From Clostridia bacterium (GTDB lineage Bacteria > Bacillota > Clostridia > Christensenellales > Aristaeellaceae): a stretch of 54,285 bases of DNA. Below the pieces are notes generated by a model. The model had not been told where the DNA came from, ran no database searches, and saw nothing but the letters and a program-made list of their open reading frames with translations. Of the stretch, positions 1 through 54,285 are shown in pieces. The translations under genes and the position numbers were made by a program. Location of the stretch: contig JAUMVG010000003.1 of NCBI GenBank assembly GCA_030530315.1, positions 1 to 54,285 on the forward strand, written 5' to 3'. Numbering within the stretch: position 1 is the stretch's first letter; every line of letters starts with the position of its first letter.

Positions 1-47
1 CCCTTCTCCCTTTTCCCTGTTCCCTCACAATAATATACCTTGACCCC

Positions 48-455
48 TCACTTCTTCGCCTTCTCGTTCGTATCGATGGAGCTGCCGAACACGAAGAAGC
101 GCTGGTAGAGGAACTCGGTCACGAAGTTCAGCACCATGTTCGCCGCTGTGGCCAGGTACTCGTTCCAGCCCAGGGCCATGGTGTACCAGTGCTCAAGCCC
201 TGTGGACAGGGGCGTGAACACCAGGTAGAACGCCGCCACCTTCAGCATCGCCACGGGCACGTTGGCCGCGGACTTGAAGGTGAACTTCCGGTTCAGCGTG
301 AAGTTCCACAGCAAGGACAGCACCAGCGCCAGCAAGTAGCTCAGCCAGTAGGGCAGCGCCAGCACCTCGTTGAGCAGCGCGAAGGCCCCCATTTCGATCA
401 GGCCGGCGCTGATGGAGAAAAAGGTAAACTTGACGACCCGTATCCATTCCTTCAC
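48..455 (-). CDS. GtrA-like membrane protein
   Basis: A 135-residue, very hydrophobic protein with about four membrane segments (roughly residues 8-28, 36-54, 66-86 and 98-118). The WNFTLNRKFTFKS stretch after the second segment and the YQRFFVF stretch near the end are typical of the GtrA family. Members are thought to help move or flip polyprenyl-linked sugars for cell-surface polysaccharides; the substrate cannot be read from the sequence. It is the last gene of a minus-strand operon, 49 bases after the PAP2 phosphatase stop, which suggests work on membrane lipids or lipid-linked glycans. Family confident, role inferred. Confidence 0.85.
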   Translation of the reverse strand: MKEWIRVVKFTFFSISAGLIEMGAFALLNEVLALPYWLSYLLALVLSLLWNFTLNRKFTFKSAANVPVAMLKVAAFYLVFTPLSTGLEHWYTMALGWNEYLATAANMVLNFVTEFLYQRFFVFGSSIDTNEKAKK

Positions 456-504
456 GGTTCTCGCCTCCGATCCATTTCACTCGCCGGTCCTCCGGCGCCC
501 ACGC

Positions 505-1206
505 TCAAGTCCTTTCCGTCTCCAGGTATGCCCGCAGCCGCCTGCCGGGCCTGCCGCCGAGCCTGCCGAAGATCAGCCCCTCGCACACCGCGCACACCGG
601 CAGCGCCGCCAGGATGTCCACCACGGAGTGCTGCTTGACGAAGGCCGTGGAGATGGAGATCAGCACCGTCGAGGCGATCATCCACGCCTTCCAGCCCTTC
701 GAGGAATACTCCGTCCGGCACCACACCGAGGCGATGCCCACGGAATAGGCCACGTGCAGCGAGGGGCAGACCCCGGTGGGCGTGTCAAAGGCGTAGATCT
801 GCCCCATCACCCAGGTGAGGAAGTTGCTGCGCTCAAAGCTCGCGGGCCGCAGGTTCTGCACGCTGGGATAGAGTATGTAGGCGGTCATGGCCATGGCCTG
901 GGTCAGCATGATGTACACCTGCAGCTGCTTGAAGCGGGGTATGTCGTACAGGAAGAAGTACAGCAGCGAGCTCACCAGCAGCACGTACCAGTAGCAGTAC
1001 AGCACCGCGAAGCCCTCGCAGAAGGGGATCATGTCGTCCAGCGCGCAGTGGATCACGTGGCAGCGGGACTGGGGAATCAGGTTTTCCGTCAGGAAGTACA
1101 GCGCGAGATAGCCCAGCCACCCGGCCAGCAGCTTGACATGTCGGTATTCCGGCGCGTTCAGGTTCCAGGGGCGCAGCCCCCGGTAGTCCACGACGGGCTT
1201 CTTCAC
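505..1206 (-). CDS. PAP2-family membrane phosphatase
   Basis: A 233-residue multi-pass membrane protein. The PAP2 signature is visible as CPSLHVAYS (about residue 147) and KQHSVVD (about residue 191), the motifs holding the two catalytic histidines of phosphatidic-acid or undecaprenyl-pyrophosphate phosphatases. The family removes phosphate from lipid phosphates at the membrane surface. The start overlaps the stop of the upstream acyltransferase by four bases (ATGA), so the two are probably translationally coupled. Pairing with PlsC fits a phosphatidate to diacylglycerol step or remodelling of lipid carriers; which lipid is used is not determined. Confidence 0.88.
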   Translation of the reverse strand: MKKPVVDYRGLRPWNLNAPEYRHVKLLAGWLGYLALYFLTENLIPQSRCHVIHCALDDMIPFCEGFAVLYCYWYVLLVSSLLYFFLYDIPRFKQLQVYIMLTQAMAMTAYILYPSVQNLRPASFERSNFLTWVMGQIYAFDTPTGVCPSLHVAYSVGIASVWCRTEYSSKGWKAWMIASTVLISISTAFVKQHSVVDILAALPVCAVCEGLIFGRLGGRPGRRLRAYLETERT

Positions 1207-1961
1207 ACTTTTTCCTCCTCCTTGGGCCTGCTGCGGGGATAGTCCCGCTTCGGTATGTTGCGATAGGGTACCACCGTGTGCTCCGGCAGCGCCATGGCCA
1301 GCGCCGTGATGGCCTCGACCATCGCCGAGGTGATGCGCTCCCGCTCCTCCTCGATGGGCTTGGTCGGGTCATAGGCCACGGGTTGGCCAAAGACCACCCT
1401 TCTCAGCCTCGGGGCGGTGTACATGGGCACGAATTGCAGCGCCTGGCCGGTGCGCCTGTGGTGCATCCGGGCGACGTTGACAAAGCCGTTCTGGAAGCGG
1501 CTGAGGATGTGGTTGCAGGGCGCGTCCTCCTCCGGGAAGATCACGATGCGGTTGCCCTCCTCCAGGCGCTTCAGCGTCTCCCGAAACGTCGTGTGGGCCC
1601 GCCGGTCCCGGTACACGCCGATGCAGCTGGCATTGCTGAACACGCACACGGAAACCGGCGCGATCAGCCGCGAGGCGATCCAGAACAGCCAGCGCACGCT
1701 CAGAGGCTTCTGGGACCAGAAGTCCCTGTAGGCGTAGCCGGGCACCTCCTTCAGGTGCATCATTTCCCCGGCGCACCAGGTGTAGTGTGGGTCGGGGACA
1801 TACAGCTCCGCCACGATGGGGCCGTGGATCTGGGCATGGTTGCCCACGATGACGCAGGCGCCCTCGGGCAGGTTCTCCGTGCCCTCGAGGGTCGGCCTGG
1901 GATACACCAGCGCCACGCACCTGCGGATAATGCGAAACAGGAATTTTGAAACGCGTCCCAT
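1203..1961 (-). CDS. PlsC-like 1-acyl-glycerol-3-phosphate acyltransferase
   Basis: A 252-residue lysophospholipid-type acyltransferase that would transfer an acyl chain to a lysophosphatidate-like acceptor at the membrane. The start is placed at the internal ATG (MGRVSKFLF), because the longer upstream extension reads as arginine-rich non-protein. Motif I is NHAQIHGP (residues 41-48) and a FPEE motif lies near residue 139. The usual HxxxxD has Gly where Asp is expected; NH-x-x-x-HGP variants occur in clostridial homologues, so activity is possible but not certain. It follows a possible small ORF by four bases and overlaps the PAP2 gene. Confidence 0.85.
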   Translation of the reverse strand: MGRVSKFLFRIIRRCVALVYPRPTLEGTENLPEGACVIVGNHAQIHGPIVAELYVPDPHYTWCAGEMMHLKEVPGYAYRDFWSQKPLSVRWLFWIASRLIAPVSVCVFSNASCIGVYRDRRAHTTFRETLKRLEEGNRIVIFPEEDAPCNHILSRFQNGFVNVARMHHRRTGQALQFVPMYTAPRLRRVVFGQPVAYDPTKPIEEERERITSAMVEAITALAMALPEHTVVPYRNIPKRDYPRSRPKEEEKV

Positions 1962-1965
1962 GGCG

Positions 1966-2106
1966 TCACACTTTCTTCGGCGGGGCCGGGAGCCGCTTCC
2001 TCCGCGGGCATTCGGCGCGATAAAGGCCGTCGGCGACGCGCCTGCCCGTGGCGGCAACGCCCCTCGGCAGCGCCATGCCGTTGCCCTTGATCGAGTTTCT
2101 CTTCAC
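1966..2106 (-). CDS. possible small basic protein, 46 aa
   Basis: A GTG-started reading frame of 46 codons ending four bases before the PlsC start. A purine-rich site (AAAGGCGGG) lies about seven bases upstream of the GTG. About 85-90% of codons end in G or C, like neighbouring real genes and higher than expected for noncoding DNA here. The product is rich in Arg, Lys and Pro, with no membrane segment and one Cys. No family is recognised. It may be a small protein or a leader that couples translation into plsC. The -10 element of a promoter lies 35 bases upstream. Confidence 0.45.
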   Translation of the reverse strand: MKRNSIKGNGMALPRGVAATGRRVADGLYRAECPRRKRLPAPPKKV

Positions 2107-2140
2107 GCTTCATCCCGCCTTTCCCATACCGCGTTCTTCA

Positions 2141-2170
2141 ATTATAGCAAAACAATTCGCGCCTTGTCCA
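2141..2170 (-). promoter_or_regulatory. sigma-A-type promoter for the PlsC/PAP2/GtrA operon
   Basis: Read on the minus strand: TGGACA, 18-base spacer, TATAAT. It is correctly placed upstream of the small ORF and plsC. Confidence 0.6.
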
Positions 2171-2203
2171 CCCCGAAATCCCTGTCAGAAGTATGGTTTT
2201 TTG

Positions 2204-2893
2204 TCAGTCGGGCGTCTGCTGGATGGCCGGTCCCGACAGGTTCCCGCCGATATGGGCGCAGTCGTTGAACAGCTCCAGCCTCGGGTGCACGTATTCGCCC
2301 TCGAGGACCGGAAAGTTCAGTATGATGATCGAGGTGAAGTCATAGGGCAGCACCGACAGCACGTAGGGCAGCGGCAGCGCCAACAGGTGCGCCAGAACGC
2401 AGCCGCCCGACCCGCCGTGGCTGAACAGCGCGATGGTCTCGTCCCGCCCGCCCTGGCACAAGAAGCGCGTGCCCTCGTGGCGATAGCCCCTCTCGGCCAT
2501 GAAGCGGTCGAATTCCTCCGCGATCCGGTCGAAGTAGCGCCGGGTCGCGTTCTCCGCGAAATAGGGGTGCTCCCGCCAGCTCTCGCCGTAGAAGTCGAAG
2601 TCCTCCCGATCGATCATCCAGTCGCCCAGCGTCCAGGGATGGCCGCCCTCGGGTATGCACTCGCCGCCCCAGGAGATCTCGCGCATGTAGTCCAGCACGG
2701 TGACCGGCAGGCCCAGCCGGCGCGCCGTGTAGCCCGCCGTCTCGCTGGCCCGCCCGCAGGGCGAGGCGTAGATCTCGGAGATGCCCTCCCCCGCCAGCCG
2801 CTCCGCCGCCGCGGCGGCCTGCCGCCTGCCGGTATCGGTCAGGCAGTCGCGGACATAGTCCGGCTCTCCGTGGCGCACAAAAACGATCCTCAA
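2204..2893 (-). CDS. histidine phosphatase family protein
   Basis: A 229-residue phosphoglycerate-mutase-like phosphatase. The catalytic RHG motif is at the start (RIVFVRHGEPDY) and the second histidine lies in SHGGSGG about residue 170. The start is set at a TTG preceded by AAGGGAG with eight bases of spacing; the longer in-frame extension lacks family features. These enzymes form a phosphohistidine and dephosphorylate sugar phosphates, nucleotides or proteins; the substrate here is unknown. It lies 91 bases after an RsbW-like kinase gene and probably belongs to the same transcript as the STAS/kinase pair. Confidence 0.85.
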   Translation of the reverse strand: MRIVFVRHGEPDYVRDCLTDTGRRQAAAAAERLAGEGISEIYASPCGRASETAGYTARRLGLPVTVLDYMREISWGGECIPEGGHPWTLGDWMIDREDFDFYGESWREHPYFAENATRRYFDRIAEEFDRFMAERGYRHEGTRFLCQGGRDETIALFSHGGSGGCVLAHLLALPLPYVLSVLPYDFTSIIILNFPVLEGEYVHPRLELFNDCAHIGGNLSGPAIQQTPD

Positions 2894-2984
2894 TGCCTTC
2901 ACTCCCTTGGCCCGCAGGCGCTCCGTCGGTTGGCGCGTCCTCAATGGAAGTCGCCGCCCGGGAGCGCCCGCGGTCACCTGTATG

Positions 2985-3392
2985 TCAAATCCTCTTCTGT
3001 ACGGTCAGCACGTTCCGCCCGTCGATCCGTTCATAGGCCATGCCGTCCATAATCTTCTTCACCATGAAGATGCCCAGTCCGCCCACGGCCCGCTCCTCGG
3101 CGGACAGCGTGACGTCCGGGTCCGCCTTCTCCAGGGGATTGTACGGCACGCCGCTGTCGATGAACGTGAGGCTGACCAGGCGCGAGGACTCGTCAAACCC
3201 CACCCGCACCGTCGCCTCTCCCGTACCCGGGACGTAGGCGTAGTGGGCGATGTTCCCAAACAGCTCGTCGATGGCGACGTCGATCTGCATCTGCGCGCGC
3301 ATCGGGCAATCCAGCGCTTCGAGCTGTTCGTCCACGAAGGCCGTCGCCGCGGCGATGTTTTCGATCGTCGCGGCCAGCGTCAATTCCTTCAT
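2985..3392 (-). CDS. RsbW/SpoIIAB-like serine kinase (anti-sigma type)
   Basis: A 135-residue protein made of one GHKL ATPase domain. The N box is DELFGNIAHYAY (about residues 47-58), the G1 box contains DSGVPYNPL (about 89-97) and the G2 box is GGLGIFMVKKIMD. Such kinases bind a partner (often a sigma factor) and phosphorylate a STAS antagonist on serine. A strong AAGGAGGG site precedes the ATG. It follows a STAS gene by 117 bases containing two GC-rich hairpins, so the two products may be made in different amounts. No sigma-factor gene is nearby, so the output is unknown. Confidence 0.87.
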   Translation of the reverse strand: MKELTLAATIENIAAATAFVDEQLEALDCPMRAQMQIDVAIDELFGNIAHYAYVPGTGEATVRVGFDESSRLVSLTFIDSGVPYNPLEKADPDVTLSAEERAVGGLGIFMVKKIMDGMAYERIDGRNVLTVQKRI

Positions 3393-3419
3393 CGAACGGT
3401 TCCCTCCTTCCCCTCATTG

Positions 3420-3473
3420 CCGCGGCCGGGATTCCGAGGATAGGCCGCGGATGCCGCGCCGCCGGGGCGCGGC
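3420..3473. other. two GC-rich hairpins between STAS and kinase genes
   Basis: Two perfect stems: CCGCGGCC/GGCCGCGG (3420-3427 with 3443-3450) and GCCGCGCC/GGCGCGGC (3453-3460 with 3466-3473). There is no T-run, so they look like attenuating or RNA-stabilising structures rather than a classical terminator. Confidence 0.45.
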
Positions 3474-3509
3474 GCTCCCGCGCGGCTCCGGCAGGCATGA
3501 AAGATGGGG

Positions 3510-3803
3510 TTATTCGATCGTCAGGATGTCCGAGAAGCCGGTGACTTCAAAGACCTCCATCACCAGCTCGCTGACGTTGACGACCTTCATGCCGCCCCGC
3601 TTGCTCATCTGCTTCTGGGCGGACAGCAGCACGCGGAGCCCGGCGGAGGAGATGTAGTCCAGGCCGGCAAAGTCCATCGTCAGCGTCTCCACGCCGTCCA
3701 GCGCCTTGATCTCCTGCTCCAGCTCCGGCGCGGTGGTGGTGTCCAGCCGTCCCTCCACGGCGAGGGTCAGCGCGCTTCCGTTCAAAGTCTTATTGATCTT
3801 CAT
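3510..3803 (-). CDS. STAS-domain anti-anti-sigma factor
   Basis: A 97-residue single STAS domain starting at MKINKTLNG. The conserved DYISSAGLRVLL segment (about residues 55-66) carries the serine normally phosphorylated by the partner kinase. In known systems the unphosphorylated form binds the RsbW-like kinase and frees its target. It is the first gene after a good promoter and heads the transcript with the kinase and the histidine phosphatase. Two close paralogues occur in the window (34431-34727 and 38238-38534), so cross-talk is possible. Confidence 0.9.
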   Translation of the reverse strand: MKINKTLNGSALTLAVEGRLDTTTAPELEQEIKALDGVETLTMDFAGLDYISSAGLRVLLSAQKQMSKRGGMKVVNVSELVMEVFEVTGFSDILTIE

Positions 3804-3887
3804 CCTCTTTTCCTCCATGCAGTTCTGCATTTGTTACGCGCGTCCGCGCCTTCCGAAGCCGGCCCGGCCGCATAATCCATTATTTTA

Positions 3888-3916
3888 AGATTACACCATT
3901 TTGGCCCATATTACAA
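3888..3916 (-). promoter_or_regulatory. promoter for the first STAS/kinase operon
   Basis: Minus strand: TTGTAA, 17-base spacer, TAATCT, about 85 bases before the STAS start. Confidence 0.55.
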
Positions 3917-4013
3917 GCCTTGTTCCCGCCAAAGCGGCATTTCATCTGAAAAACGCCATTTTCCGCCCTGCCGCGCCGCCGGGGAATTCCTACTTTATTT
4001 AGCGCGTTTTTTC

Positions 4014-4042
4014 TTGACACCCGCCCGCCGCTGCTTTATACT
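4014..4042 (+). promoter_or_regulatory. promoter of the cobalamin operon
   Basis: Consensus TTGACA, 17-base spacer, TATACT, directly ahead of the riboswitch. Confidence 0.8.
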
Positions 4043-4059
4043 GTCTTTGAAATACAATC

Positions 4060-4195
4060 CGAAGGTTGAGCGAGGACGGAACAGGGGTGCAATTCCCCGA
4101 CAGGGCCGCTGCTGTGACGGGCAGCGCCGATCCACATGCCATTGGGGCAACCTGAGAAGGCGGACCGGCGCGCTACGCCCCAAGTCAGAATACGG
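4060..4195 (+). ncRNA. cobalamin riboswitch aptamer
   Basis: The conserved cobalamin aptamer blocks appear in order: GGAACAGGGGTGCAATTCCC, GGCCGCTGCTGTGACGGGC, then a GCCATTGG...CTGAGAAGGCGG block that matches the B12 box, and CCAAGTCAGAATAC at the 3' end. It lies between a strong promoter and btuF, so it should lower expression of the uptake operon when adenosylcobalamin or related cobamides are plentiful. Confidence 0.95.
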
Positions 4196-4205
4196 AATCG
4201 CTCGA

Positions 4206-4344
4206 CGGCACGTCGACGCCCCCGGGCTTGGGGCGGTGCCGAAGGGAACGGCTGTGCGCCGTTCCTGAGCGCCGCGCGGCCTGTCCACGCGGCGCTTCGC
4301 CGTTTCCTCCTGATTTCATTTCAAAAGACAGGAAAAGGAGAAAC
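4206..4344 (+). promoter_or_regulatory. expression platform of the cobalamin riboswitch
   Basis: Three consecutive hairpins follow the aptamer (4206-4240; GGAACGGC/GCCGTTCC at 4245-4265; AGCGCCGCG/CGCGGCGCT at 4268-4296). None has a T-run. The segment GTTTCCTCC (4302-4310) can pair with GGAGAAAC (4337-4344), which contains the btuF ribosome site, with one bulge. This favours control of translation over termination; inferred from base complementarity only. Confidence 0.5.
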
Positions 4345-4349
4345 AAACC

Positions 4350-5267
4350 ATGAAAAAGCTGATCTGCACCCTGCTTGCGCTGGCGATGCTGCTGAGCGCC
4401 GCCGCCCTGGCCGAAGTCCCCACTGTGGACCGTGCGGGCAACGCCATTGCCATTCCCGAGACGACCGACAAGATCATCTCCCTGGCGCCCGCCACCACCG
4501 AGATTCTCGAGGCCATCGGCGCGAAGGACCGCATCATCGCCGTGGACACCCAGACACCCCTCTATGTGGCGGGCTTTGACGCCGTGCCCCAGTTCGACAT
4601 GATGGCCCCGGACGTGGAGGCCATCGCTGCGCTGGAGCCGGACGTGGTGTTCACCTCCGGCATGAGCTACATCGACGGCGACCCCTACCACGCGCTGGTG
4701 GACATGGGCATCTGCGTGATCGAGATCCCCTCCAGCGCCAGCATCCAGGGCGTGGCGGACGACATCGTGTTCACCGCCGCCTGCGTCGGCCTCGAGGCTG
4801 AGGGCGAAGCCCTGGCCGCCGACATGCTCGCCCAGATCGATGAGCTGGCCGCCATCGGCGCCACCATCGAGGACAAGAAGACCGTGCTGTTCGAGATCTC
4901 CGCGCTGCCCTACATCTACAGCTGTGGCAAGGGCACCTTCATCGACGAGATGATCGCGCTGATCGGCGGCGAGAACGTGCTGGGCGACATGGAGGGCTGG
5001 GTCTCCGTCACCGAGGAGGACGCCGTCGCCTCCAACCCGGACGTCATCCTGACCAGCGTGAACTACATCGAGGACTCCGTGGGCGAGATCCTGGGCCGCT
5101 CCGGCTGGGAGAACGTGACCGCCGTCGCCAACCAGGACGTGTACTACATCGACAACGCCGCCAGCTCCCTGCCGGACCAGAACATCGTCAAGGCCATGAT
5201 CGAGATGGCGCTGGCCCTCTATCCGGATGCCTACGCGGCCTACGCGGGCGTTGACGCCGCGGCCTGA
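4350..5267 (+). CDS. btuF: BtuF-like cobamide ABC substrate-binding protein
   Basis: A 305-residue exported binding protein of the helical-backbone metal/B12 class. It has a signal peptide (residues 1-21, ending ALA-E) and typical BtuF text such as IISLAPATTEILEAIGAKDRIIAVD. It would capture cobamides outside the membrane and pass them to BtuCD. The start follows AAAAGGAG with good spacing. Unlike most Gram-positive binding proteins it shows no lipobox cysteine at the cleavage site, so how it stays near the transporter is unclear. The riboswitch and downstream genes make cobamide, rather than iron-siderophore, the favoured substrate. Confidence 0.9.
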   Translation: MKKLICTLLALAMLLSAAALAEVPTVDRAGNAIAIPETTDKIISLAPATTEILEAIGAKDRIIAVDTQTPLYVAGFDAVPQFDMMAPDVEAIAALEPDVVFTSGMSYIDGDPYHALVDMGICVIEIPSSASIQGVADDIVFTAACVGLEAEGEALAADMLAQIDELAAIGATIEDKKTVLFEISALPYIYSCGKGTFIDEMIALIGGENVLGDMEGWVSVTEEDAVASNPDVILTSVNYIEDSVGEILGRSGWENVTAVANQDVYYIDNAASSLPDQNIVKAMIEMALALYPDAYAAYAGVDAAA

Positions 5268-5272
5268 TCCCC

Positions 5273-6292
5273 ATGAAGAAATCGATGCGCATGGCGCTGC
5301 TCCTGCTGCTTTCGCTGCTGGCGATCGCGGCGGGAGTGGCGCTGGGCAGCACCTCCATATCGCTGCCGGTGCAGCTGGCGGTGCTTTCCAACCGCATATT
5401 TGGCACGGCGCTGCCGGAGGGTCTTCCCTCGGTGACGCCGTCCATTTTATGGAATCTGCGCTTTCCCCGGGCGCTGATGGCCTTCGCCGTGGGGGCTTCC
5501 CTGGCGGCCAGCGGCACCGTGATGCAGTCCGTGCTGCGCAACCCGCTGGCCTCGTCCTACACATTGGGCGTGTCCTCTGGCGCCTCGCTGCTGGCGGCGC
5601 TGGTGATCGTCACCGGCTTCAATGTGCTGGGCCGGTACACGCTGCCCCTCTCCGGCTTCATCGGCGGATTGGGCACCGTGTTCATCGCCATGTCCCTGGC
5701 GCTGCACTTCGACCGGACGCTGGAGAACCAGACGGTCATACTGGTGGGCATGGTGCTGTCGCTGTTCGTCAACGCCCTGCTGACGCTGGTCACGGCGCTT
5801 TCCGCCGACCGGCTGGCCCGGCTGATCTACTGGCAGATGGGCAGCTTCTCCGGCTCCACCTGGGAAAACGTGGCGCTGCAATTCGCCGTGCTCATCATCT
5901 GCGTGGCGGCGCTGACCCGCTACGCCCGGGAGATGGACCTGATGACCTTCGGCGAGGAGCAGGCCCTGTCCGCGGGCGTTGATTTGAAGCGGGTCAAGCT
6001 GATCCTGATCGGCATCTCCGCGCTGCTCACCGGCACGGCGGTGTCGCTGGTGGGCGTGATCGGGTTCGTGGACCTGATCGCCCCCCACGCGGTGCGCCGC
6101 TTCTTCGGCTCCAACCACCGGCTGGTGGTGCCCGCCAGCGCCCTGTTCGGCGGGCTGCTGATGGTGCTGGCCGACCTGGCCAGCCGCACGTTGCTGGCGC
6201 CCCAGGAGCTGCCCGTGGGCGCGGTGACGGCGCTGATCGGTGCGCCGTTCTTCGCCTACATCTATTTCCGCAGAAAGCGGGGTGGCCTGTGA
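5273..6292 (+). CDS. btuC: BtuC-like FecCD-family permease
   Basis: A 339-residue permease with about ten membrane segments. Family hallmarks are NLRFPRALMAFAVGASLAASG, the NPLASSYTLGVSSGASL segment and the coupling region GVIGFVDLIAPHAVRR. It forms the membrane channel for the cobamide importer together with BtuD. The start lies five bases after the btuF stop without a clear Shine-Dalgarno site, suggesting translational coupling. The stop TGA overlaps the btuD ATG. Family certain; cobamide specificity follows from the operon. Confidence 0.9.
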   Translation: MKKSMRMALLLLLSLLAIAAGVALGSTSISLPVQLAVLSNRIFGTALPEGLPSVTPSILWNLRFPRALMAFAVGASLAASGTVMQSVLRNPLASSYTLGVSSGASLLAALVIVTGFNVLGRYTLPLSGFIGGLGTVFIAMSLALHFDRTLENQTVILVGMVLSLFVNALLTLVTALSADRLARLIYWQMGSFSGSTWENVALQFAVLIICVAALTRYAREMDLMTFGEEQALSAGVDLKRVKLILIGISALLTGTAVSLVGVIGFVDLIAPHAVRRFFGSNHRLVVPASALFGGLLMVLADLASRTLLAPQELPVGAVTALIGAPFFAYIYFRRKRGGL

Positions 6293-7059
6293 TGCTGAGG
6301 CTTGAAAACCTGCGGGCGGGCTACGCCGGGCGGGAGGTGCTCCACGGCATCACCGCCGAATTCGAGACCGGCGCCAACTACTGCGTGCTCGGGCCCAACG
6401 GCTGCGGCAAGACCACGCTGGTGCGCGCCGTCGCCGGGCTGATCGACTCCACCGGCGTCGTCGAGATCGACGGCGCGCCGCTTCGCAGCCTCAAGCGGCG
6501 GGACATCGCCACGAAGCTGGCGGTGATGAGCCAGGTGTCGGCGCTGTACTTCCCCTACACCGTGTACGACACGGTAATGCTGGGCCGCTACCCCCAGATG
6601 AGCCGCCGCCTGTTCGGCCGGGTGACCGGCGAGGATCGGGACAAGGTGGAGCAGTGCCTCGCCTCCGTGGGGCTTGAGGACCTGCGGGACCGCCGCATCG
6701 ACGAGCTGTCCGGCGGCCAGCGGCAGCGGGTGTTCCTGGCCCAGACGCTGGCCCAGGACCCGGAGGTCATACTGCTGGACGAGCCCACCAACCACCTGGA
6801 CATCCGCCACCAGATCGAGCTGATCGACTACCTGCACCGCTGGACCGCCTCCGGCGAGCACTCGGTGATCGGCGTGCTCCACGACATCAACCTGGCCCTG
6901 CGGCTGACGGACCGGGTGCTGCTGATGCGGGAGGGGCGCATCGTCGCCCAGGGCCGCTTCTCCGAGATCGCCGACGCCGCGCTGCTGCGGGAGGTCTACG
7001 ACACGGACATCGCTGGCTTCATGCGGGATTCCTTTGACATCTGGAGGGACTTGAAATGA
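6292..7059 (+). CDS. btuD: BtuD-like ABC transporter ATPase
   Basis: A 255-residue ATPase: Walker A GPNGCGKTT (about residues 34-42), Q-loop VMSQ, signature LSGGQRQRV, Walker B VILLDEPTNHLD and H-loop LHD. It powers the BtuC channel on the cytoplasmic side. The ATG at 6292 overlaps the btuC stop (TGATG); a GTG one codon earlier is possible. The stop overlaps the next gene by four bases, so uptake and the following cobamide-processing gene are tightly coupled. Confidence 0.92.
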   Translation: MLRLENLRAGYAGREVLHGITAEFETGANYCVLGPNGCGKTTLVRAVAGLIDSTGVVEIDGAPLRSLKRRDIATKLAVMSQVSALYFPYTVYDTVMLGRYPQMSRRLFGRVTGEDRDKVEQCLASVGLEDLRDRRIDELSGGQRQRVFLAQTLAQDPEVILLDEPTNHLDIRHQIELIDYLHRWTASGEHSVIGVLHDINLALRLTDRVLLMREGRIVAQGRFSEIADAALLREVYDTDIAGFMRDSFDIWRDLK

Positions 7060-7583
7060 GCGTCTACCACAGCCCCTACGAGGCTTACCCCTTCCTGTGC
7101 GACCCGGACGGCGACCTGCGCTGCGACTTCGAGATCATGACCGACCGGCTCGCCTCCGGTATCGGCCGGCTGGCGGCGACGGTGCCGGAGCGCCGGGAGG
7201 AACTCCTGCGCGTGGACGCGCTGGTCTACCACGCCAACCCCACCCTGCGCACCTTCTTCAGCGTCACGGACGAGGAGATCGCCTGGCTCGGGGAGCGCGT
7301 GGCCGCGCTGAAGGAAGAGACCCGCGGCCTCTGCGAGCGCTTCGTGCTGCCCGCCGGGACGCCCCGGGCCTGCGCCGCCCACCTGCTGCGGGTGGACTGC
7401 AAGGCGCTGGTCCGGCTGATCTACCGCCACTGCCAGCGCACCGGCGAGGGCTGCGAGGCGCTGATCGACCTGGTCAGCCTGTGCTCCGAGTACTTCTTCC
7501 TGCTGGCGCTGTGGCTGAACCACGCCGGCGGCTTTGAGGAGATCCCCTTCCACAGCCGCAACTACCCCGCCCCGAAGGGCTGA
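7056..7583 (+). CDS. divergent PduO-type cob(I)alamin adenosyltransferase
   Basis: A 175-residue protein resembling the PduO-type adenosyltransferases that convert cob(I)alamin and ATP to adenosylcobalamin. The match is by reading: a TDEEIAWLGERV helix, then FVLPAGTPRACAAHLLRVDCKALVR (compare the family's LPGGS...HVARTVCRRAER), and a C-terminal LCSEYFFLLALWLNHAGG (compare the N-x-x-SD-x-LF helix). The usual N-terminal TRTGDxGxT nucleotide loop is absent; the protein begins about where that loop should end. It could be a shortened ATP-dependent enzyme or a cobamide-binding relative. It overlaps btuD and precedes a CbiR-like gene. Confidence 0.55.
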   Translation: MSVYHSPYEAYPFLCDPDGDLRCDFEIMTDRLASGIGRLAATVPERREELLRVDALVYHANPTLRTFFSVTDEEIAWLGERVAALKEETRGLCERFVLPAGTPRACAAHLLRVDCKALVRLIYRHCQRTGEGCEALIDLVSLCSEYFFLLALWLNHAGGFEEIPFHSRNYPAPKG

Positions 7584-7590
7584 CACCGCC

Positions 7591-8571
7591 ATGCTGATAT
7601 CCACGAACATCACCAATACGGACATGGACCTGGCCCGCTACCGGGACGCCGACGACCTGCGCCGTTTCCTGGACGAATTTGGCCTCGACTGCCTGGAGCT
7701 GATGCCCATGGCCGGCTGCTGGGAGCTGTATCACCTGCCCCCGGAGCGGATCACCGGGGTCCACCTGCCCTTCTACACCAGCTGGCTGGACCTCTGGCGG
7801 GGCGACGAGGCGGCGCTGCTGCGGGAGTACGGCGCCTGGGAAAACGTCCGCGCCGTGTTCGGCGGGGAGGATCGCGGCTGCGTGCTGGACATGCTGCGCG
7901 CCGCGTTGGACTTCGCGAAGGCCCTCGGCGCGCGGTACGTGGTGCTCCACGTGTCCAACGTGACCGTGGACGAGTGCCTGTCGGACCGCATGGAGCATAC
8001 CGACGAGGCGGTCTGCACCGCCACGGCGGAGCTGATCAACCGGCTCACGGAGGGCCGCGACGATCCCTTCGACTTCCTGGTGGAAAACCTGTGGTGGCCC
8101 GGCCTGACGCTGACCCGCCCCGAGGTCACCCGGGAGCTGATGGAGGCCATCCGCGCCCCGCGCAAGGGCATCATGCTGGACACCGGCCACCTGATGCACA
8201 CCTGCCGGAACCTCGCCACTCAGGAGGCGGCCGTGGACTACATCCTCCGGCAGCTGGACGCCCACGGGAGCGCCGCCGGCTGGATTCGCGGCATGCATCT
8301 GCACCAGAGCCTCACCGGGGCCTGGGTGCGCGAGGCGCTGCAAAGCGGCCTGGACCGCACGGGCGACTACTGGACCCGCTTCGGCCACGCCATGGAGTAC
8401 GTGCTGGGCGTGGACCGGCACCGCCCCTTCGACTCCCCCGCCGCCCGGCGGCTGGTGGAGCGCGTCGCGCCGCGATACCTGACCCATGAATTCATCACCG
8501 AGAGCCGCGCCGACCACGAGGACTTCCTCCGGCGGCAGTTGGCCGCGCTGGGCTTTCCGTCGAAGCGCTGA
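7591..8571 (+). CDS. CbiR-like cobamide-remodelling TIM-barrel hydrolase
   Basis: A 326-residue protein of the AP-endonuclease-2/sugar-isomerase TIM-barrel superfamily. Candidate metal ligands sit at strand ends: VVLHVSN (His), FLVENLWW (Glu), IMLDTGHLMH (Asp, His) and GMHLHQS (His). In Akkermansia, CbiR of this superfamily cuts the phosphoribosyl part of cobamides so that the lower base can be replaced. Membership of a riboswitch-controlled btuFCD operon strongly favours that role, although a sugar isomerase or nuclease cannot be excluded from sequence alone. The start lies seven bases after the previous stop with a weak ribosome site. A terminator follows. Confidence 0.6.
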   Translation: MLISTNITNTDMDLARYRDADDLRRFLDEFGLDCLELMPMAGCWELYHLPPERITGVHLPFYTSWLDLWRGDEAALLREYGAWENVRAVFGGEDRGCVLDMLRAALDFAKALGARYVVLHVSNVTVDECLSDRMEHTDEAVCTATAELINRLTEGRDDPFDFLVENLWWPGLTLTRPEVTRELMEAIRAPRKGIMLDTGHLMHTCRNLATQEAAVDYILRQLDAHGSAAGWIRGMHLHQSLTGAWVREALQSGLDRTGDYWTRFGHAMEYVLGVDRHRPFDSPAARRLVERVAPRYLTHEFITESRADHEDFLRRQLAALGFPSKR

Positions 8572-8677
8572 CCCGGAGCATCCGTTGAAGCGTTCAGCGC
8601 GCCCGGCAGGCCCCCTTGTCTCAACGCCCCCTCAAATGCGGGCCTATACCGGTCTGTCCACGCCCTGGCAAACCATC

Positions 8678-8707
8678 GCGGCGCATTTCATCCAGCGCCG
8701 CTTTTTT
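8678..8707 (+). terminator. terminator of the cobalamin operon
   Basis: Stem GCGGCGC/GCGCCGC with a ten-base loop, followed by six T. Confidence 0.85.
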
Positions 8708-8805
8708 GCGTCCGGGCGAGCTTTGTAAAGGCCGGGTGCCGTTCGTTAACAATTTGTTTCCAATTCTGTCTTGGAGATATCCATATTCCCTCCGTGATTT
8801 TTGTG

Positions 8806-8834
8806 TTAACTTAACGTTCATGGTGTAATATATT
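8806..8834 (+). promoter_or_regulatory. possible promoter of the NlpC/P60 gene
   Basis: TTAACT, 17-base spacer, TATATT in an AT-rich stretch 77 bases before the start codon. Confidence 0.4.
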
Positions 8835-8910
8835 GAGCCATAGGGACGTGTTTTTCGGTCACAATCCGACCGAATGCGCCCCATAACAGCCCGACAGGGG
8901 TGAAATCGCT

Positions 8911-9783
8911 ATGAATACCAAGAAACTGGCCTGCGTCATCGCGGCAATATTGCTGCTGTGCGGGCTCATCCCGGCGATGGCGGCGTCCATATCCGTCGTG
9001 ACCAACGCCAGCACCGAGGTCTATCCCTCCGAGTCCCTCTCCGGCACGTCTGTGTCCATTCCGAAGGGCGTCTCGATGACCCTCAAAGACTATTCGGACA
9101 ATTGGGGCAAGGTGACCTACAAGGGCAGGACGGGCTACATCGCCCTGCGCGCCCTGAACCTGAAGAACCCCGTCAAGGCCTACGTCAGCGAGGACGCGCC
9201 CCTGTACGGCGAGGATGGCTCCGGCGTCCTTGGCAAGCTGGACAAGGGCACCCAGGTGTACGTGCTGGGCATGGAGGGCGACTACGCCCGCGTGAGCAAC
9301 GGCTCGAGGACCGGCGGCTACGTCGTCAGGACCGCGCTCACCACCCGTCCCCAGAGCCTGCTGGCCGCCTCCTCCGACGCCGCCGCAAACTCCCCCATCG
9401 AGCACGCGATCTACGTGGCCCAGAGCCTGCTGGGAAGGCCCTACGCCTTCTTCTCCGAGCCGCCGAAGAGCTTCAACTGCGCCTCCTTCGTGGAGCTGTG
9501 CTACAACAGCGCCCAGGCGAGCCGGGTCAAGAGCACCCTGGCCGGGCAGGTGCACGACGATCGCTACAAGAAGATCTCCTCCATCTCCGACCTGAAGCGC
9601 GGCGACCTGGTGTGCTTCAACTTCAAGGACAGCTCGGACATCTACGGCCACGTGGGCATCTACCTGGGCTACGGCTACTTCGTCCACGCCTCCTCGACGG
9701 ACAAGAAGGTCACCGTCAGCAAGCTGAGCTCCGGCAGCTACAAGAAGTCCTTCAGCTGGGGCCGCAGGATCTTCGACTCGTAA
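8911..9783 (+). CDS. secreted NlpC/P60 peptidoglycan endopeptidase with SH3 domains
   Basis: A 290-residue exported cell-wall hydrolase. Order: signal peptide (1-24, ending AMA-A), two bacterial SH3-like domains (about 30-88 and 92-146), a linker and a C-terminal NlpC/P60 domain (about 162-288). The catalytic Cys lies in FNCASFVE, the His in GHVGIYLG, and a further polar residue in FVHAS. Such enzymes cut the D-Glu to diamino-acid bond of stem peptides, and the SH3 domains bind the wall. It is monocistronic, bounded by the upstream terminator and the long hairpin at 9796-9840. Confidence 0.92.
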   Translation: MNTKKLACVIAAILLLCGLIPAMAASISVVTNASTEVYPSESLSGTSVSIPKGVSMTLKDYSDNWGKVTYKGRTGYIALRALNLKNPVKAYVSEDAPLYGEDGSGVLGKLDKGTQVYVLGMEGDYARVSNGSRTGGYVVRTALTTRPQSLLAASSDAAANSPIEHAIYVAQSLLGRPYAFFSEPPKSFNCASFVELCYNSAQASRVKSTLAGQVHDDRYKKISSISDLKRGDLVCFNFKDSSDIYGHVGIYLGYGYFVHASSTDKKVTVSKLSSGSYKKSFSWGRRIFDS

Positions 9784-9795
9784 AACCAGGGCGAC

Positions 9796-9840
9796 ATAAG
9801 CGCAGCTCCACAGGTTTTCCGCCTGTGGAGCTGCGCTTAT
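9796..9840. terminator. long bidirectional terminator hairpin
   Basis: A perfect 19-base-pair stem (9796-9814 with 9822-9840) with a seven-base loop. Read on plus it is followed by TTTGTATACTTTTC. It separates two convergent genes and likely serves both. Confidence 0.9.
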
Positions 9841-9855
9841 TTGTATACTTTTCTT

Positions 9856-11274
9856 TCAGTTGATGCCCTCCAGGGCTTCGCCGTTCACGTACAGCGTATA
9901 GCCGTTGCCGATGACGTTTGCCGCGTCGCCGCTGAACTCGGTGATCCAGGTGTCGGCGGTCAGCGTCCATGTGCTGGTCTCGTCCAGCGCGACGGTCACG
10001 GCGCCCACCTCGGTGGAGACGGTGTCGCCCTTGCTGTTGACGATCTCGCCGCTGATGGTTCCCTCAAAGGAGGAGCCCTCGGTGAGGTTCAGCGTCAGCG
10101 TGGAGTTGTCGCCCACCAGGATCGTGCCGGCCAGGCTCTGCCCCACCGCGTTCAGCTCGGCGATGTTGGAAGCGCCGTTCCAGCCATCGTCGCAGACGGA
10201 GAGCAGGATGTTCCCGGCGTCCTCGTTGATCAGTTCGACGCCCGCCAGGGTGATCACCGCGTGGGTGTTGGTGACGTGGAACATGTGGCCGTTCCTGCTG
10301 GTCAGGCTGCCGCCGGTCATCGTGAAGGACGAGGTGCCGCTGTCGGCGTCGCCGGACATGGACTGGTAGATCATGATGGTGTCTAGGAACGTGGCGTTGC
10401 CGTTCATCTGGGTGTTGTTGGCGGTCAGGTCACAATTCTCCAGCGTGATGGAGTTCATGCCCTCGATGCACACGCCCTCGGACAGGTTGCTGGTCAGGGT
10501 GGCATTGGAGACGGTGATGTCCGCCGTGGAGTAGATGGCCGGGGAGCCGAGGCCGTTTGAGGTGTAGCTGCCGCCGTCCACCACCACGGTTCCGCCGCCG
10601 CGATCGGTGCGGATGGCCGCGGAGGAGCGCCCGGAGGTCTCCACCGTCAGGTTGGTGGCATAGGTCGCGCCGCCGCCGGTGGTCATGATGCCGCCGGAGC
10701 CGTCGCCAGTGGTGGTGATGGTGGAATCGGAGATGATCACCGTGGTGCCGTCGCCCGCCGCGCCGTTCTGGCCGCCGTTGCCGCCGTAGCTGAACACGCC
10801 GTTGGCGCCGTCGGCGTCTGAGGTGATGGTCGCGCCGCTGATCGTGGTGGTGGAGCCGCCCATCACCAGCAGCGCCGCGTTCAGGCCGTAGAAGTTGCAG
10901 TTGTCGCCACCGTCGGAATCGCCGGTCTTGGACACGGTGATGCCGGTGAGGGTGACGTACTCGTCGGTATCGACGATCAGCGCGCTCTCGTCGGCGGTAT
11001 CGGAGGCATAGGTTCCGTCCACCGCGTCCGTGGCCTCGGTGATCTCCGTCGCCGCGGCGTACTCGAAGTCAGCCGATCCTCCGCCAAAGCCACCGCCGGG
11101 AGCGCCACCGGGTGCACCACCGGGTGCGGACCCTCCGCCGGGGCCGCCCATGCCCTCAGGGCCGCCCTCGGGAGGATTCCCCATGCTTTCGGAGCCGTTC
11201 TCCGCGAAGGCGCTCACGGTCAGCATCGTTGCCATTGCGAGGATCAAAAACATTGCGATAATACGGTTTTTCAT
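9856..11274 (-). CDS. secreted Gly-rich beta-helix surface protein
   Basis: A 472-residue exported protein. The start is the second ATG in frame, placed correctly after AGGAGG; the first (GTG) overlaps the ribosome site. Order: signal peptide (1-25, ending AFA-E), a Gly/Pro-rich low-complexity segment (about 28-62, repeats of GGAPGG type), then about 400 residues of short beta-strand repeats rich in Gly, Thr, Ser, Asn and Val, as in pectate-lyase-like right-handed beta-helices. No catalytic residues are recognised. A surface adhesin or carbohydrate-binding protein is likely. No wall-sorting signal is seen. Confidence 0.75.
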   Translation of the reverse strand: MKNRIIAMFLILAMATMLTVSAFAENGSESMGNPPEGGPEGMGGPGGGSAPGGAPGGAPGGGFGGGSADFEYAAATEITEATDAVDGTYASDTADESALIVDTDEYVTLTGITVSKTGDSDGGDNCNFYGLNAALLVMGGSTTTISGATITSDADGANGVFSYGGNGGQNGAAGDGTTVIISDSTITTTGDGSGGIMTTGGGATYATNLTVETSGRSSAAIRTDRGGGTVVVDGGSYTSNGLGSPAIYSTADITVSNATLTSNLSEGVCIEGMNSITLENCDLTANNTQMNGNATFLDTIMIYQSMSGDADSGTSSFTMTGGSLTSRNGHMFHVTNTHAVITLAGVELINEDAGNILLSVCDDGWNGASNIAELNAVGQSLAGTILVGDNSTLTLNLTEGSSFEGTISGEIVNSKGDTVSTEVGAVTVALDETSTWTLTADTWITEFSGDAANVIGNGYTLYVNGEALEGIN

Positions 11275-11391
11275 TTTATTCACCCTCCTGAAAGGTTCTG
11301 TTTGCTTTCCTCTTGACGGGATAGATGATACCGCCCGAGGCTTAAACGAACCTTGAAGGATTTATGTTTTTCTTTTTTCACAGCCAAGCAG

Positions 11392-11428
11392 AAGGGCGGG
11401 CGCCTCCAAAATGAGGCCGCCCGCCCTT
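11392..11428. terminator. hairpin after yqeY
   Basis: Stem AAGGGCGGGCG/CGCCCGCCCTT with an inner CCTC/GAGG stem. It lies just after the yqeY stop (minus strand) but lacks a clear T-run. Confidence 0.5.
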
Positions 11429-11469
11429 GCGATGCTCTTGTCGTCGCCTTGCCGATGCCGCCTCCGGCG

Positions 11470-11907
11470 TCACTTACACAGCTCGGCCACGACGGCGCTG
11501 ATGGCCTTGCCGTCCGCCTTGCCCTTCAGCGCGGGCATGACGGCCTTCATGATCTGGCCCTTGTTCTTCGAGGCGAGGACCTCGGCAAAGTTCCCCTCGA
11601 GGAACTGTCGGATCTCGTCCTCGGACATCATCTTCGGCGCGTATTCGCAGATCACGTCGTAGTTGTACTGGTATTCCGCCTTCAGGTCCGCGCGCTCGTC
11701 CGGGCAGCTGTCCAGCTGTTCCTTGGCGGTCTTCTTCGACTTCAAAATGACCTGGTCCACCAATTCCTCGCCGATGTCCTCCCGGGTGCCCGCGTCGATC
11801 GCGGCCTTCTTCACGTCGGCGATCAGGTTGGAGATCACCGCCTTGCGCGCCTTGTCCCGGGCTTTCATGGCGGCGACCATGTCATTGTGCAGGGTTTCAA
11901 ACGTCAT
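11470..11907 (-). CDS. yqeY: GatB/YqeY-domain protein
   Basis: A 145-residue protein of the YqeY family, which resembles the tail domain of the GatB amidotransferase subunit. Family text includes MKARDKARKAVISNLIADVKKAAID and the C-terminal DEIRQFLEGNFAEVLASKNKGQIMKAVMPALKGKADGKAI. The tail of GatB contacts tRNA; the role of stand-alone YqeY is not settled, with tRNA-dependent amidation or tRNA binding proposed. It has its own strong ribosome site (AAGGAAGGA) and appears monocistronic. Confidence 0.9.
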   Translation of the reverse strand: MTFETLHNDMVAAMKARDKARKAVISNLIADVKKAAIDAGTREDIGEELVDQVILKSKKTAKEQLDSCPDERADLKAEYQYNYDVICEYAPKMMSEDEIRQFLEGNFAEVLASKNKGQIMKAVMPALKGKADGKAISAVVAELCK

Positions 11908-12004
11908 GGTTACATCCTTCCTTTGCGTTTCGTTTGGATCATTATACTACGTTTTCCGCCTTAAAACAAGGGCGGCGCGCCGGCTGCGGGGGGATCCGCG
12001 CGGG

Positions 12005-12033
12005 TTGTCATTTCCCCGGAAATGTGCTATACT
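12005..12033 (+). promoter_or_regulatory. promoter of the small membrane protein gene
   Basis: TTGTCA, 17-base spacer, TATACT, 55 bases before the start codon. Confidence 0.75.
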
Positions 12034-12088
12034 TGTGTGGCTGTAATCAACCGCTGAGATTTACCCATACCGAAAGGAAGGATACATC

Positions 12089-12367
12089 ATGAAGGCCAAG
12101 ACGAAGGTCATCATCGCCATCGTCGTCATACTCGCCCTGATTCTCACGGGCGTCATCGTCTACTGGGAGATCACCCACGGCAACCGCCGCCTGATCGACA
12201 CGAAGAACCGCTTCGACCGGGCCGTCGTCGCCCTGCCCAACGGCGAAGTCGTGGAGGGCAAGCTGTCCTCCTGGCTGGACTTCACCAACTCCGACGTGGT
12301 GCAGGTCACCATCAACGGCAAAACCTACCTCACCCACTACGCCAACGTCTGCCTGATCGACGATTAA
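12089..12367 (+). CDS. small membrane-anchored protein, unknown function
   Basis: A 92-residue protein with one N-terminal membrane helix (about residues 6-27, after three lysines) and a 60-residue domain of beta-strand character (VVALPNGEVVEGKLSSWLDFTNSDVVQVTINGKTYLTH) that would face one side of the membrane. The VLPNGEVVEG...DVVQVTINGKTYLTHYANV pattern recurs in uncharacterised clostridial proteins, but no function is recognised. It has a strong promoter, an AAGGAAGGA ribosome site and its own terminator, so it is a genuine single-gene unit. Confidence 0.8.
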   Translation: MKAKTKVIIAIVVILALILTGVIVYWEITHGNRRLIDTKNRFDRAVVALPNGEVVEGKLSSWLDFTNSDVVQVTINGKTYLTHYANVCLIDD

Positions 12368-12392
12368 AGTACAGTCTTCCCGAAAAGGAAAA

Positions 12393-12452
12393 CCCGGCGG
12401 CGGGGTCCCTCCCATCCTGTGCGATGGCAGGCTCCCGCCGCCGGGTCGTTTT
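12393..12452 (+). terminator. terminator after the small membrane protein
   Basis: Perfect 12-base stem CCCGGCGGCGGG/CCCGCCGCCGGG with a 29-base loop, followed by TCGTTTT. Confidence 0.75.
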
Positions 12453-12569
12453 GGCCATTTCAGGCAAGGCGCCTCGGTTTTCGAGGCGGCCATCGCGTTT
12501 CATTCCCCAGGCGGTTGATTGTATTGCCAGATTTCCTTGAACGACACGAGCCCGTTCGGGCCGGGGCCC

Positions 12570-13124
12570 TCAAAGCCCCAGCGCGAAGCCCGCGCCGATG
12601 CCCAGGGCGGCGGACAGTCCGATGATCAGTATGGGGTGCTTCTTCCTGAAGGCCAGCACCGCCGACAGCAGGAAGATGGCCGCGCTGGCCAGCAGGGGCA
12701 GCCATCCCTCGCTCGCGGCGCGGGTAAACACGCCCCTGCCGAGGGAGAGCAGCGCCGCGGCGATCAGGCCGACGACCGCCGGCCGAAGCCCGATCATCGC
12801 GCCCTCGACGATCCGGCTGCGTTTGAAGCGCTCGTAAAACCGCGCCACGGCCAGGATCACCAGAAACGAGGGCAGCACCACGCCCAGCGTGGCGCAGACC
12901 GCTCCGCCGATGCCCGCCGTGACCCGCCCCACGTAGGTGGAGATGTTCACCGCGAAGGGCCCCGGCGTGCTCTCGCTGACGGCGATGAAGTTGACGATCT
13001 CCTCCGCGCTCAGCCAGCCGTGGGCCAGCACCTCGGACTGGATCAGCGGCAGCATGGCATAGCCGCCGCCGAAGGTGAACAGGCCGGTCTTGAAGAAGGA
13101 CCAGAAGAGTTCAAGAAAGATCAT
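12570..13124 (-). CDS. chromate transporter half-subunit (second)
   Basis: A 184-residue membrane protein forming one of the two halves of a split ChrA transporter. The start is MIFLELFWSFFKTGLFTFGGGYAML after an upstream extension without family signal. The FTFGGGYAMLPLIQ and ESTPGPFAVNISTYVGR motifs are the hallmarks. ChrA proteins move oxyanions such as chromate or sulfate; in anaerobes the natural substrate is often unknown. It overlaps its partner by four bases (ATGA), so the pair is probably made in equal amounts and works as a heterodimer. Confidence 0.9.
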   Translation of the reverse strand: MIFLELFWSFFKTGLFTFGGGYAMLPLIQSEVLAHGWLSAEEIVNFIAVSESTPGPFAVNISTYVGRVTAGIGGAVCATLGVVLPSFLVILAVARFYERFKRSRIVEGAMIGLRPAVVGLIAAALLSLGRGVFTRAASEGWLPLLASAAIFLLSAVLAFRKKHPILIIGLSAALGIGAGFALGL

Positions 13125-13681
13125 GACCTCACCCACCCCATCTGCCTCGCGAGGATGCCCAGCACCGCGCAGGCCAGGATTACGGCGATCGCGCCGGCGT
13201 TCAACAGCGCCACGGCGGCGAAGGCCAGCGCCATGACCGCACAGGCGAACACGCTCTTTTTGCACTGCCTGAACAGCGTGACGAGCGCCTTCAGGATCAG
13301 CGCCAGCACCCCCGCGCGGATGCCCCAAAAGGCATACCGCACCGCCCGGAGGCTCTCAAAGGCCTCCAGCGCATAGGAGATCGCCGTGATGATGAGAAAG
13401 GACGGCAGCACCACGCCCAGCGTGGCGCAGAGTGCGCCCTTCAGGCCGCCCACGCGCCGGCCGATGAAGGTAGCCGCGTTGATGGCGATGGGACCCGGCG
13501 TGGACTCCGCGATGGCGACCACGTCCAGTATGTCCGCCTCGCTGACCCAGCGGCGGTTTTCCACGACCTCCCGCTGGATCAGCGGGATCATGGCGTAGCC
13601 GCCGCCAAAGGTAAAGGCCCCGATCTTCAAAAAGGTGAGGAACAGCTGTCCCGGCGTCCCCGACGCCTTACTCTCGCGCAT
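13121..13681 (-). CDS. chromate transporter half-subunit (first)
   Basis: A 186-residue membrane protein and partner of the following half-subunit. Motifs are FLKIGAFTFGGGYAMIPLIQ, AESTPGPIAINAATFIGRRVGG and GVVLPSFLIITAI. The chosen start (MRESKASGT) follows a GGAGGGGG site; the longer frame upstream overlaps the neighbouring gene and has no family signal. It follows the ABM monooxygenase gene by 53 bases and is probably transcribed from the same promoter at 14076-14104. Confidence 0.9.
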   Translation of the reverse strand: MRESKASGTPGQLFLTFLKIGAFTFGGGYAMIPLIQREVVENRRWVSEADILDVVAIAESTPGPIAINAATFIGRRVGGLKGALCATLGVVLPSFLIITAISYALEAFESLRAVRYAFWGIRAGVLALILKALVTLFRQCKKSVFACAVMALAFAAVALLNAGAIAVILACAVLGILARQMGWVRS

Positions 13682-13734
13682 AGGCGCACTCTCCCCCTCC
13701 ACATTATGGGCGGCCTCCCGGCCGGCACAAGCCA

Positions 13735-14034
13735 TCAGTACTCGATCTCGTCGAAGCGCTCCACCGGCAGCGCCTCCTCGCACATGGCAGCCAGCCTGGG
13801 CAGTATGGAGGTAAAATGCCCCGTCTCGCCGTGGGCGTTGATGGCATCCCAATCCCGCCAGCACTCGATGAAGGCCAGCAGCCTGGGGTTCTCCTCACTC
13901 ACGTTCAGCGTGTAGTAGACGTTCCCGGCATCCTGACGGGACTTCTCCACCAGTTCCCGGGCGGTCTGCTTGAATTCCTCGACCCTGTTCTCGCGGACCA
14001 GCATCTTCGCGACGATCTTGATCATGCGCGTCAC
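13735..14034 (-). CDS. antibiotic-biosynthesis-monooxygenase (ABM) domain protein
   Basis: A 99-residue dimeric ferredoxin-like ABM/YgiN-type protein. Family text: MIKIVAKMLVRENRVEEFKQTARELVEKSRQDAGNVYYTL, then LLAFIECWRDWDAINAH. Relatives act on quinols or degrade small aromatic or heme-like molecules without cofactors; the substrate here is unknown. The start may be the GTG at 14034 or the ATG at 14025; the GGGGG-rich ribosome site fits either imperfectly. It heads the operon with the two ChrA halves. Confidence 0.85.
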   Translation of the reverse strand: MTRMIKIVAKMLVRENRVEEFKQTARELVEKSRQDAGNVYYTLNVSEENPRLLAFIECWRDWDAINAHGETGHFTSILPRLAAMCEEALPVERFDEIEY

Positions 14035-14075
14035 ATCCCCCTCTCTCTTCGCGGCGCGAAGCCGCGCCTGCCTCC

Positions 14076-14104
14076 ATTATACCGCACCCGATGCGCGGTG
14101 GCAA
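14076..14104 (-). promoter_or_regulatory. promoter for the ABM/ChrA operon
   Basis: Minus strand: TTGCCA, 17-base spacer, TATAAT. Confidence 0.7.
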
Positions 14105-14175
14105 GGGCGAATGCCCGGGCATGACAAACCTCTTCCGCCGCCGGGGCTTTGAAGGGCAGATAGCTCGCCATGCTC

Positions 14176-14203
14176 TTGCATTCTGACGCGGGAGGCGTAT
14201 AAT
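14176..14203 (+). promoter_or_regulatory. promoter of the C_GCAxxG_C_C gene
   Basis: TTGCAT, 16-base spacer, TATAAT, 38 bases before the start codon. Confidence 0.75.
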
Positions 14204-14241
14204 AGATCTATCACAGCGAATTCGGAAGTGGAGGGAGCGCG

Positions 14242-14712
14242 ATGAACCAGCACGCGGACAGGGCGAAGGCGCTGTTTTATGAGGGCTATAACTGCGCGCA
14301 GTCGGTGTTCTGCGCCTTTTCTGACGTGACCGGGCTCGACCTCGAGACCTCGGCCCGGCTCGCTTCCTCCTTCGGCGGCGGCCTGGGGCGGCTTCGGGAG
14401 GTCTGCGGAACGGTCAGCGCGGCGTCGATGGTGCTGGGCATGGTCCTGGGCTATTCCGACCCGAAGGACCCGGAGGCCAAGAAGGCGCACTACGCCCGTG
14501 TGCGGGATTTCGCCGGGCGCTTCCGCCAGGCGGAGGGCTCCATCATCTGCCGGGAGCTGCTGGCGAAGGCGGGCGTCGACGCGAAATCCGCCGCGCCGGG
14601 CGGTGTCCCCGAGGCCCGCACCGCCGAATACTACAAAAAACGCCCCTGCCCGGAGCTCGCCTGGCAGGCGGCGCACATACTGGACCAGATGCTGGAGGAG
14701 GCGCGGGACTGA
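14242..14712 (+). CDS. C_GCAxxG_C_C family redox protein
   Basis: A 156-residue protein of the C_GCAxxG_C_C family, common in anaerobes and thought to be redox or metal related. The cysteines expected of the family are present: YNCAQSVFCAF at the N-terminus, SFGGGLGRLREVCGTVSAA in the middle, SIICREL, and a late CPELAW. The ribosome site is GGAGGGAG. The stop codon lies inside a terminator-like hairpin that is nearly duplicated 320 bases downstream around an odd element. The exact reaction is not known for the family. Confidence 0.85.
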   Translation: MNQHADRAKALFYEGYNCAQSVFCAFSDVTGLDLETSARLASSFGGGLGRLREVCGTVSAASMVLGMVLGYSDPKDPEAKKAHYARVRDFAGRFRQAEGSIICRELLAKAGVDAKSAAPGGVPEARTAEYYKKRPCPELAWQAAHILDQMLEEARD

Positions 14713-15043
14713 AGCCGCGCCTTAATTCGTTGAAAATCTTTGGTTTTTCAACGAGTAGGGAGAACGCGAAAATTCGCGCCTTGCGACACGAATTTTCTGA
14801 CTGGCAGGAACCCATTTTTCTCCACAAACGCAAGCGAAGGCATTTTCCCCAAAGGGAAAAATGGTCGCTTTGCGACTGGATTTGACACATCTTTCAGATG
14901 TGGCAAATCCACCTTTGTTCCCGAAAAATGCAGCGTTGACGTACATGCCGCCAACGCTGATTGGAAATGGGGAGGTTTGCGAACCTCCCCATGCCCCTCC
15001 GGAGTTTGTCAAGAGTTTGAGGCGCGGGACTGAGTCCGCGCCT
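14698..15043. repeat. hairpin-array element flanked by duplicated hairpins
   Basis: About 320 bases made almost wholly of consecutive inverted repeats: CGTTGAAAA/TTTTCAACG (14728-14753), CGCGAA/TTCGCG (14765-14778), CATTTTCCC/GGGAAAAATG (14841-14863), GTCGC/GCGAC (14864-14876), a long stem at 14877-14911, CAGCGTTG/CAACGCTG (14931-14959), GGGGAGGTT/AACCTCCCC (14969-14990) and CTCCGGAG (14997-15004). The element is bounded by direct copies of GAGGCGCGGGACTGA (14698-14712 and 15019-15033) that continue as similar hairpins. Base composition is visibly more AT-rich than the neighbours. No convincing reading frame is seen. Confidence 0.7.
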
Positions 15044-15056
15044 CCTCATATTATAA

Positions 15057-15977
15057 TCAGACAGTTTCCCGGCTCACCCCGCTGTGCCGCCTGAAATCCC
15101 GGGGAGACACGCCGGTCAGGTCGCGGAAGACCTTGCTGAAATAGCTGGAGCTGGCAAAGCCGCAGTCCGCGCCGATCTCGGTGACGCTCCTGTCCGTCTC
15201 AATCAGCAGCCGCGCGGCGCAGTTCACGCGGTGCTGGAGCACGTACAGCGTCGGCGTCGTGCCCAGCACCTGGCGGAAGGCGCGAAAGGCCTCGCGGCGG
15301 CTGATGCTGGCCGAGGCGGCGATGTCCTCCACGTCGATGGGATCAGCGCTGTGGGCGTGGATAAAGGCGAGCATGGTCTTCACGCGCGCTGCCGCGGTGT
15401 CCGTGACCGGCGCGCTCTCCTCCCGCAGCTCGGGCTCGATCAGCGCGAACAGCCGTGCCCACAGTCCGGCGATGCAGCGCAGCAGCTCCAGCTCGTAGCA
15501 GGGCGGCTCCTTCTCGGCGACGGCAAACAGCGCGGCCATCTGATCCAGCACCGCACCCTGCCCGGGAACCTCCCGGGACAGCCGAACCGCCTCGATCCGC
15601 CGGCACTTCTCCACCGGGGCGACGTACCTGCCGAGGATGCTGTCCGCGGCGCCCAGCATTCCCGCATTGAACTGTAGGACGCGGTACTTCGCGTCGGTGG
15701 CTCCCGACGCCATGCGCACCATGTGCAGCACGTTGGCGTTGATGAAATACCCGTCGCCGGCTCGGGCGGTCAGTGTGCCCTTGGGCGTGCAGCACTCCAC
15801 CTCGCCCTCCACGACGAAGCTGAACTCCACGAACTCGTGCCAGTGCCACTTGGCGCAGTTGTTCACGTACTCGATGACGTTCAGCTCCTGGGCGGAGAAG
15901 GGAAGGTCGCCCGCGCCGCTGCGAAGGGATTCCCGCAGGTTGTCCGTCACGGAAAACTCGCTGACGTAGTGGATCAT
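15057..15977 (-). CDS. AraC-family transcriptional regulator
   Basis: A 306-residue regulator. The N-terminal half is a cupin-like ligand-binding domain (CAKWHWHEFVEFSFVVEGEVECCTPKGTLTARAGDGYFIN, about residues 41-80). The C-terminal 100 residues hold two helix-turn-helix motifs, with the typical second one DRSVTEIGADCGFASSSYFSKVFRDLTGVSPRDFRR. The ligand is probably a small sugar or amino-sugar-like compound by family habit, but nothing here fixes it. No sugar-use genes are adjacent; the divergent neighbour is the HPr-like gene. Confidence 0.9.
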   Translation of the reverse strand: MIHYVSEFSVTDNLRESLRSGAGDLPFSAQELNVIEYVNNCAKWHWHEFVEFSFVVEGEVECCTPKGTLTARAGDGYFINANVLHMVRMASGATDAKYRVLQFNAGMLGAADSILGRYVAPVEKCRRIEAVRLSREVPGQGAVLDQMAALFAVAEKEPPCYELELLRCIAGLWARLFALIEPELREESAPVTDTAAARVKTMLAFIHAHSADPIDVEDIAASASISRREAFRAFRQVLGTTPTLYVLQHRVNCAARLLIETDRSVTEIGADCGFASSSYFSKVFRDLTGVSPRDFRRHSGVSRETV

Positions 15978-16034
15978 GATTCATTCTCCTCCCGTCGATT
16001 GGCACGATATTTAAAGTATTTGGCGCTCCGGTGA

Positions 16035-16063
16035 TTGTTTCTGCGCTTCTGATGCGCTATACT
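16035..16063 (+). promoter_or_regulatory. promoter of the HPr-like gene
   Basis: TTGTTT, 17-base spacer, TATACT, about 80 bases before the start codon. Confidence 0.6.
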
Positions 16064-16142
16064 TGAACCATCAAAGAGAGCACATCAACCGCCGACCGAT
16101 TCCATTATATCACGTCAGCGACAGAAACGGGAGGGCAAAAAT

Positions 16143-16397
16143 ATGAAGCTTTACAACATTCCCAGCGCCGGCAAGTTCCTTCGAAAGATCGCAGCCTGCA
16201 AGGGCGAGGCCCGCTGCGTGCAGCCCGACGGCAAGGTGACCGACCTGAAGTCCATGGCGCAATTTTTAATCCGCTCCGGCATGGCCGACCAGCTGGGCGG
16301 CATCCGCGAGATCGACGTGCGGCTGGAGGACCAGTCCGACGCCGTCATGCTGATGAACTTCGCCGCGCAGATGAACTGCCAGGGCCGGGTCGCGTGA
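16143..16397 (+). CDS. HPr-like protein lacking the phosphorylated histidine
   Basis: An 84-residue protein with the fold signature of the phosphotransferase carrier HPr: CVQPDGKVTDLKSMAQFLI matches the Ser46 region (K-S-x-x), and IREIDVRLEDQSDAVMLMNF matches the C-terminal part. The GxHARPA segment with the catalytic His15 is replaced by SAGKFLRKIAACKG, so it cannot accept phosphate like HPr. A regulatory protein that keeps the serine site (Crh-like logic) is possible. It has its own promoter, a GGGAGG ribosome site and a terminator. Confidence 0.7.
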   Translation: MKLYNIPSAGKFLRKIAACKGEARCVQPDGKVTDLKSMAQFLIRSGMADQLGGIREIDVRLEDQSDAVMLMNFAAQMNCQGRVA

Positions 16398-16434
16398 TCC
16401 GCCGAATCAAGCACACAATACCCAATAGACAAGG

Positions 16435-16480
16435 CTGCCTCGAATGATCCCGGGAGATCATTTGAGGCAGTCTTCATTTT
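16435..16480. terminator. bidirectional terminator between HPr-like and mscS genes
   Basis: Stem CTGCCTC-g-AATGATC with GATCATT-t-GAGGCAG (16435-16449 with 16456-16470), followed on plus by TCTTCATTTT. It separates convergent genes. Confidence 0.85.
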
Positions 16481-16518
16481 ACCGCTGGTTTCCCGCCAGA
16501 GCAGCCGCCGCGGAAGCG

Positions 16519-17370
16519 TCACTCCTTCGGACCGTTCATCACGACGTTGACGTAGTTGTACGGGATCTCGATGCCATTGTCGTCGAGGGCCTGCTTGACG
16601 CGGGTGTTGATGTCGCTCTTGACCACCTCGGTGGGCGTCGTCGGCTCATAGTAGACCGTGGTCGCCATCACGAGGCTGCTGTCGGCATACTGGATGAAGT
16701 AGACCGGTCCGTACCCCGCGCCGTCCTTCCCGGGCTTTCCCGGAATGGAGTAGGGGCTTTCCTCCACGGCATGGCCGATCACAGCCATCGCCTGCTTTGG
16801 ATCGGTGTCATAGGCGACGCCAAAGCGCATGTGCACGGAGCGGACCCGCATCTGGTAGCTCATGTTGGTGATCTTCATGCCGTTCAGCTTGCTGTTGGGA
16901 ATGACGCGCACCACCGTGTCGATGTCCTGGAGGGTGACGTGCCGCAGGGTGATGTCCTTGACGATGCCCGCCGAGCCGTCCTCCAGCTCGATGCGGTCGC
17001 CAATATTGAAGGGCTTGGTGACGCTGATCATCAGCCCGCAGATCATGTCCGCGATGACCGGCTGTGCCGCGAAGCCCGCGATGGCCGCGATGACCGTGGT
17101 CCCCTGGAACAGCACCCGCCCGAAGGACTGGGTCAGCGGCGAGCTCATGATGACCCACTGCACCGCCAGGAAGATGACGATGAAGCGCACGGCGCTCTCC
17201 ACGTAGCGCAGGTTGATGTTATTCCGCATCTGGGTCATCCGCTTCGAGGCCTTTCGCTCCAGCCGCAGCAGCAGAGTCACCACGGCGGTGGTGGCCGCCA
17301 CGGTGAAGATCAGCTTCAGAACCTCCCACGTGGTGGGGTGGGCCTGGAAAAAGGCGTCCACAGTTGCCAT
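16519..17370 (-). CDS. MscS-family mechanosensitive channel
   Basis: A 283-residue small-conductance mechanosensitive channel. An N-terminal membrane helix (about 16-36) is followed by two more, the pore-lining helix being the Gly/Ala-rich GTTVIAAIAGFAAQPVIADMICGLMI, then a beta domain with the family motif KPFNIGDRIELEDGSAGIVKDITLRHVTLQ and a mixed C-terminal domain. It would open under membrane tension to release solutes after osmotic downshock. The start is set at the ATG of MATVDAFFQ, best spaced from GGGAGAG. It lies 58 bases after the MATE-kinase gene. Confidence 0.92.
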   Translation of the reverse strand: MATVDAFFQAHPTTWEVLKLIFTVAATTAVVTLLLRLERKASKRMTQMRNNINLRYVESAVRFIVIFLAVQWVIMSSPLTQSFGRVLFQGTTVIAAIAGFAAQPVIADMICGLMISVTKPFNIGDRIELEDGSAGIVKDITLRHVTLQDIDTVVRVIPNSKLNGMKITNMSYQMRVRSVHMRFGVAYDTDPKQAMAVIGHAVEESPYSIPGKPGKDGAGYGPVYFIQYADSSLVMATTVYYEPTTPTEVVKSDINTRVKQALDDNGIEIPYNYVNVVMNGPKE

Positions 17371-17428
17371 TGACATCTCTCCCGTTCGTATCGTTTTCGC
17401 CCTGGTATGTCCGCCTCCCCGGCGGCGG

Positions 17429-19174
17429 TTACGCCGCCTGCCGCAGTATCAGCGTCAGGTTGTTCAAGTTCATGGAGTAGGTGTAGCGCGCCTCGTCCGC
17501 CATGCGCATGGCCAGGCGGATGCCCACGCTTTCATCCGGCGCCCCCGCTTCGGAGACGTGGCTGACCGGGTCGAAGGCAAAGCAGTCGTCCCGGAAGCGC
17601 AGCGTCCAGTGTCCGTTTTTGACCTGCAGGCGTATGGAGAGGTTGCTGCGTCCGTCCGGCGCGAAGCCGTGGGCGACGATGTTGGTGCCCATCTCCTCGA
17701 CGCACAGCGCCAGGTGGGCAGCGAGGCGCTCGCCGCCGCCGTGGGCGCGGCAGAAGTCCGCCGCGGACCGCGAGAACTCCATGACTCCGTCCAGATCCCG
17801 CAGGTTCGCCTCGAGGCGGTCCGACTCCGGCACGCCAAAGCTGTCCCGCAGCAGCAGCACGTCCTCCGCCCGGAGGGTGACCCGCCGCTTTTCGAGCCAC
17901 ACACAGGCGAGGATGCCCAGCGTCGTCAGCGCCTCGGCGGCCAGGAAGAGGAACCAGGCGCCGTTCACGCCCGCGATCCTGCTGAACGCCAGCGCGGCGA
18001 GGATCGGCAGGACGGCGTTGTCCAGCACGGAGATGGCCTCCATGCGGTGGACTCTGCCGGTGCCCTGGTAGCTGCTTCTCAGCACATTGGTCAGGCAGCA
18101 GAAGGCCAGTCCGGTCGAGAAGGTGCGCAGGCCGCGCGCCGCCATGGCCTGGCTCTCGCCGGCATAGGGAATAAACAGCCGCACCAGCGGGTTCGCAAAG
18201 GCCAGCAGCAAGCCCATGACCACGACGCCGAGCGCGATGGCGGCGCGGCTGAGCAGGCGCAGCAGCTCGGACAGCGCCGAGCGGTCCTCCTCGTTGTAGA
18301 ACACGCCGGAGAGGGTCAGCGCCACGCCGCCGGAGCCGGTGCTGATGCAGTTGCTGGCGTTGATGAGGGTATTGACGACCGAGAAGGCCGCCACCGCCGC
18401 CTTGCCGCCGGCATCCAGCAGGATGCGGTTGACGGCGAAGATCAGCGCCACCGACGACGCCATGCCGAACACGGTGGGCACGCCGCCCGCGAGCAGCTCC
18501 CGGATCTTCGCCCAGCGAATCTGCTTCGCTGAGAAGGCAAACACGCACTTCTTTGACAGGAAGTAGCCGCCGCCGATGAGCATGGCGATGTAATAGCTGA
18601 GGGCCGAGGCCAGGCCCATGCCGAACATGCCGCCGTGGAACACCAGCACGTTCAGCAGGTCGAGGCCCACGTCCGCCACCGTCATACCCAGCACCGCGGC
18701 GATCAGCAGATTGCTCTGCCCCGCCATTTGCAGGAACGGCACCAGGATCAGCGCGCCCATCGATGCCGGTGCGCCGATGCTGAAGCCCGCCATGTAGCGG
18801 CTGGTATCCTCCAGCAGCGCGGGCTCATTGGCGCCCAGCAGCCGGGAGACGGGCACGCGGAACAGCAGTGCCAGCAGTGTGAAGGCCAGGGAGAAGACCG
18901 CCGCGACGGCCACCGCGGAGGAGTAGCCGGCGTTGGTCTCCTCGCGGTCGCCCCTGCCCAGGGACTTTCCGCAGGCCACCTGGACGCCGGCGCACAGCAT
19001 GCTGCCCACCGCGCCGATGATCAGCAGTACCGGGTTCGCGAGCCCGTAGGCGGTCAGGGCGCGCTCCCCCAGGAACCGCCCGATCATGATGTTGTCGATC
19101 AGCAGGCACAGGGATACCGTCAGTGCCGATAGGATTTGTGCGGTCAGCATCTGCCGCACCAATCTCTTGATCAT
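17429..19174 (-). CDS. MATE transporter fused to an RsbW-like ATPase domain
   Basis: A 581-residue fusion. Residues 1 to about 430 are a twelve-helix MATE-type exporter (IDNIMIGRFLG, GLANPVLLIIGAVGSML). Residues about 460-581 are a GHKL ATPase domain like RsbW, with N box CVEEMGTNIVAHGF, a G1-like RDDCFAFDP and a G2-like VGIRLAMRMADEARY. Such a domain could phosphorylate a STAS protein or respond to one, linking export to partner switching. It starts 21 bases after the ABC permease stop with a GGAGG site, so it belongs to the ABC operon. The exported compound is unknown. Confidence 0.88.
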   Translation of the reverse strand: MIKRLVRQMLTAQILSALTVSLCLLIDNIMIGRFLGERALTAYGLANPVLLIIGAVGSMLCAGVQVACGKSLGRGDREETNAGYSSAVAVAAVFSLAFTLLALLFRVPVSRLLGANEPALLEDTSRYMAGFSIGAPASMGALILVPFLQMAGQSNLLIAAVLGMTVADVGLDLLNVLVFHGGMFGMGLASALSYYIAMLIGGGYFLSKKCVFAFSAKQIRWAKIRELLAGGVPTVFGMASSVALIFAVNRILLDAGGKAAVAAFSVVNTLINASNCISTGSGGVALTLSGVFYNEEDRSALSELLRLLSRAAIALGVVVMGLLLAFANPLVRLFIPYAGESQAMAARGLRTFSTGLAFCCLTNVLRSSYQGTGRVHRMEAISVLDNAVLPILAALAFSRIAGVNGAWFLFLAAEALTTLGILACVWLEKRRVTLRAEDVLLLRDSFGVPESDRLEANLRDLDGVMEFSRSAADFCRAHGGGERLAAHLALCVEEMGTNIVAHGFAPDGRSNLSIRLQVKNGHWTLRFRDDCFAFDPVSHVSEAGAPDESVGIRLAMRMADEARYTYSMNLNNLTLILRQAA

Positions 19175-19195
19175 ACGCGTGCCTCCGTCGGTCGC

Positions 19196-20662
19196 TTATC
19201 GCTTGTCCTTGTCGATGAATTCCAGGGTGATGGTCGCCAGGGCTGCAAAGGCCAGGATGAACAGGGCCAGGTGCAGCCAATAGCGGGTGATGTTGTCCTC
19301 CGTGTACTCGTAGTCGGCCACATAGCTCGCCTGGGCGGCCTTCTCTTCGAGGAACGTCTTGACGTTTTCCTCCCCCACGATGTCCAGCAGCTTGCCCAGC
19401 GTGGTGCTGAAGGTGTAGGAGGCGTCCCGATGGGCCTGCACGTCCGGGTTGGCAGCCGCGAGGTCCACGATCTCGCCCACGGTCGTCGTGCCGCCCAGCC
19501 GCACATCGCCGTACTTTTCCAGGATGCCCGCCAGGTCCACGGCGTCCAGCACGTCGCCCACGGTGGTCAGGTGGGTGATCTTCCGCTCCAGCAGCGGCTT
19601 GAACTCCTCGATGTCGCCCAGCAGGTTCAGGATGTCGCCCACGGCGGCATCCGTATTGGGAATCCGGGTGTCGCGCAGCGCCGCGAATTCCTCATCTTCC
19701 CGGAGCAGGGTCACCACGTCGCCCACGGTGACATCCTCAAGCAGGTGCTCCTCGCGCAGCTTCGCGTAGGACGCGGAGCCCTCCAGCGCCTGCTTCACCT
19801 CGTCCAGGGTGAACGTCCCGCCGATCTCGGCGGCGCGGATCTCGGCGATGGTGGGGTTGTCCTGGTTGGTCAACAGGTCCAGCGCGTCGCCCACGCTCAC
19901 GGTGGCGCTGATCTCATTGTCCCGCATCTTCCCGATCATGTTGGAAATGGTCACAAAGGGGCGGTTGTTGGTGTCCGCCTGGGCGGCAATCACCTTCAGG
20001 CCCGGGTTGGAGATGGTGAAGTGGGTCAGCGGCTCCGTCCAGGCCGGCAGGGTCAGCATGCCACCGGAGAACACCAGCTGGAAGATCAGCACAAAGGGCA
20101 TGATCGTCATGGCCGTGGTGGTGGTGTGCGCCAGGGAGGACACCCACAGCGACAGCATGTCGGAGGCATAGGTGATCAGCAGCATCGAAATGCCGAAGTC
20201 CACGATCAGCCAGGGCGTGAACATGCCCTTCGCGGGGTACTCCACGCCGACGATCTTCGTGATGTACAGCGTCACGCCCGTCTGGGCCGCGCACAGCAGC
20301 AGCTGGTACAGCATGTGGGCGCAGATATAAGAGGAGATGTGCATGCCCGAACGGTGCTCGCGCTTGATCACATCGCGCTCGCGGCAGATGACCTGTATGG
20401 AGTTGAAGCAGCCGTTCCAGATCGCCACGCACACCAGGGCGAAGGAGCCCATCAGCGTGCCCTCCATGTTCAGGAACATCCGCCTGCGAATGACCATGCC
20501 CACCAGGCCGGCGATCAGCGCCGCCATGGGCAGCACCTTCCAGTCGCTCTGGTAGATGAACATTCTCAGCAGCTTTCCAAGATAGATCCAGACCTGTTCG
20601 ATGCGCCCGCGATGGCGCGCCTTGAACCTGCGGCGAACTTCGCCATTATTCCTCTCAGCCAT
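19196..20662 (-). CDS. ABC-2/ABCG-type permease with an internal repeat domain
   Basis: A 488-residue membrane protein. Helices lie around residues 42-62, 70-90, 112-138, 150-180 and 185-205, with the last at 462-482. Between the fifth and last helix is a 250-residue soluble insert. It contains seven units spaced 27-28 residues apart, beginning near 256, 284, 312, 340, 367, 394 and 421, with consensus T-V-G-D-V-x-D-L-L. The first half resembles ABCG permeases (CRERDVIKREHRSGM). The start overlaps the ATPase gene by eight bases. Together they form an exporter; the repeats could bind substrate or the wall. Confidence 0.82.
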   Translation of the reverse strand: MAERNNGEVRRRFKARHRGRIEQVWIYLGKLLRMFIYQSDWKVLPMAALIAGLVGMVIRRRMFLNMEGTLMGSFALVCVAIWNGCFNSIQVICRERDVIKREHRSGMHISSYICAHMLYQLLLCAAQTGVTLYITKIVGVEYPAKGMFTPWLIVDFGISMLLITYASDMLSLWVSSLAHTTTTAMTIMPFVLIFQLVFSGGMLTLPAWTEPLTHFTISNPGLKVIAAQADTNNRPFVTISNMIGKMRDNEISATVSVGDALDLLTNQDNPTIAEIRAAEIGGTFTLDEVKQALEGSASYAKLREEHLLEDVTVGDVVTLLREDEEFAALRDTRIPNTDAAVGDILNLLGDIEEFKPLLERKITHLTTVGDVLDAVDLAGILEKYGDVRLGGTTTVGEIVDLAAANPDVQAHRDASYTFSTTLGKLLDIVGEENVKTFLEEKAAQASYVADYEYTEDNITRYWLHLALFILAFAALATITLEFIDKDKR

Positions 20663-22046
20663 GCTGCACCTCCGCGTACTTCATTACGAATTCATCGGCC
20701 AGGCCGTCGCCGCCCTCCTCCTTGCGGTTGACGGACTTGACGATCTGCTCCATACGCTCCCGCTGGAAGAACTTCCGGGCGTCCTCGATGCTGCCGTACC
20801 AGGCCAGGCGGCCGGTGCGGGCGGAGTCCTTGGCCAGCACGATCACGTCGTCAAACAGGTCGATCACGCGGTCGGGGGTGTGGGTGATGACGATGACGAT
20901 CTTGCCCGTGTCGGCGATCTTCCGAAGCTGCACGAACAGTTCCCGGGCCATGACGCCGTCCAGGCCGGAGTCCGGCTCGTCCAGTATGAACAGGGAGGGA
21001 TTGGAGATGAACTCCATGGAGATGGACAGGCGCTTCTTCTGGCCGCCGGACAGCTTCTCCACCAGGTTGTTCTGAACGGGCTTGAGGCCGAAGATCTCCA
21101 TGACCTCGTCCACGCGCTCGCGGCGCTGCCTGGCGGAAACCTCCATGGGCAGCCTGAGCTTCGCCGCGTCCAGCAGGGTGTTCAGCACGGTGTCCTTGCC
21201 GCGCATCATCTCGCTCTGGGGGACGAAGCCGACCTCGTACTGCATCTTCTTGTACTGGGTGTACATGTTGCTGCCGTTCAGCATGACCTCGGCCTTGGCC
21301 TTCTCATAGCCGTTGATGGCGTTGAGATAGGTGGTCTTGCCCGCGCCGGAGCCGCCCAGCAGCAGCACCATGTGGCCCTGGGGAATGGACATGTGGATGT
21401 CGCGCAGCAGCACCTTCTTCTGGAAGAACTCGGTGGCGCTGCGCTCCTTGAGGTTCACGGTCAGGCCCTCGTCCATGACGGTGGCGCTGCCCTCGGTGGC
21501 CAGCTTCGCAAGCTCCGCCTTGATGTCCTCCACCTTCCACTGGGGCTGGTACTTCGGGCTGAAACCCCAGACCAGCGCGGGGATGAACTCCGTGAAGCCC
21601 AGCACCCACAGCCACATCCAGCGCTTCTTCACGCCGTAGACCTCGATCAGGCCGACATAGACGCGGATGGAGTAGATGAGCACCACGATGCCGATGGTCA
21701 CGGACAGCACATTGTACAGCGTGTCCGCCGCGTTCTCGCTCATGCCGCCACGGGTGAGGAAAACGAGGAGCGTCCAGTCGAAGGCCGTGATTATCGTACT
21801 GAAAAATGTAAACACGGACAGCAAGCGCCCGTCGGATTCGCGCCCGGCGCAGCGGGATAGCTGGTATTCCCGGGCCGCGGGGATCAGCGCCCACCAGCCC
21901 TTGATGCCGGACTTTTCAAACATCTTCCACAGGCCGATCATGTACAGCACGCCGATGACAACATAATGCCATTGCATCGCGCCAAAGAACAGCTTGCAGA
22001 AGAACTCCAGGAAATCGAACCTTCCGCTTACGAGCAAACCCTCCAT
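20655..22046 (-). CDS. ABC transporter ATPase with an N-terminal membrane domain
   Basis: A 463-residue protein. The start is MEGLLVSGRF, with AAAGGAG eight bases upstream. The first 170 residues hold about four membrane helices of the DUF5684-like type (WKMFEKSGIKGWWALIPAAREYQLSRCAGR). The rest is an ABC ATPase: Walker A GGSGAGKTT, signature LSGGQKKRLS, Walker B LFILDEPDSGLDG and H-loop ITHTPD, closest in layout to ABCG/eye-pigment-type ATPases. It partners the overlapping permease gene. The fused membrane part may anchor or regulate the pump. Confidence 0.88.
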   Translation of the reverse strand: MEGLLVSGRFDFLEFFCKLFFGAMQWHYVVIGVLYMIGLWKMFEKSGIKGWWALIPAAREYQLSRCAGRESDGRLLSVFTFFSTIITAFDWTLLVFLTRGGMSENAADTLYNVLSVTIGIVVLIYSIRVYVGLIEVYGVKKRWMWLWVLGFTEFIPALVWGFSPKYQPQWKVEDIKAELAKLATEGSATVMDEGLTVNLKERSATEFFQKKVLLRDIHMSIPQGHMVLLLGGSGAGKTTYLNAINGYEKAKAEVMLNGSNMYTQYKKMQYEVGFVPQSEMMRGKDTVLNTLLDAAKLRLPMEVSARQRRERVDEVMEIFGLKPVQNNLVEKLSGGQKKRLSISMEFISNPSLFILDEPDSGLDGVMARELFVQLRKIADTGKIVIVITHTPDRVIDLFDDVIVLAKDSARTGRLAWYGSIEDARKFFQRERMEQIVKSVNRKEEGGDGLADEFVMKYAEVQHG

Positions 22047-22121
22047 ACCTTCAACTCCTTTTGTGTGTGTTACTTGGAATTCCGGCGGCGGTTTCCCCAC
22101 GCTGCCAAATAAACAGGCATA

Positions 22122-22148
22122 CCAGAAAACGCCATCAGCGCTTTCTGG
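22122..22148. promoter_or_regulatory. dyad upstream of the ABC/MATE operon
   Basis: CCAGAAAACGC, five-base gap, GCGCTTTCTGG: one mismatch in an 11-base inverted repeat, about 75 bases before the ATPase start. It could be an operator or a leader hairpin. Confidence 0.4.
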
Positions 22149-22172
22149 CACGTCCAGTATTCATTTTTCACA

Positions 22173-22202
22173 GGATTCGCCGCGCCTTTGGCTGGCGAAT
22201 CC
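22173..22202. terminator. hairpin after the secreted-protein operon
   Basis: Perfect stem GGATTCGCC/GGCGAATCC with a 12-base loop just after the stop at 22213 (minus). No T-run. Confidence 0.45.
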
Positions 22203-22212
22203 CGAGCTCAGG

Positions 22213-23061
22213 TCAGAACGCCATAAGGTCCAGCGCGGCCTGGGTAGCGTCGCGCAGCTTCTCCCAGTTGAGGCGAACCGCCTCGTCGCCCGCCAGGCTC
22301 TCCATGTCGGCGGCGCCGGCGTCCTCGAAGGCAGGGCGGTTGGCCTCCCAGTCCTCGAAGCAGGCGTCCAGCAGGCCGCGCACCTCGCCGAAGTTCTCAG
22401 CGAAGCGGGCGACCTCCTCCCCGCTCAGCGCCTCCACGGCGATCATCACGCAGGCGGTCAGATTTGCGTCCTCCGCCTCGGACAGGTCGTGGCCGGCGGC
22501 GAAGCCCGCCACCTCGCGGGCCGCCTGGGCCAGCTTGAGGGAGGCCCCGGCGCTGCCCTGTTCGATGCCGAGGATGGCCGGGATATAGCCCTCGGCCAGC
22601 TCCTCCACCGGGATCGCCTCCACGACCTCGACGGTCCGCTCAAAGCGCATGTCCTCGGCGGCGTTCTCCACCTTGTCCTCCCAGAGGAGATACCCCTCGT
22701 CGTCGATGCGGAACACGGCCTCGCCGTTGTCGTAGACCTGTTCCTCGGAGGCGATCTCGCCGTCGTCGCCGTAGGTCAGGATGCTCATCACGCCGTCGTT
22801 CCCGGAGACCAGGCAGTCGTTCTGGGCGTCGTACACGCAACCCGCGTACTCCCAGCGGACGACTTCCCAGGCGCTGCTGCCCCAGAGCACGGTGCAGTAG
22901 ATCACGTCGTCCAGGGATTCGATGGTCAGCGTCGCCCTGCCGCTGCCCCAGACGCCCTCAAAGGCCGCCTCGGGATCATAGGTGTCATTCTCTTCAGCCA
23001 GCGCGGCCATGCCGCAGAGCAGCAGCGCGAGGGCCATAATCGTCGCAATCAGTCTTTTCAT
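22213..23061 (-). CDS. secreted protein, unknown family (paralogue of the next gene)
   Basis: A 282-residue exported protein. The start is MKRLIATIM after AAGGAG; the signal peptide ends LAE. The N-terminal 120 residues are Trp- and acid-rich (VWGSGRATLTIESLDDVIYCTVLWGSSAWEVVRWEYAGCVYD) and share a pattern with the upstream neighbour. The C-terminal 150 residues are a helical, Ala/Glu-rich domain. No family or catalytic motif is recognised. It begins 22 bases after the stop of its paralogue, so they are co-expressed, probably with the large wall-binding protein upstream. Confidence 0.75.
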   Translation of the reverse strand: MKRLIATIMALALLLCGMAALAEENDTYDPEAAFEGVWGSGRATLTIESLDDVIYCTVLWGSSAWEVVRWEYAGCVYDAQNDCLVSGNDGVMSILTYGDDGEIASEEQVYDNGEAVFRIDDEGYLLWEDKVENAAEDMRFERTVEVVEAIPVEELAEGYIPAILGIEQGSAGASLKLAQAAREVAGFAAGHDLSEAEDANLTACVMIAVEALSGEEVARFAENFGEVRGLLDACFEDWEANRPAFEDAGAADMESLAGDEAVRLNWEKLRDATQAALDLMAF

Positions 23062-23083
23062 GTGTCCTTTGCTCCTTGTGTAT

Positions 23084-23548
23084 TCAGTCGTCAAAGAAAT
23101 CCAAATCCTCGCACCGGCTCAGCTCCAGCGTGCCGTCCAGCCCCGCGATGTCGGCGCCGAAGAGGCGCTCGCCGTCCTCGGAGAGGCTGAACAGCGCCCA
23201 CTCCATGTCGTCGAGGGACCAGTCCGTCTCCACCGTCTCCAGGGTTTCCGGGTCATAGCCCTCGCGCCAGCGGGTGCAGTTCACGCAGAACAGCGCGGAT
23301 TTCTCTTCATCATACCAGCAGGAATCGTATTCCCACATCGCGATGGTGTCGCCATCATCCCGGGCCATGCGGCAGACGATGAAGTCCCGCTCCTCGTCAC
23401 AGGAGAATTCAACGATGAAGTCGTCGTTGTCCCAGCTGCCGATAAACCGCCCGGCCATGTCCTCGTCCGCGACGGCCGCCGCGGCGGCCGCCATGAGGCA
23501 GACCGCCGCGACCAGTAGCGCTGTGAGCGTCCCTTTGAAACGTCTCAT
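23084..23548 (-). CDS. small secreted acidic protein, unknown family
   Basis: A 154-residue exported protein with a signal peptide (1-27, ending AVA-D). The mature part is acidic and rich in Trp, Asp and Cys (IGSWDNDDFIVEFSCDEERDFIVCRMARDDGDTIAMWEYDSCWYD). Its pattern W-x-x-D-x-I-x-C...W-E-Y-x-x-C-x-Y-D is shared with the first domain of the downstream gene, so both hold the same small beta domain, possibly with a disulfide. It follows the large wall-binding protein by 15 bases. Function unknown. Confidence 0.75.
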   Translation of the reverse strand: MRRFKGTLTALLVAAVCLMAAAAAAVADEDMAGRFIGSWDNDDFIVEFSCDEERDFIVCRMARDDGDTIAMWEYDSCWYDEEKSALFCVNCTRWREGYDPETLETVETDWSLDDMEWALFSLSEDGERLFGADIAGLDGTLELSRCEDLDFFDD

Positions 23549-23563
23549 CCTGCGGTTCTCTCC

Positions 23564-25816
23564 TTACGGCACGTACACGCGGTTGATCTCGACGACCTTG
23601 CCGCCCTCGACGCGCACCGTGGTGTTGTAGGGCACGAAGTAATTGTTGCCGGAGGTCTGCAGCGCCTCGACGATGCCGTCGAAGTTCACCGTCACGGGAT
23701 CGCTCTCGATGTCCGAGGAATCCGTGTAGGTCGCCGCCGCGTCCACCACCAGCGTGGTCACGCCATGCTCGGTGTAGGTGGTCAAATCGTCCAGGCCGTG
23801 CACCGCGAAGCCGTTGGAGTCCTCCTCGCCCGCCAGGTAGAACGCACGGACATTTTCCTGATCCTCGTTCACCGCGATGCCGTACTCCGTCTCCTCAACG
23901 CTCAGCACCGGCACTTCCTCGCCCTCGACGATGATCGTGTCGCCCACCTTCAGGCTGCTCACGTCCACCAGGTCGTACCAATCCTGGGTGTAGATGTGCA
24001 CCGCGTTCATGAAGATGCCAGACGCGCCACCCAGCACGTCGCCCTGGTTGAAGGACACCGGGTAGATGCCGTCGGCCAGGTTGTTCACGTCGATCTCATA
24101 CGCCATCGGCGCGACCGTCTTCTCCGCCGGCTTCACGGCGTTGTCGTAGGTCACCGTGTTGCTCAGCCACTTCGCGCCGTCCGCCTGGGACACCGCCATC
24201 GCCGCAAAGTTCAGGTTGCCCTCGCCCCACTCGGCGTCCACGTTGAAGCTGCCGGACGCGCTGTTGTCCGCGTTCGCCTTCAGCTCAACGCCGTCCAGCA
24301 CCATCACCAGGTCCTCGCTCTGGAAGTCCGGCTCGCCGAAGGTCAGCAGCAGCGCGTTGAATATCGCCTTCTCGCTGCCCAGGTTCGTCACGGACCACTT
24401 GTAGGTCTGGATGCCCGTCTCGTCCGCTTCGCCGGCCGGCTCCACGCTCAGCGCCAGGTTCACGGCGCTGTCCACGCTGCCCTCGCCCTTCCAGGCCTCG
24501 GCGGGCTGCATGTCCAGCCACGCGTTCACCACCGCGTCCACATCGGACGGGCGAACCTTGCCCTCTTCCACGATCATGCCGTTCGCCGCGGCAAAGCTCG
24601 CCAGCGCGGCGTCCAGCTTCTTGCCGTAGATGCCGTCGAAGCCGCCCGCGTCGTAGCCCACTTCCTTGATGATCTGCTGCAGGGCGCGCACGTCCTCGCC
24701 CCTGCGGCCGCGCTCGAACACGATGCCCGCGTCCAGCACCTCGCGTTGTTCAAACCCGCAGCCCTGGCATACGCGCACGCGCTCGCCGGACTCCGCGCGG
24801 GTCATCGGCTTCACCATCTCCCACGGGCCGAAATCGTGCTGCAGGTCCGCCAGCGTCTGCGGCCACGCGATGCCGTCCGGGTTCAGGTTGCGGTCCTGCT
24901 GGTACTTCATCAGCGCCTTCTCGGAGCCGCCGCCGAAGATGCCGTCCGCGCCGCCCGCGTTCAGGTAGCCCTGCTCCACCAGCAGCTGCTGCATCGCGCG
25001 GACCTCCTCGCCGCGGTCGCCGCGACGCAGGGTACCCTCCGGATCAAAGCTCTCCTCGGCCGTGCTCGCGCCGCAGTTCTTGCAGACCTTCGCGCGGACG
25101 CCCGCGGAGTGGTCCGTGGCCTCGACGGTGATCTCATACTCGTACTCGTGGGGCAGCGTGTCCAGCGTCTGCGTCTTCACGGTGCCGCACACCTTGCAGG
25201 TGTGCTGCCGCTCGCCGGTCGCCGTGCAGGTCGGCTCCTTGGTCAGCTCCCAGGCGCCGAAGGTGTGCTCGTCGTAGTACTCTTCCTTCTCTTCCTTGCC
25301 GCAGACATTGCACTTGCGCGTCCGCTCGCCCTTCTTGGAGCAGGTGGCCTCCTTGACGACCTTCCAGTTGCTCCAGTCGTGCTCCTTCTTCTTGGTCTCC
25401 TGCTCGTCGCGGATGCCGCACAGCGTGCACAGGCGCCAGCGGTAGCCCTTCTCCGTGCAGGTGGACTTCTTCTCCACCGTCCACTCGCCCCACTTGTGGT
25501 CGCAGTAGCTCTGCGGATAGTAGTCCACAACCGCTTCGGAACGGATCCAGCCCATCTTCTGGCCGCCGTGCTTGGTGTCCTCGATCAGCACGCCGTACCA
25601 TTCGCCGTCGTCGCTGACCAGCTCGGGCAGCACCTTGCTGGCACCCTTCAGCGTCTTGAGCTTCTTGGACTCCTTGGTCTGCTCCTTGTATACATAGATC
25701 TTGTTGCGGTTCACGTACAGCGGATACGTGCCGGTGTACGGCTTATCCGCCAGCGCCGGCAGCGCCGTCAGCACCGCCAGTACCAGCGCGATCATCGCGA
25801 TAAGCAGTTTCTTCAT
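23564..25816 (-). CDS. secreted multi-domain wall-binding protein with CxxC repeats
   Basis: A 750-residue exported protein starting at MKKLLIAMI, well spaced from AAGGAGG. Order (approximate residues): signal peptide 1-23; SH3-like domain 28-100; four repeats of about 40 residues with W...TC...G...C-x-x-C-G (105-255); a peptidoglycan-binding-1-like domain (RGDRGEEVRAMQQLL, 262-325); a fifth C-x-x-C repeat (327-362); a second peptidoglycan-binding domain (365-422); and a 325-residue C-terminal beta-rich region. No catalytic motif is seen. It is likely a structural or sensing wall protein. It is the first of three co-oriented secreted genes. Confidence 0.85.
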   Translation of the reverse strand: MKKLLIAMIALVLAVLTALPALADKPYTGTYPLYVNRNKIYVYKEQTKESKKLKTLKGASKVLPELVSDDGEWYGVLIEDTKHGGQKMGWIRSEAVVDYYPQSYCDHKWGEWTVEKKSTCTEKGYRWRLCTLCGIRDEQETKKKEHDWSNWKVVKEATCSKKGERTRKCNVCGKEEKEEYYDEHTFGAWELTKEPTCTATGERQHTCKVCGTVKTQTLDTLPHEYEYEITVEATDHSAGVRAKVCKNCGASTAEESFDPEGTLRRGDRGEEVRAMQQLLVEQGYLNAGGADGIFGGGSEKALMKYQQDRNLNPDGIAWPQTLADLQHDFGPWEMVKPMTRAESGERVRVCQGCGFEQREVLDAGIVFERGRRGEDVRALQQIIKEVGYDAGGFDGIYGKKLDAALASFAAANGMIVEEGKVRPSDVDAVVNAWLDMQPAEAWKGEGSVDSAVNLALSVEPAGEADETGIQTYKWSVTNLGSEKAIFNALLLTFGEPDFQSEDLVMVLDGVELKANADNSASGSFNVDAEWGEGNLNFAAMAVSQADGAKWLSNTVTYDNAVKPAEKTVAPMAYEIDVNNLADGIYPVSFNQGDVLGGASGIFMNAVHIYTQDWYDLVDVSSLKVGDTIIVEGEEVPVLSVEETEYGIAVNEDQENVRAFYLAGEEDSNGFAVHGLDDLTTYTEHGVTTLVVDAAATYTDSSDIESDPVTVNFDGIVEALQTSGNNYFVPYNTTVRVEGGKVVEINRVYVP

Positions 25817-25916
25817 AACGATCATCCTCCTTGCAGGATCTGTTTTTCTATTCTATCGTCTGCGGCCCTGTGGCCGCGGGTTCAGGCGTGTTCGCGGGGG
25901 TCTCCCGCCGGCTCCT

Positions 25917-26516
25917 TCAGTCGTCCGAGGAGAACGAAGCGCTGGAGGACGAATTTTCGCGATCCCGGATCATGTGCTGGAGCGTCACGAGTATCGCGAC
26001 CACCTTCTGCTCATGCTCGGGCTTGTAGATGTCCACACAGTACTTGTCGTGCAGCGAGACCACCTTCTGGCCGATGACCGCGATGATGCTTCCGTCGCTG
26101 TCGTACAGCTCGAAGTTCAGCGCGAGGACGTTGCCTCGCAGCTGCCAGCCCAGCCCCTCGATGTTGTTGATGTCCTTCACCAGGTGGAGCAGCTCCGTGG
26201 AAACCTCGAAGCGGTCGCCGTCGGCCATCGTGATGAAGTGGCGCTGGTGAAGGCTGAAGAACTTGCGCTCGATGTGGGCCACGTGATTGCCCTGGGCATC
26301 GCTGATGTCCGTCCTATCATGGATGGAGAGGAACTTCGAGTTTGCCTCGTAGGCCACGCGCTCCTGCGCGTCGGTGATGTCGATGTGATGGTGAAGCGTG
26401 AAGACCTTTGTCGTGGTGAAGAGCGAATTCGCCGGCTCTCCGAACCGCGCCACGTTGTTGACATTGGCCGCCTCTCCCGCCTCGCGGAAGCGATGATACT
26501 TCGAAAACACGCCCAT
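25917..26516 (-). CDS. LURP-one-related (LOR) family protein
   Basis: A 199-residue cytoplasmic protein. From about residue 33 it shows the LOR beta-barrel pattern: TTTKVFTLHHHIDITDAQERVAYEANSKFLSIHDRTDISDAQGNHVAHIERKFFSLHQRHFI. LOR proteins are tubby-like and may bind phospholipids or act as scramblase-like membrane proteins; bacterial roles are unknown. It has its own promoter region with inverted repeats. It precedes the secreted-protein genes by 100 bases and may share their transcript. Confidence 0.85.
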   Translation of the reverse strand: MGVFSKYHRFREAGEAANVNNVARFGEPANSLFTTTKVFTLHHHIDITDAQERVAYEANSKFLSIHDRTDISDAQGNHVAHIERKFFSLHQRHFITMADGDRFEVSTELLHLVKDINNIEGLGWQLRGNVLALNFELYDSDGSIIAVIGQKVVSLHDKYCVDIYKPEHEQKVVAILVTLQHMIRDRENSSSSASFSSDD

Positions 26517-26548
26517 GCTGTCGTCCTCCCTCCGGGCCCCTGACTGTC

Positions 26549-26617
26549 TCGGACTGTCAGGCCCTGTTTCTGTCTTGTATTATACACTTCGAATCGCACA
26601 GAACTGTCACAGTCCGA
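26549..26617 (-). promoter_or_regulatory. LOR promoter between inverted repeats
   Basis: A minus-strand TATAAT (26579-26584) lies between the arms of a nine-base perfect inverted repeat, TCGGACTGT (26549-26557) and ACAGTCCGA (26609-26617). ACTGTC also recurs three times. The -35 box is weak, so an activator or repressor binding the repeats is plausible. Confidence 0.45.
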
Positions 26618-26831
26618 CGCCTGATTTCCACAAAAAAAGAAAACAGAACCCAACGGGGTCGGCCTTCTGTCGCTTTCCGGGCTCCGGCGATGCCTGCGCG
26701 CTTGTAGCGCTCCTGACTTCCTTTCCATTATAGCGCATTTTTCGTCATTTTCCAACCGTCTGCGCGCCTCTGAAGGCACTTTTTCTGTCGAAAGCGCGCC
26801 TTCTCGCATGGCGCTTGCGGATTCACGTCAT

Positions 26832-26864
26832 CGAGCCGCCCCGTAGGAGCGGCTCGCCATTTTT
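26832..26864 (+). terminator. orphan plus-strand terminator hairpin
   Basis: Stem CGAGCCGC/GCGGCTCG, then GCCATTTTT and a later T-run, oriented for plus-strand transcripts although both neighbouring genes are on minus. Confidence 0.5.
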
Positions 26865-26908
26865 GACTCTTTTTTCAGCTTTGGGCCAAACGCGCCTCCG
26901 GCCGACCT

Positions 26909-28090
26909 TCAATCGCCCATTCCGACGATGCGCCTGTAGTTCTCCGGGTCGGTGTCCCCTTCGGTGCTGATCAGCAGCACCACAGAGCCTTCGTCCAAGC
27001 CCAGCGCGTCGCGCAGCCCGCGGTTTTCAGGCTCCGCCAGCGCGTCCAGAAGGCCCGCCGTCACCGCGCCGGATTCCCCGGACACGATGGGCGGATTCTC
27101 GTGGCTCAGCAGGCGCATGCCCCGGCGCGAAACCTCGTCGCCGCAGGCAAAGGCGCCCGCCGCGCAGCCGGAGAGGATGTCCCAGGCCAGGGTGCAGGGC
27201 ACCGCGCAGTTCAGGCCCGCCATGATGGTCTCGCCGCTCCCCGTCGCCCGGTGAGGGCGTCCGTCGTTCGCCGCGAAGGACTCATAGAAGCAGGCGACCT
27301 CGTCCGCCTCCACGGTCACGATGAACGGCGCGGCCTCGCAGGTCTCCAGCGCCGCCCCGGCCACAGCCCCGGCCATCGCGCCGACGCCCGCCTGGAGCAG
27401 CAGGTGCGTGGGCTCAGTATGCCCCAGCGCCCGCATCTGCGCCATTGCCTCGAAGAACAGCGTGGTATAGCCCTGCATGATCCACAATGGCACCCGCTCG
27501 TAATCCGGCCAGGAGGTGTCCTGGATCAGCTGCCAGCCCTCGCGCTTCGCCATCGCACAGGTCCACGCCACGCAGTCGTCGTAGGCCATGTCGGTGATCG
27601 TCACCTCCGCGTTTCCGGCATCCCGGATCGCCTGGGCGCGGACCTCCACGGTCCCCTTCGGCATAAACACGCGGGCCTGGCAGCCGAACACCCCCGCCGC
27701 CCAGGAGACGCCCTTGCCGTGGTTGCCGTCCGTGGTCGTGGCGAAGCGCATCCCCCGGATCCTGTCGCGGTATGCCGGCATCCGCAGTGTCTCCGGCGTC
27801 GTCTCCTCCGGATTCAGGCCCAGCGCCTCGCAGATCATCCTGAACATGGCGTAGAACCCGCCCAGTCCCTTGAACGCCTTGAGCCCGAACCGCGTGGATT
27901 CGTCCTTGACCAGCACCGCCCTGACGCCCAGCCGGCGCGCAAGGCCGGGCAGTTCGCGGAGCGCGGTCGGCCCGCAGCCCAGCGCCATGGCGTGGACCCG
28001 GCGCACGATCTGCGTCTGCCTGCGGGAAAAGGGCGTGGCATTGACGCCATGCCTCAAGTTATTTCTGACAAATCGAATCATATCATTCAC
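26909..28090 (-). CDS. dpaL: diaminopropionate ammonia-lyase
   Basis: A 393-residue PLP enzyme that splits 2,3-diaminopropionate to pyruvate and ammonia. The PLP lysine lies in RFGLKAFKGLGGFYAM (about residue 75), and the family text FATTTDGNHGKGVSWAAGVFGCQARVFMPKGTVEVRAQAIRDAGNAEVTI is clear. Length fits the family. The ribosome site is weak, but the gene starts 33 bases after the hxlR stop, so it is probably in an hxlR-dpaL transcript. It may supply pyruvate and nitrogen from the non-protein amino acid. Confidence 0.92.
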   Translation of the reverse strand: MNDMIRFVRNNLRHGVNATPFSRRQTQIVRRVHAMALGCGPTALRELPGLARRLGVRAVLVKDESTRFGLKAFKGLGGFYAMFRMICEALGLNPEETTPETLRMPAYRDRIRGMRFATTTDGNHGKGVSWAAGVFGCQARVFMPKGTVEVRAQAIRDAGNAEVTITDMAYDDCVAWTCAMAKREGWQLIQDTSWPDYERVPLWIMQGYTTLFFEAMAQMRALGHTEPTHLLLQAGVGAMAGAVAGAALETCEAAPFIVTVEADEVACFYESFAANDGRPHRATGSGETIMAGLNCAVPCTLAWDILSGCAAGAFACGDEVSRRGMRLLSHENPPIVSGESGAVTAGLLDALAEPENRGLRDALGLDEGSVVLLISTEGDTDPENYRRIVGMGD

Positions 28091-28123
28091 GCCCGCGGTT
28101 CCGCAATAGCCGTCGCCGAGTCC

Positions 28124-28465
28124 TCAGGACTCCCGCGCCGCCGGGTCTTCCAGCGACCATTGTATCAGCTGCGCCAGGATCGGCTGCAGCCGCCTCGCCT
28201 TCTCCGTCAGCCCGTATTCCACGCGGATCGGAACCTCCAGGTACTCCGCCCGCGTCACCAGGCCGTCCTCCTCCAGCTCCTTCACGGCCTTGGAGAGCAT
28301 CGTATTGGAAATGCCGCGGATGTTCCTCAACAGTTCGTTGTACCGGCTGTCCCCATTCGCCAGCAGCGAGCAGAGTATGGGCAGCTTCCACTTGCCGCCG
28401 ATGCTGCCCAGCGCGCCCTGCAGCGCGCAGAATTCGGAACACGGGCAGTTGTGCGCCTGTGACAT
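28124..28465 (-). CDS. HxlR-family regulator
   Basis: A 113-residue winged-helix regulator of the HxlR/YodB type. The core motif is LGSIGGKWKLPILCSLL...RYNELLRNIRGISNTMLSKAVKELEEDGLVTR. Three cysteines near the N-terminus (NCPCSEFCAL) suggest redox or aldehyde sensing as in related regulators, which is inference. It is divergent from the radical SAM gene, and a 20-base dyad overlaps the promoter of that gene. It has a strong AGGAGG ribosome site. Confidence 0.9.
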   Translation of the reverse strand: MSQAHNCPCSEFCALQGALGSIGGKWKLPILCSLLANGDSRYNELLRNIRGISNTMLSKAVKELEEDGLVTRAEYLEVPIRVEYGLTEKARRLQPILAQLIQWSLEDPAARES

Positions 28466-28517
28466 GGCTTCGTCCTCCTGTAAGCTTTTTCTTACTTAAT
28501 CAATCTTTCCTGCGTCA

Positions 28518-28558
28518 TTGACAAATGATATATTGTATCTTATAGTATATACGATAAG
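28518..28558 (+). promoter_or_regulatory. promoter with HxlR-type operator
   Basis: TTGACA, 17-base spacer, TATAGT (28518-28546), facing the radical SAM gene. The near-palindrome CTTATAGTATATACGATAAG (28539-28558) covers the -10 box, with one mismatched pair. A binding site for the divergent HxlR regulator is likely. Confidence 0.6.
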
Positions 28559-28735
28559 GTTTCCGTTGTAAAGGTGCAATGCTTACATGGCGTCTTCCGG
28601 GGATGTCCCCGGGAGCCGGCATCCATCGCGCCGGAAGCAGCGGCATAGACTATGGAAGGCCGCCCCGGGCCCGGGCCGACTGCGCTTCGGGCAGCGGAGC
28701 GGAGCCCCGCAGGGCGTCACAAACGGGAGGACAGG

Positions 28736-29836
28736 ATGAATCAGAGCTTTAATCTACAGGAACACATCGCCAGGGGCGTTGAGAAGATCGTTACGGACAC
28801 GCTGAAGGCCACGCTGCGGGACCCCCGGGAGAGCGCTTTCATGGTCAAGTTCGCCGCGGCGGCGGGCAAGGCCACCAAGCGCCGCCTGGAGCTGGAGGAC
28901 GAAGGGCTGCACGTGCCCTCCTTCCTGATCGCCAGCATCACCAGCGCCTGCAACCTGCACTGCGCCGGGTGCTATTCCCGCTGCAACGAGGCCACCGTGG
29001 ACAGCGAGCCGGTGAAGCAGCTGAGCGCCGGCGAGTGGGCCGGCATCTTCAGGGAGGCCGAGTCGCTGGGGGTCAGCTTCATCATGCTGGCCGGCGGCGA
29101 GCCGCTCTTGCGCTGGGATGTCATTGAGGCGGCGGGCCAGATGAAGAACCTTTTGTTCCCGATCTTCACCAACGGGACCTACATGGACGACACCACCTTC
29201 GCCCAGCTGGACAGGTGCCGCAACCTGATCCCCGTGCTGAGCATCGAGGGCGGCAGGGAGATCACCGACGCGCGGCGGGGTGAGGGCGTGTACGACAAGC
29301 TGATCGCCGCCATGGACCGCCTGCACGAGCGCGGCCTGCTGTTCGGCGCGTCCATCACCGTGACCACCGAGAACATCCGGGAGGTCACCTCCCCCGAATT
29401 CATGGAAAAGCTGGTCAGCCGGGGCTGCAAGCTGGCGATCTTCATCGAATTCGTGCCCGTGACCGAAGAGGCCCGGCACCTGGCGCCCGCCGACCCCGAG
29501 CGCGAATACCTGCTCTCGGCGATGGAAAAGCTGCGCCAGACCTTCCCGGAGCTGATCGCGCTGGCCTTCCCGGGCGACGAAAAGGCGGACGGCGGCTGCA
29601 TGGCCGCCGGGCGCGGCTTCTTCCACATCAACTCCCACGGCGGCGCGGAGCCCTGCCCCTTCTCCCCCTATTCGGACGTGAACGTCCGCGACCTGGGCGT
29701 GCGCGGCGCGCTGCAATCCCCGCTGTTCATGGCCCTGCGGGAGGGCGGCGTGCTGGACAACGACCACGTGGGCGGCTGCGTGCTGTACGAGCAGCGCGAG
29801 CAGGTGGAGGCCCTGCTGGCCGGAAAAGACCTTTAG
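28736..29836 (+). CDS. radical SAM enzyme
   Basis: A 366-residue radical SAM protein starting at MNQSFNLQE after GGGAGG. The 4Fe-4S motif is CNLHCAGC (about residues 70-77), followed by the SAM-binding GGEPLLRW. A C-terminal GGCMAAGRGFFHINSHGGAEPCPFSP region with two cysteines may hold a reduced extra cluster domain. Such proteins modify peptides or small molecules; the substrate is unknown and no small peptide gene is seen next to it. It is transcribed with the NhaC antiporter gene 28 bases downstream. Confidence 0.88.
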   Translation: MNQSFNLQEHIARGVEKIVTDTLKATLRDPRESAFMVKFAAAAGKATKRRLELEDEGLHVPSFLIASITSACNLHCAGCYSRCNEATVDSEPVKQLSAGEWAGIFREAESLGVSFIMLAGGEPLLRWDVIEAAGQMKNLLFPIFTNGTYMDDTTFAQLDRCRNLIPVLSIEGGREITDARRGEGVYDKLIAAMDRLHERGLLFGASITVTTENIREVTSPEFMEKLVSRGCKLAIFIEFVPVTEEARHLAPADPEREYLLSAMEKLRQTFPELIALAFPGDEKADGGCMAAGRGFFHINSHGGAEPCPFSPYSDVNVRDLGVRGALQSPLFMALREGGVLDNDHVGGCVLYEQREQVEALLAGKDL

Positions 29837-29864
29837 ACCGACCTGACCATGATGAGGTGAAACT

Positions 29865-31370
29865 ATGGAATTCACAATGATCGAAACCGGCTGGCTGTCA
29901 CTGCTGCCGCCGATCATCGCCATTGCGCTGGCTCTGATGACCAAGGAGGTCTATTCCTCGCTGTTCATCGGCCTGTTCTCAGGCATGCTGATCTACACCT
30001 TTGCCAGCGGCGGGACCATCGTCAACACCGCGGCGACGACCTTCGACATGATGTCCACGAAGATCGCGGACAACGCCTACATGATCATCTTCCTGGCCCT
30101 GCTGTGGGCGGTGGTTGTGCTGGTGTCGAAGTCCGGCGGCAGCGAGGCCTACGGGCGCTGGGCCCAGAAGCGGCTGAAGACCAAGCGCTCGGCCGGGTTC
30201 GCCACGTCGCTGCTGGGCGTGCTGATCTTCATCGACGACGGCTTCAACTGCCTGACCGTGGGCACGGTGATGCGGCCCATCACCGACCGGCTGAAGATCA
30301 GCCGTGAAAAGCTGGCCTACATCATCGACGCCACGGCAGCCCCGGTATGCATCATCGCGCCGGTATCCAGCTGGGCGGTGGCGGTGGCCAGCGAGGTGAG
30401 CCAGACCGGCGGCTTCAACATCTTCCTTTCCACCATCCCCTACAACCTCTACGCGCTGCTGACCATCATCATGGTGGTGTTCATCTGCCTGACCGGCCTG
30501 GACTTCGGCCCGATGAAGGCCGCGGAGCTCGCGGCGGCACAGAAGGACGTCGGGGCGGAGGACAGCGCGGCGCAGGGCAACGCCAAGGGCCGCGTCATCG
30601 ACCTGGTGCTGCCGATCCTGGTGCTGATCGTCTGCGCGATCCTGGGCATGGCCTGGGTGGGCGGCTTCTTCAGCGGCGTCAGCTTCTCCGAGGCCATCGG
30701 CGAAAACCCCACCGCGGGCCTGACGCTGGGCGCCTTCGCGGGACTGGTGACGGCGTTTGTGCTGTACATCCCCCGGAAGCTGATGACGCCCAGGGAGTTC
30801 ATCGGCAACATCGTCTCCGGCATCAGCAACATCGTGCCGCCGATGCTGATCCTGATCCTGTCCTGGAGCCTGGGCGGCGTGTGCCGGCAGATGATCGGCA
30901 CGGGCGTGTTCATCTCCGGCTTCGTCACGACGACCCACCTGCCGCTGGGCTTCTTGCCCTTCCTGATCTTCGTGGTGGCGGCGCTGATGAGCTTCTCCAT
31001 GGGCACCTCCTGGGGCACCTTCGGCATGCTGATCCCCATCGTGACGATGATCTGCTCCGCCGACGGCGCGGGGGTGCTGCTGGTGCCCACCCTCGGCGCG
31101 ACGCTGGCGGGCTCGGTGTACGGCGACCACTGCTCGCCCATCTCCGACACCACGATCCTGGCCTCCACCGGCGCGGCCTGCGAGCACATCAAGCACGTGG
31201 AGACCCAGCTGCCCTACGCGACCCTGGTGGCCGCCGTCTGCGCGGTGGGCTACCTGATCGCGGGCTTCACGCTGACGCCGTGGATCGCGCTGGTCGTCTG
31301 CGTGGCGCTGATGATCGGCGTGCTGTTCATACTGAACCGAATGGACCTCAGGCGCTTCGCCCGCAAGTGA
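29865..31370 (+). CDS. NhaC-family Na+/H+ antiporter
   Basis: A 501-residue membrane protein with about twelve helices. Family features are IFIDDGFNCLTVGTVMRPITDRLKISREKLAYIIDATAAPVCIIAPVSSWAV and GTSWGTFGMLIPI...GSVYGDHCSPISDTTILAS. It could exchange Na+ or another cation, or an amino-acid-like or organic solute, for protons; relatives include malate/lactate exchangers. Pairing with a radical SAM gene under one promoter suggests transport of that enzyme's substrate or product, but this is inference. The ribosome site is GAGGTG. A terminator follows. Confidence 0.9.
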   Translation: MEFTMIETGWLSLLPPIIAIALALMTKEVYSSLFIGLFSGMLIYTFASGGTIVNTAATTFDMMSTKIADNAYMIIFLALLWAVVVLVSKSGGSEAYGRWAQKRLKTKRSAGFATSLLGVLIFIDDGFNCLTVGTVMRPITDRLKISREKLAYIIDATAAPVCIIAPVSSWAVAVASEVSQTGGFNIFLSTIPYNLYALLTIIMVVFICLTGLDFGPMKAAELAAAQKDVGAEDSAAQGNAKGRVIDLVLPILVLIVCAILGMAWVGGFFSGVSFSEAIGENPTAGLTLGAFAGLVTAFVLYIPRKLMTPREFIGNIVSGISNIVPPMLILILSWSLGGVCRQMIGTGVFISGFVTTTHLPLGFLPFLIFVVAALMSFSMGTSWGTFGMLIPIVTMICSADGAGVLLVPTLGATLAGSVYGDHCSPISDTTILASTGAACEHIKHVETQLPYATLVAAVCAVGYLIAGFTLTPWIALVVCVALMIGVLFILNRMDLRRFARK

Positions 31371-31384
31371 GCCAAACGACAAAA

Positions 31385-31427
31385 GGCGGATGAGAAAGGG
31401 ATGCTTCCCCTCTCATCCGCCCTTTTT
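31385..31427 (+). terminator. terminator after the NhaC gene
   Basis: Stem GGCGGATGAGA/TCTCATCCGCC with an inner GGG/CCC pair, followed by CTTTTTG. Confidence 0.9.
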
Positions 31428-31506
31428 GTGGCTCTTCACGGAAAGTTGGGGCTAACCCCCCCTCAGACGCTACGCTAGGCTAACGCCAGTCACGCTTCGC
31501 GTGCCA

Positions 31507-31587
31507 GCTTCCCCCTGGGGGGAAGCCTTTCAGTGCCGAGTTGCCTTCCCCTTGAGGGGAAGGTGGCCCGTAGGGCCGGATGAGGTG
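31507..31587. repeat. palindromic intergenic repeat cluster
   Basis: Three adjacent inverted repeats: GCTTCCCCC/GGGGGGAAGC (31507-31525), CCTTCCCC/GGGGAAGG (31544-31563) and GGCCC/GGGCC (31565-31577), ending GGATGAGG. This layout is familiar from dispersed repeats in gut Firmicutes genomes. The 387-base gap 31371-31757 otherwise holds the NhaC terminator and no gene. Confidence 0.6.
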
Positions 31588-31757
31588 TTATCATTCCCCA
31601 GGTTTCCGTGATGAACCTTTTTTGTGCCCATCACAAGACCATTATCAGGGTTTCATCATCGAAATCCCTCCTTCAACGGTCCGCAATGGCTTGGCCATAT
31701 GCTTCGGTCCTGTTCGAACAATCTCTCTCAGGCCGCCGGGCCGGAATGCGGAATGCG

Positions 31758-34262
31758 TCACGCCTTTACCGGAAGAGCGATCTCCGCCTCTCCGATGCCC
31801 TCGGCGCTCACCCGCAGGCGCGCCTCGCCGGCCTCATACCCGGCCCGCAGCACGGCCAGCGCGCTGCCGCGGTAGCTGGTGAATTCGCCCCTGCTGTAGT
31901 TCTCGTCGGTCACGGGATTGGCGGAGCCGAAGCCCAGCAGGTACGCGGCGCCGCTCGCCCTTGCGGTCAGCTTCACCTCGGCGTCCGGCACGACATTGCC
32001 GTCCGCGTCCACCACATCCACCCGGATGTAGGCCAGGGAAGCGCCGTCGGCGCTCAGAGCCTTGGTCTCCGGCACAAGTCTCAGCCCGTGCGCGGCGCCG
32101 GTCGTCCTCAGGGCCGCCCGGGAGACCTCCTTCCCGCCGGAATAGCTGATCGCCTCCAGCGTGCCCGGCTCATAGGCCGTGTGGAACAGGAACGACCCCG
32201 GCATGTCATGGACCGTCGCCTCGCCCGTGCGGACGCGGCCGACGCGCCTGCCGTTCACGAGCAGCTCCACCTCCTCCGCGCCGCTGAACACCAGCACGTT
32301 CACGGGCCGGCCCTCGCTGCCCGCCCAGTTCCAGCTCTCCCGGACGCCCGGGAAGCCCCACCGCGTCAGCAGTTCCTTCTTCCCGAAGTTCGCCGGATCA
32401 TAACTGAACAGGCCGGTCTCCGGGCTGCCCCAGACGATGCGGCGATAGACGCCCTGGGGCAGGATGCCGCCGGTGATGTCGATGTCCGCGTCGTTGGCCG
32501 TCCGCCAGGGATAGGGAGCGCCGATGGACCAGGTATCGGCATAATTCCGCGCCGCGGCTTCGCGGAACACCGACTGGCCGATGCCCGCCTCGCCGATGTA
32601 ATCCCAGGCGGTCCAGGTGAATTCTCCGATCACCCAGGGCGTGCGCTCGATCATCGGCCAATGCCGGCCGACCTCCACCGGGAAGTTCTCGGAGCCGAGA
32701 ATGACACGCTCCGGGAACAGCTCGTGGTCCCGCGCATACTTGTCCTCGAGGTAGTTGTAGCCGACGATATCCAGCCCGTTGGCGAAGGCCTCGGTGTACT
32801 TCTCCCACAGCAGGTCCCCTTCGCCGCCGAGGTCGGCGTTCTGCAGGCCGCCGGCGGCCTCATCCCGCCTGGCCAACTGGTCCCCCATCATCCTGTCGTC
32901 CAGGCCGTTCCAGAACGAGCAGATGCCGTTGGAGACGGGGCGGCTGGGATCCAGGGCGCGGACGGCCTCGGCCAGCCGCGTGGCCCAGACATAGCCGTCG
33001 TTCAGGCCCGCGCGCTCGGTGATCTCGTTGCCGGTGGACCACAGGATCACGCTGGGATGGCAGCGGTCCCGGCGCACAAAGGCGGCGAGGTCCCCGGCCC
33101 AGTCGCCGTCGAAGAACTGGTTGTAATCCCCGGGCTGCTTGCCCATGCCCCAGGCGTCGAAGGCTTCGTCGAACACGTACATGCCCAGCCGGTCGCAGGC
33201 CTCGATCAGCGCGGCGGAGGGCGGGTTGTGGGTGGTGCGGATGGCGTTGAAGCCCACGGACTTCAGCAGCCTCACCTTCCTCGCCTCGGCGTCGTACAGG
33301 CTCACCGCGCCGATGACGCCGTTGTCATGGTGCAGGCAGCCGCCCTTCAGCTTGACTACCCTGCCGTTGATCCGCAGGCCGTGCTTCACGTCCGCCTCGA
33401 TGGTGCGGATGCCGAACAGCACGCCCTCCTCATCCACGGACGGCGCTTCGCTGGGGATGATGCGGGTCTTGTAGGTTCCCGCCTCCTTCACCCGCGCGAC
33501 GAGCCGGTACAGGTTCGGCGCCTCGGCGCTCCACAGCCGCGGCGCGTCCACCGTCAGGGCCGTGTAGGCCGTGGCGCTGGAGAGCGGCGGCACCTGGACC
33601 AGCGCCTTGCCGGCGCGCACGGTCTCGCCGGAGACGTCGTCGATCAGCGCGAACTCCACCGCAGCCAGCCGGTTTTCGGCGCATTCATTGCAGACCTCCG
33701 CCGACACTTGCAGGTAGGCGGTCTCCGGGCTGCCGTCCGCCGCGTACTCGATCTTCCTCGTCCAGCCGGACAGCCCCCCGAAGGCGACGTGCAGCCTGGG
33801 CGTGTGGACCAGGTCGACGCCCCGGAAGAGTCCCGCCCCGGAATACCAGCGGGAGTTGGGCTGCATGCTGGGGTTGACCGTGATGACGACGGTGTTCTTT
33901 TCGCCGGGATAGACCAGCCGCGTGATGTCCGCCTCAAAGGGCGTGTAACCGTAGTGGTGCAGCAGGGCCTTCGCGCCGTTGACCTCGACGGTGGCGTTCA
34001 TCATCGCGCCGTCCAGGCGGAGGGCGACGCGGTCCCCCGCCCACTCCGCGGGGATGTCGATCTCCCTCCAGTAATGGGCCACGCCCGCGTTGTAATACCC
34101 GCTGGACCGCTGCGACGGCGCCTCGGGAAAGACGTCCCCCTCGATCATATAGTCATGGGGCAGGTCCACGATCCGCTCGTCCAACTTGCCCGTCAGTCGC
34201 CCGACGTTGTCCATAGGTCCGTGTCCGAATCGCCAGCCCCGGTTGATGCTCCCGATCCTCAT
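31758..34262 (-). CDS. glycoside hydrolase family 2 enzyme (beta-galactosidase-like)
   Basis: An 834-residue cytoplasmic protein without a signal peptide. Order: sugar-binding jelly roll (1-170), immunoglobulin-like domain (175-290), TIM barrel (295-590), then beta domains to the end. The acid/base Glu is in STGNEI and the nucleophile Glu in LGSENFP. The RTTHNPPS and VFDEAFDAWGMGKQPGDYNQFF motifs are typical. It probably hydrolyses beta-galactosides or related glycosides; exact specificity is not readable. It appears monocistronic, with a GGAGGATTG ribosome site. Confidence 0.92.
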   Translation of the reverse strand: MRIGSINRGWRFGHGPMDNVGRLTGKLDERIVDLPHDYMIEGDVFPEAPSQRSSGYYNAGVAHYWREIDIPAEWAGDRVALRLDGAMMNATVEVNGAKALLHHYGYTPFEADITRLVYPGEKNTVVITVNPSMQPNSRWYSGAGLFRGVDLVHTPRLHVAFGGLSGWTRKIEYAADGSPETAYLQVSAEVCNECAENRLAAVEFALIDDVSGETVRAGKALVQVPPLSSATAYTALTVDAPRLWSAEAPNLYRLVARVKEAGTYKTRIIPSEAPSVDEEGVLFGIRTIEADVKHGLRINGRVVKLKGGCLHHDNGVIGAVSLYDAEARKVRLLKSVGFNAIRTTHNPPSAALIEACDRLGMYVFDEAFDAWGMGKQPGDYNQFFDGDWAGDLAAFVRRDRCHPSVILWSTGNEITERAGLNDGYVWATRLAEAVRALDPSRPVSNGICSFWNGLDDRMMGDQLARRDEAAGGLQNADLGGEGDLLWEKYTEAFANGLDIVGYNYLEDKYARDHELFPERVILGSENFPVEVGRHWPMIERTPWVIGEFTWTAWDYIGEAGIGQSVFREAAARNYADTWSIGAPYPWRTANDADIDITGGILPQGVYRRIVWGSPETGLFSYDPANFGKKELLTRWGFPGVRESWNWAGSEGRPVNVLVFSGAEEVELLVNGRRVGRVRTGEATVHDMPGSFLFHTAYEPGTLEAISYSGGKEVSRAALRTTGAAHGLRLVPETKALSADGASLAYIRVDVVDADGNVVPDAEVKLTARASGAAYLLGFGSANPVTDENYSRGEFTSYRGSALAVLRAGYEAGEARLRVSAEGIGEAEIALPVKA

Positions 34263-34365
34263 GTCAATCCTCCGTTCCTCTGCCCTTTTTGCCTGCCATT
34301 AGCGCTGGTGATGGTCTTCGCCGGTTGAGGGAGCAACGATGCGCTGTCAGCGGACATACGTACAA

Positions 34366-34396
34366 ATCCTGCGCTTCGCAATGCTTCGCGCAGGAT
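34366..34396. repeat. inverted repeat ATCCTGCGC/GCGCAGGAT
   Basis: A nine-base perfect stem between the STAS gene and the GH2 gene. It shares CAGGATGAC with the repeat at 49803-49873. Confidence 0.6.
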
Positions 34397-34430
34397 GACT
34401 TCGAATCGCGATCCCCTTTATCAATGGCCA

Positions 34431-34727
34431 TCACTCTATCGTCAGGATGTCGGCAAAGCCGGTGACATCGAACACCTCGCCCACGATCTCGTTGACATTC
34501 GTCACCTTCATGCCGCCCTTGCCGGCCATGGTCTTGTGCGCCTGGAGCAGCACCCGCAGGCCAGCGGAGGAGATGTAATCCAGCTTGGAAAAGTCCAGCA
34601 CCAGCTCGTCGGCGCCATCCAGGCAGTCCTTCAGTTCCTTCTCCAGCTCCGGCGCGGTGGTCGTGTCAAGGCGGCCCTCCAGGGCGATGGTCAGCTTGGT
34701 TCCGTCCTGCTTCTTGGTGATCTTCAT
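34431..34727 (-). CDS. STAS-domain anti-anti-sigma factor
   Basis: A 98-residue STAS protein and close paralogue of the one at 3510-3803. The phosphorylated serine is expected in DYISSAGLRVLL (about residue 57). It follows its kinase gene by 15 bases and ends the phosphatase-kinase-STAS operon. In the usual cycle the SpoIIE phosphatase removes phosphate from this protein so that it can capture the kinase. The ribosome site is AGGAGG. Confidence 0.9.
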   Translation of the reverse strand: MKITKKQDGTKLTIALEGRLDTTTAPELEKELKDCLDGADELVLDFSKLDYISSAGLRVLLQAHKTMAGKGGMKVTNVNEIVGEVFDVTGFADILTIE

Positions 34728-34742
34728 ATCTGTTTCCTCCTG

Positions 34743-35150
34743 CTATATGCGCTTATAGATCGTCAATCGGTTCTCGTCGTTCTCCCGGCGGTATTCCACG
34801 CCGTCCATCGTCTTCTTGACGAGGAATATTCCCAGGCCGCCCGCCACGCGCTCCTCCGCCGAGAGGGTCACGTCCGGGTCGTCCTGCGCCAGCGGGTTGA
34901 AGGGCGCGCCGCCGTCCACGAAGGTGACGGAGGCCATGCGCTCGGCGGCGTCAAAGCCAAACAGGACCGTCGCCTCGCCCTCCCCGCCGCCGTAGGCGTA
35001 CTGGGCGATGTTGCCGAACAGCTCGTCGATGGCCACGTCGATCTGCATCTGAGCCTTCATGGAGCAGTCCAGCGCTTCCAGCTGCGCGTCGATGAATTCC
35101 GTCACCTGGGGGATATTCTCCACCCGGGCCTTCAGTTTAAGTGCCTTCAC
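34743..35150 (-). CDS. RsbW/SpoIIAB-like serine kinase
   Basis: A 135-residue GHKL ATPase, clearly related to the kinase at 2985-3392. N box DELFGNIAQYAY, G1-like DGGAPFNPLAQDD, G2 GGLGIFLVKKTMDG. It would phosphorylate the adjacent STAS protein and hold an unknown target when free. It overlaps the SpoIIE-like gene by four bases, which supports a fixed ratio. No sigma factor is encoded near it. Confidence 0.9.
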   Translation of the reverse strand: MKALKLKARVENIPQVTEFIDAQLEALDCSMKAQMQIDVAIDELFGNIAQYAYGGGEGEATVLFGFDAAERMASVTFVDGGAPFNPLAQDDPDVTLSAEERVAGGLGIFLVKKTMDGVEYRRENDENRLTIYKRI

Positions 35151-37339
35151 TTCTCCTCACCGCCTTTCGCGTCGGGGCCCTTGTACTCCATGCACAGCAT
35201 GGTCAGGTCGTCAAACTGCTCGGCGTCCCGCACGAAGCCATCCACCGCCTGGCGGACGTTCTTCAGCACCTGTTGGGGCGTGATGTCCGGCGCGGCGTTC
35301 AGCGCGTCCAGCATCCGCTGGGTGCCGAACAACTCCTTTGCGGCGTTGGTGGCCTCCGGCACGCCGTCGGTATAGACGAACAGCTTGGAGCCGGGCTCCA
35401 TCTGCACCTCATACTCCCGGTACCGGGCGCCCTCCAAGCCGCCGATGACGAAGCCGTGCTTGTCCTTGAAGAGCTCGAAGGAACCGTCCGGGCGCTTGAA
35501 CACCGGGTATTCGTGGCCCGCGTTGGCGGCGGTCAGCTTGCCGGTGGACAGCTCCAGGATGCCCAGCCACACGGTGACGAACATCTGCGCCTCGTTGTTG
35601 GAGCAGATCGCCTCGTTGGTCTTGGCGAGGATCTCCGCCGGAGAGCGGCCCAGCATGGCCACGCTCTGCAGAATGATTTTCGATGCCATCATGAACAGCG
35701 CCGCGGGCACGCCCTTGCCGGAGACATCCGCGATCACCATGCACAGGTGGTCGTCGTCGATCAGGAAGTAATCGTAGAAGTCGCCGCCGACCTCCTTGGC
35801 CGGGTCCATGCTGCCGATGATGTCAAAGTCGGTGCGGTCCGGGAACGCCGGAACGATGTGCGGCAGCATGGCCGCCTGGATGTCCGTCGCCAGCGACAGC
35901 TCCGCGCCGATGCGCTCCTTCTCTGCGGTCACCTTCCTGACCCTGTCCATGTACAGCACGGTCTTGTGGGAGATCGAGGCGAAGGACTCCGCCAGCTCCT
36001 CGATCTCGTCGCCGGTGCGATAGGCGTCCTCCATCTTGAATTCGAGGTTGCCCTCGCTCAGCTCGGAGATCCGCTTGGTGATGGTGTTCAGCGGCCTGAC
36101 GATGCGCTTGCCCAGCGCAAGGGCGCCGCCGAGCATCACCAGCGTTATCACCACCAGCAGTATGATGGATGCCTGCCTGGACCTGGCGGTCTTTTCACGA
36201 TAGGTCGCCGTGGACGCCGCCTGGATCTGGTCGTAGCTGTCCCGGAGTGCCACGGACGTCTGGTTGGCCGCCTCCACGCTGCACACGGAGATCAGCGTCC
36301 AGCCCATCGTTCCTATCGGCGCGCCGACCACATAGGCCGCGCCGTCCGACAGGTCGACGGTGCGCAGATCGGTCTTTTCCCGAAGGGCGTCGCTCACCAC
36401 TGCGGCCAGCGCCTCGTTGTCCGACTGCCTCAGGTCTTCGGCCTCCGAGGCGGGCACCACGCGGAACTCGCCCTCCGTCCGGGGAGAAAACACGACGTGG
36501 CCGTTCTGGTTGATGATGCATACGTAGCTCCCGTAGGAGTCGGAGGACTGCACGCCCTCCTGCATGGAGGTCAGGAACAGGTCCGAGCCGACCACGGCCG
36601 CCAGCTCGCCGTCCACGTAGATCGGCATGGCGCAGACGACGCCGATATCGCCGGTGAACGCGTCGATCTCCACGTCGGTGAAGGCCAATTCACCCTTCTC
36701 CACGGCCAGCTGATACCAGGGGCGCGTGCGGGGATCGTAGCTGATCGGCGCGCCTGATTCGTCAAACTTCGTGGCGCTGCGGTCGTCCGTCACCAGGAAC
36801 ACGCCGTCCGGCAGGGCGATGAAGCAGGAGTTGGTCTCCGCCGAGACGCCGTACAGGCTGACCATCAGCCCGGACATGTTGGCAGCCAGGCCGATGCGGT
36901 CCGCCAGCTCCGGGTCGGTCCCGTCCACGCCGTCGGCGAGGATCAGCTGGGCGACGGTTTCGCCGTTCTGCGCCGGGTCGGGGCCGGCGAAGGCCATTCG
37001 CGAGTAGGCCGAGGGATCGGAAAACAGCATCTGGGCGTACTCGCCCATCATCTCCACCCGCGTCTTGAGGCCGTCAAACAAGCCGTCGGCGATATGGGCC
37101 TCCAACTCCGTGGACTGCCCCATCGACTGCTCCACCACGGTGTACATCGTGGCGTTGGTGATCTCCTCGATGGCGGCCTGCTGCTGCGCGTTGGACTCCG
37201 CGGCCAGCTTCGCCAGCATATTGCTGTGGTTCACGGATACGGCCATGTACGCGGCGGTGAGCAGGATGACCGTCACCAGGATCAGGTTGAACACCTTGTT
37301 CTCAATGCCGCCGATGACCAGGTTCTTGATGCGCTTCAT
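35147..37339 (-). CDS. sensor phosphatase: dCache, HAMP and SpoIIE/PP2C domains
   Basis: A 730-residue membrane sensor. Order: membrane helix (about 12-32), extracellular dCache-like double sensor (about 40-340), second helix (about 375-395), HAMP (395-450), a coiled linker and a SpoIIE-type PP2C phosphatase domain (about 480-725). Metal-binding aspartates occur in EVGGDFYDYF, IADVSGKGVPA and the late DDLTMLC. An outside signal would change dephosphorylation of the STAS partner. It is the first gene of its operon behind a consensus promoter. Confidence 0.93.
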   Translation of the reverse strand: MKRIKNLVIGGIENKVFNLILVTVILLTAAYMAVSVNHSNMLAKLAAESNAQQQAAIEEITNATMYTVVEQSMGQSTELEAHIADGLFDGLKTRVEMMGEYAQMLFSDPSAYSRMAFAGPDPAQNGETVAQLILADGVDGTDPELADRIGLAANMSGLMVSLYGVSAETNSCFIALPDGVFLVTDDRSATKFDESGAPISYDPRTRPWYQLAVEKGELAFTDVEIDAFTGDIGVVCAMPIYVDGELAAVVGSDLFLTSMQEGVQSSDSYGSYVCIINQNGHVVFSPRTEGEFRVVPASEAEDLRQSDNEALAAVVSDALREKTDLRTVDLSDGAAYVVGAPIGTMGWTLISVCSVEAANQTSVALRDSYDQIQAASTATYREKTARSRQASIILLVVITLVMLGGALALGKRIVRPLNTITKRISELSEGNLEFKMEDAYRTGDEIEELAESFASISHKTVLYMDRVRKVTAEKERIGAELSLATDIQAAMLPHIVPAFPDRTDFDIIGSMDPAKEVGGDFYDYFLIDDDHLCMVIADVSGKGVPAALFMMASKIILQSVAMLGRSPAEILAKTNEAICSNNEAQMFVTVWLGILELSTGKLTAANAGHEYPVFKRPDGSFELFKDKHGFVIGGLEGARYREYEVQMEPGSKLFVYTDGVPEATNAAKELFGTQRMLDALNAAPDITPQQVLKNVRQAVDGFVRDAEQFDDLTMLCMEYKGPDAKGGEEK

Positions 37340-37441
37340 TCATACCTCCATGATCCAGAAAGATAAACAGCCCGTTTCCCCATCGAACTGTTTCAATGCC
37401 CTCGCGGGTATCGCGCGGCATTGTGCTGAAATCCTGCATCC

Positions 37442-37470
37442 ATTATAGACTAAAAACACGCTTTTTTCAA
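37442..37470 (-). promoter_or_regulatory. promoter for the SpoIIE/kinase/STAS operon
   Basis: Minus strand: TTGAAA, 17-base spacer, TATAAT, about 100 bases before the start. Confidence 0.85.
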
Positions 37471-37563
37471 GGTTAGAGTGTGTTTCTAAAGTGAGGGATG
37501 CGCAGTTTCGAGCAGATCATGAAACAGACTCTGATGCCGCCGCATATTCCGCCCGGTATTCAA

Positions 37564-37595
37564 GATGGGACGCCGGCAGATGCCGGCGCCCCATC
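37564..37595 (-). terminator. hairpin ending the STAS/kinase-like operon
   Basis: GATGGG-x-CGCCGGCA / TGCCGGCG-x-CCCATC with one mismatch and a two-base loop, just after the stop at 37609. Weak T-run. Confidence 0.55.
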
Positions 37596-37608
37596 ACGAG
37601 TCTGTGTA

Positions 37609-38223
37609 TTACCCCAATTTCTTTTCCAGGATCAATTCGGTCTGGTAGCCGCGGATGCTGACCTTCACATCGTCCGCCACGTGGGCGATGACCGATTTTT
37701 CCAGTTCATCCCAGGCTTCTGCGGCCTCCGCGTCCGGGCGGCACTCCTCCCGCGGCGGGAGGGCCTGGCGGTACTGCGCCAGCGACCACTGCCACGCCTG
37801 CGCGGGCATGGAGGCGTCCCCCATTCCCGTCCTGCCCTCGTTGAAATAGGGGTTCCTGTAGGCGGCGACATCGTCGTCCCCGCCCCGGAAGAAGAACTCC
37901 CGAAGCTTTCCCGACAGGCTCCGCGTCGCCTCGTTTTTTCCGCTGGACGCCGTGGCAAGCAGCTGTTCCCGGGTCTGCTTGTCGATCACCGCTCCCACCA
38001 CCAGGTGGAGCCGGTAGACGCCGTCCTCATCCTCGATCCAGAATTTTCCGTTGGTCGCGCCGGTGATGGAGCGCATCAGTCCCATCATCTCTTCAGTCAG
38101 CAGGAGCAGGTGCAGCGCATCCTTCTCCGACAGGTCCTTGTACTCGGCGATCTTTTTTGCCTGAAGTTCTGCAAGCTGCGTGTTCTGCCCATTGTACGAG
38201 ATTGAAACGATGTCCGTCTTCAT
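37609..38223 (-). CDS. kinase-like protein, possible degenerate GHKL, copy B
   Basis: A 204-residue protein starting at MKTDIVSIS after GGGAGGG. It is paralogous to the 38587-39123 product: shared features are MKTDI, LTEEMMGLMRSITG, FWIE-x-EDG-x-x-x-LH, R-x-x-LL-x-x-AS-S-x-KNEA and a C-terminal DDVKVSIRG strand. The LTEEM helix resembles the N box of RsbW kinases, but the catalytic Asn and the G1 and G2 boxes are not seen. Copy B carries an extra insert of about 25 residues. It lies next to a STAS gene, so it may be a non-catalytic partner. No known family is recognised with confidence. Confidence 0.6.
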   Translation of the reverse strand: MKTDIVSISYNGQNTQLAELQAKKIAEYKDLSEKDALHLLLLTEEMMGLMRSITGATNGKFWIEDEDGVYRLHLVVGAVIDKQTREQLLATASSGKNEATRSLSGKLREFFFRGGDDDVAAYRNPYFNEGRTGMGDASMPAQAWQWSLAQYRQALPPREECRPDAEAAEAWDELEKSVIAHVADDVKVSIRGYQTELILEKKLG

Positions 38224-38237
38224 CGCCGGGCCCTCCC

Positions 38238-38534
38238 TCATTCGACGGTGATGATATCTGTAAAGCCGGTCACCTCAAAGACCTCGCGCACGATCTCATT
38301 GGCGTTGATGACCTTGATGGTACCGCCAAAGCTCATTCCGTGATGGGCCATGAGCAGCACCCGCAGACCGGCGGAGGAGATGTAATCCAGTTCGGCAAAG
38401 TCAAAAGTGATCGCAGTCAGGCTGTTCAGGCCCTCCTTCAGCTCCTTCTCCAGCTCCGGCGCGGTCAGGGTATCCAGTTCGCCCTGCAGGGCAACCGTCA
38501 GCTCAGTACCGTTCAGGCTCTTGGTGATCTTCAT
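38238..38534 (-). CDS. STAS-domain protein (third copy)
   Basis: A 98-residue STAS protein. The DYISSAGLRVLL motif is intact. The C-terminal end (NEIVREVFEVTGFTDIITVE) closely matches the other two copies. It lies between the two kinase-like genes (52 bases after copy A, 14 bases before copy B), so all three are probably one transcript. Its normal kinase is not adjacent; it may use the kinase at 34743-35150 or one of the kinase-like neighbours. Confidence 0.9.
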   Translation of the reverse strand: MKITKSLNGTELTVALQGELDTLTAPELEKELKEGLNSLTAITFDFAELDYISSAGLRVLLMAHHGMSFGGTIKVINANEIVREVFEVTGFTDIITVE

Positions 38535-38586
38535 AAATCCATCCTCCTCATTCCAGGCGCTTAGACGCCGTTTCGTCGTTCCAGGA

Positions 38587-39123
38587 TCACGCCTCGAAGG
38601 TCTTGCTGACGGTGATTTCCACCTTGCCGCCGCGAATGCCGACCTTCACATTGTCCGCCAAACTGCGCAGCACCGAGCGCTCATATCCATCCCAGTCAGG
38701 ATCTCCCACCGGCTGGGACGGAATATCCGCCCAAACATCGTTGGGGATGGCCTCCTGCGAATGATCGACCGGCGTCGCCAACGCCTGTTCGACGCTGTCC
38801 CTCAGCCGTCCGAGGAATCCCTTGGCCGCCTCGTTTTTTTGGGAAGATGCCGACCGGATCAGCAGAGCGCGCTTTTCCGCGTCCATTTCGGTCTCGGTGG
38901 TCATGTGCAGATCAAAGCGCCCGTCTTCGCGCTCAATCCAGAAGTCCGCCTTCATTTCCCCGGTGATGCTCCTGGCCAGGCAGAGCATCTCATGGGTCAA
39001 CATGCGCAGCTGTATGGCGTTTTTAGGGTTCAGCTCAGCGTAAGCAGCGGCCCTTTTCGTCTCCTCCAGCGCGCTGGAGAAGCCGTTCCCCTGATTATCG
39101 ATTCTGGTGATATCCGTCTTCAT
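38587..39123 (-). CDS. kinase-like protein, possible degenerate GHKL, copy A
   Basis: A 178-residue protein and first gene of its operon, with an AAGGAGG site and a strong promoter. It shares with copy B the MKTDI start, LTHEMLCLARSITG, FWIEREDGRFDLHM, SSQKNEAAKGFLG and the DNVKVGIRGGKVEITV C-terminal strand. The conserved SITG and KNEA positions point to an active family rather than a decayed gene. No established domain is recognised. Its link to STAS rests on the operon and the N-box-like helix. Confidence 0.6.
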   Translation of the reverse strand: MKTDITRIDNQGNGFSSALEETKRAAAYAELNPKNAIQLRMLTHEMLCLARSITGEMKADFWIEREDGRFDLHMTTETEMDAEKRALLIRSASSQKNEAAKGFLGRLRDSVEQALATPVDHSQEAIPNDVWADIPSQPVGDPDWDGYERSVLRSLADNVKVGIRGGKVEITVSKTFEA

Positions 39124-39155
39124 TGGAAAGCCTCCTTACAGTATCATGCAATCTT

Positions 39156-39184
39156 ATTATATATTAAATTAATGCAGTTTTCAA
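39156..39184 (-). promoter_or_regulatory. promoter for the kinase-like/STAS operon
   Basis: Minus strand: TTGAAA, 17-base spacer, TATAAT, in an AT-rich stretch 33 bases before the start. Confidence 0.85.
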
Positions 39185-39279
39185 GTATATTTGCCCTCGA
39201 TTTTATCCCCAGGCGCTTTTCTCGCGGGCACCCGTCGACCCGGCATTGTGGGCGCCTCGGCACCTCTCCCCACAGGGCG

Positions 39280-40272
39280 TCACGGCCTTCCCAGGATCCA
39301 GTGGTCCTGACTCCGTTCCCGGAAATCCCGCAGGGCCTCCGCGAACGACGGCGACAGCTCGCTGAGCCTTCCGCGGCCCAACACCAGGGGGTCGATGCAA
39401 CGCTTCTTCGCGGCGATCCGCCGCCAACCCTGCTCCGGCCCCGGCATCGCCGCGGTCTCGATGCGCCGAAGGGCACGAAACGCCTCCCACCGGGCCGCCG
39501 TATCCGCGTCCGACCGCAGCCTTTCGACGACCTCCGGCTCGGTGGCGTACAGGTCCTCCTCGCCGAGGATCCCCCGATCCACGGCGCGCCTCAAGAGCTC
39601 GGAGAGCCGCTGCATGGCGTAGCGATCCTCGTCTGACACATAGATCCCGGAGCAGGCCAGCGCCGCGTCCGCGAAGTCCGAGGCCAGGGCCTCGTGGGCA
39701 AACGCCAGCTCAGGCTGTCCTTCCCCGTTGACGCCGACGGCGAGGTCCCCGTACATCCGGCGAACCTCGTTCAGGCTGCGCAGGCCGAAGTTCACGCTGT
39801 TGCCCAGGGTGTACTCCAGCCGGTCCGCGGACAGGCGGGGCGAATCGTTGTCCGCGATGGGATAGCGGTGGTAGTCGCACACATCCCCCGTCGCAAGGCC
39901 GTCCCGCTCAAGGAGGGCCTGCAATTCCCGGAAACCGGCGATCATCGCCTCCGTGCCTGCCTCGGTCGCCTCCTGATTCATGTAGTCGCCGCGCATGAAG
40001 TCCACCACGTGGGCAAAAACCGGCGTCGCGACGTCGTGGAGCAGGCCCGCGACCGCCTGGGCCGCATCGCCGGTGAAATGCCAGACGATCAGCGCCACGC
40101 CGACGCTGTGGTCGAAGCGCGAATAGGGCTCCAGCACGCGAAAGCGCGGGAAGGACGTGTATTCGCAGCCGCAGTTCATGCCCACGTCCCGCAGGCGCCG
40201 CAGCATCGGAAGCCGCAGGTAATCCCGCAGGAAATCAGGCACCTCCCCATGATAGACCGGCCATTGTTCCAT
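39280..40272 (-). CDS. HD-domain phosphohydrolase
   Basis: A 330-residue HD-superfamily hydrolase. The metal motif is RFDHSVGVALIVWHF...GLLHDVATPVFAH (about residues 52-88), with a further Asp in the SADRLEYTLG segment. The start is the ATG of MEQWPVYHG, eight bases after GGGAG. Relatives hydrolyse nucleotides or other phosphoesters; no substrate is evident. It lies upstream of the kinase-like operon but that operon has its own promoter, so the genes are probably independent. Confidence 0.87.
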   Translation of the reverse strand: MEQWPVYHGEVPDFLRDYLRLPMLRRLRDVGMNCGCEYTSFPRFRVLEPYSRFDHSVGVALIVWHFTGDAAQAVAGLLHDVATPVFAHVVDFMRGDYMNQEATEAGTEAMIAGFRELQALLERDGLATGDVCDYHRYPIADNDSPRLSADRLEYTLGNSVNFGLRSLNEVRRMYGDLAVGVNGEGQPELAFAHEALASDFADAALACSGIYVSDEDRYAMQRLSELLRRAVDRGILGEEDLYATEPEVVERLRSDADTAARWEAFRALRRIETAAMPGPEQGWRRIAAKKRCIDPLVLGRGRLSELSPSFAEALRDFRERSQDHWILGRP

Positions 40273-40412
40273 TGCCATCTCTCCCGTCTGCAGCTTCGCG
40301 CCACAGAGGCGCGCCACATCCAATCGACCGCTGCCGAGCCGAAAACCACGGGCTGCCCGCACGCATGCCGCGGCGCCGGTGTTTTTTTACACACACTTCT
40401 GCAACAATTCAC

Positions 40413-40440
40413 TTCATTGGAGTTAGTCCTGGTTTATAAT
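40413..40440 (+). promoter_or_regulatory. possible promoter of the MATE gene
   Basis: TATAAT (40435-40440) with a weak TTCATT 16 bases upstream. Confidence 0.4.
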
Positions 40441-40489
40441 GGTTCAGACGCCCGCCCACAAGGGCAGGGCGCGAAAGAGGGAAATCACT

Positions 40490-41839
40490 ATGAATCGGGA
40501 CCTGACCGTCGGAAAGCCGGCCTCCGTGCTGTGGCGCTTCTGCCTGCCGCTGTTCGGAAGCGTCATCTTCCAGCAGCTCTACAACATCGCCGACAGCTTC
40601 GTCGCCGGAAAGTTCATCGGCGAGGAGGCGCTGGCCGCCGTGGGCAACAGCTATGAGATCACGCTGATCTTCATCGCCTTTGCCTTTGGCTGCAACATCG
40701 CCTGCTCGGTGGTGACGGCGCGATACTTCGGCGCGCGGGACTACGCCGGCGTCCGCTCGACGGTCTCCACCACGCTGATCGCCACCGGGGCGCTGTGCCT
40801 GGCGCTGATGGCGCTGGGCTTCGCCCTCAACCGGCAGATGCTCGCCGCCATCCACACGCCAGAAAACATCCTGGCGCCCTCGCGGCTGTACCTGGTGATC
40901 TACATCGGCAGCCTGCCGGCGGTGTTCTACTACAACGTGGCCACCGGCATCTTCTCGGCGCTGGGGGATTCCCGCACGCCGTTCCTGTTCCTGGCGGCCT
41001 CCTCCACCTCCAACATCCTGGTGGACATACTGTTCGTCACCGCCTTCGGCATGGGCGTGGAGGGCGTGGCCTGGGCCACCTTCCTGTGCCAGGGCGTGAG
41101 CATGGCGCTGGCGGTGCTGGCGGTGTTCCGCCGCCTGAAGGCGCTGCCGAGGGACGGATATGCGCCGCGCTTCTCCCTGCCGATCTTCCGGCAGCTGACT
41201 GCCATCGCCGTGCCCAGCATCCTCCAGCAGAGCTCCATCTCGGTGGGCAACATCGTGATCCAGGGCATCATCAATGGCTTCGGCTCCAGCGTCATCGCGG
41301 GCTATTCCGCCGCCATCAAGCTGAACAACATGGTCATCACCTCGCTGACCACGCTGGGCAACGGCATCTCCAGCTACACGGCCCAGAACCTCGGAGCGAA
41401 TCAACCCGAGCGCGTGCGGGCGGGCTTCCGGGCCGGCATCAGCCTGGTCTGGCTGCTGTGCCTGCCGCTGACGGCACTGTACGTCTTCGCCGGCCCAGTG
41501 CTGGTGGGCGTGTTCCTGAAATCCGCCGAGGGGCTGGCCCTGGAGTCCGGCGTGTCCTTCCTGCGCATCGTCGCGCCGTTCTACTTCGTCGTGGCGGCCA
41601 AGCTGGTATCCGACGGCGTGCTGCGGGGCTCCGGTCTGATGAAGCAGTTCATGGCCGCCACCTTCACCGACCTTGTTCTGCGCATCGTGTTCGCGTTCAT
41701 ACTCTCCCCACGGATGGGCTATCGCGGCATCTGGTCCGCCTGGCCCGTGGGCTGGATCGTCGGCACCGCGCTGTCGATCTGCCTCTTCGCCTCCGTCCAG
41801 CGCAGCGTGGGAAAACCCGACGCGTCGCGGCGGGATTGA
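40490..41839 (+). CDS. MATE-family efflux transporter
   Basis: A 449-residue transporter with about twelve helices. Start MNRDLTVGKPASVLWRFCLPL after AGAGGG. The FGSVIFQQLYNIADSFVAGKFIGEEALAAVGNSYE and GNGISSYTAQNLGANQPERVRAG motifs are typical. Such pumps export drugs or metabolites in exchange for Na+ or H+. Unlike the MATE protein at 17429-19174 it has no ATPase tail. It appears to be a single-gene unit. Confidence 0.93.
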   Translation: MNRDLTVGKPASVLWRFCLPLFGSVIFQQLYNIADSFVAGKFIGEEALAAVGNSYEITLIFIAFAFGCNIACSVVTARYFGARDYAGVRSTVSTTLIATGALCLALMALGFALNRQMLAAIHTPENILAPSRLYLVIYIGSLPAVFYYNVATGIFSALGDSRTPFLFLAASSTSNILVDILFVTAFGMGVEGVAWATFLCQGVSMALAVLAVFRRLKALPRDGYAPRFSLPIFRQLTAIAVPSILQQSSISVGNIVIQGIINGFGSSVIAGYSAAIKLNNMVITSLTTLGNGISSYTAQNLGANQPERVRAGFRAGISLVWLLCLPLTALYVFAGPVLVGVFLKSAEGLALESGVSFLRIVAPFYFVVAAKLVSDGVLRGSGLMKQFMAATFTDLVLRIVFAFILSPRMGYRGIWSAWPVGWIVGTALSICLFASVQRSVGKPDASRRD

Positions 41840-41922
41840 CCGGCCGCACAGGATCGACCTGGCGCGGCGTGCATGACCGCATGGCCCTGTCGGCCGGCGT
41901 CAGTATACCACAGATTCGGCTT

Positions 41923-41950
41923 CCCGCGCAACGTCCAAACGTCGCGCGGG
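41923..41950 (+). terminator. hairpin after the MATE gene
   Basis: CCCGCGC-x-ACGT / ACGT-x-GCGCGGG with a four-base loop. There is no T-run, so termination is uncertain. Confidence 0.45.
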
Positions 41951-42029
41951 CCCGGGCGACTTTGGTCGGGGATTTTCCGCAGGGAGTCCCTGTCCGAAGA
42001 AGCCTTGACCTCATAGACCCAAAACAGAC

Positions 42030-42097
42030 GGATCCTTCACTCTGTCCGGTACGACGGGAATTCAACTTCTCGCCATCCCGGACAGAGTGAAGGATCC
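42030..42097. repeat. 20-bp perfect inverted repeat
   Basis: GGATCCTTCACTCTGTCCGG (42030-42049) and its exact complement at 42078-42097, loop 28 bases, then TTTATTC. It resembles the repeat at 49803-49873 (both have a GATCCTTC arm) and can act as a bidirectional terminator. Confidence 0.75.
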
Positions 42098-42126
42098 TTT
42101 ATTCTTGGAATTGTATCGGCGCTATG

Positions 42127-43416
42127 TCAGAAGGACGGCCTCTGCCGCATGAACCGACCGGCATCCGCATTGCCGACTTCGGTCTCTTCTGTCGCTTCCG
42201 CACCGTCAGCTTCCTCTGCGTTCGCTGCCCGAGGACGCATGAGCCGGCTGACATCGGCAGCTTCGACCTCAGTCGTCTCAGCTTCCGCCTCCTCGGCTTC
42301 GTCGCTCTCAGCAACCGCCGGACGCGGACGCATGAACCGGCTGGTATCGGCGGTTTCAACCTCGGTCTCCTCGGCTTCCGCTTCCTCGGCTTCGGCGCTC
42401 TCGGTCATCGCCGGGCGCGGGCGCATGAACCGACTGGCGTCGGCGGTTTCAGTCGCCTCGGCCTCCGTTTCCTCGGCTCCGATGCTCTCGGCAACCGCCG
42501 GGCGCGGACGCATCAACCGGCTGGCGTCGGCGGTTTCAACCTCGTTTTCCTCGGCTTCCGCTTCCTCGGCTCCGGCGCTCGCGGCCATCGCCGGACGCGG
42601 ACGCATGAATCGGCTGGCGTCGGCAGTTTCGGTCACCTCGGCCTCCGCTTCCTCGGCTCCGGCACTCTCAGCAATCGCCGGACGCGGACGCATGAACCGG
42701 TTGGCATCATTGCCTTCGGCTTCGGCCTGCTCCGTCTCGGCGGCACTGGCCGCGAACGCCGGACGCGGACGCATGAACCGGCCGATGCCGTCGTCTTCCG
42801 CTTCCTCGGCAGCGGCGGCGCCACCGCTCTGGGCGGACGCCGGACGCGGGCGCATAAACCGACCGATGTCGTTTTCTGTCGCCTCCGGCTCGGCTTCGGC
42901 TGGCGCTTCCTCCACGACGGGCGCGGCCTCCGGCTCGGGCTCAGGCTCGGGTTCCGGCTCGGGTTCAGCCGGCTGCGGCGCGTCGGCCAGCGTGACGGGC
43001 ACCACGGGCTTGTCGCCCACGGCCTGGGCCATGATATCGTCCACAGCCTCCTTCACCGAGCCCGCCGAGAAGACCAGCGAGGCGCTGCTGATGACATCGG
43101 CGTCGGCGCCCTGGTTCTCCACGATGGCCTCGGCCCACTGGGTGCGGATCTCGTCCGTCATCAGGTCGGATTCGCCGGTGGATTCGATGGAACACTCGGT
43201 GATGGCATGTTTGTCGATGGTCATGTTGACCAGCACCGAGCTGAAATTGTTGGTACTCAGGGCGCTGTAGGTGCCGCTCTTGGCCCTGCGATCCACCTTG
43301 GGCGTCTCATAGACGAGGCTGCCGCCCGAGAAAAGGCCGGTGCAGTAGATGACTGTCGGCGCGACGATCGCCGCGGAGGCGACCAGCTTGACAATCGTCT
43401 TCTTTTCCATTCTCAT
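42127..43416 (-). CDS. membrane-anchored FMN_bind-like protein with MRPRP repeat tail
   Basis: A 429-residue protein. Start after GAGGGG at MRMEKKTIVKL. Order: membrane anchor (7-27); FMN_bind-like domain (about 47-131); acidic Pro/Glu linker (EPEPEPE, about 150-182); nine copies of R-F/L-M-R-P-R-P near residues 186, 213, 240, 269, 300, 329, 360, 391 and 421, embedded in Ala/Glu-rich sequence. The place of the flavin Thr (SGAT) reads SSAS here, so flavin attachment is doubtful but Ser might serve. The neighbouring reductase has real FMN_bind domains. Repeat spacing alternates near 29 and 31. Function unknown. Confidence 0.75.
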   Translation of the reverse strand: MRMEKKTIVKLVASAAIVAPTVIYCTGLFSGGSLVYETPKVDRRAKSGTYSALSTNNFSSVLVNMTIDKHAITECSIESTGESDLMTDEIRTQWAEAIVENQGADADVISSASLVFSAGSVKEAVDDIMAQAVGDKPVVPVTLADAPQPAEPEPEPEPEPEPEAAPVVEEAPAEAEPEATENDIGRFMRPRPASAQSGGAAAAEEAEDDGIGRFMRPRPAFAASAAETEQAEAEGNDANRFMRPRPAIAESAGAEEAEAEVTETADASRFMRPRPAMAASAGAEEAEAEENEVETADASRLMRPRPAVAESIGAEETEAEATETADASRFMRPRPAMTESAEAEEAEAEETEVETADTSRFMRPRPAVAESDEAEEAEAETTEVEAADVSRLMRPRAANAEEADGAEATEETEVGNADAGRFMRQRPSF

Positions 43417-43523
43417 ATCATCCCCTCGATGCTTTAATTCGGCAACTGCCGCTTGGTTTCGCATTATTCCGGCCAGGTGCGGCACAGCGCCGCCCCAGCG
43501 CGGAATCCCGGTTTTCAATCGGG

Positions 43524-43552
43524 ATTATATCATGAATGAGGCGGGGTGTCGA
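43524..43552 (-). promoter_or_regulatory. promoter of the MRPRP-repeat gene
   Basis: Minus strand: TCGACA, 17-base spacer, TATAAT. Confidence 0.65.
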
Positions 43553-43897
43553 TCCCTTGCCCCAGGTATATCACACTCAGATTCGGTTGGACGGAGGCTC
43601 CAACCGATGCTCTCACCGGGCCAGGCTGCCCGGAAGGATTTCCGATCATGCGCGGAGAAGCTCTGCCGATGGGCCCTGGCGGCCCCGCTCCCAAGTCGGA
43701 GCTCTAATACTAATCCCTGATAAAACAAGACATTTCAGCGGATCTTTTCCGCGTTGGCGGTGTTGAAGCCCCTTGACTTGCCGCCAGTGATTGCCGGCGC
43801 GGCTTTGGTAACCCGCCGGCCCGGAAGGTTTTTCCATTCGTGAACGATTCCGGGAAGGCGCGGGGCAGGCAGCCGCCTGCCCCGCGAGGTGATTGGA
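43553..43897. other. intergenic region between the two flavin-locus genes
   Basis: Holds a CGGTTGGA/TCCAACCG hairpin (near 43583-43605) and a perfect 12-base stem, CGCGGGGCAGGC/GCCTGCCCCGCG (43859-43886), just after the reductase stop, probably its terminator although there is no T-run. No gene seen. Confidence 0.55.
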
Positions 43898-46723
43898 TTA
43901 CTGGTTGTCGGCGGTCAGGGCCTTCGCCGCGGTGCGGCCGGAGACGAAGATCTCGACGATGGCGTTGCCACCCAGGCGGTTGCCGCCGTGGATGCCGCCG
44001 GTGACCTCGCCAGCCGCGTACAGGCCGGGGATGATCTCGCCGTCGGTGTTCAGCACGTGGCGGTCGGTGTCCACCACGATGCCGCCCATGGTGTGATGGG
44101 TGGAGGGCGCCATCAGGCGGATGGTCAGCAGCGCGTTGTCCAGATCATAGGATTCCACGTTGTAGCTGCCGTCCTCGTTCTTCTCCACGTTGCCCACGGT
44201 GCGGGAGGCGATGGCCTTGCCGCAGTCGGGGTACTCGCCCTGGCCCATCACAGCCGCGTCGTAGTCGCGGATGGTCTGGATGACGACCTCGGGATCGGCG
44301 GTCACGCCCAGCTCCGCGAACAGCTCGGGCAGCTCGGCGATGGTGCGGCGATAGTAGCGGCCCGGATAGTCGCCCTCGGCCAGCTGCATCGGCGCGGGCA
44401 TCATCTGCTCCTTGTTGTAGAACTCCAGGAACACGCCCTTGGTGCCGTTCACTTCCATGCCGTTCTTGAACTCGGCCAGGGACAGCACGTCGCGCTCGGA
44501 GCCCTCATCCACGAAGCGGTGGCCGGTGGTGGGGTTGATCCAGCAGGCGTAGTTGCCGCCGCCGAAGGCCAGGTTGCCGTTGTCCACCCAGGAGATGGGC
44601 ATCAGCTGAGTGAAGCCCAGGCCGGTGGTGGCGGCGCCGACGGCCTCCGCCATGGCAATGCCGTTGCCCTGCATGGAGGAGCGGTTGGTGGTCTTGGTGG
44701 CGTTGGACAGGTACTCGGTGGACCAGTACACGTTGTTCTCCAGCACCATGTCGATGTTCGCGGCGTAGCCGCCGGTGGTCAGGACGACGCCCTTGCCGGC
44801 CTTCACTGTGATGGGGGTGCCGTCATAGTGCTCGGCCTTGACGCCGGTCACGCGGCCGTCCTCGACGATCAGGTCGGTGACGGTGGTGCGGATCATGATG
44901 TCGTTCTTCTCATTGGCGGCATACAGGGTGCTCATGGGAGCGGCGAAGTAGCTGCCCCAGCGGCCCATCTCGTTCTCGCCGTCGCCGTCCAGGTCGATGG
45001 TGGAACCGATGAACTCGTTTTCACGATACCACAGCGCGCCGATCAGGGTCTGCTGGCTGTCCTCGTGGAAGGTCGCGCCCTGGTCCTCGAGCCACTCCTT
45101 CAGGCCCTGGCCGTCATTGATGAACTGGCTGACCAGGTCCACGTCGCCGTAGATCCACTGGGTCTTGTCCGCGCTCTGGCGCAGGCCGCCGTAGTAGGTC
45201 TGGAAGATGTGCAGGTTCAGGGTGGAGAACAGGGTCAGCTGGCCCTCGGGGGTGCCGGCGTCCAGCTGGGGCTGCGCCCAATCCAGGTACTCCTGGATCT
45301 CGGCCTTCAGGGCCTGCAGCACGGGCAGGTACTCCTCGTGCACGCCGTGCTTGGAGAGCTCGGCGGCGTCGCCGGCCACGAACTCGTTCTCGACGTAGTA
45401 GTCGGCGTCGAAGGGCTCTTCGGACCAGTTCAGGATCATCTTCAGTTCGTCGATGCAGCCCTGCACGGACTTGACCTTGTCGTAGGTCTGGCCGTCGTAC
45501 TCATAGACGCCGGTGGTGGCGTCCGGATCGGCGGGATCCCACACCAGGTAGGGCATCACGGACTGATACTGACCGCCGGAGACCAGCGTGTTGCCGCCGA
45601 CCTCGGCGTTCTTCTCGATGACCAGCACGGTGTTGCCGTCCTGGGCGGCCTGGGCCGCGGCGGCCATGCCGGCGCCGCCGGCGCCGACGACGACCACGTC
45701 ATACTCGAGCTCCACGGGATCGCCCGCGGCATGCTCGACCTTGGCGGCCTTGAAGGCATCCAGGTTGGTGCAGGCGGCCTGCTCGGCGGTGTCCAGCAGC
45801 GCGTTGCGCAGGGCGCGGGTGGTGAAGGTGGCGCCGGAGACGCCGTCCACGCCAGCGCCGTTGACTTCCAGCATCTCGGGGATCATGATGTCATAGGCGA
45901 CGGTGCCGACGTGGCCGGTCTCGGCGCTCTCCACGATCTCGATGGCTTCGATGGCGCTGTCGCTGTAGGTGACCTTCACGGTCACGGGGCCATTGTAGCC
46001 CTCCGCGGTGGCGGTGTACTCACCGGCGGTGAAGGCCAGCTCGGCAGCCTCAGCCGCGTCGGCGGACTCGCCGCGGGCAGCGGCCAGGGCGTTCTCGACG
46101 GCTTCCTTGATGCCGTCGCGGGTCATGGTCGCGCCGGCCACGGCGTCGATGTCGCCGTCCGTGCGGCCCACCAGCGCCGCGGCATAGGTCTCAAACTGGG
46201 GCTGGCCCATGGGGACCTCACCGTCGCCGACGATCTCCACGGCGGTGATGGCGTTCTCGTCCACGGTGACCTGCACGGTCACGGGGTCGGTCTCGCTGTA
46301 GCCCTTGCCGACGCCCTCATAGGTGCCGGGGGTGAAGGCGCCTTCGGCGGCGGCCTCCTCGGCGGGCGCGGCCCCGCCGGCAGTGGCGGCAGCCAGGGCG
46401 TTCTCGACGGCTTCCTTGATGCCGTCGCGGGTCATGGTCGCGCCGGCCACGGCGTCGATGTCGCCGTCCGTGCGGCCCACCAGCGCCGCGGCATAGGTCT
46501 CAAACTGGGGCTGGCCCATGGGGACCTCGCCGTCGCCGACGATCTCCACGGCGGTGATGCCGTTCTCGTCCACGGTGACCTTGACGGTCACGGGGTCGGT
46601 CTCGCTGTAGCCCCTGCCGGTGCCCTCATAGGTGCCGGGGATGAACGCGGCGCCTTCGGCCATGCAGGCCATGGAGCCCAGCACGAGACACAGGCTCAGG
46701 AGCAAAGCAAAGATTTTCTTCAT
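43898..46723 (-). CDS. exported flavoprotein reductase with three FMN_bind domains
   Basis: A 941-residue exported protein. Signal peptide (1-23); FMN_bind domains at about 27-112, 130-215 and 231-315, each with the flavin motif (AGATMT, AGATMT, SGATFT); then a fumarate-reductase/FAD_binding_2 domain from about 340 with VVVVGAGGAGMAAA, GHRFVDEGSERD, HHTMGG and the closing GGIHGGNRLGGNAIVEIFVSGRTAAKA. ApbE would attach FMN to the Thr residues. The first two domains are almost identical, also at DNA level. It would reduce an outside acceptor such as fumarate or urocanate with electrons from the membrane. Substrate not fixed. Confidence 0.9.
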   Translation of the reverse strand: MKKIFALLLSLCLVLGSMACMAEGAAFIPGTYEGTGRGYSETDPVTVKVTVDENGITAVEIVGDGEVPMGQPQFETYAAALVGRTDGDIDAVAGATMTRDGIKEAVENALAAATAGGAAPAEEAAAEGAFTPGTYEGVGKGYSETDPVTVQVTVDENAITAVEIVGDGEVPMGQPQFETYAAALVGRTDGDIDAVAGATMTRDGIKEAVENALAAARGESADAAEAAELAFTAGEYTATAEGYNGPVTVKVTYSDSAIEAIEIVESAETGHVGTVAYDIMIPEMLEVNGAGVDGVSGATFTTRALRNALLDTAEQAACTNLDAFKAAKVEHAAGDPVELEYDVVVVGAGGAGMAAAAQAAQDGNTVLVIEKNAEVGGNTLVSGGQYQSVMPYLVWDPADPDATTGVYEYDGQTYDKVKSVQGCIDELKMILNWSEEPFDADYYVENEFVAGDAAELSKHGVHEEYLPVLQALKAEIQEYLDWAQPQLDAGTPEGQLTLFSTLNLHIFQTYYGGLRQSADKTQWIYGDVDLVSQFINDGQGLKEWLEDQGATFHEDSQQTLIGALWYRENEFIGSTIDLDGDGENEMGRWGSYFAAPMSTLYAANEKNDIMIRTTVTDLIVEDGRVTGVKAEHYDGTPITVKAGKGVVLTTGGYAANIDMVLENNVYWSTEYLSNATKTTNRSSMQGNGIAMAEAVGAATTGLGFTQLMPISWVDNGNLAFGGGNYACWINPTTGHRFVDEGSERDVLSLAEFKNGMEVNGTKGVFLEFYNKEQMMPAPMQLAEGDYPGRYYRRTIAELPELFAELGVTADPEVVIQTIRDYDAAVMGQGEYPDCGKAIASRTVGNVEKNEDGSYNVESYDLDNALLTIRLMAPSTHHTMGGIVVDTDRHVLNTDGEIIPGLYAAGEVTGGIHGGNRLGGNAIVEIFVSGRTAAKALTADNQ

Positions 46724-46775
46724 AGTACTCCTCCTCGCTTATTCTTGCCGATACTACGGCTAATCTAACAAAAAC

Positions 46776-46804
46776 ATCATATCAAAAACACAAATTCTTG
46801 TCAA
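46776..46804 (-). promoter_or_regulatory. promoter of the flavoprotein reductase gene
   Basis: Minus strand: consensus TTGACA, 17-base spacer, TATGAT. Confidence 0.85.
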
Positions 46805-46858
46805 TTGTTAAAGTATAGTTTTGTCCCATGAATTGAAGATTTTACTGACGCCGGCATA

Positions 46859-46887
46859 TTGATTCCGCCTGTACAAATGAATATAAT
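46859..46887 (+). promoter_or_regulatory. promoter of the NusG-II/Gx/ApbE genes
   Basis: TTGATT, 17-base spacer, TATAAT, divergent from the reductase promoter 55 bases away. Confidence 0.8.
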
Positions 46888-46960
46888 AAAATAGTAAAAG
46901 TGTTTTCAGCCGGCGCCGCGGACAGAGTCGCGGCGCGGAGATCGGCAAAGGAGCAGGCAA

Positions 46961-47389
46961 TTGCGTAAAACAAGATGGCTCAGGGGCGCCCTGGCAACGT
47001 TTTTTCTGTGCGTCTGCCTGGCGCTGTCAGGCTGCCGCGCGCCTTCAAAGGGCGGGGCGACCGTGCTGTTGGACGGGGAGCCCCTTCAACAGGCGGCGGA
47101 CCCGGCCCAGGACGCGGGCGGGCTCAGGGTCTATGTCACCCTGGACGGCGTGCCGCTGATCGACCTGCCCTTTGGCGAGGCGCACACCGTCGCCGTGCGG
47201 CAGCCGGACGGCGAGGAGAACGTCGTGCGGCTCACCGGGGACGCGGTGTACATGGAGAGCGCCAACTGCGAAAACCAGGACTGCGTGGAGATGGGCGAGG
47301 TCACCCGTGAAAACCTGGAGCTGCGGGTGATGGGCGGCTTCATCATCTGCCTGCCCCACAAGCTGTCCGTGGAGGTGCGGGGCGAGTGA
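46961..47389 (+). CDS. lipoprotein with NusG domain II (EetA-like)
   Basis: A 142-residue lipoprotein starting with TTG after AAAGGAG. The lipobox is LSGC (Cys about 25). The mature part is a NusG domain II with the pattern VYMESANCENQDC...IICLPHKLSVEV; the Cys pair and CLP are conserved in both such proteins here. In Gram-positive electron-export loci EetA-like proteins of this type sit beside a Gx transporter. It is likely part of the flavin/electron transfer chain at the outer membrane face. It is the first gene of its operon. Confidence 0.82.
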   Translation: MRKTRWLRGALATFFLCVCLALSGCRAPSKGGATVLLDGEPLQQAADPAQDAGGLRVYVTLDGVPLIDLPFGEAHTVAVRQPDGEENVVRLTGDAVYMESANCENQDCVEMGEVTRENLELRVMGGFIICLPHKLSVEVRGE

Positions 47390-47423
47390 TCCCCTCCCCC
47401 TCGGATCTGTTGGAGGATTGAAT

Positions 47424-48101
47424 ATGAAATCATCTGCGCGGGGCGTCGCCCGCTTCGGCCTGCTCACGGCGCTGGCGCTGGTGCTGGGCTATTTCGACCG
47501 GGCCATCCCCATCACCGCCCTGCTCAGCGGCGCGGTGCCCGGCATCAAGCTGGGACTGGCCAACACGGTGCTGCTCTACGGCGTCTACCTGATGGACTGG
47601 CCCAGCTGCGTGCTGCTGATGCTGGCGAAGGTGCTCCTGTCCGGCTTCATGTTCGGCTCGCTGAGCGCCATACTCTACAGCCTCTCCGGCGGCGCGCTCA
47701 GCCTCGCGGTGATGCTGCTGGTGCGCCGCCGGCCCCGGGTCGGGGCCCTGGCCATCGCAATACTGGCCGCGGCCAGCGACGCCGCGCTGCTCTGGCGGCA
47801 CCCCTCTCCCAAGGGCCAGCTGCTCTGGTGCGCGATCCTCATCGCCCTGGCGTGCGTGGCCGCCGTCGCGGTATTCACGGTGCTGGGGCGCAGGCCGCAG
47901 TACGGGATCATGGCTACCTCGCTGGCCGGGGCCGTGGCCCACAACGTCGGGCAGATCCTGGTCGCAAGCTCAGTGCTCAGGACGCCCCAGCTGCTGTACA
48001 CCTACCTGCCGGTGCTGGTGGGACTGGGTGCGGCGGTGGGCTGCCTGACAGGCTTCGTGGCCCAGCGGGTATTCAAGGCGCTCCGGCTAAGCGGGGCCTG
48101 A
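47424..48101 (+). CDS. Gx transporter family protein (EetB-like)
   Basis: A 225-residue membrane protein with about six helices, of the family called heptaprenyl-diphosphate-synthase component I or Gx transporter. It starts MKSSARGVARFGLLTALALVLGYFDRAIPI; the ATG is seven bases after GGAGG. The GIKLGLANTVLLYGVYL and FGSLSAILYSLSGGALSLAVM segments are typical. Relatives named EetB act with EetA to pass electrons from the quinone pool to outside flavins. Position between NusG-II and ApbE genes supports this role. Confidence 0.85.
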   Translation: MKSSARGVARFGLLTALALVLGYFDRAIPITALLSGAVPGIKLGLANTVLLYGVYLMDWPSCVLLMLAKVLLSGFMFGSLSAILYSLSGGALSLAVMLLVRRRPRVGALAIAILAAASDAALLWRHPSPKGQLLWCAILIALACVAAVAVFTVLGRRPQYGIMATSLAGAVAHNVGQILVASSVLRTPQLLYTYLPVLVGLGAAVGCLTGFVAQRVFKALRLSGA

Positions 48102-48125
48102 GTATTGTTTGTTGGAGGAAAGAGC

Positions 48126-49118
48126 ATGATGAAGAAGCGCTTGACCGCGCTGACGCTGGCCCTGGCTTACCTGGCGCTGTGCCTGGGCGGCTGCGGGGCT
48201 GAGGAAAAAAAGGAGTCCGCCGTGGGCTTCTACCTGGACACCGTCATCACCCTGACGGCCTACGTTCAGGATGTCTCGGTGCTGGAGGACGCCCTGAAGG
48301 AGTGCGGCCGGTATGAAGACCTGCTTTCGCGCACCGTGGAGGGCAGCGACGTGTGGCGGCTGAACCATGCCGGAGGCGAGCCGGTGCAGGTGTCGGAGGA
48401 CACCCTGCGCATCCTCGAGGCCGCGCGGCAGGTCAGCGAGCGCTCCGCCGGGGCCTTCGACGTGACCATCGCCCCGGTCTCCACGATGTGGGACTTCACC
48501 TCCGGCGCGGCGGTCCTGCCGGACGCTGAGGCGCTGCGGCTGGCGGCGGAGCAGGTGGACTACACCCGCGTGGCCGTCGACGGCGACAGGGTGACCCTCC
48601 CGGAGGGCATGATGATCGACCTGGGCGGCATCGCCAAGGGCTATATCGCCGACGCGGTCAAGGCGTACCTCGTCGAGCGCGGCGTGAAGAGCGGCATCCT
48701 CTCCTTCGGCGGCAACATCGTCGCCATCGGCAAAAAGCCCGACGGCTCGCCCTGGAAGGTGGGCATACAGGACATCGACGAACCCACCGGGGCCTACATG
48801 CTGGTGGTGCGCAGCGAGGGCGGCTCCGTCGTCACCAGCGGCATCTACGAGCGCGGCTTCGAGCTGGACGGCACGTACTACCACCACATCCTCGACTCTG
48901 AGACCGGCTGGCCGGTCCAGAACGAGCTGGCCTCGGTGACCATCCTCTCCGAGGATTCCATGCTGGGCGACGCGCTGGCCACCGCCGCCTTCGCCCTGGG
49001 CACCGAAAAGGGTCTGGCCCTGATCGAGGGCATCGAGGGCGTGGAGGCGCTGTTCATCGCCCGGGACCGCACCATCACCGGCACCTCCGGCGCGAAGGAC
49101 TTCGTGCTGGACGAATGA
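48126..49118 (+). CDS. apbE: ApbE FMN transferase, lipoprotein
   Basis: A 330-residue lipoprotein; lipobox LGGC (Cys about 23). ApbE motifs: FYLDTVITLTAYV, LEAARQVSERSAGAFDVTIAPV, IDLGGIAKGYIADAVKAYL, GILSFGGNIVAIG and HHILDSETGWPVQNELASVTI...DALATAAFALG. It moves FMN from FAD to a Thr in FMN_bind domains outside the membrane, with Mg2+. The natural clients here are the three FMN_bind domains of the divergent reductase. Start MMKKRLTAL follows GGAGGAAAG. Confidence 0.95.
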   Translation: MMKKRLTALTLALAYLALCLGGCGAEEKKESAVGFYLDTVITLTAYVQDVSVLEDALKECGRYEDLLSRTVEGSDVWRLNHAGGEPVQVSEDTLRILEAARQVSERSAGAFDVTIAPVSTMWDFTSGAAVLPDAEALRLAAEQVDYTRVAVDGDRVTLPEGMMIDLGGIAKGYIADAVKAYLVERGVKSGILSFGGNIVAIGKKPDGSPWKVGIQDIDEPTGAYMLVVRSEGGSVVTSGIYERGFELDGTYYHHILDSETGWPVQNELASVTILSEDSMLGDALATAAFALGTEKGLALIEGIEGVEALFIARDRTITGTSGAKDFVLDE

Positions 49119-49186
49119 TACCGGCCTGATTTCCCATTGCGGAAAGGTTTTATTTCTCAATCTATCTGCCAACGGAGGACAAAGAC

Positions 49187-49768
49187 ATGATGAAACGCTT
49201 TGCGGCACTGCTGCTCACACTGTGCGTTTTCGCGCTGTCCGGAGCGATTGTCGCAGAAAAGACCGGGGTCTGGATCGCAGCCGCGGAAGCCGCCGGGAAT
49301 GCGCCTGAAGCAGACGCCGAGGTTGGCGCCGAATCGTCCGAAGGCCCCGCGGAGGAAGCCGCGCCAGAGGAAAGTACCGAAGCCAATGAAGAATCGACCG
49401 AAGTCGGCTCCGATGGACTTCCCGCCCCGGGCTATGTGCTGGTGACCGCCTCGGGCCTTACCGGCTGGCTCCCGCTGCCGGCGGAGGGCGAAAAGACCTT
49501 CCCCCTCCCCCAGGTCATGCCCGACGGTACCCAGACGCTGAACCTCATCCACCTGACCCCGGACAGCGTGTATATGGAGGACTCCACCTGCGAAAACCAC
49601 GACTGCATCGGCCAGGGGATCGTCTCCTTTGAAAACAAGGAGGAACGCATCCTCGGCAACATGATCGTCTGCCTGCCCAACCAGGTGCTGCTGGAGCTGT
49701 ACACCGCGGAGGAGGTCGCCGAACTGGTCGCCATGGGCATGCCCGCGCCACAGTCCAAAGTGGAATGA
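49187..49768 (+). CDS. exported NusG domain II protein with acidic linker
   Basis: A 193-residue protein. Membrane-spanning N-terminus (about 5-24) without a lipobox cysteine; an acidic Ala/Glu/Ser linker (about 40-80); NusG domain II (about 90-180) with VYMEDSTCENHDC and MIVCLPNQVLLEL, matching the 46961-47389 product. It begins 69 bases after apbE with a CGGAGG site, so it is likely co-transcribed. Two different NusG-II proteins in one locus suggests separate membrane and longer-reach roles. Confidence 0.8.
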   Translation: MMKRFAALLLTLCVFALSGAIVAEKTGVWIAAAEAAGNAPEADAEVGAESSEGPAEEAAPEESTEANEESTEVGSDGLPAPGYVLVTASGLTGWLPLPAEGEKTFPLPQVMPDGTQTLNLIHLTPDSVYMEDSTCENHDCIGQGIVSFENKEERILGNMIVCLPNQVLLELYTAEEVAELVAMGMPAPQSKVE

Positions 49769-49802
49769 CTTCCGGGGCAATGTTGCTCCGACTTGAAAAC
49801 AG

Positions 49803-49873
49803 GAAGATCCTTCGCTTCGCTCAGGATGACCACATTGAAACGCCCGTCATCCTGAACAAAGTGAAGGATCTTC
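49803..49873. repeat. inverted repeat with GATCCTTC arms
   Basis: GAAGATCCTTC (49803-49813) pairs with GAAGGATCTTC (49863-49873), and TCAGGATGAC (49821-49830) pairs with GTCATCCTGA (49846-49855). A T-rich tail follows. It probably also ends transcription of the flavin operon. Confidence 0.75.
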
Positions 49874-49949
49874 TTTAATTATTCCTTATGGAAACAATTC
49901 AATGGTCAGCCCGGCAGGCGCCTGCGATAAGCGCCTGTCGGCGGCCCGA

Positions 49950-51044
49950 TCACTTCCCGAAATAGGCGCGGATCTCCTCCATCCGGGCACTCTGCGCCAC
50001 GTGGAAGGGACACCGGCCGTCGCAGTGGCCGCAGGCGACGCAGTCCTGCGCGGTGCGCTCCAGCGCCCTGTAGTGCTCCGCCGCCATGCCGTCCCCGGCC
50101 CGCGCCAGGTCGTAGTACTTGTTGATCAGGCCGATGTCCAGGCCCATCGGACACGGCTGGCAGTGGTTGCAGTACACGCAGCGCCCCCAGGCGTCCGCCG
50201 GGGCGAAGGTGCCCAGCACGCCGTAGTCCAGCGCCTCCTCGGGCTGGTCGCAGTAGGCCAGCAGCTGCTCCACCTCGCTGATGTCCTTGAAGCCGGGCAG
50301 CACCGTCAGCACGCCGGGCTTGTCCAGCGCGTAGCGGAGGCACTGCCAGGGTGTCAGCGCCCGCCCGAAGGGCGAGGTGGCCGCGTCCAGCATCTGCCCG
50401 CCGGAGAAGGGCTTCATCACCGATATGCCCACCCCCAGGCGCTCGCACTTGCGGTACAGCTCCGCGCGCTCGTCCACGCCGCCGTGGGCATACTCGCCCT
50501 GGCCGTAGTCGTAGCCGGGATTGATGGAGAACATCAGCATGTCCGGCTCGGCCTCGTCGATGATCCGGCTGGCCACCGCCGGGGTGTGGGAGGACACGCC
50601 GATGTGCCGCACCGCGCCGGCCTTTTTCATGGACAGCAGGTAGTCGTACACGCCGTTGGCCTTGTAGGTCTCCCAGTCGGAGTCCTCGTCCTGGCAGTGG
50701 ATGAAGCCGTAGTCGATGTAGTCCGTCTTGAGGACCTTCAGCTGCCGCTCCAGCGAGCGCTTGACCGGGTCCAGCTCCAGCGACCAGCCGTATTCGCCCT
50801 TGCTGTAGTCTGCGCCGAAGTGTATCTGGTAGAAGATGCTGCCGCGCACGTCGCTCAGCGCCTCGCCGTAGATGGGAAAGCTGTCGCCGTGTCCCGCGGC
50901 CAGGTCGAAATAGTTGACGCCCCCCTCATAGGCCCTGCGCAGCGCCCGGACACCCTCGTCCATCCCCGCCTCGTGCGTATAGGACGAGCCGAGGCCGATC
51001 TCGCTGATCCTGTCCCCCGTGCGCCTGTTTACCCTGTACTTCAT
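49950..51044 (-). CDS. aldo/keto reductase with C-terminal 4Fe-4S domain
   Basis: A 364-residue enzyme. Residues 1-270 are an aldo/keto-reductase barrel (GLGSSYTHEAG...GVNYFDLAAGHGDS, DYIDYGFIHCQDEDSDW, IGVSSHTPAVA). Residues about 280-345 hold two ferredoxin-like cysteine groups, CVYCNHCQPCPMG and CVACGHCDGRCPF. The barrel normally reduces carbonyls with NADPH and the clusters suggest electron exchange with ferredoxin. Substrate unknown. It has its own promoter with a palindrome over the -10 box. Confidence 0.9.
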   Translation of the reverse strand: MKYRVNRRTGDRISEIGLGSSYTHEAGMDEGVRALRRAYEGGVNYFDLAAGHGDSFPIYGEALSDVRGSIFYQIHFGADYSKGEYGWSLELDPVKRSLERQLKVLKTDYIDYGFIHCQDEDSDWETYKANGVYDYLLSMKKAGAVRHIGVSSHTPAVASRIIDEAEPDMLMFSINPGYDYGQGEYAHGGVDERAELYRKCERLGVGISVMKPFSGGQMLDAATSPFGRALTPWQCLRYALDKPGVLTVLPGFKDISEVEQLLAYCDQPEEALDYGVLGTFAPADAWGRCVYCNHCQPCPMGLDIGLINKYYDLARAGDGMAAEHYRALERTAQDCVACGHCDGRCPFHVAQSARMEEIRAYFGK

Positions 51045-51121
51045 ATGCCTTCCCCCCTGTTTTCCGCGCTCTGCCCCCCCGTGTTTCCGCAGTCCTGCGT
51101 CACCGGCGGGGACAATCGCTC

Positions 51122-51157
51122 ATAGTATGATTATACTATTCTCATTCTAAAATGCAA
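51122..51157 (-). promoter_or_regulatory. aldo/keto reductase promoter with operator-like palindrome
   Basis: Minus strand: TTGCAT (51152-51157), 16-base spacer, TATAAT (51130-51135). The perfect palindrome arms ATAGTAT/ATACTAT with a four-base centre (51122-51139) cover the -10 box, as expected for a repressor site. Confidence 0.6.
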
Positions 51158-51457
51158 CAGGATTCGGGATGGATTTTTCGATCTGGCAACGCGGAGCGGA
51201 GGGAGGCGATGCTGTAGCATCGTTGACCGAAGCAACGCTAAGCCAGAGCGGAAAAGGCGCCCAAAGATGTTGCGGTTTAGATTGAGAAGAGTATAATATA
51301 TCAAACCGGGGCCCGACGCAAGGCTTCGCTTCCGCGCGGGAAGGCCCGCCGGGATCGATTCAAAAACCATTGGACAGGCCGCGGAAAATATGATAGGATA
51401 AAGAGACGGGATATGGCTCCCGCTCTGTTGACATTATTCAAATCGGGGGATGAAACC
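51158..51457 (+). other. upstream region of cysE with promoter
   Basis: Contains a CGATGCT/AGCATCG hairpin near 51207-51222, then TTGCGG, 16-base spacer, TATAAT (51270-51297), giving a leader of about 155 bases. No T-box motif (AGGGTGGNACCGCG) is seen. A nearer weak promoter around 51373-51400 is possible. Confidence 0.5.
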
Positions 51458-52417
51458 ATGACCGAAGCAAACGACCGCTTCGAGGCCCGCGTGCAGGCGC
51501 TGGCCGACCGCATATTGGACGACTATGGCAACGAGAGGGTCATCGACCGGCTGGAGATGTTCACCCAGCCCGACCGTCAGATCATCGAGGCGCTGATCGG
51601 CAAGCTGCTGCGCCTGGTGTTCCCCGGCTACTTCCGGGACTACACCTATCGCATCTACAACCCGAAGAACAACCTGTCCGCGCTGATCGAGGACGTGGCC
51701 TTCCATCTGAACCGCCAGATCGGCATCGCGCTGAAAGGCGGCGATCCGCGGGAGGATGAGTCGATCCAGCGCCGGGCCGAGGACATCACCGCCGCGTTCC
51801 TGGAGCGGCTTCCGGAGATACGCACCCTGGTGGAGACGGACCTGCAGGCCGCCTACGATGGGGACCCCGCCGCCTCCAGCAAGGCGGAGGTCATCATCGC
51901 CTATCCCGGCATCTACGCCATCACCATCAACCGGCTGGCCCACGTGCTGTACCAGCTGGAGGTGCCGCTGATCCCCCGCATCATGACGGAGTACGCCCAC
52001 AGCAAGACCGGCATCGACATCCACCCCGGTGCGCAGATCGGGCGGTACTTCTTCATCGACCATGGCACCGGCATCGTCGTGGGCGAGACCACCGTCATCG
52101 GCGACAATGTGAAGGTCTATCAGGGCGTCACCCTGGGCGCGCTGTCCACCCGGGGCGGCCAGAAGCTGCACGGCAAGCGCCGCCACCCCACCATCGAGGA
52201 CAACGTGACCATCTACGCCGGCGCGTCCATCCTCGGCGGCGAGACGATCATCGGCCATGACTCCGTCATCGGCTCCAACGTCTTCATCACCCACCCCATC
52301 GCCCCCGGCACCCGGGTGAGCATCAAGAACCAGGAGCTGCTGTACAAGAACGGCCAGGGCTACGTGCTCCAGTCCGACATCCCCGAGGCCGACCCCGCCT
52401 GGTTTTACGTGATCTGA
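51458..52417 (+). CDS. cysE: serine O-acetyltransferase
   Basis: A 319-residue enzyme that acetylates serine to O-acetylserine, the first step of cysteine synthesis. The start MTEANDRFE follows GGGGGATG. The left-handed beta-helix of hexapeptide repeats (about 205-285) contains the catalytic region HPGAQIGRYFFIDHGTGIVVGETTVIGDNVKVYQGVTLGA. The length fits the longer EpsC/CysE subtype of Clostridia. It is followed by a terminator and by the rrf2 and cysK genes, giving a compact cysteine locus. Confidence 0.93.
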   Translation: MTEANDRFEARVQALADRILDDYGNERVIDRLEMFTQPDRQIIEALIGKLLRLVFPGYFRDYTYRIYNPKNNLSALIEDVAFHLNRQIGIALKGGDPREDESIQRRAEDITAAFLERLPEIRTLVETDLQAAYDGDPAASSKAEVIIAYPGIYAITINRLAHVLYQLEVPLIPRIMTEYAHSKTGIDIHPGAQIGRYFFIDHGTGIVVGETTVIGDNVKVYQGVTLGALSTRGGQKLHGKRRHPTIEDNVTIYAGASILGGETIIGHDSVIGSNVFITHPIAPGTRVSIKNQELLYKNGQGYVLQSDIPEADPAWFYVI

Positions 52418-52437
52418 GGGGCAAATTCTGCCTGTTT

Positions 52438-52470
52438 GCGGAGGCCCGCGTCGCGTTGCCTCCGCTTTTT
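52438..52470 (+). terminator. terminator of cysE
   Basis: Perfect stem GCGGAGGC/GCCTCCGC with a 12-base loop, followed by five T. Confidence 0.88.
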
Positions 52471-52500
52471 ACAGCCAGCTGACTTTTTTCACCTCCGCCC

Positions 52501-52532
52501 TTGAAATTCATACTCCCTATTGATATAATGGG
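52501..52532 (+). promoter_or_regulatory. rrf2 promoter with shared operator motif
   Basis: TTGAAA, 17-base spacer, TATAAT (52501-52529). CCTATTGATATAATGGG (52516-52532) covers the -10 box and recurs with two changes in the cysK promoter. Confidence 0.75.
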
Positions 52533-52558
52533 AATAGCGAATGACAGGAGGGTAAACG

Positions 52559-52963
52559 ATGATTTCGACAAAGGGCCGCTACGCGCTTCGGGTGATGATC
52601 GACCTCGCCGAACAGCAGTCGGAAGGCTATGTGCCGCTGAACGAGATCGCGGCGCGGCAGGAGATCTCCGTCAAGTACCTGGAACTGATCCTGAAATCGC
52701 TGGTGCAGAACAAGCTGCTGGAGGGCCAGCGCGGCAAGGGCGGCGGCTACCGCCTCACCCGCGCGCCGGAGGACTACACCGCGGGAGAGATCCTGGAGCT
52801 GACCGAGGGCACGCTGTCCCCCGTCGCCTGCCTGGCTCCCGGCGCGAAGCCCTGCCCCCGCTGCGACGGCTGCCGGACGCTGCCCCTGTGGCAGAGATTC
52901 GACGCGACGGTGCACGACTTCTTCTACGGGGTCACGCTGAGGGAACTGATGCGTAAAGATTGA
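52559..52963 (+). CDS. Rrf2-family transcriptional regulator
   Basis: A 134-residue winged-helix regulator of the Rrf2 (IscR/CymR/NsrR) family: MISTKGRYALRVMIDLAEQ...NEIAARQEISVKYLELILKSL...GKGGGYRLTRAPEDYTAGEILELTEG. Cysteines occur at CLAPGAKPCPRCDGCR, which could hold a cluster or sense redox; CymR, which controls cysteine genes, does not need one. Position between cysE and cysK suggests a cysteine regulator that also controls itself. The ribosome site is AGGAGG. Confidence 0.92.
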   Translation: MISTKGRYALRVMIDLAEQQSEGYVPLNEIAARQEISVKYLELILKSLVQNKLLEGQRGKGGGYRLTRAPEDYTAGEILELTEGTLSPVACLAPGAKPCPRCDGCRTLPLWQRFDATVHDFFYGVTLRELMRKD

Positions 52964-52978
52964 GTTACGCATCATTAT

Positions 52979-53011
52979 CCTATTGACATGATGGGTTTAT
53001 TGCGGTATACT
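52979..53011 (+). promoter_or_regulatory. cysK promoter with shared operator motif
   Basis: TTGACA (52983-52988), 17-base spacer, TATACT (53006-53011). CCTATTGACATGATGGG (52979-52995) covers the -35 box and matches the rrf2 promoter motif at 15 of 17 positions. Confidence 0.8.
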
Positions 53012-53038
53012 GTACAAAACGAACGGGAGATGAACGCC

Positions 53039-53131
53039 ATGCGTCGCGCGCCTTTCATGCACCTCAGCCGCGCCTGTCATATGAGCAGGTGTTGTTGTCG
53101 TGGAAGAAAGCCGCGTTTCTCCTGTCTGTAA
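53039..53131 (+). CDS. cysteine leader peptide of the cysK attenuator
   Basis: A 30-codon reading frame after GGGAG (nine-base spacing). Five of its codons are cysteine (TGT): one at 13, a run at 18-20 and one at 29. The middle reads [11 protein letters not shown], like poly-cysteine leader peptides known upstream of cysteine or sulfur genes in Actinobacteria. Its last codons and stop (53118-53131) form part of the antiterminator. A ribosome short of Cys-tRNA would pause at the CCC run. Inferred from sequence layout. Confidence 0.75.
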
Positions 53132-53200
53132 GCGTGCCTGTGCCGGCACGCCAGGTTCACCCCTATTACAGGAGATTCGCAAGGGATCTCCTGTTTTTTT
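53118..53200 (+). terminator. cysK attenuator: antiterminator and terminator
   Basis: Terminator: ACAGGAGAT (53168-53176) with ATCTCCTGT (53186-53194), then seven T. Alternative: TCTCCTGT (53118-53125), inside the leader frame, is exactly complementary to ACAGGAGA (53168-53175), the 5' arm. A hairpin GCGTGCC/GGCACGC (53132-53151) lies between. The two structures exclude each other. Confidence 0.85.
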
Positions 53201-53234
53201 CACTTCAATTTTCAAGGATGAAAGGAGTTTCACC

Positions 53235-54167
53235 ATGACCAGGATCTTCAAGAGCGCCGATCAGCTCATCGGCAACACCCCCCTCGTGGAGTTCACCCAC
53301 ATCGAAGCCGCGGAGGGCCTGAAGGCCACGCTGCTGGCGAAGCTGGAATACTTCAATCCCGCGGGCAGCGTGAAGGACCGCATCGCCCGGGCCATGATCG
53401 ACGACGCCGAGGCCAGCGGCGCGCTGAAGCCCGGCGCGACCATCATCGAGCCGACCTCCGGCAACACCGGCATCGGCCTGGCCGCCGTGGCCGCCGCCAG
53501 GGGCTACAGGATCATCATCGTCATGCCGGAAACCATGTCGGTGGAGCGCCGCCAGTTGATGAAGGCCTACGGCGCGGAGCTGGTGCTCACCGAGGGCAGC
53601 AAGGGCATGAAGGGCGCCATCGCCAAGGCCGACGAGCTGGCCGCGACCATCGAGAACAGCTTCATCCCCGCCCAGTTCGACAACCCCGCCAACCCGAAGG
53701 CCCACTTCGACACCACCGGCCCGGAGATCTGGGCGGACACCGACGGCAAGGTGGACATCTTCGTCGCGGGCGTGGGCACCGGCGGCACCATCACCGGCGT
53801 GGGCAAGTTCCTGAAGTCCAAGAACCCCGGCGTGAAGATCGTTGCCGTGGAGCCCGCCTCCTCCGCCGTGCTGTCCACCGGCGTGGCCGGCGCGCACAAG
53901 ATCCAGGGCATCGGCGCGGGCTTCGTGCCCAAGGTGCTGGACACCCAGGTCTACGACGAGATCATCGCCGTCGCCAACGAGGACGCCTTCACCACCGGCA
54001 AGGCCATCGGCCGCCAAGAGGGCGTGCTGGTGGGCATTTCCTCCGGCGCGGCGGCCTGGGCCGCCATCCAGCTGGCCAAGCGGCCGGAGAACGCGGGCAA
54101 GACCATCGTGGCGCTGCTGCCGGACACCGGCGACCGCTACCTCTCCACGCCGATGTTCAGCGAATAA
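53235..54167 (+). CDS. cysK: cysteine synthase A (O-acetylserine sulfhydrylase)
   Basis: A 310-residue PLP enzyme that makes cysteine from O-acetylserine and sulfide. The PLP lysine lies in NPAGSVKDR (about residue 43), with PTSGNTGIG binding substrate carboxylate and [12 protein letters not shown] holding the PLP phosphate. The start follows AAAGGAG. Expression appears to depend on the upstream promoter/operator and the leader-peptide attenuator. With cysE it completes the two-step pathway. Confidence 0.96.
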
Positions 54168-54285
54168 ACCGTCGATCATCCCAAAAACGCCCGGGGGGCG
54201 GGGCCCCCAACCCGGGCCCCCCCCCCCCCCCATTATCCCCCAATACAGGGGTTTCAAACTACCCCCCCCCGGGCGGGCCCGGCTG
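54168..54285. other. low-quality window end
   Basis: Long C and G homopolymers dominate this end. It looks like poor-quality contig-end sequence rather than biology; no gene is called. Confidence 0.6.

Follow-up and report, generated by a model that had tools for sequence, protein, structure and literature searches.

A predicted ribosome-mediated cysteine attenuator in front of cysK in Clostridia

Results

The leader region of cysK

The window, by which we mean the whole 54,285-nucleotide stretch of Clostridia bacterium DNA analysed here, carries on its plus strand a cysK gene for cysteine synthase A at 53235-54167 (TIGR01139, 452.8 bits against a cut-off of 350.95), the gene placed under control in the model below, and directly upstream of it a gene for an Rrf2-family regulator at 52559-52963 (TIGR00738, 120.2 bits, above cut-off). 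Between the two, on the same strand, a sequence-only reading had placed a 30-codon leader with a Cys-Cys-Cys run, and this is what we find: an open reading frame at 53039-53131, with its ATG at 53039 and a TAA stop at 53129-53131, led by the Shine-Dalgarno (SD) sequence GGGAG at 53025-53029, 9 nt upstream of the start. Cysteine is encoded at codons 13, 18, 19, 20 and 29, always by TGT, and the run TGT TGT TGT (Cys18-20, 53090-53098), which would hold the regulatory codons, is kept as a Cys triplet in three related leaders (L033, L048 and L049). A second in-frame ATG directly abuts the SD at 53030; the start at 53039 is supported because the leader L048 keeps the SD and its 9-nt spacing but lacks the 53030 ATG. 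A small hairpin, CGCCTGT...AGCAGGTG at 53071-53091, extends into the first codon of the Cys run; similar hairpins occur in L033 and L048, with a shorter version in L049. The element is possibly a pause hairpin.

Upstream of the leader lies a sigma-70-type promoter, TTGACA-17-TATACT (52983-53011, plus strand), with TTGACA at 52983, TATACT at 53006 and 11 of 12 consensus matches; it is the one promoter found by a scan of 52700-53400, where 0.2 were expected. The same scan range holds three terminator-like sites against 0.6 expected. The terminator with a T7 tail claimed in the sequence-only reading is present as ACAGGAGATTCGCAAGGGATCTCCTGT at 53168-53194, a near-perfect stem of 11 pairs with a 5-nt loop and seven T (53194-53200), beginning about 34 nt past the leader stop codon.

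Elsewhere in the window, an imperfect palindrome of about 170 bp (51122-51303) lies upstream of cysE, folds to -82 kcal/mol (z -9.0) and has eight matches in its own genome at 69-100% identity, itself included; a similar stretch adjoins cysK in another genus (L023; judged by eye), and the element is a MITE-like repeat.

Four mutually complementary segments

The last codons of the leader were said to hold the exact complement of the 5′ arm of the terminator, and they do: TCTCCTGT at 53118-53125 (segment 2) is exactly complementary to ACAGGAGA at 53168-53175, which lies within the 5′ arm (segment 3, 53168-53178), the 3′ arm and T7 tail forming segment 4 (53184-53200). The computed energy of the duplex between segments 2 and 3 (2:3) is -12.8 kcal/mol, where shuffles average -7.6 (p 0.014). 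Folding 53012-53234, a check proposed alongside the original claim, gave z -5.1, with a further hairpin, GCGTGCC...GGCACGC at 53132-53151, between segments 2 and 3. In the minimum-energy fold ACGGGAGA at 53023-53030 (segment 1), which includes the SD of the leader, forms eight pairs with TCTCCTGT; this 1:2 duplex reaches -20.2 kcal/mol, with p 0.084 when taken alone. Segments 1 and 3 are near-copies of each other, as are segments 2 and 4. As the SD region and the 5′ arm of the terminator both complement TCTCCTGT, the layout is the four-segment one of a classical attenuator, and the element is larger than first described, the promoter and segment 1 also belonging to it.

Modelled ribosome states

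We modelled the switch by masking the bases under a ribosome and computing pairing probabilities. With segment 4 not yet made, 2:3 pairing in the ensemble model is 0.18 without a ribosome, rises to 0.62 and 0.73 for a ribosome stalled with its A site on the first or second codon of the Cys run, and falls to 0.01 for one at the stop codon. Once segment 4 is present, a ribosome at the second of these Cys codons still gives 0.71 for 2:3 against 0.03 for 3:4, whereas one at the first Cys codon, with the whole terminator made, gives 0.01 against 0.79. At the first Cys codon equilibrium thus lies with the terminator, and an antiterminator would there have to prevail through kinetics. The resulting switch score is 0.73; when the sequence separating the Cys run from the 5′ arm of the terminator was shuffled 200 times, the mean was 0.09 (p 0.025). 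An untranslated leader is modelled as off by default in the window (0.18) but not in several relatives (L036, 1.00; L048, 0.72).

Cys-run leaders in front of cysK in relatives

We collected cysK upstreams from the genus and family of the window and from the best 80 of a longer list of named genome contigs; for family rows without a locus 60 stretches were fetched by place, and one search contributed its higher-ranked matches. A leader was scored mechanically as an SD-led frame of 8-60 codons with at least three Cys within six residues. By this rule Cys-run leaders occur in 23 of 178 unique upstreams, each at least 250 nt long, against 13 of 3560 shuffled upstreams, and frames with at least four Cys in six residues in 9 of 178 against 0 of 3560. 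The expectation that homologous cysK leaders would carry Cys codons holds in part: such leaders are present in 8 of 23 usable loci of the same genus (L001, L033, L036, L038, L042, L047, L048 and L049, where L038 has a CC pair only and falls below the mechanical rule), and the other 15 loci have no leader. Family examples are L028, L051, L052, L086 and L022; those from named contigs (L118, L119, L134, L140, L157, L116, L145 and L151) come from metagenome-assembled genomes labelled Clostridia, Clostridiales, Oscillospiraceae or Phascolarctobacterium. Five of the 24 mechanical matches (L088, L101, L121, L128 and L271) were set aside as unconvincing for the structural work and the tree, and were kept in the counts.

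The leaders are strongly associated with terminators. Of the 265 unique upstreams obtained when the class-level set is counted in, 15 of 24 with a Cys frame have a terminator within their last 165 nt, against 23 of 241 without such a frame (p 7.8e-9); it follows the leader in 13 of the 24. This bears on an alternative in which the Cys run is important but acts through Rho-dependent or translational control, like that proposed for cys leaders of Actinobacteria, and the hairpin is incidental. Four leaders (L022, L116, L145 and L151) do stop 42-62 nt short of cysK and have no terminator in that gap, and the Actinobacterial leaders are likewise described without terminators (PMC1262725); for the window, where a near-perfect terminator has its 5′ arm exactly complemented in the leader, we consider such control improbable. 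The same four loci and L269 form a group of their own, with short frames whose Cys codons lie near the end, whose stop codons lie 42-62 nt before cysK and which have no terminator in that interval; they may represent cysteine control of a translational or reinitiation type. In another group (L028, L134, L140 and L157) the leaders have 23-26 codons and share M...CC...(I/M)P(I/M)-stop, with a terminator 18-23 nt after the leader stop; cysE lies downstream of cysK in L028, L140 and L157.

With the Rrf2-family gene upstream on the same strand and ending at 52963, the hairpin might instead be an unregulated intergenic terminator, for example that of the rrf2 gene, beside a chance frame. We regard this as very unlikely, given that the promoter sits between rrf2 and the terminator, that five loci (L036, L038, L042, L047 and L048) have leader and terminator with no rrf2 in the flank examined, and that Cys-run frames are far more frequent than in shuffles. 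A DNA search of 150 family genomes with window positions 53005-53240 gave as its sole other match 24 bases in one genome (G011, L032), inside an oxidoreductase-like frame, which we attribute to chance.

Rebuilt pairing and limited covariation

Pairing and switch tests were applied to the 16 leaders with a terminator, leaving aside five that have none (L022, L116, L118, L145 and L151); terminator arms were picked from terminator scans and folds, some of them by eye (L049, L086 and L119). Fisher sums were taken over 13 leaders, near-duplicates (L033, L038 and L042) being excluded. The 2:3 test, in which the stretch after the Cys run is paired with the 5′ arm of the terminator and compared with shuffles, gave p<0.05 in 9 of 16 leaders (L001, 0.014; L033, L038 and L042, 0.006 each; L036 and L048, 0.002 each; L086, 0.008; L119, 0.02; L140, 0.038), with a Fisher p of 2.2e-6 over the 13; in the other seven (L028, L047, L049, L051, L052, L134 and L157) the 2:3 duplex was not above chance. 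For 1:2 the Fisher p over 13 is 4.4e-5, with p below 0.05 for single leaders only in L052, L086 and L119. The switch score exceeds that of shuffles, with p at most 0.03, in 7 of 16 leaders (L001, L033, L036, L038, L047, L048 and L119), with a Fisher p of 0.0012 over the 13, and is negative in L051, L052 and L086.

The 2:3 duplex is made of different letters from leader to leader: the window uses TCTCCTGT/ACAGGAGA, L036 GGGAATCTCCC/GGGGATTCCC and L086 CCCGGGC/GCCCGGG, and L119 and others likewise rebuild the pairing in a sequence of their own. The proposal that relatives would show compensatory changes fares unevenly: alignable relatives are too conserved a set and hold few, and it is in the divergent leaders that the pairing has been rebuilt. 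MAFFT placed three of six leaders from the genus (L036, L038 and L049) out of register, and that alignment is not counted as covariation.

Segment 2 has nearly the same letters in the window and in L048, where TTC TCC TGT and ATC TCC TGG encode F-S-C and I-S-W, and GGGAATCTCCC lies inside the frame in L036 and L038 but past the stop codon in their homologue L042; segment 2 is kept as RNA and not as peptide. The peptides themselves, apart from Cys and scattered residues, vary widely even within the genus. The leader peptide of the window is rich in Arg and Cys, as might suit a small functional protein, for example a metal-binding one, in place of a regulatory leader; this divergence of the peptides, set against an overlapping RNA segment that is kept even outside the frame (L042), leaves such a protein with very little probability. 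In all, support for the predicted mechanism is good in the window and its closest relatives and partial in leaders further removed.

Rfam scans for tRNA- and metabolite-sensing RNAs

T-boxes are the usual tRNA sensors of Bacillota, and a T-box or riboswitch sensing tRNA-Cys or a sulfur metabolite would be another candidate for control of cysK. We found no Rfam match up to E = 1 in 52300-53400, and no T-box at gathering thresholds in the whole window or in 40 loci scanned (L001 among them). Although T-boxes are stated for synthetase genes in Bacillota (PMC1262725), we hold this to be the least likely of the explanations weighed here. The only Rfam match in the window at gathering thresholds is a cobalamin riboswitch (RF00174, 4034-4217, 62.2 bits); a glycine riboswitch lies downstream of cysK at 3304-3383 of L119, on a contig labelled Phascolarctobacterium.

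A palindrome over the -35 element

A palindrome, CCTATTGACATGATGGG at 52979-52995 on the plus strand, overlaps the -35 element and is a candidate Rrf2-type operator. Among 265 unique cysK upstreams, 32 have a palindrome of the CCTATTGAC...TAGG type over the -35. Where that -35 is within 150 nt of cysK none of 17 upstreams has a Cys leader, against 11 of 15 where it is further off (L038 included); the distant cases without a Cys leader are L014, L029, L072 and L269, the last with a short frame ending in one Cys codon. The Rrf2 superfamily includes CymR and IscR; on the Rrf2-family gene of the window the IscR and CymR models both score below their cut-offs. We infer from the adjacency that the palindrome at the -35 may be the operator of the Rrf2-type regulator encoded beside it. 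A second copy, CCCTATTGATATAATGGGAATAG at 52515-52537, was seen by eye upstream of the rrf2 gene and suggests rrf2 autoregulation.

Distribution of the leader

In the class-level set the rule returned one match (L271) in 87 upstreams against 10 in 1740 shuffles, which is the shuffle rate, and none was convincing; L271 itself was rejected since its frame seems, by eye, to overlap the coding sequence of an upstream gene. A FastTree tree was built from 145 CysK proteins, 18 of its rows bearing a leader (the leader list here includes L038 and L151, both below the threshold of the mechanical rule; the 120 short stretches retrieved by position are excluded). On it leader state changes at least 13 times, a count that cannot tell gain from loss. 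In four loci of the same genus (L003, L004, L034 and L037) the promoter lies near cysK and a leader is absent. From these changes of state, the leaderless loci within the genus and the null result at class level we conclude that the element is patchy and fast-evolving.

Discussion

We propose that 53023-53200 is very probably a classical ribosome-mediated transcription attenuator that ties transcription of cysK to charged tRNA-Cys, a model that draws on the parts read from the sequence, namely a promoter, an SD-led frame with a Cys run, four mutually complementary segments, an intrinsic terminator and cysK downstream. When cysteine is sufficient, the ribosome would pass the Cys run and reach the stop codon, covering segment 2 (53118-53125), so that segment 3 would pair with segment 4 and transcription would end. 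When cysteine is too scarce, the ribosome would stall at codons 18-20 with its leading edge at about 53105-53111, leaving segment 2 free to pair with segment 3, and RNA polymerase would continue into cysK. Were the leader not translated, segment 1, which holds the SD of the leader, would pair with segment 2 and the terminator would form by default. The original suggestion that pausing at the Cys codons would free an antiterminator is thus supported in silico by the sequence, the modelled ribosome states and the homologous leaders. Initiation is probably repressed as well, by an Rrf2-type protein at the -35, which would give two tiers of control, a repressor and an attenuator, as in the trp operon of E. 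coli.

Attenuators of the trp/his/ilv type consist of an SD-led leader with codons for the amino acid of the pathway, four-segment pairing, an intrinsic terminator and a biosynthetic gene downstream. The window shares all of these parts, and differs from the trp/his/ilv cases in its Cys codons, in the gene being cysK, in its Clostridia host and in using the SD of the leader itself as segment 1. Among cysteine leaders, the uORFC-8-2 motif in front of cysS of Rhodobacterales is described as an upstream frame with tandem Cys codons and a terminator with a U run, for which ribosome-mediated attenuation is predicted (PMC8632094). Tandem Cys codons and a terminator are what it has in common with the window; by that description it differs in belonging to Alphaproteobacteria, in preceding cysS, in a two-stem consensus and in having the Cys codons inside the first stem (PMC8632094). 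Cys-run leaders before cys and cbs operons are described for Mycobacterium, Propionibacterium and Bifidobacterium, in that account with no conserved terminator (PMC1262725), and polycysteine leaderless small frames in mycobacteria are cited as acting by translational attenuation (Canestrari 2020, via PMC13236596). These Actinobacterial leaders, like that of the window, place a run of Cys codons in a short frame before cysteine genes, but as described they have no terminator, and in mycobacteria are leaderless, whereas that of the window is SD-led and followed by an intrinsic terminator. According to PMC1262725, classical attenuation was not known for any aminoacyl-tRNA synthetase gene of Firmicutes, and His leader peptides before hisS and hisZ in bacilli were reported later (PMC2965389); the latter, like the window, are regular leader-peptide systems of Bacillota, but with His codons, synthetase-type genes and Bacilli as hosts.

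The claim of a new host-group example therefore needs qualifying. The Actinobacterial leaders are described without terminators (PMC1262725), but the class of device is not new, because tandem Cys codons with a terminator have been described before cysS of Rhodobacterales (PMC8632094); the setting, cysK in Clostridia, appears to be new. No Cys attenuator before cysK in Clostridia was among the titles listed from the open-licence literature, and the survey of Lopatovskaya 2010 might include cases.

More tentatively, and as a possibility to which we give somewhat less than even weight, the cysK attenuators of this gut Clostridia clade may have been gained and lost repeatedly, with unrelated segments rebuilt around the same logic, an optional second tier under an Rrf2-type repressor, the SD of the leader doubling as segment 1 and, in forms like that of the window, an untranslated leader locking the gene off. 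As the leader is present or absent within one genus while a similar promoter and palindrome are kept in several loci, these loci offer a natural series for the origin or loss of an attenuator.

The devices for which Bacillota are known are T-boxes and riboswitches, not leader-peptide attenuators. The element in front of cysK comes close to the textbook form of a cysteine attenuator, in a host group from which such systems have rarely been reported, and a complete cysteine attenuator with an intrinsic terminator before cysK would extend this mechanism to a further amino acid, gene and host group.
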